Below are positions 1 through 40,161 of a DNA stretch of 40,161 nt, piece by piece. Position numbers and translations under genes: made by a program. The DNA comes from Actinomycetes bacterium (GTDB lineage Bacteria > Actinomycetota > Acidimicrobiia > Acidimicrobiales > Bog-793). The notes beneath the pieces were generated by a model. It ran no database searches, was not told the DNA's origin, and was given only the letters and a program-made list of their open reading frames with translations. Each line of letters opens with the position of its first letter. Position 1 is the first letter of the stretch. The stretch covers positions 1-40,161 of the forward strand of contig JAJZBI010000031.1 of the NCBI GenBank assembly GCA_021798985.1. Direction: 5' to 3'.

Positions 1-168
1 CCAGTCGAGTAATCCCAGGTCACAGCGTCGCGTAGTAACACGACCCCTTGGCCCTCTCGCTGCCATTCTCCCAGCTCATGTCCCACTTTCGGGGCGCCCG
101 CATGCCTACCAGCTCCGGAAGTCCGGTACGAGTACCGCACCTTTCGCCGGGACGGCTCGAGCCTGTGG

Positions 169-1614
169 GTGCGCACCGAGATCCGCGTCGTAGAGGGCGA
201 GCATGGGGAGGATGTGCTCGAGGTCACCGCCGTCGACGTGCACCAGACCAAGCTCATCGAGCTCGAGGTGTCGCGCCTGCTGCTCATCGACGCCCTCACC
301 GGGCTCGCCAGCCGGCGCGGCCTGGAGCAGGCCTGGGAGGAGCGCTGTGCTGAGGGCGCCGCTCGGATGGCGGGCGAGGCGGAGGCCGAGCCGCCCCAGG
401 CCTGGGCCGTGCTCGCCCAGATCGACATCGACCGCTTCGGGGTCGTGAACGCCGGGCTCGGCATGGTCGCCGGCGATGAGATGCTCCGGGTGATCGGCGA
501 GCGGCTGCGCGCGCTGGCAGGCGAGGGGGCGACCGTCGCCCGGATGGGGGCGGACGACTTCGTCGTGCTGGTGAGCGGCTTGGCGACCATGGCCGACGCC
601 TACGCGCTCGCCGTTCAGCTGGTGGGATCAGGCGCCGAGCCGGTGCGCATCGGCGTCCGCGACGTCTACAGCACCGTGAGCGTCGGGGCGACGTTGCTCG
701 AGCAGCGTGCGTTCGGCTCCGGGGCACGCCTCGACGAGCACCTCGCCGAGGCCCATGTTGCCCTCCGGGCGGCCAAGGCGCGCAATGGGAACTGCGTCGA
801 GCTGTTCGCCGAGGGCATGCGCGCGGCCGCGCAGTCGAACATCGAGACCCACAGCGCGCTGCGACACGGGATCGAAGCGCGCCAATTCGTCCTGCACTAC
901 CAGCCCATTGTCGACCTTGAGACGCGCGAAGTGGTCGGGGCGGAGGCGCTGGTGCGCTGGCAGCACCCGACCCGTGGGCTGCTCCTGCCCTCGGAGTTCA
1001 TCCCACTCGCCGAGGAGACTGGCGCCATCGTGGAGCTCGGCGACTATGTCATCGAGGAGGCCTGCCGGGCGGCCGCCCGCTGGCCCGCGGGCCCGCGGGG
1101 AGAGCTCACCGTGGCGGTGAACCTCTCGGCGCGTCAGCTCCTGTCGCCCGAGCTCGTCACGCGGATCAGCCGAGCGCTCGAGTCCTCAGGCCTTGCCCCC
1201 GAGCGCCTCGTGCTCGAGATCACCGAGACGTCGGTCATCTACGACCTCGACGGAGCCGGCTGGACGCTCCGTCTGCTCGCCGAGATGGGCGTGCACTTCG
1301 CGCTCGACGACTTCGGGACCGGCTACTCGTCCCTCGCTTACCTCGTCCAGCTGCCGATCGACCGCGTCAAGGTCGATCGGAGCCTCGTGGCGGGCCTGCC
1401 CCGCACATCGGGCAGCCAGGCGGTCATCGCCGGAGTGGTCGGGATGACACGGGCGATGGGCTTCCACGTCATCGCTGAGGGAGTCGAGACCGAGGATCAG
1501 ATCGACGCCCTCAACGGGCTGGCTTGCCACCTCGCGCAGGGCTTCTTGTTCTCCCCACCGGTGAGCGAGCGGCGCTTCTTACGGCTCGCGACCCGGCAGT
1601 CGCCGGTGGGCTGA
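169..1614 (+). CDS. GGDEF-EAL protein, likely c-di-GMP phosphodiesterase
   Basis: Cyclic-di-GMP signalling protein. A stretch just before the GTG at 169 still reads like the end of a PAS/PAC domain (YEYRTFRRDGSSLWVRTEIR), and that frame is open back to a stop at 10-12, so the true start and the N-terminal sensor are uncertain. The diguanylate-cyclase domain has GADDF (residues 127-131) where GGDEF is expected, so cyclase activity is probably lost. The EAL domain looks complete: EAL at residues 259-261 (GAEALVRW), NLSARQL, LEITET, the DDFGTGYSSL loop, KVDRSLV, AEGVET and the closing QGFLFSPP. From family knowledge this fits a membrane-free phosphodiesterase that hydrolyses c-di-GMP, with the degenerate GGDEF possibly binding GTP as a regulator. 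It converges with the divIVA-like gene, 3' ends directly abutting. Confidence 0.88.
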   Translation: MRTEIRVVEGEHGEDVLEVTAVDVHQTKLIELEVSRLLLIDALTGLASRRGLEQAWEERCAEGAARMAGEAEAEPPQAWAVLAQIDIDRFGVVNAGLGMVAGDEMLRVIGERLRALAGEGATVARMGADDFVVLVSGLATMADAYALAVQLVGSGAEPVRIGVRDVYSTVSVGATLLEQRAFGSGARLDEHLAEAHVALRAAKARNGNCVELFAEGMRAAAQSNIETHSALRHGIEARQFVLHYQPIVDLETREVVGAEALVRWQHPTRGLLLPSEFIPLAEETGAIVELGDYVIEEACRAAARWPAGPRGELTVAVNLSARQLLSPELVTRISRALESSGLAPERLVLEITETSVIYDLDGAGWTLRLLAEMGVHFALDDFGTGYSSLAYLVQLPIDRVKVDRSLVAGLPRTSGSQAVIAGVVGMTRAMGFHVIAEGVETEDQIDALNGLACHLAQGFLFSPPVSERRFLRLATRQSPVG

Positions 1615-2685
1615 CTACTCCTCGTCGAAGTCGAAGACCCCGGCGACCGAGCCGCCGTCCTGCCCCGCGTCCTCGCTGGGCTCCCCGGCGACTTGCTCGT
1701 CGTCCTCGAGCCGGCGGACGGTTGCCTCGTCCTCGGCACGCGTCTCTGAGACGAGCGCGCCGAGCGAGCGCACAGAGACCGTGGCGGTCTCCTCGTGCAG
1801 GTGCTCGCGGTGCGAGTCGACGTCGCGGTCCTCCTCGGGGCGCGCCGTGGCAGCGGTGGGGGCGGCGATCGTCGGCACCCGCACCGTCGGGGCCGACGAC
1901 GGCGGCTCGTGACGGGCTGGCTCGCGGACGTGCTCGTCGTCGGCCTTCAGCGCGGCGAGCACCTCGTCGCTGCGGCGCGCGGCGCCCCGCTCTGGACGGG
2001 CCGGAGCATCGGCGCGCGGGTCGGCCGGTGGCCCGACACTTGGGGGTGGGGCGAGGTCGAGCCCGGCGAGCGCCTCGGGATGGCCGACCGGCGGGGGAAC
2101 GCGCACCGGTGAGTCGCCGACGGTCGCCTCGATGAGCTCCTTGACGCGCATGAGCTCGCTGAGCGCGGCTCGCCGCTGCTCGTGGAGGTAGCTCACCTGG
2201 GCGACGGCACGGCCGCGGTCCTCCTCCAGGCGGGCGAGGTAGGCCTTGCGGCGGCGCTCGATCTCCTCGTCGATCTGCTGTGCCCGCTCCTCGGCGGTCT
2301 TCACGATCTCCTCGGCCTCGCTCGTCGCTCGGTCGCGCAGCTCGGTCACCTCCTGCTCGGCCGCCTGGCGCAGGGCGTAGGCGCCTTCCCACGCCTCCTG
2401 GAGGATCCGCTGCACCCGCTCGCCGAGCGTGTCCAGCGAGGGGGCCTGGGGGGAGCGGTCCTCGCTCTCGAGGACCGCCACGCGCCGGTGCAGCTCGCGG
2501 AGCTGGCCGACGGCGGCCGCCAGGCGCCGTTCGGCGTCCGAGGCCCGGTGCTCGGCCGCCTCGAGGCGCCGCTGCTGGTCGGCGACGTAGTGGTCGACCT
2601 GCTCGGGGTCGTAGCCGCCGCGCCGATAGGCCCCAAAGAGCGGGGTCGTCTTGTTCGCCTCGGCGTGCGCGCCTTCCTGGTCCAT
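1615..2685 (-). CDS. DivIVA-like coiled-coil protein
   Basis: A 356-residue protein that starts MDQEGAH at an ATG preceded by GGAG. The N-terminus carries a DivIVA-type segment (PLFGAYRRGGYDPEQVDHYV, residues about 16-35), followed by about 150 residues of charged coiled coil (two blocks, about 37-80 and 85-190). The C-terminal tail is long, proline- and acid-rich and probably disordered, and ends FDFDEE. DivIVA/Wag31 relatives sit at curved membrane and organise polar growth or septation in actinobacteria. The RGYDPEQVD motif is the main evidence; the tail is not conserved in the family and its function is unknown. It is transcribed away from tldD across a 250-bp divergent spacer. Confidence 0.75.
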   Translation of the reverse strand: MDQEGAHAEANKTTPLFGAYRRGGYDPEQVDHYVADQQRRLEAAEHRASDAERRLAAAVGQLRELHRRVAVLESEDRSPQAPSLDTLGERVQRILQEAWEGAYALRQAAEQEVTELRDRATSEAEEIVKTAEERAQQIDEEIERRRKAYLARLEEDRGRAVAQVSYLHEQRRAALSELMRVKELIEATVGDSPVRVPPPVGHPEALAGLDLAPPPSVGPPADPRADAPARPERGAARRSDEVLAALKADDEHVREPARHEPPSSAPTVRVPTIAAPTAATARPEEDRDVDSHREHLHEETATVSVRSLGALVSETRAEDEATVRRLEDDEQVAGEPSEDAGQDGGSVAGVFDFDEE

Positions 2686-2936
2686 CTCCAACCCCCGGGT
2701 CTCTTGCGGGCCTGTTGTTCGTTGCGCTCGAGCCGACCACGAGCATGCGATCGCGCCTGATGGTAGCCAGGTGAGGCCGACAACTGGGGGATGGTAGGCA
2801 AGCCACGCGGGATGAAGATGCAACTGGTGTGTAGTCAGATATCGGTGAGGCGGCGCACAGGGTCCCGACCGGTACGCTGCCTCGGCCGGCGCTGCGCTCG
2901 GCAGAAGGAGGCAAGTGACGTGGGCAAGGTGGCCCT

Positions 2937-4346
2937 GTGACCGCCGACACGCTGCTCGTCGAGCCGGCGGCCGTCGAGGCGGCGATCGCCCGCGCGCTGA
3001 GCGGTGGCGCCGAGTTCGCCGAGGTGTTCGTCGAGGACCGCCGTTCGGTGGCGATCGGTCTGGACGACCGCAAGGTCGAGCAGCTCTCGACGGGGCGGGA
3101 CCGCGGCGCGGGGATCCGCGTCATCGCCGGCGAGACCACCGGCTTCGCGCACACCGCCGATCTCAGCGAGGCGGGACTGCTGGCTGCCGCGGAGGCCGCC
3201 GCCGCCGTCGCCCGCACGGGCAGTGGAAGGACGCGGCGCGTCGCGCTCGAGGGCCGGCGCGCCGGGGCGCTCTCCGCGGCGACCGTCGCGCCCGAGAGCG
3301 TGTCGAAGGCCGACAAGGTCGAGCTGCTGCGCCGTGCTGACGAGGCGGCTCGGGCGAGCGGCGGGGAGATCGTGCAGGTCTCAGCCGGCTACGGCGACAG
3401 CCGCCGACGCATCCTTGTGGCCAACTCCGACGGGCTGCTCGTGAGCGATGACCAGGTGCGGGTCCGCTTCGGCGTTAGCTGCGTCGCGTCGGGGGACTCG
3501 GGGCTGCAGACCGGCTACGAGAGCCTCGCGCTCACCGTCGGGTTCGACCTCTTCGATCGCTACGACGTCGAAGAGGTCGCCGAGCAGGCGGCGCGCCAGG
3601 CCCTCAGCAAGCTCACCGCCCGCCCGGCGCCCTCCGGTGTTGTCCCCGTGGTGATCGAGCGCGGTTCGGGCGGCGTGTTGTTCCACGAGGCCTGCGGGCA
3701 CGGGCTCGAGGCGGACCACATCGCCAAGGACGCCTCCGCTTTTGCCGGTCGCGTCGGCCAGATGGTCGCCAGCCCGCTCGTCACCCTCGTCGACGACGGG
3801 ACGGTCGCCGAGCAGTGGGGCACCGCGGCGATCGACGACGAGGGACGAGCCAGCCAACGCAACGTCCTCATCGAGGACGGCGTGCTCACGGACTACCTCT
3901 GGGACCATCTGCGGGCTCGCAAGGAGGGGCGCTCCTCGTCGGGCAACGGGCGCCGCCAGAGCTACCAGCACCTGCCGATGGTGCGGATGACCAATACCTT
4001 CCTGCTCGCCGGCAAGGAAGACCCCGACGAGCTCGTCGCGCAGACCCCCTACGGGATCTACGTGGCAAAGCTCGGTGGCGGCCAGGTCAACACGGCAACC
4101 GGCGACTTCGTGTTCGGCATGACCGAGGCGTACCTCATCGAAGACGGGCACCTCACCCAGCCGCTGCGCAACGCCAACCTGATCGGCAACGGCCCCGAGG
4201 TGCTGACGCGGATCGACGCGGTGGCCAACGACTTCGCGATGTCGCCTGGGAGCTGCGGCAAGGACGGCCAGAGCGTTCCGGTGGGCTGCGGGCAGCCCAC
4301 GCTGCGCGTCACCGGCATCACCGTCGGGGGCACCGCCGATGCCTGA
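2937..4346 (+). CDS. tldD: TldD, metalloprotease subunit
   Basis: A 469-residue member of the TldD/PmbA (U62) family, normal in length. The zinc site HEACGH is visible (H250, E251, H254) within the segment LFHEACGHGLEADHIAKDAS, and the C-terminal NANLIGNGPEVLTRID and CGKDGQSVPVGCGQP stretches are typical of the catalytic TldD subunit. The family forms a TldD-TldE heterodimer that cuts unfolded peptides and matures some peptide antibiotics. The GTG start is the first possible in this frame after an upstream stop. The end overlaps the start of tldE by 8 bases (ATGCCTGA), so the two are translationally coupled. Confidence 0.95.
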   Translation: MTADTLLVEPAAVEAAIARALSGGAEFAEVFVEDRRSVAIGLDDRKVEQLSTGRDRGAGIRVIAGETTGFAHTADLSEAGLLAAAEAAAAVARTGSGRTRRVALEGRRAGALSAATVAPESVSKADKVELLRRADEAARASGGEIVQVSAGYGDSRRRILVANSDGLLVSDDQVRVRFGVSCVASGDSGLQTGYESLALTVGFDLFDRYDVEEVAEQAARQALSKLTARPAPSGVVPVVIERGSGGVLFHEACGHGLEADHIAKDASAFAGRVGQMVASPLVTLVDDGTVAEQWGTAAIDDEGRASQRNVLIEDGVLTDYLWDHLRARKEGRSSSGNGRRQSYQHLPMVRMTNTFLLAGKEDPDELVAQTPYGIYVAKLGGGQVNTATGDFVFGMTEAYLIEDGHLTQPLRNANLIGNGPEVLTRIDAVANDFAMSPGSCGKDGQSVPVGCGQPTLRVTGITVGGTADA

Positions 4347-5682
4347 GCTCGACGCCCTCGTCGAGGCGGTCGCTGCCGCAGCTCGGCCCGGCGAGCAGGT
4401 CGAGGCATACGCCTCTTGGCGCCGCGACACCGACGTGCGCGTCTTTGCCGGCGAGATCGAGCAGCTGGCGACGGCCGAGTCGGCAGGCATCGGGGTCCGC
4501 GTCATCACCGGCGGCCGCCAGGGGTTCGCCTACGTCGGGGCGATCGAGGAGAGCGCGGGGCGCGAGGCGCTCGACGCGGCGCGCGAGAACGCGCCCTTCG
4601 CCTCGCCCGATGAGCACCTCGCGCTGGCGCTCCCCGACGCCGTCGCCCCGGCCTGCCTCGCCCTGTGGCGCCCAGGCGTGGCGTCCACGCCGACGGCCGC
4701 CAAGGTGGCCATGGCGCTCGACCTCGACCGGCGGACCCGTGCGGCCGACCCGAGGATCCGCCAGGTGGTCTCCTCTGACTACTCCGACGGCGACGGGGAG
4801 TGGGCGGTCGCCTCCTCGACGGGGGTCCGCGCCTCGAGCCGCCGCACGACGTCCTCGCTCTCGGTCTCGGTGCTCGCCGGGGAGGGGGAGGAGACCCAGG
4901 GGGCGGGCGGCTACAGCGTGGGCCGAAGCCCGGAGGAGCTCGACGTCGATGTCGCCTCGAGCGACGCCATCGAGCGCGCGGTCCGCCTGCTCGGTGCCCG
5001 CAAGCCGAAGAGCCAGCGCCTCACCGTCGTGCTCGACCGCCGGGTGACGGCGACGCTGCTCTCGGTCCTTGCCGGGACGCTCTCGGGCGAAGAGGTGGCG
5101 CGGGGCCGCTCGATGTTCGCGGGGCGCCTCGGGGAACAGGTCGGCGTGGAGGGCCTGAGCCTCGTGGAGGACCCGACCAACCCGCTCGCCTTTGGCGCCG
5201 CGGCCTTTGACGCCGAGGGCCTCGCGTGCCGTGCGACGCCGCTCATCGAGGGCGGGCGGCTGTCCGCCTACCTCTACAACACCTACGCCGGACGCCTGGT
5301 CGGCACCGCCTCGACTGCCTCCGCGGTCCGCGGCGGATTCTCGACGCCACCAGGCGTCGGTGCCCGGGCGCTTGCGATCGAGCCGGGCACGACCGACGTC
5401 GCCACGCTGCTCGCCGAGGTCGGTGACGGACTGTTCGTGCAGTCGATCTCGGGCGTGCATTCCGGCGTGAACCGCGTGAGCGGCGACTTTTCGGTCGGCG
5501 TCCAGGGCTGCATGCTTCGCGACGGCGCCTTCAGCGAACCGGTTCGCGAGGCGACCATCGCCTCCGCGGTGCAGCGCATGCTGCTCGGCGTCGTCGCGAT
5601 CGCCGACGATGTCGAGTGGCTGCCCGGCCCCGCGGCCGGCGTCACCTTGGCGATCGCCGACGTCGCGCTGAGCGGCCGCTGA
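4339..5682 (+). CDS. tldE: TldE/PmbA, non-catalytic partner of TldD
   Basis: A 447-residue TldD/PmbA-family protein lacking the HExxxH motif, as expected for the TldE (PmbA) subunit. Characteristic stretches are the N-terminal VEAYASWRRDTDVRVFAGEIEQ, RASSRRTTSSLSVSVLAGEG, VVLDRRVTATLLSVLAGTLSGE and the C-terminal SGVNRVSGDFSVGVQG. It overlaps tldD by 8 bases, which fits equal expression of the two halves of the heterodimer. The start is the ATG inside the tldD stop region. Nothing unusual is visible. Confidence 0.94.
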   Translation: MPELDALVEAVAAAARPGEQVEAYASWRRDTDVRVFAGEIEQLATAESAGIGVRVITGGRQGFAYVGAIEESAGREALDAARENAPFASPDEHLALALPDAVAPACLALWRPGVASTPTAAKVAMALDLDRRTRAADPRIRQVVSSDYSDGDGEWAVASSTGVRASSRRTTSSLSVSVLAGEGEETQGAGGYSVGRSPEELDVDVASSDAIERAVRLLGARKPKSQRLTVVLDRRVTATLLSVLAGTLSGEEVARGRSMFAGRLGEQVGVEGLSLVEDPTNPLAFGAAAFDAEGLACRATPLIEGGRLSAYLYNTYAGRLVGTASTASAVRGGFSTPPGVGARALAIEPGTTDVATLLAEVGDGLFVQSISGVHSGVNRVSGDFSVGVQGCMLRDGAFSEPVREATIASAVQRMLLGVVAIADDVEWLPGPAAGVTLAIADVALSGR

Positions 5683-5704
5683 CCTCCCGGCCCCTCCGGT
5701 GGCC

Positions 5705-6028
5705 TCAGCTCGCCGCGCTGGCCGGCGCCGGGCTCGTCGTGCTCGTGGTGCTGGGGGTGGCAGCCGGGGCGCTGTCGCTCTTTGGCGGCTCGGCCGGCGC
5801 CGACGCGCCGTCGGAGGCCGCCGGCTGCTTGGCGCCGCCACTTGAGGAGCCGTTGCGGTTATCGGTCTTGTAAAAGCCGCTGCCCTTGAAGACGATGCCG
5901 ACGGCCCCGAACACCTTGCGGAGCTCGCCGCCGCAGTTGGGGCAGGTCGTGATGGCCGGGTCGCTGAAGGCCTGGACAGCCTCGAGATGCTGGCCACACT
6001 GCTTGCAGGCGTACTCATAGGTGGGCAT
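5705..6028 (-). CDS. FmdB-family zinc-ribbon protein
   Basis: A 107-residue protein beginning MPTYEYACKQCGQHLEAVQ, with a second CPNC pair (CPNCGG, about residue 37). Together these form the small zinc ribbon of the FmdB/CxxC_CxxC_SSSS regulatory family. The ribbon is followed by KVFGAVGIVFKGSGFYKTDNR, also typical, and then by a low-complexity Ser/Ala/Pro tail. The ATG is chosen because it starts the conserved MPTYEY and has GGGAG seven bases upstream. A perfect CIRCE repeat lies 27 bases upstream, suggesting HrcA heat-shock control. The biochemical role of the family is poorly known. Its 3' end faces tldE with a 22-bp gap. Confidence 0.9.
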   Translation of the reverse strand: MPTYEYACKQCGQHLEAVQAFSDPAITTCPNCGGELRKVFGAVGIVFKGSGFYKTDNRNGSSSGGAKQPAASDGASAPAEPPKSDSAPAATPSTTSTTSPAPASAAS

Positions 6029-6055
6029 GGATGAACTCCCGGGTCCTCGGTGCGC

Positions 6056-6082
6056 TTGGCACTCTCGGCTTTCGAGTGCCAA
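6056..6082. promoter_or_regulatory. CIRCE-type HrcA operator
   Basis: The sequence shows TTGGCACTC, nine bases, then GAGTGCCAA: a perfect 9-bp inverted repeat with a 9-bp spacer. The known CIRCE consensus is TTAGCACTC-N9-GAGTGCTAA, and the one differing pair (G/C for A/T) is compensated. It lies 27 bases before the fmdB start on the minus strand and 57 bases before moaC on the plus strand. HrcA is known to repress groE and dnaK operons through this element; control of fmdB is inferred here from position. Confidence 0.85.
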
Positions 6083-6125
6083 TCATACCGGGCGCGCGGC
6101 TCCACGGACCGGAGGCCGAGCCGCG

Positions 6126-6131
6126 TAGACT
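6126..6131 (+). promoter_or_regulatory. Possible -10 box for leaderless moaC
   Basis: TAGACT lies eight bases before the GTG of moaC, where no Shine-Dalgarno sequence is seen. This spacing fits a leaderless transcript, common in actinobacteria. No convincing -35 hexamer is visible, so this is tentative. Confidence 0.35.
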
Positions 6132-6139
6132 ACGGCGCA

Positions 6140-6631
6140 GTGTCTGAACATCTCCTCACCGACCTCGACCCCCTGGGCCGGGCCCGGATGGTCGACGTCG
6201 CGCCGAGGGAAGCGACCCACCGGCGGGCGCTCGCCCGCTGCAGGGTGACGATGCTCCCCGAGACCACCGCCAAGGTGGCGAGCAACGCGATCACCAAGGG
6301 CGACGTGCTTGCCGCGGCGCGAGTTGCGGGTATCCAGGCCGCCAAGCGCGCGGCCGACCTGATCCCGCTGTGCCACCCCCTGCTCGTCGGCAGCGTCGCC
6401 GTGAGCTTCACCATCGGCGACGACTACGTCGGTGTCGAGAGCCAGGTCGAGACGTTCGACCGCGCTGGGGTGGAGATGGAGGCGCTCACCGCCTGCGCGA
6501 TCGCGGCGCTGACCGTCTATGACATGTGCAAGTCGGCCGACCGCACGATGTCGATCGGCGAGCTGTGCCTCTGGGAGAAGACGGGCGGGCGCTCGGGGAG
6601 CTGGCGCCGCCTCGACGGCGCTCCGCTGTGA
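6140..6631 (+). CDS. moaC: MoaC, cyclic pyranopterin monophosphate synthase
   Basis: Molybdenum cofactor synthesis enzyme that, after MoaA, converts 3',8-cyclo-GTP to cyclic pyranopterin monophosphate. The 163-residue length is normal. Family stretches are MVDVAPREATHRRALARC, the KGDVLAAARVAGIQAAKRA helix, IPLCHPLLVGSVAV, GVEMEALTACAIAALTVYDM and the active-site segment KSADRTMSIG. The GTG start gives SEHLLTDLDPLGRARMVDV, a usual MoaC N-terminus; longer starts would extend into the CIRCE region. No other molybdopterin genes are adjacent. It is divergent from fmdB. Confidence 0.95.
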   Translation: MSEHLLTDLDPLGRARMVDVAPREATHRRALARCRVTMLPETTAKVASNAITKGDVLAAARVAGIQAAKRAADLIPLCHPLLVGSVAVSFTIGDDYVGVESQVETFDRAGVEMEALTACAIAALTVYDMCKSADRTMSIGELCLWEKTGGRSGSWRRLDGAPL

Positions 6632-6783
6632 GCACGCGCGAGCACTGAGCCAGCGCCGGTTCTGGCCGCGGAGATCTCCTTGATCTCGGGCAGGGCGGCG
6701 TTGACGGTCGCGTGACTATCCCCCCGCGGCGAGCGAAGAGCAACTAGCTTCAGGCCAACCCGTCCTGAACGGCGGACGCGGAG

Positions 6784-7341
6784 GTGTCGCTGGTGCTGGT
6801 TGTCGTGCTCTTGATCGTGTGGGTGGTGGCGCTCGCGCCCTTCGCCCTTCGCAAGCGTCACGAGTGGGCGCGAGGTGCTTCGATCAATCGCTTTGGTGAG
6901 CAGCGGCGCGCCTTTCGGACCCGTTACGCGGCCTACGCCCTTCCCGTGACGCCGGCCGGCCGTGCCCTGGAGGACGACGACCCTGCCGCCCGCGAGGCGC
7001 GCCGTGACGCGCTGCGCGTCGAGCGCCAGCGGATCCGTCGGCTGCGGGCGCGGCGCCGGGTCGTGCTGACCCGGCTGTGCCTCGGGGTCGTCGGGAGCTT
7101 CGTGCTCGGAGCGATCCCTCCGCTGCACGCCCTTTGGGACTTGTCCTTCGTTGGCATGTTCGCCGCTATCGCCTACGGGGCGGCGATCGTGCGCCTGGCA
7201 CGTGACGAGGAATACCGGCTCAACCGCCCGGTGCACCCGGTGGTCGCGCCCCCAGCCCGCCAAGAGGCGCGTCCTGGCGGCGTTGTCGTGCCCCTCCGCC
7301 CGGTGCGGCCGGCATTCGTCATCGTCGAGGCGACGTCCTAG
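6784..7341 (+). CDS. Small membrane protein of unknown function
   Basis: A 185-residue protein that I do not recognise by name. It begins with a hydrophobic helix (LVLVVVLLIVWVVALAPFAL, residues 3-22). A basic, charged middle follows (FGEQRRAFRTRYAAYALP..., then an Arg-rich helix), then two more hydrophobic segments (about 95-115 and 120-137) and a proline-rich tail. The layout suggests an inner-membrane protein with a cytoplasmic basic loop between helices. The GTG start is preceded by GCGGAG. It converges with the FUSC gene, the two stop codons abutting. Similar small proteins are common next to housekeeping genes in high-GC actinobacteria, but that is only an impression. Confidence 0.7.
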   Translation: MSLVLVVVLLIVWVVALAPFALRKRHEWARGASINRFGEQRRAFRTRYAAYALPVTPAGRALEDDDPAAREARRDALRVERQRIRRLRARRRVVLTRLCLGVVGSFVLGAIPPLHALWDLSFVGMFAAIAYGAAIVRLARDEEYRLNRPVHPVVAPPARQEARPGGVVVPLRPVRPAFVIVEATS

Positions 7342-9579
7342 CTATCCGACGGCGAGCGTCTCGGCGCTCGGAGGGCGGGCGCCGAGGATCGCCCCGAGCG
7401 TGTCGGTCGCGTCGACGAGCTCGTCGAAGTGCGCGAGCAGGGGCGCGAGCTCCTCGCGCCCGGCGAGTTGCACGGCGAGCTGGTGGTGCAGGCGTCGCAG
7501 CGGCGGGAGCGCCAGATCATTCCCGGCGCCCTGCTGGCGCCCGAACCGGTTGCCGATCCGCCGCGGGCCGCCCGGAGTGCTCTCGGCGCGGACGCGCGTG
7601 GCGAGCTGGGCAAGCGCGGCGCTGAGCGCGTCGCCAAGCGGCGTCATCTCGGGCACCGAGACGGCGAGCAAGGGGTGCTCGAGCGCGGCGCGCAGGCTGT
7701 GGACCGTCAGGCTGATCCGGCTGATAGCAGCGAGCAGCGCCTGGCTCTGCTTGAGGTCGAGGCGGCGCCCGCTCGGCTCGGTGAAGGCGCGGGTCACGAC
7801 GCCTTCGGCCTCGTTCCGCGCCCGGCGCGCGGCGCGCGAAAGCGGGGTGAGGGCGCGCGGATCCCGCTCGGCGCGCCCCGCCCACATCGCGAGCGTCGCC
7901 GACAGGTAGGCGGCCTGCGCGTCGAGGAGCGCGGAGAAGGCGCGCGGCGCCGTCGTCGTCGACCAGGTGGGCCACAGGGCATAGGTGGTGAGCGCGAGGG
8001 CTCCGCCGATGACAGTGTCGAGCAGGCGGGCGAGCGCCGTCGAGAACGTGCCCGGCGTGATGATCCCGACCAGAAGCACGACGAGCCCTGTCAGCAAAGC
8101 GGTGAACAGCACGTAGCTCACCTGGAAGGTCGCGCAGCATCCAAGGGACAAGAGCCCGATCGCGATCACGACGGCGAGGGTGCTCGGGTGCAGGGCGATC
8201 GCCAGCAGTCCGGCGAGCAGCACCCCGAGTGACGTGCCGACGGTGCGGGCGAGACCGCGCCCGAGCGTGGTGCTGAAGTCGGGCCGCAAGACGATGGCCG
8301 CGGTCAGCGCGACCCAGTAGCCGCGCTCGAGGGGGGTGCGCAGCGCGATCGCCTCGGCGACGACGACGACGATCGCCAGGCGAATCGCGTGCCGACCGAC
8401 GGGTGAGGCGAGCGTCGCGTCCGCGCGCAGCCGCTCGAAGAAATCGGCGACGCGCGCGCGCCATCCCCGGCGGGCCAGGAGCGCCCCGCGCAGTCTGGGG
8501 AGGCGGTCGCGCCCCGCGATCGCGCTCCCAGTGAGGTCGAGGGCCGCGCGCAGCTGGCCGGTGAGGGCATCGAGGTGCTCGCCGAGCGCTGCGCGCACCG
8601 GATCGCCGCCCATCTCGGCAAGCTCAAGCCCAAGCGTGCTTCGATCGGTGGCAAAGGCCGCGTCGCCCGCCGCGCTTGCCTGCGGCGCCCGGGCGGCCCG
8701 CAGGTCGGCGCCGAGGCGCCCCAGCGCTGTGCCGACGCGAGACACCGCTGCGTCGAGCGCGCCGCGCAGCGGCTCGCTCATTTGCTCGTTGGTTCGCGTC
8801 AGCCTCCGCTCGAGGCCGTCGATCCCGAGCAGCGCGAGGCGGATCCGCCCGCACACGGCGAGCAGCGAGCGCAACCGCTGCTGTTGCTCAAGATCACCGA
8901 GCTGGCGCTCGAGCAGGCCTTCGGCGGCCTCGATCGCCTCGGCCGCCGCGACACCGCTGCGGCGGCCCCCTTGGCTGGTGGCGAGGGTGGCAAGCGCGTC
9001 GAGGACGGTGGCGAGCGCGGCGCGTTGGTCCTTGCCGCTGAGCGGCGCCCGCGTCATGCCGAGCACCGCGATCGCGATGGCGCTCCCCGCGACCACATAG
9101 CCGGTGAGCTGGGCGGCGCCGAGCGGCGGCTCGGCGAAGCGGCCGAAGACGATCATCGCCGCCACGGCCTGGCTGCCGACCGAGGTGGCTGGCGCCGGCT
9201 GGCCCATCAACAGCCCGGCCGCGCCGCACCAAGGGATCAGGATCGCCGTGTGCACCCAGCCGAGGTCGCCCGTGACTGAGCCGACGAACACCGACAGCGC
9301 CATCGCGGCGGTGACGGCGAGGACCCCGGCGATCGAGGGGCGCCTCGGCGTGACGACGGTCGGGATGCCGGCGAGCAGCGCTCCGGCGGCCATGGTCGCG
9401 GCCGCGGCCGAACTCCCGGCGCCGAATCCGATGCCGAGCGCCACCACGATCGCCACGGCGACGCGAGCCGCTGGGAGCGGGGCGAAGGCGCTCGGAGCGA
9501 AGCGGACCACCTCGGCCAGCGGTGCCCGCAGCGCTCCGTGGGGCGGCGGCCGATCGCGCCAGTTCGCGCCCGGCGGCAC
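7342..9579 (-). CDS. FUSC-family membrane protein
   Basis: A 745-residue protein with the two-half architecture of FUSC/aromatic-acid-exporter proteins. An N-terminal block of about five membrane helices (residues about 35-175) precedes a soluble, Ala/Leu-rich helical region with coiled coil (about 190-370). A second membrane block follows (about 385-520: FAIRLAIVVVVAEAIAL, YWVALTAAIVLRPDFSTTLGRG, TSLGVLLAGLLAIAL), and the protein ends in a helical cytoplasmic tail. The segment YWVALTAAIVLRPDFSTTLGRGLARTVGT is diagnostic of the FUSC domain. Relatives export aromatic acids or similar compounds; the substrate is unknown. The GTG start lies six bases after the panE-like stop, so the two genes are probably one transcript. 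Confidence 0.85.
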   Translation of the reverse strand: MPPGANWRDRPPPHGALRAPLAEVVRFAPSAFAPLPAARVAVAIVVALGIGFGAGSSAAAATMAAGALLAGIPTVVTPRRPSIAGVLAVTAAMALSVFVGSVTGDLGWVHTAILIPWCGAAGLLMGQPAPATSVGSQAVAAMIVFGRFAEPPLGAAQLTGYVVAGSAIAIAVLGMTRAPLSGKDQRAALATVLDALATLATSQGGRRSGVAAAEAIEAAEGLLERQLGDLEQQQRLRSLLAVCGRIRLALLGIDGLERRLTRTNEQMSEPLRGALDAAVSRVGTALGRLGADLRAARAPQASAAGDAAFATDRSTLGLELAEMGGDPVRAALGEHLDALTGQLRAALDLTGSAIAGRDRLPRLRGALLARRGWRARVADFFERLRADATLASPVGRHAIRLAIVVVVAEAIALRTPLERGYWVALTAAIVLRPDFSTTLGRGLARTVGTSLGVLLAGLLAIALHPSTLAVVIAIGLLSLGCCATFQVSYVLFTALLTGLVVLLVGIITPGTFSTALARLLDTVIGGALALTTYALWPTWSTTTAPRAFSALLDAQAAYLSATLAMWAGRAERDPRALTPLSRAARRARNEAEGVVTRAFTEPSGRRLDLKQSQALLAAISRISLTVHSLRAALEHPLLAVSVPEMTPLGDALSAALAQLATRVRAESTPGGPRRIGNRFGRQQGAGNDLALPPLRRLHHQLAVQLAGREELAPLLAHFDELVDATDTLGAILGARPPSAETLAVG

Positions 9580-9585
9580 GGCGGC

Positions 9586-10548
9586 CTAGAGCAGCTCCTC
9601 GAGCTCGGCGAGCGGCACGCTCCCAGGGCTCGAGTGGCGCGCCGCGTGCTCGTTCGCGAGCCGCTGCAGCGCGGCGTTCACGGGAGTCGGGACGCGATGC
9701 AGCCGGCCGAGCAGGGCGATCTCACCGTTAAGGTAGTCAGCCTCGATCGTCCCCGAGCCGCGCGCCAGGCTCTGCCACGACGAGCTCTCCGACCGCAGTC
9801 GCTCGTCCATCGTCTGCTCCCGGAAGATGGTGGTTCGTTGCTCGAAGCTCGCCTCGGCGACAACCTCGAGATGGGCGGCGGCAAAGCAGGCACGCCCCTC
9901 CTCTCGCGCCCGCTGCACGTAGCGCTCGACCGCCTCGTCCTTGGGGAACAGCGCGTTGGGCGCATTGGCCAGGTTGGCGAGGAGCTTGCGCCGCTTCCAG
10001 GCGAGGATGTCGTCGCTCGCCTCCGAGGCGAAGCCGGCGCCGCGCAGGTCTTCGGCGAGCGCGATCACCCCCTCGTCGCGATCGCCACCCACCCGGCCGA
10101 CATCGAGCACCCCGGCGATCGGTGCCGAGGGCTGGGCGACGACGCCCGGACGGAGGTGGGTCGCCGGCATGATGACCAGGCAGCCGTAGACGGTGGGAAA
10201 GCGACGCAGTGCGGCTCGCTCGTTCTCGACGCCGTTCTGCGCACAGACCACCTTGACGTCAGGACCCGCCGCCCGGGACAGCTCGACGAGCGCCCCGGCC
10301 GTGTCCTGGCTCTTCATCGCCATGATGACCACGTCCTCGGGGGCAATGGCGATCTTGCTCGGGTGCTCGGCGACCTCGATCTTGAAGCGGTCCGACCCGC
10401 CCGGCCGCTGGAGGAGCAGCCCGTGGCGGGCGATGGCCTCGAAGTGCGCTCCCCGGGCGAGCAGGGCGACCTGGTGCCCAGCCGCGTGCAGCCGCGCTCC
10501 GATGACCCCGCCGATCGCCCCGGCGCCGTAGATCACATAGCGTGCCAC
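9586..10548 (-). CDS. Ketopantoate reductase family protein (PanE/ApbA)
   Basis: A 320-residue NADPH-dependent reductase-like protein. The N-terminus VARYVIYGAGAIGGVIGARL has the Rossmann GxGxxG motif. AMKSQDTAGAL, VVCAQNGVENE, the segment WKRRKLLANLANAPNALF with the usual catalytic-type lysine, and the C-terminal block REQTMDERLRSESSSWQSLARGSGTIEADYLNGEI follow the ApbA domain pattern (the usual S-Sx-QD-GR-EID region appears here as SESSSWQSLARGSGTIEADYLNGEI). Family members reduce 2-dehydropantoate to pantoate, but many homologues act on other 2-keto acids, so I give no gene symbol. The GTG start has AGGGAGG a few bases upstream. It is the first gene of a two-gene unit with the FUSC protein. 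Confidence 0.87.
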   Translation of the reverse strand: MARYVIYGAGAIGGVIGARLHAAGHQVALLARGAHFEAIARHGLLLQRPGGSDRFKIEVAEHPSKIAIAPEDVVIMAMKSQDTAGALVELSRAAGPDVKVVCAQNGVENERAALRRFPTVYGCLVIMPATHLRPGVVAQPSAPIAGVLDVGRVGGDRDEGVIALAEDLRGAGFASEASDDILAWKRRKLLANLANAPNALFPKDEAVERYVQRAREEGRACFAAAHLEVVAEASFEQRTTIFREQTMDERLRSESSSWQSLARGSGTIEADYLNGEIALLGRLHRVPTPVNAALQRLANEHAARHSSPGSVPLAELEELL

Positions 10549-10673
10549 GCGCCTCCCTTCTCGCGTCGATCTCGACGCTACGCCGTCGCCTGCTCGTCCC
10601 GGCCCTCTCTCGAGGGTCATCGGAGCGACTAACCTAGAAGCGTGGTTCGTACCCTTGGTGCGTGCCGCCCCCC

Positions 10674-10746
10674 GGGGGTGTAGCTCAGCTGGTAGAGCGC
10701 CACGTTCGCAACGTGGAAGTCGGCGGTTCGAGTCCGCTCACCTCCA
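10674..10746 (+). tRNA. tRNA-Ala(CGC)
   Basis: A 73-nt cloverleaf. The 7-bp acceptor stem includes G3:U70, the alanine identity pair, and the discriminator base is A73. The D-arm is GCTC/GAGC. The anticodon stem CCACG/CGTGG closes loop TTCGCAA with anticodon CGC, and the T-arm is GGCGG/CCGCT with loop TTCGAGT. CCA is not encoded. An excisionase-like gene and a tyrosine recombinase follow directly, so the 3' half of this gene is probably the attachment site of the downstream element. Confidence 0.96.
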
Positions 10747-11091
10747 CTCTTTTGTTACAAACTCCGCAGCCCGCAAGTCCCTGAACAGGGGAGACGCAGC
10801 CGCCGCCCGCGAGTTTGTGCGCAAGAGCCCTGTGCAAGGTGTGCAGCTGCACATCCGTGCGCTCCCCCTGTGCGCCTCTGCACACCCCCTCGGTCCCGCT
10901 CGGCGCGCCACCCCCTCGCGGCGGCGCGCCGCCTGCCCTGCGGCAACCTCGATGCCGTAGTGCGGCGGCGCCACTCAGCGCCCCGCTCGCCGGGCGCGCC
11001 CGCACGGGCGCGTGCCGATTGCACGCCGCCCGGGCGGGCGGACGGGTCTTCGGGCCGGGGCGAGCGCTCCGAGAACGGAGCAGCAGGACCG
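10747..11091. promoter_or_regulatory. Putative integrase arm sites and control region
   Basis: This 345-bp gap between the tRNA and the excisionase-like gene holds no convincing ORF. It contains a perfect 14-bp palindrome, TGTGCAGCTGCACA (10840-10853), inside a cluster of TGTGC direct repeats (near 10826, 10831, 10840 and 10869) with inverted GCACA copies. Such repeats next to an integrated tRNA are typical of arm-type integrase or excisionase binding sites, or an operator. That role is inference. Confidence 0.45.
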
Positions 11092-11433
11092 ATGGCGGGC
11101 CAGAGGACCCACTACACCAAGGCCGAGGCGGCGGTCGCCAGCAAGGTGAGCGAGGCCACCATCCAGCGCGATCATCGCGAGGGGCGGCTGCCGGGCGCTT
11201 CCTACGGCGAGAACGGCGTGCTCCTCATCCCGGTCGCCGACCTGGTCGCGGCCGGGCGCCTGGGCGTCGAGGAGCTGACGAGCGGCGCTGCCGAGCTCGC
11301 CCTCGCCGGGCGTGTCGGCGAGGACCTCGCTGCGCTGCGCGCCGAGTTGGCGGCGGCGCGGGCGCGCGCCGAGGCGCTAGCCGAAGAGGTCAGCTGGCTG
11401 CGCGGCGTCGTCGCCAGCGGGGGACTGCGATGA
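11092..11433 (+). CDS. Excisionase-like HTH protein with coiled coil
   Basis: A 113-residue protein. Residues about 8-55 (YTKAEAAVASKVSEATIQRD, then a GRLPGA turn and VLLIPVADLVAAGR) read like the MerR/excisionase-type HTH_17 fold. The C-terminal half is an Ala/Leu/Arg coiled coil (about 75-105) that probably dimerises the protein. Its TGA overlaps the ATG of the recombinase (ATGA), so the two are translationally coupled. In known tRNA-integrated elements a small protein in this place acts as a recombination directionality factor or regulator; that role is inferred. The ATG at 11092 is chosen over upstream in-frame starts because the longer version adds only Arg/Pro-rich, non-protein-like sequence. 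Confidence 0.7.
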   Translation: MAGQRTHYTKAEAAVASKVSEATIQRDHREGRLPGASYGENGVLLIPVADLVAAGRLGVEELTSGAAELALAGRVGEDLAALRAELAAARARAEALAEEVSWLRGVVASGGLR

Positions 11434-13574
11434 GCGGCGGGCGGCCGCTCACCGGCCGGGTCTTCCGGAGGGGCAAGCAGTGGTACGGGAGCCTTGTCCG
11501 CCGGAGCGACACCGGGCGTACCACGGTCGGCTTCCCCACGAAGGAGGAGGCGCAGGCGTGGGTCGACGAGCAGCTGCCGCGCGTCCGGGCCGGTCTCGAC
11601 GCCATCGCGCCGCCGGCCTCCCGGTCTCGGCGCGCGCGGCCGGCGCACCAGCCCCCGGCGCGGCTGCATGCGCCGGCCCCTGAGCTGCCTGACCCGAAGG
11701 CGATTGCCCACGCGTGGCACCAGGAGCGCTACGAGATGCTCGAGGTGGGAAACCCGGACACCTCTGACGGGGTGCTGCGAGACCTCGAGCTCCATGTCAT
11801 CCCCCTGCTCGCAGCAGTCGTCGGCAGCGAGCCCGCGGCCGGGCGGCTGATCGTCGTCGACTGGGTGCGCTGCCAGAGCGGCCGTGAACCGGCGTCCGCG
11901 TTGAGCCCGTGGGCGGCGGCCGAGCCTGGCTATGCGAAGGCGACGGTGCGCGGATGGCTCCGGAGCTTCCGTGCGATCCTCGCCTACTACCGCACCCTCG
12001 GTTACGACGTCCCGGACTGCTCGCGGGGCGTCCAGTCGATGGAGCGCTTCGGCGGCGAGAAGCGCCGGCGGACTTTCGTGCCGCTCGAGCAGGCGGTCGC
12101 GCTCGCCGCGCGCCTTCACATCATCCACCAGAGCGTGCTCTGGATCATCCGCGGCGCCGGCCTGCGGATCTCCGAGGCCTTCGGGCTGCTGGTCGGAAGT
12201 CTCATCCTCGACGCGGAGCGCCATGGCTTCCTCCTCGTCGACCAGCTCGGCGGCCGCTTCCAGGTCCGCGACGCTGACGGAAACCGACACGTCGTGAGCT
12301 CGGTGCAGCGCGGCAAGTCAGCGAGCGCCTACCGCTTAGTGCCGCTCGCGGACTCCCTCACGGAGCTGCTCCTCACGGTCATTGAGGTCTTCCACACCGA
12401 CGACGAAGGAAACATCGACATGGGAGCACGCCTTATCCCGGCGATCCGCAAGGACGATGGCGGCGAGCAGGCATTCCGCCAAGCGCTCACCCGTGCTGCA
12501 CGCGATCTGCAGCTGGTGTCGGATGCCCCGGACGACTACTGCGATGTGACGCCGCACGCGATGCGAAAGGGCTACAACACAGACCTCGCGTGGGACCACG
12601 ACGTGCCGGCGCTCGTGCGCCTGCGCACGGTTGGCCACAAGGCCGGAAGCGACGTCAACAGTCTCGTCTACACGCTCGATCGCCGGCTGACGGCCGACCT
12701 GCGACCGGCTGCGGAGTCCGTCGAGCGTCAGCTGCGCGCCGTCACGGCTTCCCTGCGTATCCCGACCGCGCTGCGGCCCTCCTACGCACGGGACCGCGCC
12801 GAGCAGGCGCGGGCCTACGACGCCCGGCTGCTCGAGCTCGGCTGGCAGCAGGATCCGCACGCCGGGCTCATCGGTGTCTCCGAGGCCGCGAAGGAGCTCG
12901 TCCTCGCCGAGAGCACGACGCGGCGCCTGCTCGCGCGCGGCGACATCCCCGCAGTAAAGACGCCCGAGGGCTGGAAGGCGCGTCCCGAGGACGTCGCGTC
13001 CTACCGCGACACGCGCCTGCGCTCACGCGTCACCCTCGGCGATGTCGCCGCGCAGTGTGCCGTGGGCTACGACCGCGCCTACAAGGTCGCGGCGCGTCTC
13101 GGGCTCGCGCTCGACAAGGGCCCCGACGGGGCGCTGCTCCTCTCGGTCGCCGACGTCGCCGCGGTGAGGGGAGAGTGCGAGCGGCTCGCCGCGCTCGCCG
13201 AGCGGGCGCTTCCCATCGGCGCAACGGCGAACCTCCTCGGCACGCGCCACTACGGCAGCGTTCATCGCTGGGTCGCTGAGGGGCGGCTCGCCTACGACGT
13301 GGAGCGCGACGGAGCTGGACACCGCTGGGTCACCAAGCAGTCGCTCCGGGCAGAACTCTCCCGGCGCGGCAAGGGCGGGCACCCGGCGCGCGCCGAGGTG
13401 ATGGATGCCTTCGGCCTGGACAAGGCGATGCTGAGCGCGTTGCTCAAGCGCGGTCTCCTCACTCCGGTCCGTGAAAACCGCATCAACGCCCGTTCACTGG
13501 TCGCGTGGGTTGCGGGATATCGTCCGGATCTCTTCGAGACACCGTTGTATAAGCGCCTGGCAGTCGAGGTGTGA
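11430..13574 (+). CDS. Tyrosine recombinase (integrase) with four C-terminal HTH-like modules
   Basis: A 714-residue phage-type integrase that presumably recombines at the adjacent tRNA-Ala. The N-terminus has an AP2-like arm-binding stretch (GRVFRRGKQWYGSLVRRSDT, then TVGFPTKEEAQAWVDEQL). A core-binding helical domain and a catalytic domain follow, with visible R246 (GLRISEAF), H376-R379 (HAMR), H403 (GHKAG) and nucleophile candidate Y414 (SLVYTL). Most integrases would end soon after the tyrosine, but this one continues about 290 residues. That tail contains four successive segments of 50-55 residues resembling MerR/excisionase HTHs (about 478-530, 531-585, 590-645, 650-705). Typical motifs are VSEAAKELVLAESTTRRLLARG and GATANLLGTRHYGSVHRWVAEG. 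The start is the ATG overlapping the upstream stop; the longer in-frame start at 10815 would cover the excisionase gene and is rejected. Confidence 0.9.
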   Translation: MSGGRPLTGRVFRRGKQWYGSLVRRSDTGRTTVGFPTKEEAQAWVDEQLPRVRAGLDAIAPPASRSRRARPAHQPPARLHAPAPELPDPKAIAHAWHQERYEMLEVGNPDTSDGVLRDLELHVIPLLAAVVGSEPAAGRLIVVDWVRCQSGREPASALSPWAAAEPGYAKATVRGWLRSFRAILAYYRTLGYDVPDCSRGVQSMERFGGEKRRRTFVPLEQAVALAARLHIIHQSVLWIIRGAGLRISEAFGLLVGSLILDAERHGFLLVDQLGGRFQVRDADGNRHVVSSVQRGKSASAYRLVPLADSLTELLLTVIEVFHTDDEGNIDMGARLIPAIRKDDGGEQAFRQALTRAARDLQLVSDAPDDYCDVTPHAMRKGYNTDLAWDHDVPALVRLRTVGHKAGSDVNSLVYTLDRRLTADLRPAAESVERQLRAVTASLRIPTALRPSYARDRAEQARAYDARLLELGWQQDPHAGLIGVSEAAKELVLAESTTRRLLARGDIPAVKTPEGWKARPEDVASYRDTRLRSRVTLGDVAAQCAVGYDRAYKVAARLGLALDKGPDGALLLSVADVAAVRGECERLAALAERALPIGATANLLGTRHYGSVHRWVAEGRLAYDVERDGAGHRWVTKQSLRAELSRRGKGGHPARAEVMDAFGLDKAMLSALLKRGLLTPVRENRINARSLVAWVAGYRPDLFETPLYKRLAVEV

Positions 13575-13729
13575 CGAGATCCTCACTGCCGCCGTCGGGC
13601 CCGTGGGTAGGCGGCCGGTGGCTTTGTCGTGTGATACTCAGTCTTTCCACGCCCAGGGGTGATCAGGCGGAAGAGTCCGCTTCTGGAGAATCTGGCGCAG
13701 GTGGCTAGACACCCCACGGCCCGAACCCG

Positions 13730-14944
13730 TCAAGCGGCCGCCGCGATCGAGGGTGGCCACGCACGGTTTTCGTCGTAGAGCTCACCGTGCTCGAGGCAGT
13801 AGTGCAGGATGCCGACGAGACGATTGCCGAGCTGACGGACGGCCTGGCGGTGGCTCTTGCCGCGGCTGCGGAGCTCGTCGTAGTAGGCGCGGGCTCCGGG
13901 CGAGTGAGTGAGTGCGCAGAACGCCCACTGGTCGCACGCGTCGGCGAGGCGTCGGTTCTTTGCATGGCGAGCGAGGACGACGAGGCTTCGCCCAGACGCC
14001 TTGGTGATCGGCGACGTGGCGGCGTAGTTCTTGCGAGACTGAGCGCTGGCGAAGCGAGTCCGGTCATCACCGAACTCGCCGAGCACCCGGGCGCCGAGGA
14101 CCGTCCCGAGTCCTGGCTGGGAGCGGACGACCTTGGCGTCCGGGTGCTGCTCAAAATGTTCTGACAGCGCCTGCTCGAGGGCGTCGATCTCGGCGTTGAA
14201 CGCCCTGATCAGCGCGACGGCCGAGCGGGCGATCGTGCCGTAGGTCGTGGTGAGCGTCGCCGGCGCTTCGAGGTGCTCGGCCCGCAGCGCCGCCTGGATT
14301 TCTGCGGCGCGACGCTCGAGGTTGCGGGTCCTGCCGCCTCTGCGCAGCGCGGCGGCGATCTTGGATAACGACAGCTGGCGCCCGAGCTCGGGGGTCGGGG
14401 CGATCTCGAGCACCGCCAACGCATCTCGGCTCGACAGTTCGGTGCCAAAGGCGACGAGTGCGGCCGGGTAGAACTCCCGCAGAGCGCTGCGTAGGGCGTT
14501 TGCCTGGCGCTGGCGACCCCAGATCGCTGACTGGTGCGCCCGCGCCAGCAGCTTCACGGCCTCGGCGAGCTCAGAATCCCCGGCGACCGTGCGGTGGTTG
14601 TGGCGGTCGGTGCGGACGAGGTCGGCGAGCATCTTCGCATCGCCCGCGTCGGACTTCGCGCCCGAGACGGCGTGGCGCTCGCGATAGCGGGCGGCCGACA
14701 TCGGGTTGATCGCATAGAGCTGATAGCCGGCGGCGATGAGCGCGTTCACGAGCAGGCCGCGGTCGGTCTCGATGCCGACCACGATCTCCTCCTCGTCTGC
14801 AGCGTGCTCGGCGACGAGCTCGTGCAGCTCCGAGATCCCGACCACGCTGTCGGCGACCCGGCGCTTGGCGAGCACCGTTCCGTCCTCGCCGAGCACGCAG
14901 CAATCGTGGTGGTCCTCGGCCCAGTCCACTCCGACAAAGAGCAC
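13730..14944 (-). CDS. IS110-family transposase (DEDD)
   Basis: A 404-residue RuvC-like DEDD transposase. The N-terminus LFVGVDWAEDHHDCCVLGEDG gives the first Asp, VVGIETDRGLLV the Glu, and AKSDAGDAKMLADLVR the two further Asp residues. The C-terminal Tnp_20 domain is seen as SQPGLGTVLGARVLGEFGDD, then SRKNYAATSPITKASGRS with a Ser in the position of the IS110 catalytic serine. Length is normal. The GTG start has GAGGAGGAG upstream. IS110 elements make no long inverted repeats or target duplications; known members use a bridge RNA encoded in a non-coding end. The gene appears intact. It separates the recombinase from the NERD-STAND gene. Confidence 0.92.
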   Translation of the reverse strand: MLFVGVDWAEDHHDCCVLGEDGTVLAKRRVADSVVGISELHELVAEHAADEEEIVVGIETDRGLLVNALIAAGYQLYAINPMSAARYRERHAVSGAKSDAGDAKMLADLVRTDRHNHRTVAGDSELAEAVKLLARAHQSAIWGRQRQANALRSALREFYPAALVAFGTELSSRDALAVLEIAPTPELGRQLSLSKIAAALRRGGRTRNLERRAAEIQAALRAEHLEAPATLTTTYGTIARSAVALIRAFNAEIDALEQALSEHFEQHPDAKVVRSQPGLGTVLGARVLGEFGDDRTRFASAQSRKNYAATSPITKASGRSLVVLARHAKNRRLADACDQWAFCALTHSPGARAYYDELRSRGKSHRQAVRQLGNRLVGILHYCLEHGELYDENRAWPPSIAAAA

Positions 14945-15279
14945 CGCTCCTCCTCTCTCTCGACCAGCGACGAGCCCGAGGAGCGATGCGGCGACCTAAT
15001 GGATCAGTGCTCGAGGCACGACACCCCACCAGCCGTCCAACTCCTCACCGCCTGGCGGGGCACGCTCTAGCCGTAGAGCTCGAGGCTCGGGACACACCAG
15101 TGCTCACCGCCAGGTGGCTCGGAGACCAGCCTCTCACCGGAAGCCGTTCCGCTCCCATTAGGACAACACCGAGTGACTGCGCCCTCGCGGACGAGAAGCT
15201 GCCGAGGTGCGTGACCTGCCGCTAGCGCGTTGCGCGTCAGCGGCAGCCAGCGCTTACTGCGGTCGTCAAGCGCCCCAGC
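14945..15279 (-). ncRNA. Possible IS110 left end with bridge RNA
   Basis: This gap of more than 300 bp lies upstream of the IS110 transposase and before the NERD-STAND gene, with no convincing ORF. On the minus strand it has self-complementary and repeated pieces: GGCGGTGAG occurs twice (once after CCT, once after CCA), with GC-rich complementary arms around the CTCGAG segment near 15075. In IS110-group elements the bridge RNA is encoded here, in the non-coding left end preceding the transposase. The exact boundaries and loops cannot be set by eye. Confidence 0.35.
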
Positions 15280-15348
15280 GTGAGGTTCGGCGGAACGGCC
15301 TCGGCGCCTGCTATCTTCGCCATCAGCGTCGCCAATGTTGCGGCAAAG

Positions 15349-18300
15349 ATGAATACCCAGTCGGCCCACAACGACATCACCGTTTACCTCGGGAGTGACT
15401 TCGAGCACCTCCATGAGGAGCGGTTCCTCAATCGCCTGCGTAACGACCTCAGGGGTCGCGGCGCGCGGGCGCTGATCATCGCGAACTTCAACGTCCGCGG
15501 TCGCAGTGGGCAGCGGCAGATCGATTTCCTCATCTGCACGAACTTCCGGCTCGTCCACGTCGAGCTCAAGACGCTGAACCCGAGCGCCCCCGTCCGAGGT
15601 CGACTGAACGGTCCATGGATCCAGGACCTGGGCGGCGACCACTCCCACGAGATCACGCCGAATCCGTACACCCAGACCGTCCATGGGTCGTTCGCGATCA
15701 GTGACATGGTCACCAAGATGGCCGGCCTTGGGCAGGTCCCGCCGCCCCGGCGTCGCTTCTACCACGACATCGACAAAGTCGTCTGCATTGACCCCGACGT
15801 CCCGGCGAGTTCCGAGCTCGAGCGACACCAGTACGTCGACGTCATCGGGTACCAGCAGCTGCTCGATCGGTTGTCGATCAAGGGGCCACAGCCACACTGG
15901 ACAGACGCTCACTGGGACGCGTTCCTCCGCGCGCTGGGGGTATACCCGGCGGAGCACGACACGCCGAGCGAACGTCGCCGGCGGCGCGGCACCGAGGTCC
16001 TCGGTGACTATCGCCGCCGATTCATCGACCAGATGGGCGAGGGATTGCGTGACCTCGTCGATGTCGGATTCGCCGGAGCCGCCGCCGGCGCGGACGATGC
16101 GACGTTCGAGGCGGTACTCGGTCAGCTCGAGGACGGACGCTCGATCGGGCTCGTTGGCGCCTCCGGGTGGGGAAAGAGCCACGTCGCACGCCACGCCGCG
16201 GTCAGGGCGTCTGAAGGGGGCGCGCTGGTCTTCTGGATCCGATGCGGTGAGTACTCGACCGGCAGGTTCTCGAACCTGCTCGCCCGCTCGGCGGCGCCAT
16301 TCAGCACGGACACGGCGGGCGAGCTGGCGGGTCATGCCGGCCTCGTCGGCGCGCGGCGGTTGCTCGTCCTCGACGGCTTCAACGAATGTCCGCCGACGAT
16401 GCGGGCCGATCTTGCCGGCGAAGTTGGGAGCTTCCTCCTCCGGTTCCCGAGCTCAGTCCTTGTCACGTCCCAGATCGATCCACCATCGCCACTCGTGGAC
16501 GCGACGTTCCGCGCGAAGCTGCCCGATGCGCGGCAGCGCGAGGCGATGCTGCTCGCCCACGGGGCCCGGAACCCGAAGCGCGTCAGCGATGCGTTTCGAT
16601 CTGCCTTCGAGCTGGCGGTCGCCGCTTCGTGCGAAGCGGAGCTTGCTCCCGACGCAACGCGCGCCGACCTCTTCGACGCCTACCTGCGGGAGCTCACGCC
16701 CTCCGAGGTCGTCCGCGCCGGGCTGCGTGCGCTTGCCCTCGCGACGATCGACCAGCTACGGACGTCCCTTCCCATTGGTGTCGCTTCTTCGGTCCTTGGC
16801 GGTGCCGCCGGTCTCGCCATGGCGCCGGATCAGGTTGATGCCGTCATGGCTTCCCAGATGCTCGTCGTCACTCAGGGGCGGGTGCGGTTCACCCACGAGC
16901 TTCACGCACGCTTTCTCGCCGCGGAAGCCCTCGTTCGACTTTCTTCGACCGGCGTCGCGCTCGCTGCCGAGCTTGCAAAGCCGGGGCGGGCCGAGCTTGC
17001 GTGGTTCGCGATTTGCCTCGAGGGCGACCCCGAGCGTCGGGCCGCCGCTCTCACAACGCTCGGCGACGACAAGCTGTGGTCGTCCGCGGCTCGCGGCGAG
17101 ATGGGCTACTCGGCCGCCGAGACCGCCCGAGCAGCGATTCGGGGAGTGCTCGCCGACGCCGCTTTTGCCGTGGGCACCGACGAGCTGACGCTCGAGGAGG
17201 CCGACGGGCCATTCTTTCCGACGTGGCGGCGCGGCCCCGCTTGGAACGCCAACGAAGGCGCGCTGCTCGGCGTGGCCGGAGAGCTGCTCGGCGAAGGCTT
17301 GTTCATCGAGGACGTCGCCAATCTCCTCGACCGTACCGACGAGCGACTGCAGCGCGAAGCGGATGAGCTCCGCTCCGCGGGCTCGACGGCACCGATCACC
17401 GCGGTCGTCTCTTCGCTCGTCGGATCTCGGACCGATGCGACGCCCCTCGGAGCGAACTTGGCGCTCACCGCTGCCCGGATGTGCGGCTTCCGCAATCGCG
17501 CTCCTGGCGCCGCCGCCCGGTTGGTAGCAGGCGCGGGGCCGCGCTCGTGGTCCCGACTTCTTGTGGCGTGCGAGATTGTCGGGCCGGACGACGTGGCTCG
17601 CGAACCCGGGCTGCTCGCTTCCTTGGTGGCTGCATCCTGGAACGCGAGCGGCTACCACCTTCGACTCGCCGCGATGATGGCGGTCCACCGTTGTGGTCGA
17701 TCGCTCGACGAAGAGCGCCGTGCCGAGATGGCCGAGCTGCTTGGGATGCTCAGCACCGACCACCCCTTCCTCCAGAGCGCGATCGTCGAGGCGTACGCGG
17801 CACTCGACCGCCTCGGGGTGACTCTGCCCACGGTCGAACAGCTCGCGGAGATGATCCGTACCGAAGTACTCGCCATGGATGACGGACCTGAGGCATGGCG
17901 CCTCGCGGCGGGCATCTGCGCACAGCAATGGGAGCCTGACGACATCGTCGGTCCCTACTACGAGGCCGTCCGGTCGCTTCCCGAGGAAGATCGTTTCCGG
18001 CTCTATGTCCGGGCGGCACAGTTCGATGACGGCTACAACCGCGGTTGGGTGCTCGACCAGCTCTGTCACCTCGCGCCGACGGGGATCGCCGAGGACGACG
18101 ACGTGCTCCGGCGGGTCTTCGTCGGAGCGACGCGTCGTCCTCCCAACCCGCACGGGCTCATCGACGACAACGTCGACGCGCACGTCTTTTCTGCCCGTGG
18201 CCTCGGTCGCCTCGGCGTCGAGTTCCCCGGGGACCCCGACGCCGATGACGAAACCCGTGCATGGCACCTCGTCGACTCGTTGATTGTGTCGCTCGAACGC

Positions 18301-18684
18301 GGTGCGGACGTCCCGGCGGAGTGCTGGGTCGCGATCCGAGAAGAACTGCCGTGGCTCGTTTCCGAGGTCCTGTTCATCCTCCGATTCGCCGGCAGGAGGT
18401 CGAGCACGGACTGTCAGCAGGACTCGTGCGTGCTCAGCCGGTTGATGGCAGCCTTTGGGATTGAGCTGCGCCGGCTCTTCGAATGGGAGGTCACGCACCT
18501 CGTGGAGATGCCGGAGCCGCGGCGCTCACCGATCGGCGACACGCATCAAGGATTCGTGATCCGGTCGCTCGGGAGCTTGGGAGACGGGGCGAGCGTCGAA
18601 GCGATCCGCCCGTTCCTCTCCGACCCCAAACTCGGCCGTGACGCGGTTCTGGCCATGCGGTCGCTGCAGGAAGACCGATTGTAG
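15349..18684 (+). CDS. NERD nuclease-STAND NTPase, putative anti-phage protein
   Basis: An approximately 1,111-residue multidomain protein. Residues about 12-125 form a NERD (nuclease-related) domain with the pattern RQIDFLIC...RLVHVELKT, where the Asp and the E-x-K match a PD-(D/E)xK-like site. A P-loop NTPase of STAND/NACHT type follows: Walker A GASGWGKS (about 270-277) and Walker B RLLVLDGFNE (about 336-345). About 600 residues of helical, HEAT/TPR-like sequence complete it. The layout of effector, NTPase switch and repeat sensor is that of Avs-like bacterial defence proteins, so phage sensing followed by nucleic-acid cleavage is a reasonable inference. The ATG at 15349 starts just before the NERD domain; a GTG at 15280 is an alternative. 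No frameshift is seen. The nearest neighbour is the IS110 end. Confidence 0.8.
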   Translation: MNTQSAHNDITVYLGSDFEHLHEERFLNRLRNDLRGRGARALIIANFNVRGRSGQRQIDFLICTNFRLVHVELKTLNPSAPVRGRLNGPWIQDLGGDHSHEITPNPYTQTVHGSFAISDMVTKMAGLGQVPPPRRRFYHDIDKVVCIDPDVPASSELERHQYVDVIGYQQLLDRLSIKGPQPHWTDAHWDAFLRALGVYPAEHDTPSERRRRRGTEVLGDYRRRFIDQMGEGLRDLVDVGFAGAAAGADDATFEAVLGQLEDGRSIGLVGASGWGKSHVARHAAVRASEGGALVFWIRCGEYSTGRFSNLLARSAAPFSTDTAGELAGHAGLVGARRLLVLDGFNECPPTMRADLAGEVGSFLLRFPSSVLVTSQIDPPSPLVDATFRAKLPDARQREAMLLAHGARNPKRVSDAFRSAFELAVAASCEAELAPDATRADLFDAYLRELTPSEVVRAGLRALALATIDQLRTSLPIGVASSVLGGAAGLAMAPDQVDAVMASQMLVVTQGRVRFTHELHARFLAAEALVRLSSTGVALAAELAKPGRAELAWFAICLEGDPERRAAALTTLGDDKLWSSAARGEMGYSAAETARAAIRGVLADAAFAVGTDELTLEEADGPFFPTWRRGPAWNANEGALLGVAGELLGEGLFIEDVANLLDRTDERLQREADELRSAGSTAPITAVVSSLVGSRTDATPLGANLALTAARMCGFRNRAPGAAARLVAGAGPRSWSRLLVACEIVGPDDVAREPGLLASLVAASWNASGYHLRLAAMMAVHRCGRSLDEERRAEMAELLGMLSTDHPFLQSAIVEAYAALDRLGVTLPTVEQLAEMIRTEVLAMDDGPEAWRLAAGICAQQWEPDDIVGPYYEAVRSLPEEDRFRLYVRAAQFDDGYNRGWVLDQLCHLAPTGIAEDDDVLRRVFVGATRRPPNPHGLIDDNVDAHVFSARGLGRLGVEFPGDPDADDETRAWHLVDSLIVSLERGADVPAECWVAIREELPWLVSEVLFILRFAGRRSSTDCQQDSCVLSRLMAAFGIELRRLFEWEVTHLVEMPEPRRSPIGDTHQGFVIRSLGSLGDGASVEAIRPFLSDPKLGRDAVLAMRSLQEDRL

Positions 18685-18802
18685 AAACGACCTCGGAACC
18701 TCGGCGAGGTGCGTCCGTCGAGCGGAACGCATGGACGCGGCCACACTGCAACAGTGCCTCCCGCATTCGCTGGCGGTGTTTCGGGGGGTCAGACGCCGTT
18801 GT

Positions 18803-19465
18803 TCACCGTGTGCGCCACGTGTCGTGGGCCTTGGCCCGGGGAGGGACCGGCGACTGTCGTCCATCCGCCGCCGCGCCGGATTGCGTCGCCCATCCGGTCG
18901 TAGGCAGCCTGCACCAGGCGGCCGGTCCGGTAGCCGGGTCCCCACCGCGGCCGCCGAGAGTGGGGTCGACAGTGAGCGTCGCAGACCCCGGCGTCGGCTT
19001 GGTGACGAGGCCACTCCCGACCGGGACCTGGTAAAGAGGCCCGCGCGCCCCGACGAGTGACGCCCAGCCGGCCTTGTGCCCGAGCACGCGGACCGTCGTG
19101 GACACACGCTCGACCGCCCTCGTGCCGTGCGGCACGCATGTTGCGACGAGCGTCCAGACGCCTGGCGTGACGGCCGGGCTGGCCGCGAGGTCGAACTGGA
19201 TCAGCCCGCTGCCCGAGGCGTAGGTCCAGTGCCTGGCGGCGTGCTTCGGTCCGCTGACGCGAAGGGTGCAGACGCTCGGTCGCGTGCGGCGCAGCGTCAC
19301 GACGAGGTGGCGCCCGGCAGGCAGTGTCGCCGCATGGTGCGTCCAGACCGGTCGCGCGATCGCTGCTCCGGCGGGGGGAGCAGGCAGCGCCTCGGTGACC
19401 GCTCCGGCAAGCGGGAAAGCGGTCGCGCCCATGAGGGCGGTGATGACCAGCCGGCGAGCGTGCAT
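18803..19465 (-). CDS. Secreted protein of unknown function
   Basis: A 220-residue product with a clear signal peptide (MHARRLVITALMGATAFPLA, cleavage probably near PAGAA-IA, residue 35). The mature part is a Thr/Val-rich, beta-like domain with two cysteines (SVCTLRVSG, LVATCVPHG). The ATG has GGGGAGG 11 bases upstream. Beyond about residue 165 the sequence becomes Arg/Pro-rich. A neighbouring frame (to a stop at 18789) then reads more like protein (QAAYDRMGDAIRRGGGW), so a frameshift near 18,950 is possible. I do not recognise the family. Its short Cys-containing style recalls the secreted protein at 21087. Confidence 0.5.
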   Translation of the reverse strand: MHARRLVITALMGATAFPLAGAVTEALPAPPAGAAIARPVWTHHAATLPAGRHLVVTLRRTRPSVCTLRVSGPKHAARHWTYASGSGLIQFDLAASPAVTPGVWTLVATCVPHGTRAVERVSTTVRVLGHKAGWASLVGARGPLYQVPVGSGLVTKPTPGSATLTVDPTLGGRGGDPATGPAAWCRLPTTGWATQSGAAADGRQSPVPPRAKAHDTWRTR

Positions 19466-19619
19466 AGAGGGTGCATCCTCCCCGTTTTCGGACTCTCGGC
19501 CGCCGTCACTGGAGGGGCATCCTGCGGGATGGTATGAGCTGCACCAAGGATCTTTTCGCGGCCCCGGCGACAACGGCTTGCTCGCGCCAACCGCCTCAGC
19601 GCCGGAGAGCCGTGAGCGC

Positions 19620-19890
19620 TCAGCCCCCGAAGGCGTGCTGCTTGCCGATCGGCCTCCAGTCACCCCCGTAGGAGGCAGCGAGCACGGTCTTCACGAGAGC
19701 GGCGGACGCGGGCGTGACGCCACCGGCGGAGCGGACGTAGAACTTGTTCCACGCCTTCGGGCTGCATCACGTGTTCGTCGCGACCTCGACCGGCTGGCCG
19801 GCGGGCCCGCGGCTGATCTCGGTCATCCCAGCCACGACGATCGAGACGCTCGTCGTGCTGCCCACGGGGCCCACACAACTGAGTAGTTCG
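19620..19890 (-). pseudogene. Remnant of a secreted-type protein with in-frame TGA
   Basis: The minus strand here stays open in one frame across a single TGA at 19767-19769. It reads SIVVAGMTEISRGPAGQPV...VATNT, stop, CSPKAWNKFYVRSAGG, then VKTVLAASYGGDWRPIGKQ and HAFGG before the terminal TGA at 19620. Both sides of the stop look like real protein, and the 5' end has no start or signal peptide. It is most simply a decayed gene with a lost 5' part. The family is not recognised. Confidence 0.45.
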
Positions 19891-20041
19891 GAGCAGGCAA
19901 GGCACCGTGGCCCAGTAAGGAGGTGCCAGGGCGAAGAGCCAAGCGAGAGACGTGCGCGTGAGCCCCGGCGATGTCCGAGCTTGCTCCTGTCCGGCGCCTC
20001 GATCGTCATTCGTTCGGACAAGGCCTCCCTCTTCATGCGCG

Positions 20042-20299
20042 TCACAGCCCACAAAGCCCAGTTCCCTTCTTGGTGAGCCCATGCCCGTCGATGAGGATTG
20101 CCTCCAGCGCCGCGTAGAAGGCGCGCCGTGCCCGCCTGAGAGCAGCGCCCCGCACGCCAGCGAACACAATCGCGTTGTGAACTTGGACGGCTTCGGCTTC
20201 GGGTACGAGCGACACCCGAGTGTCCGACACGGTGCGGCCTTGGAGGACCCAAAGGAGGAGCCGGGCGACCTCTTGTGCCAGGGCCGCTTGCTCGGTCAT
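20042..20299 (-). CDS. Small helical protein of unknown function
   Basis: An 85-residue protein starting MTEQAALAQEVARLLLWVLQG. A strong Shine-Dalgarno AGGAGG eight bases before the ATG supports it as a real gene despite its size. The sequence is mostly helical and neutral, with a central AEAVQVHNAIVFAGVRG and the C-terminus LTKKGTGLCGL. No motif I know is visible. It is divergent from the AbiU2-like gene with a spacer of about 135 bp, so a functional link (for example a partner or regulator) is possible but not shown. Confidence 0.6.
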   Translation of the reverse strand: MTEQAALAQEVARLLLWVLQGRTVSDTRVSLVPEAEAVQVHNAIVFAGVRGAALRRARRAFYAALEAILIDGHGLTKKGTGLCGL

Positions 20300-20434
20300 A
20301 GTTCCGTCCTCCTACACCGGGCCATCTCTCGACGGGCTCGGTCTGCGCCGGAGCCTCGTGGCGGAGGGCCCCGACGCCCAAGATAGGCAAGCGTGCCCCC
20401 AGCCCGCGTACAGCTGGCACGGTACGCTACGAAC

Positions 20435-21022
20435 GTGGAACCGCGGGCAAGTTGGCTGGCGATGTTCGTTCACGTGCGCGACGACATCAGCTCCTTGAAC
20501 GTCGAGCGCCTCCTCTGGAAGGAAGTCTCCGGCGCGATGGTCGAGGCGTCCCCCGACGCTCCGGACCTGTGGTTGGCCCACTACGCACGCCTCTACTTGG
20601 CCGCGCAGGCGATGACCTTGCGCCGTCTTGTTCGAGCGAAGACCGGAGAGGCGTCGTTCTGCAAGCTCCTCGAGCAGGTCGAGCACGCTGCCGACCTTGT
20701 TGCCCACTCCGGTATGCAGGAGCCAGTCACCGAAGCCAAAAAGGCGCGCGCCCTGCTCAACGATCTGTCGCGGCCTGTCATCGACTGGGCCACAGCGACC
20801 ATCGCACACCGCAACATGGATCCGCCACACTCGCCGACCTGGACCCGGCTCGACGAAGCGATCGATGGCGTTTCGGCGCTCTACGTCGAATGGACGCGGT
20901 TCGTCACCGGCATGGAGCACGACCTTGACGTTGTGCTCCCTCCCAACTGGCCTGTGGCGTTCGCGCGTCCGCTGTACCGGCTCACGCCGGAGGGTTGGAG
21001 GCGTGGGGCACCTGCGGTGTAA
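20435..21022 (+). CDS. AbiU2/HEPN-like protein
   Basis: About 195 residues, all helical. The order of segments (LWLAHYARLYLAAQAMTLRRLVRAK..., SFCKLLEQVEHAADLV..., then VIDWATATIAHRNMDPPHSPTW and LDEAIDGVSALYVEW) resembles the HEPN domain of AbiU2-type abortive infection proteins. In those, a conserved RxK..AHxD motif lies at the third segment. Here the AHRNMD part is kept, but the arginine expected just before it is not seen, so RNase activity is doubtful. The GTG at 20435 follows TACGCT by six bases, possibly a leaderless start; the ATG at 20462 is the alternative. No partner gene is certain. Function as a defence or toxin-type protein is inference from weak similarity. Confidence 0.55.
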   Translation: MEPRASWLAMFVHVRDDISSLNVERLLWKEVSGAMVEASPDAPDLWLAHYARLYLAAQAMTLRRLVRAKTGEASFCKLLEQVEHAADLVAHSGMQEPVTEAKKARALLNDLSRPVIDWATATIAHRNMDPPHSPTWTRLDEAIDGVSALYVEWTRFVTGMEHDLDVVLPPNWPVAFARPLYRLTPEGWRRGAPAV

Positions 21023-21086
21023 GACGAGCAGGGAGAAATACTACTTTGGTGCAGAGATTGCTTAGGTGGGGAGTAGAGGCGGGGCG

Positions 21087-22370
21087 ATGGCACGGATGCG
21101 CACCTGGGCCGTAGTTGGAATACTCGGCGCACTCCTCAGCATGCTGGCGCCGACGGCCGCCGCAGCGACCTCGACCGGCGCGCCGACCGCCTCGCTGCGA
21201 GTGTCCACCACCAGGGTTGCCGCCGACGGTGGTTCGATCGTCCTCACCGCCGCGGTTCATGGGGCGACAACGTGCCGCTTCTTCTCGGCTCCCGACCTCC
21301 CTGGTATCGCCGGGGCTGTTCCGTGCTCAGGCGGCTCGGCCACCCGCCACGGGAGCGTGCCGCGGTCGCGGGAGTACCGAACGATCGACCTCGCCGTGGT
21401 TGCTTCAGGGCCAGGCGGCATCACCGAGCAGCAGGTGACGATCAATCAGGGGACATTGGCTTCCCCGCCAGACTCGACCAAGACGGTCATGAAGCTGATC
21501 GAGAGCGGGTCGGCCACGACGAGGCTCTTCGGCATTCCCCCCGGCTCCATCTGGAGCATCGGCTGGGCCTACGAGTGCGCCAACGGCATCAACGGTTTTC
21601 AGTTCGATGTCTATAAGTACCCGGCGGACCTGCCGGACCTCAACGACACCGGACCACTCGACCTCAACGCCAAGGGTTCCGGTCAGCAGGTCTACCAGGA
21701 CGCCGGCACGTTTTACCTCCAGGTGATCACCGACTGCCCCTGGGCCGTCACAGTCTCCTACCTCCCGCCGAGTCGTCCTCAGTCCTTGCCCGTTGTTCCG
21801 AGCCTTCTCGTGTCGTCGCTGACCCCGCAGGTGCCGCAGTCCGGCGGCGTGGTCACGCTCAAGGCCAAGGTGCAGGACGCCGCGATGTGCACCTACATCA
21901 CCGTGCCGCCGATCCCGAAGCTCGACGGCACGGCCCCGTGCATCAAGGGTGCCTACCTCAGAGCGGGCCGGTTGTCCGCTACGGCGACCCCACGGCCCGT
22001 CTACGCCGAAGTCGTCGCCACGAGTGCGGCAGGCTTGACGACGGCGGGCGTCCAGTTGGAGCAGCGGTCGCCGCACACACTGCTCAGCGACAGCGGACCG
22101 GCGAGCCAACTGCTGACGAGTGTGAACACGCCATCGTTCACCATCCCGCTAAGCGATCCGCGATGGACTCTCGTGACGAGGTATGCCTGCCCATCGGCTG
22201 CGAACGGTGGCGGCCTCGTGCTCATTTTCGTAAACAACTCGCTGAGCGTCGACTCGATCAACCTTTCTCCCAGTGGCTCCGGGTCGAAGACTTCGACGTT
22301 CACCGATACAGGGACGTTCAGCCTGAACATCAGCACGGACTGTCGATGGTCCGTCACCGTCGTCGGCTGA
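21087..22370 (+). CDS. Secreted protein with duplicated beta-domain pair
   Basis: A 427-residue exported protein. The signal peptide is MARMRTWAVVGILGALLSML followed by APTAAAA. The mature part is an internal A-B-A'-B' duplication. The A units carry GGSIVLTAAVHGATTCRF and GGVVTLKAKVQDAAMCTYI, each followed by a short PP/PC segment with a second Cys. The B units end GTFYLQVITDCPWAVTV and GTFSLNISTDCRWSVTV. Cysteine pairs are placed so that each unit could hold one disulfide. I do not recognise the family; an extracellular binding or adhesive role would fit. The ATG at 21087 is chosen because it opens the signal peptide; a GTG at 21066 adds seven residues. Confidence 0.72.
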   Translation: MARMRTWAVVGILGALLSMLAPTAAAATSTGAPTASLRVSTTRVAADGGSIVLTAAVHGATTCRFFSAPDLPGIAGAVPCSGGSATRHGSVPRSREYRTIDLAVVASGPGGITEQQVTINQGTLASPPDSTKTVMKLIESGSATTRLFGIPPGSIWSIGWAYECANGINGFQFDVYKYPADLPDLNDTGPLDLNAKGSGQQVYQDAGTFYLQVITDCPWAVTVSYLPPSRPQSLPVVPSLLVSSLTPQVPQSGGVVTLKAKVQDAAMCTYITVPPIPKLDGTAPCIKGAYLRAGRLSATATPRPVYAEVVATSAAGLTTAGVQLEQRSPHTLLSDSGPASQLLTSVNTPSFTIPLSDPRWTLVTRYACPSAANGGGLVLIFVNNSLSVDSINLSPSGSGSKTSTFTDTGTFSLNISTDCRWSVTVVG

Positions 22371-22445
22371 CACAGCGCGCCAGGAGGGGCTGGCGGTCTC
22401 TCCGTCTCGATGCGGGAAGAGCGGACCTCGTGCAAAGCTGCCTGT

Positions 22446-22578
22446 GTGGCTGGTGAGAGAAGGCCTTCCGATCCTGTGCTGCTCGAGCTCGGTCGTCTCG
22501 TCTGGGAGGCGATCAATCTCGGGCAGGACGTCTACGCCATCTGCTATCTGATCGATCCCCGAGGCGTCCCTACCTAGT
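22446..22578 (+). pseudogene. 5' part of an interrupted HEPN-like gene
   Basis: Reading from a GTG, this fragment encodes VAGERRPSDPVLLELGRLVW, then EAINLGQDVYAICYLIDPRG and VPT, where the reading frame meets TAG inside the CCTAGT target duplication of the IS481-like element. The continuation in the same frame resumes on the other side of the element at 23714. The helical start resembles the first helix of HEPN-type proteins. The start codon is a guess, because no good ribosome site precedes it. Confidence 0.55.
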
Positions 22579-23713
22579 GCTTCCGGGCCGGAGGACGAGG
22601 TGACAGTTGGACCCTGTGGCTCGTGGTCATGATGCCTTGCGGCTCTGGTGTGCGTCGAGGACCTCGCGCGGGGTCCTCCCGCGCATGAAGTCGCCGTGAT
22701 TGCGCCTTCTCGTGTTGTAGGTGACGAGGAAGGCGTCGCCTTCCGCCTGGAGCTGGCGGATGCTCGAGAAGCGCCGGCGGTGGAAGGCCGGGCGCCAGCA
22801 CTCCTGCAGGATCGTGCCGTGGAAGCGCTCGCAGACCGCGTTGTGGTTCGGCGAGCGGGGCGGGATCCGGCGATGGCTGAAGCCCTTGGCGGCGAGGTGG
22901 GCCCGGAAGCCCTGAGCCACCCACTCTGGCCCGTTGTCGGTCAAGATCGCCCTGATCGAGACGCCAAAGCGGCGCATGCGGCGCACGACGTGATCGACGA
23001 AGGCGATCGAGTGCGTGGCGTTCACCGGTCCGACGAGGATCATCACGATCGCCCAGCGTGTGGCGGTGTCGACAGCGGTCAGTTGGTAGACCTTGCCGAC
23101 GCCTTTCAGGTTGCCGATGTAGAAGCTGTCCATCGCGACGAGGTCACCGGGCGCGGCCGCGAAGTGGCAGAAGCCGAACGGCCCCTCGTCGCGAGCTGCC
23201 TCGGTGAGCAGCCCGCTCGTCTGTGCGGCGAGCGCCGCGGCGCGGGCGACGCGCTGGCGCCGGCGGCCGAGCTCGTGGGTGTTGAGGAGCTTCTGGACCG
23301 TCGTCTTTGCGATCGCGAAGCCCCGCTCGCAGAGCCGATCGGCGAGTTGCCGTGCGCCGAGCGTCGGCTCGTGCAGCGCCGCGGTCAACAGCTCGCTCAC
23401 GACATGGGTCGGAGTCGCGTTCGGGAGCTGGGGCTTGCGCCGCGGCTTCGGCGTCAGCGCCTCGAGGCCATAGAGGTCGGCAAGGCGTTTCCACTCGTAG
23501 TAGCGGGTGCGACTGACGCCCATCTGGCGACAGGCTTCGGAGACGTTGCCGAGCTCATCCGCGAGCGCGAGCAGGCGACGGCGGCGGTGGGCGATGATCT
23601 CGTCCGGGGTCACGGTGGTGGACTCCTTCGTGGTCTCTGTGGAAGGAGCCACAGGGTCCACCACCGCCCCCACCAAGTGGGGGATGTGCAACCTCAACCC
23701 GCGGACAGGAAGA
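22579..23713 (-). mobile_element. IS481-like insertion sequence
   Basis: An approximately 1,135-bp element flanked by the 6-bp direct repeat CCTAGT (22573-22578 and 23714-23719). The known IS481 target preference is NCTAGN, so the CTAG core fits. The ends are imperfect inverted repeats (left GCTTCCGGGCCGG, right end read inward TCTTCCTGTCCGC). A perfect inner pair, TGGACCCTGTGGCTC, lies at 22608-22622 and 23646-23660. It carries one transposase gene and interrupts a HEPN-like gene. Confidence 0.75.
22627..23613 (-). CDS. IS481-family DDE transposase
   Basis: A 328-residue transposase with an N-terminal HTH (GNVSEACRQMGVSRTRYYEW), a linker domain (EPTLGARQLADRLCERGFAI) and an rve-type DDE core. 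The three acidic residues are seen in LVAMDSFYIG, AILTDNGPEW and NAVCERFHGTI, all intact. The GTG start has AAGGAG ten bases upstream and gives VTPDEIIAHRRRRLLALADE. The longer open frame upstream runs through the element end and is not protein-like. The product should be functional, so the element may still be mobile. Confidence 0.88.
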   Translation of the reverse strand: MTPDEIIAHRRRRLLALADELGNVSEACRQMGVSRTRYYEWKRLADLYGLEALTPKPRRKPQLPNATPTHVVSELLTAALHEPTLGARQLADRLCERGFAIAKTTVQKLLNTHELGRRRQRVARAAALAAQTSGLLTEAARDEGPFGFCHFAAAPGDLVAMDSFYIGNLKGVGKVYQLTAVDTATRWAIVMILVGPVNATHSIAFVDHVVRRMRRFGVSIRAILTDNGPEWVAQGFRAHLAAKGFSHRRIPPRSPNHNAVCERFHGTILQECWRPAFHRRRFSSIRQLQAEGDAFLVTYNTRRRNHGDFMRGRTPREVLDAHQSRKAS

Positions 23714-24090
23714 CCTAGTGCTCCGAACAGGCCAGCACGCGCATCCGGCACGCGCGAGCCGCGCTGTTCGAGCTTGACGATGCTGCGCTGCGCGAGGCGG
23801 CGGATCGCTGGCTGGCAGAAGCAGACGAGGTGCTCGCCCATCGCAACTCGATCCTTCACGCGGTGCCGCTGGCCTTGTCGTCTCCACCTGGCGCCGAGGC
23901 GGCGGAGCAAGCCTGGCTTGCCCACTTCCCCCGCAAGTCGGCTTGCTCGGCTCGGATGCGACCGCTCACCGAGGAGAGCCTGCGGCAGATTCGGGAGAGT
24001 CTCGAAGCTGTTCGTGCCGCCGGTACGGAGATGGGGCAAGAGCTCGTCGAGAAGCGGTGGCGAGGTGGCGCTATGACGAGCCATCCGTAA
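23714..24090 (+). pseudogene. 3' part of the interrupted HEPN-like gene
   Basis: In frame with the 5' fragment this encodes CSEQASTRIRHARAALFELD, then a helical stretch to EADEVLAHRNSILHAVPLAL and on to QELVEKRWRGGAMTSHP, stop. The RNSILH piece matches the R-x4-H signature of HEPN ribonucleases, so the intact gene was probably a HEPN-type RNase or nucleotidyltransferase partner. Joined across one copy of the repeat it would contain a TAG inside CCTAGT, so the pre-insertion sequence must have differed or the gene was already broken. Its end overlaps the convergent HNH gene by 20 bp. Confidence 0.6.
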
Positions 24091-24736
24091 GGGCAAGCAG
24101 CTTGCCGCGTTGGCGACGCTCGGCCCGAAGGGTGGCTTCGATGTAGCGCCAGCGGTCCGAGTCGCAGAGGCGGCGTGGTTTCACGGGCGCGACGCGCTCC
24201 TTCCACAGCCGATCGATCTCGCCGTTTTGACGATCGAGCTCTTCCGCCGTCATGGGTGGTCGTGTTCCGCTGGAGAACTGCTTGTGACAGTCGCGACAGA
24301 GAAGCACAAGATGCAGCGGATCCACGTAGTCGTTGCAGCCTTCGTGATGGATATCTTGGCCGTGCTTTCGGCAACTGGCGCACCTTCCCCCGTGGCGCTC
24401 GATGACGAGCTTGCGAACACTGGGTGGGATCGCGTGCTTGCGGGTGGCGTAGCCTTGTCCCCCGACGGCGTACTGCAAGCGGGGGAAGCAGAGCAGCAAG
24501 CGGAACCTGCCGTTGCGCGGGACGCGGCCGGACGCGACAAGCTGGCGCGCTTCTCGAATGGATCGAGCGATCTCCTGACATGCCACACCACAGAAGAGCT
24601 TGCCTCGGCTGCTATCGGGCAAAAGTGCTTCGTCGCAGTTCGCGCAGTGGTCTGCGTTGAACGCGCCCCAAGAAGCGTAAATGCGCAACGCGGCGCGATC
24701 ACCCCTGCCGTCAACATACCGGCGCCGTTTTGCCAC
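24071..24736 (-). CDS. HNH endonuclease
   Basis: A 221-residue protein with an N-terminal Cys-rich motif (HCANCDEALLPD...KLFCGVAC, about residues 29-53) that may bind zinc. An HNH nuclease domain follows: VIERHGGRCASCRKHGQDIHH, then DPLHLVLLCRDCHKQFSSG, containing paired CxxC and the His-His/Asn/His residues. A charged helical tail completes it. The GTG start is directly after the TGA of the upstream wHTH gene, so translation is probably coupled. Such HNH proteins occur in phage and mobile elements as homing, packaging or restriction nucleases; which applies here is not clear. Its 3' end overlaps the HEPN-like remnant. Confidence 0.85.
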   Translation of the reverse strand: MAKRRRYVDGRGDRAALRIYASWGAFNADHCANCDEALLPDSSRGKLFCGVACQEIARSIREARQLVASGRVPRNGRFRLLLCFPRLQYAVGGQGYATRKHAIPPSVRKLVIERHGGRCASCRKHGQDIHHEGCNDYVDPLHLVLLCRDCHKQFSSGTRPPMTAEELDRQNGEIDRLWKERVAPVKPRRLCDSDRWRYIEATLRAERRQRGKLLALTDGSS

Positions 24737-26134
24737 TCACGCGCCCGCAGCAGTCCCGCCGTGGCGTCCACTCGTCCACTCCCGCTGGAGCTTGGCGCGC
24801 TGCAGCAGGTTCGCCTCCTTGACCTTCCACGACACGCCCTCGATGGGGAGGCGTGCCAGCGCCTCGTTGCGTGCCTCCAGCCGGGCGAGCAAGGCCGGGA
24901 TCCACGGGTACGGCGCCCCGCCCCGACCGCCACGTCTGTCGCGGGCACCCGACCCACCTTCGGTGGCCATGAGTGCCCGGTGGCTCGAGTCGGGCGCCTG
25001 GGCGCCGGTGTCCGCTCGTCGGGTCCGCGTTCGCTCTTCGACCTGGAGGTTGAAGTTGATCGGCGCGGACCCGCGGCCGAGAGCGTTGATGTCCTTGTCG
25101 AGAAGTGGGGCGATCGCCGCGTGGACCGCCCGCACATTGCGCTCCCGCCCCTCGGTCGTCAGCTCCGGACCTGATGGTGATGCGGGCGGTCGGGTCGCTC
25201 CCACCAGTTGCGCGTGCTGTGTCGCCACGGCATAGACCAAGGCACCGGCACCCTTTGCGGTCACCCAGTTGTCGCGGAGCAGGGCCATGGCAAGGTGCTC
25301 GTCGTGTCCACTCCTCAAGAGATCGAGCACCTGGTTGCAGAAGCGCTCGGCCTGATTGACGGCACGGAACAGGCTCTGCAACCTCTCAGCGGCAGCAAGA
25401 CAGTGGTCCCCGTTCAGCCGATGCGCGACCTTGTTGACGAACGCGGCGACCTCATCGCGGTCCGCGGCACTCAGTCGAGAGGGGCGCTCCCGCGGCGTTG
25501 TCTCTCGGCTCCGGCGTCCGCCTGGATCGGCAGCCGTCCCCTCGCCCCGGTCGACGCGCTGCTCGAGCGCGGCGCGCTGCGGGCGTGCTTCGCCGGCGAC
25601 GGGAGCACAGGGTCTGGCGAGCGGTGGAAGCTGCGCGTCCCGCAATAGTTCTGCGAATCGCGGTCGGTCAGTCGGCCTTCCCTCCCTGGACAGGACTCGG
25701 GCGAGCGCGACCGGCATCATCGGGTAGTAGCAAGTGTGCAGTCCCTTGCGCCCTGCGGCGCGATACAAGAATCCGCACGCCTCGAGCGCGTTGAGGTGCA
25801 CGGAAATCTGCGCGAGCGAGGCACCCGAACGCCGGGCGATCTCTCGGCGCGACAGGGTTGCGACACGCCCGTCGGCATACAGCTCGAGCGCAAGCACAGG
25901 TACCAGCGCGCGAACCGTCCGGCAGAGGTTGGACGCGGCCACCGCCCTCTGCCAGAGGAATGCGCAGCCCACGCCGCGCACCCAGAGCCACTCGAGTTGG
26001 AGGTTGGTGGGCGGGCGATCGGTGATCGCGCGCAACCGCCCGGCACGGATCCAGGTGAGCACCGGATCAGCATCGGGGTTCATTGACATCGCCGACAGTG
26101 CCGGCACAGTACAGGGAGTCACGAGACTGGACAT
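24737..26134 (-). CDS. Winged-HTH protein, possible element replication or control protein
   Basis: About 465 residues. Residues about 85-145 form an ArsR-like winged helix (RVATLSRREIARRSGASLAQ, then VHLNALEACGFLYRAAGRKG and YYPMMP). The central part is charged and partly disordered, followed by a helical domain (DEVAAFVNKVAHRLNGDHCL...FRAVNQAERFCNQVLDLLRSG) and a basic C-terminus. This layout recalls helix-turn-helix proteins encoded beside RHH proteins in actinobacterial mobile elements, some of which start replication, but no replicase motif is seen and I assign no function. The ATG at 26134 is picked because a 10-bp-stem hairpin lies just upstream; 26188 and 26083 are alternatives. The stop touches the HNH start. 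Confidence 0.65.
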   Translation of the reverse strand: MSSLVTPCTVPALSAMSMNPDADPVLTWIRAGRLRAITDRPPTNLQLEWLWVRGVGCAFLWQRAVAASNLCRTVRALVPVLALELYADGRVATLSRREIARRSGASLAQISVHLNALEACGFLYRAAGRKGLHTCYYPMMPVALARVLSREGRPTDRPRFAELLRDAQLPPLARPCAPVAGEARPQRAALEQRVDRGEGTAADPGGRRSRETTPRERPSRLSAADRDEVAAFVNKVAHRLNGDHCLAAAERLQSLFRAVNQAERFCNQVLDLLRSGHDEHLAMALLRDNWVTAKGAGALVYAVATQHAQLVGATRPPASPSGPELTTEGRERNVRAVHAAIAPLLDKDINALGRGSAPINFNLQVEERTRTRRADTGAQAPDSSHRALMATEGGSGARDRRGGRGGAPYPWIPALLARLEARNEALARLPIEGVSWKVKEANLLQRAKLQREWTSGRHGGTAAGA

Positions 26135-26156
26135 TGGCAGGTTCCGATCGTGTAGG

Positions 26157-26182
26157 GACGCCCGGGTTGCCGCCCGGGCGTC
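26157..26182 (-). terminator. GC-rich hairpin between RHH and wHTH genes
   Basis: GACGCCCGGG and CCCGGGCGTC form a perfect 10-bp stem with a 6-base loop. It lies between the RHH stop and the wHTH start on the minus strand, with no T-run after it. It could be an actinobacterial-style terminator or attenuator that lowers expression of the downstream genes, or a processing site. Confidence 0.5.
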
Positions 26183-26198
26183 TGTCATGTGGGGAAGC

Positions 26199-26375
26199 TC
26201 AGGCGGCCGCGTTCTTTCGAGCAAGAAACTCGCGCGCCGCGCGGCGGACGACGTAGGAGAGGGGGCGGTCTTCTTCGGCCGCGACCTCGCTCAGCGCCGC
26301 GATCAGCTCGTCGGGCATCCGGAGAGCGACGGCCCGCATCGCCCTACCGCTCGATGTGAGGGTGTTGTCGGACAC
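26199..26375 (-). CDS. Ribbon-helix-helix protein
   Basis: A 58-residue protein of the CopG/Arc type. AVALRMPDELIAALSEVAAE supplies the beta strand and first helix, and RPLSYVVRRAAREFLARKN the second. The GTG start (VSDNTLTSSG) has AAGGAG seven bases upstream; a longer reading would add only disordered sequence. These proteins bind DNA as dimers and often control plasmids, elements or toxin genes. It is the first gene of the minus-strand series RHH, wHTH, HNH, which suggests it autoregulates that operon. No toxin gene follows. Confidence 0.8.
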   Translation of the reverse strand: MSDNTLTSSGRAMRAVALRMPDELIAALSEVAAEEDRPLSYVVRRAAREFLARKNAAA

Positions 26376-26682
26376 TTGGCTGCTCCTTGTTCGACGCTGT
26401 TCGCCGCCGTCTGACGACCGTGCACGCTGCCAGCGCCCTGTCAAGGAGCCGCTCCGCGCTGTCGGTGTCGGGTTTGCGGCCGCATCCTCCGGACCATCGT
26501 CGCCACAGGCCGCGCCCTCCGACGAGCCCGCTGCTGATGGGCTCGGCTCGCATCGCGTCGCGCGCCGCTCATCGTGGCGCGAGCGCTGCGCCGAACACGG
26601 AATCTCTACATCGAGGAGCCGTCCAAACGAAACATCCGTGCTTCCCTTCTGAGGGAGGCTCTCACCCGCTCGGAGTTTCCCG

Positions 26683-26841
26683 ATGGCCACTTCCACCGTC
26701 GACCGCACTCGATTCGTCGTGCCCGATCTCTGGGCACGGGTCCTGGAGGCTGCAAAGCTCCCCGCTGACGAACGGCTCGAGGCGCTGCGCAATGACGATC
26801 CAGGATGGGTCACCATGGCCCCGGCCCCTGCGCGCCACTGA
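26683..26841 (+). CDS. Small protein of unknown function
   Basis: A 52-residue ORF, MATSTVDRTRFVVPDLWARV, then LEAAKLPADERLEALRNDDP and GWVTMAPAPARH. GGAG seven bases before the ATG and the protein-like composition support it. It is on the plus strand, divergent from the RHH operon. No family is recognised. Confidence 0.5.
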   Translation: MATSTVDRTRFVVPDLWARVLEAAKLPADERLEALRNDDPGWVTMAPAPARH

Positions 26842-27330
26842 ACTGCTTGGAGGGGTGGTCCGTCCCTGCTTCTTGCGCCGCAACAACGCGTTGCTGATCG
26901 GGGGCGGGCCGCGCTCGCGCGTCTTGCGAGCGAACTGCGGCCTCTCCGGCCGGGCGACGGCGGTCGGAGGCCGGAATGCCACTCGTCCGTCCGAAGCGAT
27001 GCAGAAGGCCATGGCCCAACAGAAGACCGAGAGTAGAAACCTACGCGGGTCGCGTCCGGCTTTCCGGACCCTTACGCACCGACGAGCGGCGGATTTCCGG
27101 ACCGAATCGTCGCGTGTGCCCTCTGGAAATCCGGACGGTACCCGGCCCGCGCGGCGGAACTGGCATAACCGACGACGGTGCGCTGACGGCGCAAAACCAG
27201 GACGCGCTCGTCCCGCCAAGCCCCAGCTTGGGGAGATCCCCTCGGAGGAGTTCGCTCGCTCGTAGAGCAGCCGTTCGTCGCGAGTGTGTGGCGATGAGTC
27301 GACCTCTACGGCGATGCGGCTCGGCCCGAA
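26842..27330. other. Non-coding region with TCCGGA repeats
   Basis: No convincing gene is seen in this 489-bp stretch. It contains TTTCCGGACC twice (27061-27070 and 27094-27103) and ATCCGGAC once (27129-27136). The first copy also forms GTCCGG-CTTT-CCGGAC, a 6-bp-stem palindrome (27054-27069). Spacing of about 33 bases suggests protein-binding sites, an operator or iteron-like set. Confidence 0.35.
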
Positions 27331-29100
27331 TCATCTCTGTCCGAACGGTGACCGCCGAGGGCGGGCAGAGGGGTTCAAATAGCCGAACTGACGTAGCCGC
27401 TGGTACTCCACCGCGTACTGCTCAACCAGCTTGTCAAGCCGATCCTTGTCACCACCGAATAGACCGGCCGCCAACCATGGGTGTTCTCCGCCGGCTTCAC
27501 CCTCTTGTTCGAGCTCAGTCATAGCTCTGCTCTTCTCGCTGGACATTCCGTCAGCAGGCCAGGGACGACCCGGTGTGGCGAACGTAAATGGGTCTTCTGG
27601 AGCGGACGCATCGCGAGCAACGACATAGAGAAAGAGATCGAACCGCTCGTAAGCGCGCTCGACCAAGTCCTCCGTCAACAACAGCTGACGCAGCAACACC
27701 GGCACCAAGAGTTCGTGGAGATGTTCATCTGCGACGTCCGCGCCGCCACCGGTGCCGAAACCCGAGAGAGCGCGGTGAATGTTGAGCTGGGACGCGGCGG
27801 GCGCAGGTCTACCTGTCGCCAGGTCCCGGATCCGACGCCGCAAGAGGTGGTCGAGATCGACGAGTCGGCCAGCCGCCATCATGGCGACGCCCGCCCCGTA
27901 AAGCAGAGACGCAGCGGGGTAGTACCGAACGTCGATGAACCCTGAAAGCCCGCTCTGAGGTTGCTGGTCTGCGAGCGCAAGAAGCGTCGGAACCCAGAAC
28001 CCATCCGTCTTTCGATCACCCCAATGCGCGAGAGTGCAGACCAGTGCGAGCGACACCTCAACAGCAGCGTCGATGCGTTCGACGATGGCCTCGAGCACGG
28101 GCCGGTCCCCCTGGTTCGGCCAGTCCCCAACCTTCTCGCCGAACGCCCGAAGTTCACGTGCCACGAGGTCGTGGAGGCGAATCTGCGAGCCGTCGGCAAG
28201 CGCTCGCTTGGCCGTGGCTACCGCAATGTCAGGAGAGCCCGGCGGAGCAATATCGAGATCGCGCAGCGCCACGATCGTCTCCTCGAGGCGCGTGAGAAAC
28301 GCGTCTCCGGTCGCCGCGACGACGCGAGCGTCGCGGTTGGTGATGAGACGTGTCATCTCTTCGCTCAACCCGAACGGTTCCACGATGTATGTCCCAAACC
28401 GTCGGGTTGTGCACCGCTCGATTGCCGCTCGAAGACCCTTGTCCCAGGTCGCGGACCAGCCAGAGATCACCAGGCCATACTCGTCGAAGACCTGGTCGAG
28501 GAGACGATCCACGGCCGGCTCGTATTTGTCGAGTTCGGCTCCAGTGTTCAGGAAGCCAGGATCAAGGTAGTCGCCGTTCACCTTGACGATGCAGGCTCGT
28601 TGGAGATGAAGAGGGCGTGCACCAGCGACCGCTTCTGGCGTCGCCAGCACCGTGGGCGCGACTCCCACTTCCTCCAGGGCCCGTTCGAGCTGGCGGTCGA
28701 AGTTCGTCGTTATGACGATCCGGATAAGCCCGTCGCTGACCAGCCTGGCGACAGCTCGATGTGCGGCCGACGGTTCCACCCGAACAGCACCGTCGTGATC
28801 CTCCGGCTCGAAGTAGCGCCGGAGTAGGGCGACGCGCTCCTCCGGGGTGTTGGTCAGATCCTCAAGGACCGAGCTGTATCCGATGGGACGCTTGACCTGT
28901 TCCCGGTACCAGGCGACGGGATCCTCGCCGTGATAGCCCTCATGGTTCGCAATCAGCCGCACCAGGTCGCACAGCACGTCCCAGCCAGTGGGAATCCCCT
29001 AAGAGATACCGGAATCCAGCAGTAGGACATACCCTCCCGGACTCGCTCGAAGCGCCATGGCGAGGGTGAGTACCGGATCGACGTCCACGCCTTTCATCAT
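27331..29100 (-). pseudogene. SIR2-family defence protein, broken by amber codon
   Basis: A SIR2-like protein of about 590 codons. From the ATG pair at 29097-29100 the frame reads MKGVDVDPVLTLAMALRASP, GGYVLLLDSGIS, then TAG (28999-29001), then GIPTGWDVLCDLVRLIA and on to 27331. In family members this point is the NAD-binding loop GxGxS followed by a few residues and GIPTGW. Here the first Gly is Asp and the loop is about two residues short, with a stop. Downstream SIR2 pieces are intact (VITTNFDRQLERAL, VISGWSATWD), as is a helical C-terminal domain of about 300 residues. Known relatives deplete NAD+ during phage infection. Translation from the downstream GTG at 28977 would lack the NAD loop, so activity is unlikely. 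Confidence 0.78.
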
Positions 29101-29232
29101 GCCTCGGCAAGCCCTCTGCGCGCTGTGAACTGGGGCGTTGTCATTCGCCGCGCGAATCTTTCCACCGGCATACGCGGTGCCCAGTCTCATCGCGGAAGCG
29201 GTTTGTGCGAACGGCTGATTGCACGTAGGCCG

Positions 29233-32200
29233 ATGCCCTGCACCGTCACCGCCATGACCATGAGCATGGACCGACCCCAGGCACCCGACACCGACACCGA
29301 GGGCACCGATCCCGGTCATCAATCCTCGGGTCGATCGACGGACAGCAGCTCCGCGCAGCTTGGGGAACTCTTCGCGGGCTTCACCCACATCAGCCGCGCC
29401 AGGCGATGCTCCGCCGACAGGGAGACCCGCGGCAAGTCTCTCGCGGCGCGCGCCGTCCCTAGCGCGGGTGTCAAGCTTGACCTCCTCATCGTACTGCGCC
29501 AGAGCATCAAGAAAGCGCTCGCCGAGCTGGAGGCCGGCTTCCTTCAGGTGACCGGACCGCTAGCTGCGCGCTACTCGGCGGTCGCCTGGATGATCGAGCA
29601 GCGCGCCTACGAGGTGTTGACGCTGAAGGATGGGACGGACCGCGCGGAAGCTGTAGCTCGCACGGGTGCCGTCCCCCTACGCCGAGGCGAAGGGCCGAAC
29701 GCCGACTCCTGGTTGATCGTCCACGACGATGTCGGGCTGATTCTCGCTTTGGAAAGCGCTGGCAAGACCGACCTGAAAGAGACTTCCTCCGCCGGGTGGC
29801 GGGCGCTGAACGAGTTCACGATCGGACTCGCAGATGCCGTCGCTGCCTACCGGCCGAGCATCGTCGTCACCGGCCGCCCAGATCGCATCATCCGGCTCTG
29901 GGAACACTCCAAGGTGCTCTGTCGCGCGCTCGCGATGGTGGGGACCGAGCTGCGCTGGCTCGATCCCGAGCATCCGGTTCTCTACATGGCGTCGAAGGAG
30001 GACGAGCAGCTCTTCGACCGCATCGCACAGGACTGCGAGCGAGATTACTGGCGCACGATTGCAAAGATGAACTCAGGACAGCTGCAGAAGGCTGCGAATG
30101 GCACATATCCCCTCGGGGGGACGACACTTCCGATCTTCTACCGACAGGTTCCGAAGAGCGCAGCGCATCCTGCGGGTGTTGCCTACTGCGATGAGGCGAC
30201 GCCGTTCCTCCTGCTCGCCTGCAAGATGGCAAGTGAGGGACGAGACGACAAGGCGATTGCTGCAGCGCTTATCAAGGCGCGCTGCCCGGCATCTTCCCAG
30301 CACCGCCGGCGTGCCGAGAACGCTGGTGAGACGGCGGAGGTCATCGGAAACGGAAAAGTCGCCGCTGCCGCCGCGGTCGTTGCAACCTGGTGGCGATTCG
30401 TGCCTGTGCTCGCCACGGGGCAGTACACGTATTCGCAGCGCATCCCGTTCCCGGTGCGCTATCTCCAGCTCATCGACTACGGAACCGCGACCTACGAGAT
30501 TCGGAACCGCGAGCGCAAGCCCCTGCCGAGCGACAATGAGCGGCGCCCGATCGAAGAGCGCGAGGATCCCTACTTCTTCACCGACCTGGCCTTCGAGCCG
30601 ATCACGCGAGCGATCGGCGGTGAAACCGTCACAGGCTGGACAGCAGAGGAGGAGGCGATGATCCGGCTGTGCTGGAAGCACAAGCGCCCGGATGCGAATG
30701 TGGGCGTCTCGCCGGCACCGCGGTCCAGCACATCCCGGCCCTTCGAAGGCACCCGTTGGACCGAGGGGGGAGACATCTGCACACTCCGCGGGCGGGGTTC
30801 TACTCGTACGACCAATCGCTACCTCGTCTGGGCGGAGGCTGCCAACGGTGGAGAGACCACCACCACCTGGGGCCGCCGCGGTCGCATCGTGACCGCGGCG
30901 AATGCTACGGCGCTCCACGGTCTCATCGTCGAGCTAGCGGTGCATTACCTTGCACACGAGGGGATCGACGTCTCCGACGTCGTCGCTCCCGACCTCTCCG
31001 ACGGCGGCGATTCCGCGAGCTTGGAGTCCGAGGCGCTTGTGGCCGAGTTGCGTCGGAAGATCCAGGATGCCGAGGACGAGGTCTTCGGCGTCGATGAGGA
31101 GCTGCCATCGCTACGCCGACGCCTCGGACGCGTGAATGGTGAAGAGAAACGACTGCTCGAGAAGCGCATCAGCCGCCTGAAGCACAAGCAGGAGGCTGCC
31201 GAAGAGCGCCTGCCTGTACTCCGGCAGCAACTGGCGGTTGCCCTGAGCTCTCTCGGGGGCGCCGATCTCCGGCCCGAGCTCGCCGCCGGCAGGCTGATCA
31301 GCGTGCTCGGCTATCTCGCCGCGGAGGGGGACACCGACGCGTCCGTCGAGATCCCAGCCGAGGCCCTCCCCTACATCGCACAGTTCTTCCCCGAGCTCCG
31401 CCTTCACTCGGTCGCCGGCGGCGCGCGCGTCGGCGTGGAGGTGAACTTCGTCGTCTCGACGACCTTCGGTCGCCGGGCGACAACGCTCTCGGGGGAACTT
31501 CCCGCCGCTGCCTACCGCGTCGGCGATGTGTCCGTGAGCGCCGCTCGCCAGCAGGCGCTCGCCACTCGCTTCCTCGCCGGCGAGGAGGTCTCCTCGCTCG
31601 CCACCTGGGCCGGGATCCGAGTCGATCAGGCGGCTCGTCAGATCCACGAGCAGCTGCGCGGGCTCGTGCCCGGCAAGGGCCCCCGGGCGGCGGTCGGTGA
31701 CGCTCCGGTGAAGGCATTGCGCAAGGTCTTCGCGGCGCTGAACTCGGCGGGAGGTCGGCACGATTGCATGAAGCCACCGAGGGGCTTGTCCAAGGGCTAC
31801 GTCGACACCGTCATCAAGAGCTACGTCACCAGGCGCCCCACCAGCGCAGGGACGCTCGTAGATCCCGGATGGGTGATGGCGTGGGCGGGCGATACACATG
31901 AACTCGCGTGGGCCGCTGTCGGCTACGTCGTTGCCACCGCACGCAAGGCCCCGTCCCGCGGTGTTCCCGCCAATCAGCTACTCACCGCGCTCGGCATCAC
32001 GAGTCGGCAACTCCTCCCGCTTGTGCACGGCTCTCGTCGCTCCCCGAGCACGCAGGCATACAAGCCGGTGCTCGAGATCGTGCCGTGGCGCGACGGGCGC
32101 GGTCAGTGGCATACGGACTGGAGCTCGCACCCGGCACCGGCGCAGATGCGGGTCCGGGCGCGCTGGTGCGAGGTCTGCGAGGCACACTCGGCCACTCACG

Positions 32201-32985
32201 TCCTGCGCGTGCTGGAGGTCCCCGAGTCGGTGATCTGCCTGCGATGCATGACCAGCCCTGGCAACCCCGACTGCGTCTATCCGCCGGAATACCGGTACTT
32301 CTACTCAGGCCCGCGCGGGCGCGGCGAGGGAGGCACGGGAACAGTGCGTGTCGCGTCTCCCCTCAACGCCGCGGCCTACAAGGCGCGCTTTCAGGGCGTC
32401 GGCGGCAAGGCCGGCCGCGAGCGCATCGAGATCCCCGAGGAGGAACTGCGCCAGCTATACCTCGTCGAAGGGCTCACGCAGATGCAGGTCGCCGAGCGCT
32501 TCCGCACCTCGAAGCCCACCGTGCTCCGCTTCCTCCGTCACTACGGTATTTCACCCAGGAAGGGCGGCATCGGGCCCGGCACGACAGTTTGCCGCACCAC
32601 CTTCACCCCGGTTCTCTCCGAGGCGCAGTGCCGGGACCTCTACGTCGACCACGGCCTCTCGCTCCGAGAAATCGCTGATCGCCACCACTTGTCGCAGAGC
32701 CGGGTCCGGCGGCACATGCTCCACTACGGCATCACACTCCGCGCGCGTGGCCGCGGCGGCCTGCGACCCTCCTACGCCCAGCGCGAGATCTCGACGCTCG
32801 ACCGGGATGCCCTCGAGCGGCTCTACTGTGTCGAGGGCCGTGGGAGCAAGGAGGTAGCCCGCATCCTCGGCTGCTCTGCGTCCAAGGTCACCTCCGACTT
32901 GAGGTGGCACGGGCTGCCGGTACGCACACGCGGACGGCACGCGCAACAGCTGCCCGACGCTGCCAGATCGACATCAGACGGCTGA
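29233..32985 (+). CDS. Very large divergent serine-recombinase-like protein with tandem HTHs
   Basis: About 1,250 residues. The N-terminal part resembles a resolvase core: LLIVLRQSIKKAL with the R-x-S pair (R89, S91), then VVTGRPDRIIRLWEHSKVLC in the place of the usual DRLxR helix. A recombinase-type linker follows (GTYPLGGTTLPIFY, then a segment ending KAIAAALIKARCP). Further on come a TGQYTYSQRIPFP block, a long coiled coil (about 606-680, as in the zinc domain of large serine integrases), and a zinc-ribbon-like pair WCEVC...CLRC (about 979-1005). Three successive HTH repeats close the protein (about 1069-1236: LTQMQVAERFRTSKPTVLRF, LSLREIADRHHLSQSRVRRH, SKEVARILGCSASKVTSDL). The identification rests on motif order and is tentative, and the size is far above the family norm. 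The start among several ATGs is uncertain. Confidence 0.6.
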   Translation: MPCTVTAMTMSMDRPQAPDTDTEGTDPGHQSSGRSTDSSSAQLGELFAGFTHISRARRCSADRETRGKSLAARAVPSAGVKLDLLIVLRQSIKKALAELEAGFLQVTGPLAARYSAVAWMIEQRAYEVLTLKDGTDRAEAVARTGAVPLRRGEGPNADSWLIVHDDVGLILALESAGKTDLKETSSAGWRALNEFTIGLADAVAAYRPSIVVTGRPDRIIRLWEHSKVLCRALAMVGTELRWLDPEHPVLYMASKEDEQLFDRIAQDCERDYWRTIAKMNSGQLQKAANGTYPLGGTTLPIFYRQVPKSAAHPAGVAYCDEATPFLLLACKMASEGRDDKAIAAALIKARCPASSQHRRRAENAGETAEVIGNGKVAAAAAVVATWWRFVPVLATGQYTYSQRIPFPVRYLQLIDYGTATYEIRNRERKPLPSDNERRPIEEREDPYFFTDLAFEPITRAIGGETVTGWTAEEEAMIRLCWKHKRPDANVGVSPAPRSSTSRPFEGTRWTEGGDICTLRGRGSTRTTNRYLVWAEAANGGETTTTWGRRGRIVTAANATALHGLIVELAVHYLAHEGIDVSDVVAPDLSDGGDSASLESEALVAELRRKIQDAEDEVFGVDEELPSLRRRLGRVNGEEKRLLEKRISRLKHKQEAAEERLPVLRQQLAVALSSLGGADLRPELAAGRLISVLGYLAAEGDTDASVEIPAEALPYIAQFFPELRLHSVAGGARVGVEVNFVVSTTFGRRATTLSGELPAAAYRVGDVSVSAARQQALATRFLAGEEVSSLATWAGIRVDQAARQIHEQLRGLVPGKGPRAAVGDAPVKALRKVFAALNSAGGRHDCMKPPRGLSKGYVDTVIKSYVTRRPTSAGTLVDPGWVMAWAGDTHELAWAAVGYVVATARKAPSRGVPANQLLTALGITSRQLLPLVHGSRRSPSTQAYKPVLEIVPWRDGRGQWHTDWSSHPAPAQMRVRARWCEVCEAHSATHVLRVLEVPESVICLRCMTSPGNPDCVYPPEYRYFYSGPRGRGEGGTGTVRVASPLNAAAYKARFQGVGGKAGRERIEIPEEELRQLYLVEGLTQMQVAERFRTSKPTVLRFLRHYGISPRKGGIGPGTTVCRTTFTPVLSEAQCRDLYVDHGLSLREIADRHHLSQSRVRRHMLHYGITLRARGRGGLRPSYAQREISTLDRDALERLYCVEGRGSKEVARILGCSASKVTSDLRWHGLPVRTRGRHAQQLPDAARSTSDG

Positions 32986-33053
32986 GGCTGAGGCTGAGGC
33001 TCACCGTGCGATTGATCCGCCCGGGGCGCTGCTGCATTGCTCCGCTGGGGCTT

Positions 33054-34183
33054 GGCTGTGTTGCAGAGACGACGAGGGCCGTAGGGGGCAGCGCCGAGCA
33101 GTCAGTGCATGAGAACAACAGCCCGCCTCGCTCGCGCCCCCTACGGCGCCTCGAGCACGACTGTCCCGCAGATCCCCGCCCCGGCACGACGCCACGGACC
33201 ACCGCGACGAGCGCCCGGTGAGCGCCGCGACTGGAGAGCGACCGACCGGCGCCTTCGCGCCCGAGGCGATCTCCGCCTCCTCGTCGATCCCGAGTGGCTG
33301 GCGAGCCTCGTCGGCGACGGGCGGGCTTCGACGCGCGGCCGCCCCTATGACCCGGTACTGATCGAGCACTGCTGCGCGCGCGGGGCAGCGACGGGACTGG
33401 CCCTCCGCCAGGTGTCCGGGCTGTGCGCCATGCTGCTCGGCCTCGCCGGCGCTGCGCAGGTCGCCGTGCCGGACCACTCGAGCATCTGCCGGCGCCGGCG
33501 AGAGATCGGTTTCCGGCCACCACCCAGGCGAGCTGGTCCGATCACCATCGCCATCGACGCCACCGGGGTCACCCTTTCCACCCCCGGGCCCTGGACCAAG
33601 GACAAGTACGGCGACAAGCGACGCTCGCGCTTTGTGAAGCTGCACGCGGCGATCGACGTGGCCCCGGGCACCTTCGTCGCAGCCGTCGTCACCGACGCCG
33701 CCGGCGAAGGCACCGGGGACGTCTCGGTCGGACCTGAGCTCATCGACGAGGCGGCAGCATCGGGGCCCCTCGCCGCTGTCCTCGCGGATCGCGCCTATGA
33801 AGCACGCGAGTGCTACGAGGCCGCGCGCCGAGCCGGTGGGGTCCTGCTCAAGCCGCCGAAGGACAACGCGAGACGAGGTCTTCACCCCGACCGTGACCGC
33901 CACCTCGCCCAGATCGGCCGCCTCGGCTGCCGGTGTGGCGAGAACGCGTCGGCTAGGGCGACCGGTCCCACGTCGAGGGTGCCTTCTCGGCCCTGAAGCG
34001 CACCACCGGGCACCGGAGCCGTGCCCGCAGCCTCGAGGGGGCTGCCGCCGAGATCACCGCTCGGGTCAGCCTCTACAACACCTGGCTCGAACAAGGGGCC
34101 TGAGCCGCCGCGCGCCGGCGGCGGGAAGGGCGCGTCCTCGGATCCGGGCCAGTCGACGGCCGGGGCGTCTCTGCAACACAGCC
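33054..34183 (+). mobile_element. IS903-like (IS5 family) insertion sequence
   Basis: A 1,130-bp element with perfect 18-bp terminal inverted repeats GGCTGTGTTGCAGAGACG (33054-33071 and its complement 34166-34183). It is flanked by the 9-bp direct repeat CTGGGGCTT (33045-33053 and 34184-34192). An 18-bp IR beginning GGCTNTGTTG and a 9-bp duplication are hallmarks of the IS903 group. The perfect ends imply a fairly recent insertion, yet its transposase gene is broken. Confidence 0.9.
33109..34103 (+). pseudogene. Transposase of the IS903-like element, frameshifted
   Basis: An IS5-family DDE transposase. The first part runs in one frame to about 33,925: RPYDPVLIEHCCARG, then IAIDATGVTLSTPGPWTKDK with the first Asp, then AVLADRAYEARECYEAA with the second. 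The continuation lies in another frame: VWRERVG, TAG (33954-33956), then GDRSHVEGAFSALKRTTGHR with the Glu, ending SLYNTWLEQGA, stop at 34101-34103. So there is one frameshift near 33,920-33,935 and one amber codon where a Tyr is expected. The product cannot be functional without transposase in trans. Confidence 0.82.
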
Positions 34184-34355
34184 CTGGGGCTTGGCAGAAG
34201 TCAGATGGCCATTACAGTGCTCGACCACCCGGTTGGTGTGCACACTCTGCACGGCCTGCGCCGATACGGCAGCGCTCGGGCTGATTGGGCACTTCCCCCT
34301 CCGGCCGTGCGCTCACCGCCCGCACCCGTGCCGACGGCCATCTGCTGCTCGGCCT

Positions 34356-34730
34356 TCAGCTGCGACTATGTCGCTCGCCGTTGAGCTCGAGGAGCCGCCG
34401 CTCCACCTCGCGCTGGGATTCGGGCTGAAGCGTCCCGCGGGCGCCGAAGCGCTCGGTCGGATGGAGCCCGAGGGTGATATCGAGGTCCTCCCAGCCATAG
34501 GCCGTGGCGACGGCCGCGTCGAGCTGCTGGTGGCAGGTGCGCAGCTCGGTGACGTCGCCCGCGTGCTCGTCGGGGGACGTCACGAGGTTGTAGATGTCCG
34601 TCATGCCCACGGCCCGCTCCAGCATCATTGTGGAGCGGTGTGCCTCGAGGGTGCGGGCGGCGACGGCGACGGCTGCGGACGGACCGGGTCGCGGGAAGGT
34701 CTCGAAGCAGCGCTCCTGGACCACGCGAGC
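34356..34730 (-). pseudogene. C-terminal remnant of an Eco57I/type II-style DNA methyltransferase
   Basis: The reading frame ending at 34356 encodes RVVQERCFETFPRPGPSAAV, a helical stretch with HRSTMMLERAVGMTDIYNLV, then HQQLDAAVATAYGWEDLDIT, and closes RREV-like REVERRLLELNGERHS. This order (FETFPxP, hR..MM...G.T..YN, LD.AV..AYGW.DL, R.E...RLL.LN..R) is what I know from the C-terminus of large restriction-modification methyltransferases of the Eco57I/type IIG kind. The catalytic methyltransferase part is absent. It is fused in frame to an unrelated membrane-protein fragment upstream, probably by deletion. Confidence 0.6.
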
Positions 34731-35177
34731 TCGGGAAGTCCAACCAACGGGATGAGTTCTGCCACGTGAAAGACCAGAGATCCCCCCGGCCGCAATGCCG
34801 TGAGCCGACGAGGAATACCACTCGTTAGCACTGGCGTTTGGCCAGATGAACGCTCGCAAGCCGACGGCCGGTCCGTGGCCGATGTTGGATACGGCAACGC
34901 CGGCGAAGATGAGATCGTCATCCACGGCATGAACGTGGATGACTGGACGAACGGCGAGCTCCCGGTCAAGGCGCTGCTCCATGGCGAGCGCACGCGTTGC
35001 CTCCGCCTCCTCGCGGGCCGCCTGGACTTGTTCTCTCGCCAGTTCGATCGATGCCCTTGCGTCCTTGATAGCGGCCTCGCCGGCTTCAGCGGCGCGGCGC
35101 GTGAACCAGGCCATAACTGCGGTGACTACGGCCAAAGCAAGGGTACAGAGCCCGACAAGCCAGTCTCCGGCGGTCAT
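34731..35177 (-). pseudogene. N-terminal fragment of a membrane-anchored protein
   Basis: This opens with MTAGDWLVGLCTLALAVVTA, a single membrane helix, then a coiled coil (residues about 28-70). It continues as a beta-rich stretch RPVIHVHAVDDDLIFAGVAV and SNIGHGPAVGLRAFIW, typical of small bacterial inner-membrane proteins with a C-terminal soluble domain. After about 34,820 another frame continues more naturally (LTALRPGGSLVFHVAEL...), suggesting a frameshift. The fragment then joins the methyltransferase remnant. The two together form a 273-codon chimeric ORF, which may still be translated. Confidence 0.5.
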
Positions 35178-35725
35178 GCCACTTGCTGCAATCACCTCAC
35201 AAGCGTACCTGTACGTACACTGGTCAGGAAGGAGCCAGGTTCCGGTATCTACACTCGGCGACGCTGACTCGTCGACCTTGCGATGTCTCGGGAGACCGTC
35301 GCGGTGCTCGGTGCGCCTCCGGCTGGCGTCGCACCGCGGGGCGGCTACGCGCTTGTCGGTAGTGCCAAGGGCAGGCGCAGCCGACGCGCTCATTGGGCGT
35401 GGGCGGCCGGCTGAGTGGGAGTAGCAGACAGGGCGGAGCGAAGCTGTCGTTCTGAGCGCGAGGGCACCTTTCGGAGCGCCTGTGACCGGGTATTCGGAAT
35501 GACTGTTCAGGCGAGGGTCGGCGGGCGTCCCCGGCAGCGCCGAGCAACCGGCAGATCGAACAGAGATCGCAAAATCGTCGATCGGAGCCTGGTCAGACCC
35601 GGCATGGCCGGATGCCACACGAGATCTGACACACCACGGGCGGCGGTGAATGCACGCCCGCTCGCATCCCGCACAGTGTGCGACCGACCCGCTCCAGATC
35701 GAGCGGGCCGCACAAGGAGGACGAT
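35178..35725. other. Divergent spacer with no gene seen
   Basis: The 548 bp between the chimeric minus-strand ORF and the plus-strand pair hold no ORF I would defend. A TGTACGTACA palindrome lies near 35,210, close to the minus-strand gene. The promoter of the pair at 35726 must be here but cannot be named with confidence. Confidence 0.4.
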
Positions 35726-36052
35726 GTGACCGTATCTCCCCTGAACACCGACAGCGCCCCGAACACTCGGCCTGGGGTCGCCGCCTTGGATGCGTTCCTC
35801 GGACGCATGTTGCGACTCAAGGTGGTGCCTGCACTCGACGATGTCCTCAATGCAATCTGGGGCACCGGATTCGAGCTCATCGAGGCGGCCGAAGCCGCTC
35901 TCGCGCTCCCAAGACTCGACCTCGCGGCCAACGAGCAGTTCGAAGACGCGAGCGATCAGCTGTGGCGCAGCCTCGAGATCGCCGACCGCCTGTACTGCGA
36001 GCTCGAGCAGCTCTGCGCTTCGCTCGAGCCCCCGGCGGCTCCGCAGCGATGA
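35726..36052 (+). CDS. Small acidic helical protein, first gene of a coupled pair
   Basis: A 108-residue protein starting at a GTG with AAGGAGG five bases upstream. Its sequence is VTVSPLNTDSAPNTRPGVAA, then LDAFLGRMLRLKVVPALDDV, then two long amphipathic helices ending LEPPAAPQR. No known motif is visible. Its TGA overlaps the ATG of the next gene (ATGA), so the two proteins are likely made in fixed ratio and may form a complex. Function unknown. Confidence 0.7.
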   Translation: MTVSPLNTDSAPNTRPGVAALDAFLGRMLRLKVVPALDDVLNAIWGTGFELIEAAEAALALPRLDLAANEQFEDASDQLWRSLEIADRLYCELEQLCASLEPPAAPQR

Positions 36053-36969
36053 GCGCGTCGGTAGCCGAGCTCGTCGAGCGCTTCGGCGCCGGATTCGTCC
36101 CCGAGGTCGCTCCGCCCTACGACCTACGCGCCCTATGTCGGCGCCTTGGGCGCGTGCCCGGGCCGCTCCCCGAGCTCCCGCCGCGCATCCAGGTGCGCAT
36201 CCTCGAGCCCCCGGGCTGCCAACGCGTCGAGGCGGTACCTGCGCGTGTCTTCGGCGTGATTGATGGCATCCAACCGCCAGCGCGCGTGGCGTACTGGCGT
36301 GCCGGCCGCCCGCTCGGCCTGGTGTACGTGGCAGCAGGCTGCGTTGAACCGACGAGCGGCGAGCCGCGTGCGCACGAGGAGCGTCTGCTCATCATCGTCA
36401 GCCATCTCGACGAGGGTTGGGCGCGCGACCTGGCTTCGGGCGTGCCGATCGCGGTGGTCCGTGAGCGCTATCCCGCGGAGCTCGTGAGTGCGATCTCTGA
36501 GCTGCACCGCCGCCTGCGACACCGCCTCGAGCGCGATGTGCTCGAGGCGGTGCGCGCAGCCGGCCGCCTGGTCGTCGTGGACGGGCACCTGCGCGATGTC
36601 GCCCCGGGCGCGGGTGCTGTCGCTGGCATCGTGAAGAGCCACGTGTTCCAGTACCTCGGGGACGAGCGAGAGATCGCGAATCTCGGCGAAGGCGAGCTCT
36701 CGAATCCGTTCCAGCTTCCCGCTGTCCATGACGGCGAGATCGATCGTTTCTCCGCCTACTTGCGGCTCCACCGAGCCGAGGAGAGCGAGTGGTCTCACGG
36801 CCTCGTCCGCCTGGAGACGACCGACGCGGGCTTGCTCGAACCGGTCGCGGCGTGGGCGCTTACCAACAGGCAGGGCCCGAGCGCCGATCCTCGATGGCCG
36901 GTACATCTCGCCGCCACCGCTTACTGCGAGACCTGGCTGCGGTCGCGTATCCCACCGATTCTTGGCTGA
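36049..36969 (+). CDS. NurA-like nuclease domain protein
   Basis: A 306-residue protein. Three motifs in the right order suggest a NurA/RNase H-like nuclease fold: FGVIDGIQPPARVAYW (first Asp strand), GRLVVVDGHLRD (second Asp), and VAGIVKSHVFQYLG (GIVK-like). The C-terminal helical part ends HLAATAYCETWLRSRIPPIL, resembling the closing helix where NurA proteins have PxxL..A. NurA acts with the HerA translocase in DNA end resection, and in bacteria NurA-HerA pairs occur in defence islands, but no HerA gene lies in the window. The match is by eye and only moderate. The start overlaps the upstream stop. Confidence 0.5.
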   Translation: MSASVAELVERFGAGFVPEVAPPYDLRALCRRLGRVPGPLPELPPRIQVRILEPPGCQRVEAVPARVFGVIDGIQPPARVAYWRAGRPLGLVYVAAGCVEPTSGEPRAHEERLLIIVSHLDEGWARDLASGVPIAVVRERYPAELVSAISELHRRLRHRLERDVLEAVRAAGRLVVVDGHLRDVAPGAGAVAGIVKSHVFQYLGDEREIANLGEGELSNPFQLPAVHDGEIDRFSAYLRLHRAEESEWSHGLVRLETTDAGLLEPVAAWALTNRQGPSADPRWPVHLAATAYCETWLRSRIPPILG

Positions 36970-37057
36970 ACCACCGATACGGCGCCTTGCGCGCGAGCAC
37001 GGCGCGCTGACCGGTCACGCCGCCGGCCATGCCGGCCCCATAAAGGAAGGAGTCCCG

Positions 37058-37420
37058 ATGCCTCCACCATCCGGCAGTCTCTTTCGCGTCGCGCACGCCC
37101 GTATCGACCGATTGCAGGACCGCCTGCCGACGCGAGCGCGACGAGAGCTCGCGACGTGTCTCACGGCCATCAGCGACGACGTGGACGAGTTGCTCGTCCT
37201 CACCGATGGCGCGCGCGGCGTCCCAAGCGTCGCCACGCCGACCGTGCAGGCCCGCATCGAGCGCCTGAGCGAGCGGTGCGCAATCCTCGAGGACGCGCTC
37301 GGGGCCGACGGCATGAACGCTGCGGCCCAGCGAGCGCTGGCGGCCGTGATTGAGGCGTGCGCGGACGTCGCGACCTGGGTGATGGAGGCACCGCCCTCCG
37401 CGCCTGCGCGAGTCGCATAG
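37058..37420 (+). CDS. Small helical protein of unknown function
   Basis: A 120-residue protein with a clear ribosome site (AAAGGAAGGAG seven bases before the ATG). It reads MPPPSGSLFRVAHARIDRLQ, then DRLPTRARRELATCLTAISD, and consists of about four amphipathic helices with a short Ala/Pro tail. No motif is recognised. It follows the NurA-like gene by 88 bp in the same direction and ends before a strong hairpin, so it probably closes a three-gene transcript beginning at 35726. Confidence 0.68.
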   Translation: MPPPSGSLFRVAHARIDRLQDRLPTRARRELATCLTAISDDVDELLVLTDGARGVPSVATPTVQARIERLSERCAILEDALGADGMNAAAQRALAAVIEACADVATWVMEAPPSAPARVA

Positions 37421-37460
37421 CAGCGTGCGGCCACCTCGCTGGCCGTCTGACGATTCACCC

Positions 37461-37489
37461 AAGCAGGGCCGCCGCGCGCGGCCCTGCTT
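37461..37489 (+). terminator. Strong hairpin, probable terminator
   Basis: AAGCAGGGCCG and CGGCCCTGCTT form a perfect 11-bp stem with a 7-base loop, 40 bases after the stop of the 37058 gene. No clear T-run follows. Its position fits transcription termination of the three-gene unit. Confidence 0.65.
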
Positions 37490-37936
37490 CTGCGTCGAGA
37501 CACGCCAGCTGTGACTTTGCATCCACTGACATGGCGACCCTTCCAGATGTTGCAGCACGCCGCGCGAGTCTCGCCGCTCGGACATTTTCCAAAGCTGGCA
37601 GTGAGGCACGAAGACGCAGTTCAGGGCCCCTCCTAGATTGGCTGGAGTCGAGCTGGTGGCAACTTGAGTTGCACGCAGCCAGGGTTGCGCCCTCAGCGGG
37701 CTCAGCGCCGGCCGGCGCCGCTACCGCCGCCGGGGCGGCACTCAAGCCGCACCGTCGCGGTCGAGCGGGCAACAGGAGGGGCGAGAACTCAGGCGCTCGC
37801 CGCTGGTGCAGAGCCTGCCGAGGTCGAAGCGGCGGTCCAGGAGGCCATCGAGCGTGCCTTCACCGGGCGCGATGCGGAGCGCGCTGCTGTGGGGAGGCGA
37901 CCGAAGAGCCCGGCGAGCGCCCGAGAGCCATAACGC

Positions 37937-38128
37937 ATGACACATCGCGGCGGAGTGGGCAAAGGCGCGCACCGCCGCGGGCGGCGCGTCTTCGAGGAGC
38001 TTGGCCACGCCCCCGACTTCATCGTCACCGATGCAGCGGCCGGGACAGCTCGCGCCATCGCAGGGCACTTGGAGACCTCCCGCACGGTGCTCGTGCCGTC
38101 GCCGTGGCACGTCAGTAACGCCGTGTGA
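37937..38128 (+). pseudogene. Transposase-like fragment
   Basis: A 63-codon open stretch reads RVFEELGHAPDFIVTDAAAG, then TARAIAGHLETSRTVLVPSP and WHVSNAV. The VTDAAAG...VPSPWH pattern resembles the second-Asp region of DDE transposases of the mutator-like kind. Nothing before or after continues it, so it is a relic. The rest of 37,490-38,228 holds no gene I can support; a helical open stretch (37,764-37,933) may be another part of the same relic. Confidence 0.35.
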
Positions 38129-38228
38129 AACGGGCTCGCTGCGACGCGCGGGGGTGAGAGCGAAGGCAGTCGGAGCGGGGGACGAGCGCCCGACCGGGAG
38201 GGGTGCGCGGTGAACTGCGCCCGTTGTC

Positions 38229-38903
38229 ATGAAGAAGCTGGCAGCCGTCGGTGGCGCTGAGCTGGATACACTTCGGATAGTGCACACGATCCAGATCCAC
38301 TCCGTTGCCGGCCCGTTTGCGCGCCAGCCGGGTGCGGGCCGCCGTGCGGCGACGCTCCTCGCGCGCGCCGAGGTGATGGGCTTCTCCACCGGTGAGCTCG
38401 CCGGCGGGGTGCTGAGCGTCGCCGTCGTCCACGAAACGGTCCGCGCGCTCGCGGCAGCAGGCGTGGCGAGTCGGGCGGCGGTTGTCTTTGATGACGAGCA
38501 CCCCGACGAGGCGGTCGCACTCGCACTCGAAGGCACCGAGCACAGCCCGATGCCCCGCGGTGAGTGGCCCGCGCTGATCGAGATGCTCGGCGAGGACCTC
38601 CTCGCCCATCTCCTCGGCATCAGCGCGTCCAGCCTGCGCCGCTACGCCACGGGCACCCGGCCGACCCCCGACGCCGTCGCCGCGCGGCTGCACCTGCTCG
38701 CTCTCGTGGTGGTCGACCTCGCCGGGGCCTACAACGCCTACGGGATCCGGCGCTGGTTCACCCGGCCACGCCACGCGCTCGGGGGGCGCGCACCGCTCGA
38801 GCTGCTGGAGGGTGAGTGGGATCCCGACGGCGAAGCCGCCGCGTCGCTGCGCCGTCTCGCCGGCGAGCTGTCGGGGGAGCTGAGTGCCTCGGCGGCGGGC
38901 TGA
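38229..38903 (+). CDS. Xre/MbcA/ParS-type antitoxin of a RES-Xre module
   Basis: A 224-residue protein. The C-terminal half carries the DUF2384-type toxin-binding region: LLAHLLGISASSLRRYATGT (HTH), then LHLLALVVVDLAGAYNAYGI, RRWFTRPRHALGGRAPLELL and EGEWDPDG. These match MbcA/Xre antitoxins. The N-terminal half is longer than in the simplest members. Such antitoxins neutralise the RES toxin and repress their own operon. The stop lies two bases before the toxin ATG. The ATG start is the first in frame after a weak AT-rich spacer, and a later start is possible. Confidence 0.85.
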   Translation: MKKLAAVGGAELDTLRIVHTIQIHSVAGPFARQPGAGRRAATLLARAEVMGFSTGELAGGVLSVAVVHETVRALAAAGVASRAAVVFDDEHPDEAVALALEGTEHSPMPRGEWPALIEMLGEDLLAHLLGISASSLRRYATGTRPTPDAVAARLHLLALVVVDLAGAYNAYGIRRWFTRPRHALGGRAPLELLEGEWDPDGEAAASLRRLAGELSGELSASAAG

Positions 38904-38905
38904 GG

Positions 38906-39475
38906 ATGGCGCTCTGGTTCCGCCACGGGGATGCCCGCTTCCCCTTCTTGTGGGAGTCCGGCCCGCAGCCACCGGGACGGTGGCACGACGCGGCGCACGC
39001 GCCGGCCACCTACCTCGCCGACAGCCCCGACACGGCCTGGGCAGAGTTCCTGCGCCACGAGGAGATCACCGACCCCGCGGATCTCCGGGGCATCGCGCGA
39101 CGGATGTGGGCAGTCGAGGTCCCCGATGCGGTGGTCGAGGCCGCGCCGCAGGCGACCCTCGCCGCCGAGACGCTGAGCGGCGACCGTGCGAGCTACCCGG
39201 CGTGCCAGCGCCATGCGGCAGAGCTCCGCCACGCGGGGGCGTCGGCGCTGCGCGCGCCGTCGGCCGCGCTGGCCCCGGCGCGCGGCGGTGGTCAGAAGGT
39301 CGACGGCGGCCTCATCGAGGCCTCGGCACGCGACGGCGCGACGCTCGTGCTCTTCGGGGGACACTGGCCCGACGTGCGGGCGTGGGCGGCAGTCGACGTG
39401 GGAGCGCCGACGCTTCGCCAGCTGCAGCAGGTGCAGCACTTCGCGGGTGCCATGGCATCCCCGGGCCCTGCGTGA
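38906..39475 (+). CDS. RES-domain toxin (NAD+-degrading)
   Basis: A 189-residue RES protein: ALWFRHGDARFPFLWESGPQ and PPGRWHDA at the start, TYLADSPDTAWAEFLRHEEI with the Tyr and Glu of the active site, and a later Ser-containing segment RASYPACQRHAAELRHAGAS. Known RES toxins (for example MbcT) break down NAD+ by phosphorolysis or hydrolysis and stop growth; their partner is an Xre/MbcA antitoxin, which lies directly upstream. The ATG at 38906 has GAGG-like bases before it and gives the usual short N-terminus; longer in-frame starts overlap the antitoxin. It appears intact. Confidence 0.87.
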   Translation: MALWFRHGDARFPFLWESGPQPPGRWHDAAHAPATYLADSPDTAWAEFLRHEEITDPADLRGIARRMWAVEVPDAVVEAAPQATLAAETLSGDRASYPACQRHAAELRHAGASALRAPSAALAPARGGGQKVDGGLIEASARDGATLVLFGGHWPDVRAWAAVDVGAPTLRQLQQVQHFAGAMASPGPA

Positions 39476-39981
39476 TCACCGACGCGCGCGGCTCGACGGA
39501 GTAACCGCTACGCGCTGTTGACCCCTTCGATACCGAGGAGCGTGGGGCCCCGGGTGCCGTGTGGCGGTCGCCGACCTCCAGAAGGAGATCAGCTCCCGCT
39601 TTGGCCTTAGGCGCTTGCGGCGTCGTCGAGTGGTGTTTGGCTGCGGCCAGCTCGAACCCAGTCAAGCCTGCTGGCTCAGGTGGTCGGATCGCGGCGCCGC
39701 TCCCTCCGGAGAGGATAGCCAGCCGCTTAGAGCGTGTGGCCGATGGGCGAGCAGAGCGATGCTCCTAAGCGTGTCAAGGGGGCAGGTGGGTCGACGTAGC
39801 GATCGGGCACGGACAGGACAGGGAAGGGCCACGCGCGCGGGCGGGCAAGCTCCTAATAGGCCACGAGGCCGGTCGCGTCGACGACGAGAGTGGGTGCCGC
39901 GGCGCCAGGCGGGCAGTTCGTTCTGAAGACAGCCCGGAGGCGTCAGCCGATTCTCGGGCCACGCCTGGCGCCGGCGGCGAT
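39476..39981. other. Non-coding stretch before the second IS110 gene
   Basis: About 500 bp with no supported gene. It follows the RES toxin and lies at the 3' side of the truncated IS110 transposase, so part of it is probably the non-coding end of that element. I see no long inverted repeat and no tRNA-like sequence. Confidence 0.35.
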
Positions 39982-40161
39982 TCAGCCGCGAGGAAGGCTT
40001 CGGTAGACCTCGCGGGCGACGTAGCGCTTGAGGATCCGGATGATCTCCTTCTTCGATCGTCCCTCCTTCAAGCGACGCTCGACGTAGGCCTTCGTCCGGG
40101 GGTCGTTGCGCATCCGGGTGATGACGACGCCCCACAGCGCCCGGTTGGCGCTGCGGTCGCC
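39982..40161 (-). CDS. IS110-family transposase, C-terminal part (cut by window end)
   Basis: The last 59 codons of a transposase running off the right edge: GDRSANRALWGVVITRMRND, then PRTKAYVERRLKEGRSKKEI and IRILKRYVAREVYRSLPRG, stop. This is the end of the Tnp_20 domain of IS110 proteins (RSANRALW, then YVxRR...GxSKKEIIRxLKRYVAREVYR). It differs clearly from the IS110 transposase at 13730, so it is a second, unrelated copy. Confidence 0.85.
   Translation of the reverse strand, partial: GDRSANRALWGVVITRMRNDPRTKAYVERRLKEGRSKKEIIRILKRYVAREVYRSLPRG

Follow-up and report, generated by a model that had tools for sequence, protein, structure and literature searches.

The gene at positions 29233–32985 of the analysed DNA (the window, which is the whole of contig C56, 40,161 nucleotides) was described in a first-pass annotation as coding for a giant divergent serine recombinase with catalytic residues R89 and S91, perhaps part of a new transposition or integration system. 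The locus raises the question of whether so large a protein is a serine recombinase at all and, if it is, how it relates to the known large serine recombinases (LSRs) and to the island that carries it. With a probability of about 0.72, we regard it, from sequence comparison, as an LSR of a diverged, uncharacterised clade that is invisible to the PF07508 model, and as the putative integrase or transposase of a mobile segment, acting by the serine mechanism.

Reading frame and domain layout

The frame 29125–32985 (+) was open through 1,286 codons, an event with a chance probability of ~1e-8 as computed from the stop-codon frequency of the window, and the GC content of the gene by codon position (0.68/0.53/0.80) was gene-like. 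The start was placed at the ATG at 29233, giving a protein of 1,250 residues; the GTG and TTG starts upstream were less plausible, and the extra N-terminus is found in no homologue. The large size noted earlier was confirmed, with an intact frame; the two complete homologues, L114 and L120, have 826 and 831 residues, respectively. The features of the gene were located as follows:

29233–32985 (+): probable divergent large serine recombinase, 1,250 residues; open frame, family homology over ~800 columns
29233–29478 (+): N-terminal extension, residues 1–82, Ser/Thr/Asp-rich, not in homologues; family alignment
29479–29535 (+): first strand and R-x-S motif LLIVLRQS (R89, S91); R-[EQ]-S invariant in 5/5 proteins
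29536–29808 (+): residues ~102–192, clade-specific replacement or insert from the R-x-S helix to the third strand; family alignment
29809–29895 (+): NEF...YRP...PDRIIR motif (R218, R221); invariant in 5/5, with homologues aligning to PF00239 and a PDB DNA invertase
29980–30105 (+): helix E region and start of the recombinase domain (..ERDYW...GQLQKAANGTYPLGG); hhalign and hmmsearch to family and LSR profiles
30106–30700 (+): diverged recombinase domain with insertions relative to homologues; family alignment and family-to-LSR hhalign
30701–31010 (+): predicted zinc-ribbon-domain equivalent without zinc-binding cysteines; alignment of family to ordinary LSRs, cysteine positions
31015–31260 (+): coiled-coil-like stretch, inferred from sequence and its place in the family alignment
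32167–32247 (+): four-cysteine knuckle CxxC...CxxC (C979, C982, C1002, C1005); conserved in L114, L120 and L067
32425–32940 (+): three tandem HTH units, window protein only; Pfam, repeat alignment and BLAST to stand-alone HTH arrays

Within the first motif, LRQS occupied residues 88–91, where the first-pass annotation had placed R89 and S91; S91 is the putative nucleophile and R89 the putative first catalytic arginine. The segment that follows (residues ~102–192) comprised a hairpin and the invariant pair S175-A176, and ordinary LSR profiles failed to align there. Between the R-x-S and R218/R221 regions, the clade's own segment measures roughly 70–90 residues. Three further elements had been read from the sequence beforehand, and each was found again. 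The coiled coil lies at residues ~595–675, as placed by alignment to the homologues and not by a dedicated coiled-coil predictor; the Cys-pair domain corresponds to C979/C982 and C1002/C1005; and the three HTH repeats lie at residues ~1065–1115, 1124–1177 and 1185–1236 (Pfam: HTH_23, 2.8e-9; Sigma70_r4, 1e-7). Additions specific to the window protein are the 82-residue N-terminus, the three HTHs and a number of insertions, located close to the first helix and within the recombinase domain.

Homologues and the link to ordinary large serine recombinases

The core of the window protein matched nothing in Pfam, NCBIfam, PHROGs or the PDB, the Pfam resolvase-type catalytic domain (PF00239) included; the C-terminal HTH units alone were recognised. 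Hmmsearch with ten ordinary LSRs scored the protein no better than shuffled sequences. The corresponding hhalign comparison gave a probability of 8%, yet in the right register, with DRIIR over DRFSR and AANGTYPLGG over AARGEWTAGG. Two single-sequence AlphaFold runs gave no confident structure (pLDDT 39 and 35).

Three other genomes of the phylum yielded four homologues. When 396 of its genomes were searched by BLAST, one real relative emerged, by way of the cysteine domain, in genome G635 (L063/L067). The start of L067 is missing from its contig and was found on another, L075, and L074 represents a second copy. Profiles built from L067/L075 and L074 then recovered L114 in genome G099, of the same order as the window genome (E = 4e-94), and L120 in genome G223, of the same class (E = 3e-185). 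Two further candidates, L065 and L066, were rejected, as their weak BLAST matches fell on glycosyltransferase-like and other genes. Directly downstream of the L067 recombinase gene, we also observed a 413-residue frame (L067 4603–5844, −) that resembles the C-terminal half of such an LSR (coiled coil, CxCG...CGxC) and has weak BLAST similarity to the family.

Three homologues, L114, L074 and L067, were run against Pfam. The Resolvase PF00239 cut-off was passed by L114 (E = 2e-10) and L074 (3e-6), in the second half of the domain, and L067, whose contig lacks the first half, reached E = 0.09. Neither PF07508 (recombinase domain), in the family members put to Pfam, nor any NCBIfam model, in the four homologues, gave a match. 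All four matched the phage serine integrases of phrog_95 (up to 5.6e-19) and likewise the DNA invertases of phrog_125, and L114 matched solved DNA invertases in the PDB.

The window protein was left out of the family profile used to link it to these homologues. Hmmsearch with this profile found collinear blocks in the window protein (resolvase half, middle and cysteine knuckle) with a total E of 3e-11 to 1e-10, and none of 300 shuffles and no other open reading frame of the window fell below E = 0.3. With hhalign, the match reached 97.4% (E = 1.3e-11) over 799 columns. Identity between the window protein and the homologues was 18–22%, compared to 29–46% among the homologues. Aligned in turn to the ten ordinary LSRs, the family gave 98.5% (E = 3.6e-15) over 334 columns, which span the DRxxR motif, helix E, the recombinase domain and the zinc-domain equivalent, and run into the coiled coil. 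The degenerate resolvase-like core proposed earlier, undetectable from the single sequence, was thus recovered through the homologues.

Over the first 312 residues, 18 columns were invariant in the five proteins, including R89, S91, R218 and R221. Conservation of R89 and S91 among homologues had been set beforehand as the refutation test of the serine-recombinase assignment, and both residues were present in all five proteins at 18–22% identity. Together with the family homology, this invariance supports a giant divergent serine recombinase with catalytic R89/S91. We take R89, S91, R218 and R221 to be the counterparts of the catalytic R8, S10, R68 and R71 of resolvase. The assignment of R218/R221 rests on the alignment to invertases through L114, and R89/S91 are assigned by their invariance and by their position behind the hydrophobic strand that opens the domain. 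The family has a second invariant serine, S175.

Some features of ordinary LSRs fail in the family, and our claim of LSR membership therefore rests on homology and is made for a variant. No profile aligned the R-x-S motif and the insert, which make up the first half of the catalytic domain, and their homology to ordinary resolvases is one of position only. After the recombinase domain, none of the four zinc-ribbon cysteines was found at the corresponding columns of the family. Nevertheless, hhalign to ordinary LSRs aligned the passage from helix E into the recombinase domain, though PF07508 was unmatched, and the coiled coil of the LSR zinc domain had its aligned stretch in the family. As judged from these alignments, the clade is marked by a catalytic domain whose first half was apparently rebuilt, by a zinc domain devoid of cysteines and, in the C-terminal part, by a predicted new zinc knuckle. 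Of the five proteins, that of the window diverges most; it sits on a long branch and has indels around helix E, and because of both, loss of activity is possible.

Proposed mechanism and comparison with known systems

The domain plan of LSRs and their shared mechanism have been described (PMC3783163), as has the serine attack in the LSR reaction (PMC9943657). By analogy, the window protein would most probably cut and rejoin DNA in a site-specific manner, through the serine chemistry usual for these enzymes. S91 would attack the phosphodiester to give a 5′-phosphoserine link, with the phosphate held by R89, R218 and R221, and the subunits would rotate inside a tetramer joined through helix E. 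The attachment site would be bound by the recombinase domain, the cysteine-less zinc-domain equivalent and the C-terminal four-cysteine knuckle, and the three added HTH units would supply additional sequence-specific contacts or form another binding site. The protein would act as the integrase or transposase of a mobile segment that now lies inside a composite island. What the data show is homology, domain order, conservation of the four catalytic positions and an intact frame; its activity, the role of the HTH tail and the identity of the moved element are points that we infer, as is the mechanism, by analogy.

The clade resembles the phage large serine integrases (phrog_95; PhiC31, Bxb1 and Listeria type) in the order of catalytic domain, helix E, recombinase domain, zinc-domain equivalent and coiled coil, and in the R, S, R and R catalytic positions. 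It differs from them in the first half of the catalytic domain, which is a longer segment with a hairpin, in a recombinase domain missed by PF07508, in the lost zinc-domain cysteines, and in an extra C-terminal region with the four-cysteine knuckle, at total lengths of 826–1,250 residues. In the published plan, by comparison, the zinc ribbon has four cysteines and the coiled coil is embedded in that ribbon (PMC3783163). With the small serine recombinases (Gin/Hin invertases, Tn3/gamma-delta resolvase), the clade shares the TRLVR/DRIIR segment and helix E, which align to DNA invertase structures, whereas these enzymes lack the large C-terminal region, and the binding domains of the clade are unrelated to theirs save for generic HTHs. 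Five ordinary LSRs are encoded in the window's own genome (G000 contigs C51, C25, C7, C1 and C64), and all of them score against PF07508.

Relatives were present in at least three genomes besides the window's own among ~900 distinct genomes searched in samples; these counts are lower bounds, only few candidates per genome having been scored in each search. Scans of IMG/VR and of phage or plasmid collections gave no relatives beyond generic resolvase matches. We found no description of the clade in the literature searched, a scope outside which most subscription journals lie. A large LSR survey started from PF07508 and kept tool candidates of 400–650 residues (PMC10083194). The clade marks a blind spot of that survey, since the model and the size filter both miss it. 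More speculatively, and in our view doubtfully, it may form a separate serine-recombinase clade missed by PF07508-based surveys, with a rebuilt first half of its catalytic domain and with site recognition shifted to the zinc knuckle and to exchangeable tandem-HTH modules, which would let a swap of HTH arrays alter specificity. Large serine recombinases are sought as DNA-insertion tools. If active, the clade would be a test of how much remodelling the catalytic domain of a serine recombinase tolerates, of the need for the canonical zinc ribbon, and of the ability of a fused HTH array to set target choice.

Alternative readings and the surrounding island

The HTH tail resembles stand-alone tandem-HTH proteins of 284–668 residues in the same and related genomes, at 25–41% identity, with E values as low as 6e-13 when four proteins were compared; one such relative lies in the window's own genome (G000:C34). 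The tail was therefore likely gained by fusion or module exchange. Matches in plasmids, haloviruses and related genomes concerned the tail only and were rejected as relatives of the recombinase. Stand-alone many-HTH genes were seen in four genomes of the order (L070 6871–7725, L115 562–2259, L116 1661–3550 and L117 3158–5164), and that of L117 adjoins a tyrosine integrase. Their products share the ~50-residue HTH unit with the tail of the window protein but, unlike it, consist of HTH units only, without a recombinase.

The kinship of the tail with such proteins, one of them in the same genome, also bears on the alternative that survives best, although we consider it unlikely: a recombinase-derived DNA-binding protein that kept the fold and lost recombination, its HTH tail making it an island regulator or a nucleoid-type binder. 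The long branch, the core indels and the extra 82-residue N-terminus would fit such a history. However, the four catalytic positions are invariant at ~20% identity, which would be unexpected after loss of catalysis.

Host-type genes fill the first 10.6 kb of the window, and the far end of the island lies outside the contig. Transposases of IS110, rve-type and IS5-like affiliation occur in this defence-gene island. Such an accumulation of transposase genes, an IS5-like insertion 70 bp downstream, and the rarity and divergence of the recombinase gene might indicate a decaying integrase relic in a scrap-yard island full of insertion sequences. We find this improbable, as the 1,250-codon frame is intact with a coding GC pattern, and the catalytic residues are retained.

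A tRNA-Ala gene (CGC, 10674–10747) is followed by an HTH gene (10870–11433) and by a tyrosine integrase gene (11430–13574, +), and the latter two overlap by ATGA. The integrase, named from its R...HxMR...GHK...Y pattern rather than by a Pfam match, has ~715 residues and several HTH-like stretches (HTH_17) in its C-terminal part. The three genes (10674–13574) are likely the integration module and left end of the island. Because the tRNA-Ala gene is followed by an HTH gene that overlaps the integrase, entry of the island through this enzyme is most likely. As for its other end, the window's own genome held no convincing second copy of the tRNA-Ala end as attR (best other match 77% over 71 bases). 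In the window, no repeats or att site were found near the ends of the recombinase gene, and an empty-site search for the homologue loci of G099 and G223 found no informative relative.

The HTH-tailed tyrosine integrase that the first-pass annotation had paired with the recombinase does exist, but it lies 16 kb away and nothing links the two functionally. The evidence does not reach as far as a new transposition or integration system: the protein is better seen as a variant of known LSRs, no att or empty site was shown, and the tyrosine integrase accounts better for the island. That the two recombinases form two parts of one new transposition system is very improbable. Tyrosine integrases do also occur within ~2 kb of L114 (5631–6848, 405 residues) and L120 (8641–9777, 378 residues, adjoining tRNA genes), the two loci covered by this comparison, the L074 and L067 contigs being too short. 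Besides the 16 kb separation in the window, though, the integrases differ in layout and length (405, 378 and ~715 residues), and several recombinases commonly gather in tRNA-borne islands; their proximity may reflect one habitat rather than one machine.

Finally, chance resemblance or an unrelated fold, suggested by the undetectable single sequence and by ClpP proteases sharing QDCERDYW (the sole matches of a genome scan with the window core), is scarcely credible and is refuted unless the family alignment is wrong, as the ClpP match covers 36–41 residues selected by the search pattern and the family homology is collinear over 800 columns.

Other genes of the island were also noted. A SIR2-domain gene (27331–28977), divergent from the recombinase gene, matched the PADLOC candidate PDC-S65 (3.7e-132), and a protein of 1,134 residues with NERD and a NACHT-like ATPase (15280–18684) is a candidate defence protein absent from PADLOC. 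An HNH-like gene is also present. The IS5-like element downstream of the recombinase gene (33054–34183, 1,130 bp) has inverted ends of 18 bp, GGCTGTGTTGCAGAGACG, and its target duplication, CTGGGGCTT, measures 9 bp. In the short protein encoded at 34359–35618 (−), the C-terminal 120 residues (295–418) are similar (to 3e-31) to the terminal parts of models for DrmMI, DrmD and type IIG restriction-modification, although the rest looks unrelated to them; we read this as a shared module out of context. A RES-domain gene (38816–39475) overlaps the 3′ part of the gene upstream (38229–38903), and the two resemble a RES-Xre toxin-antitoxin pair.
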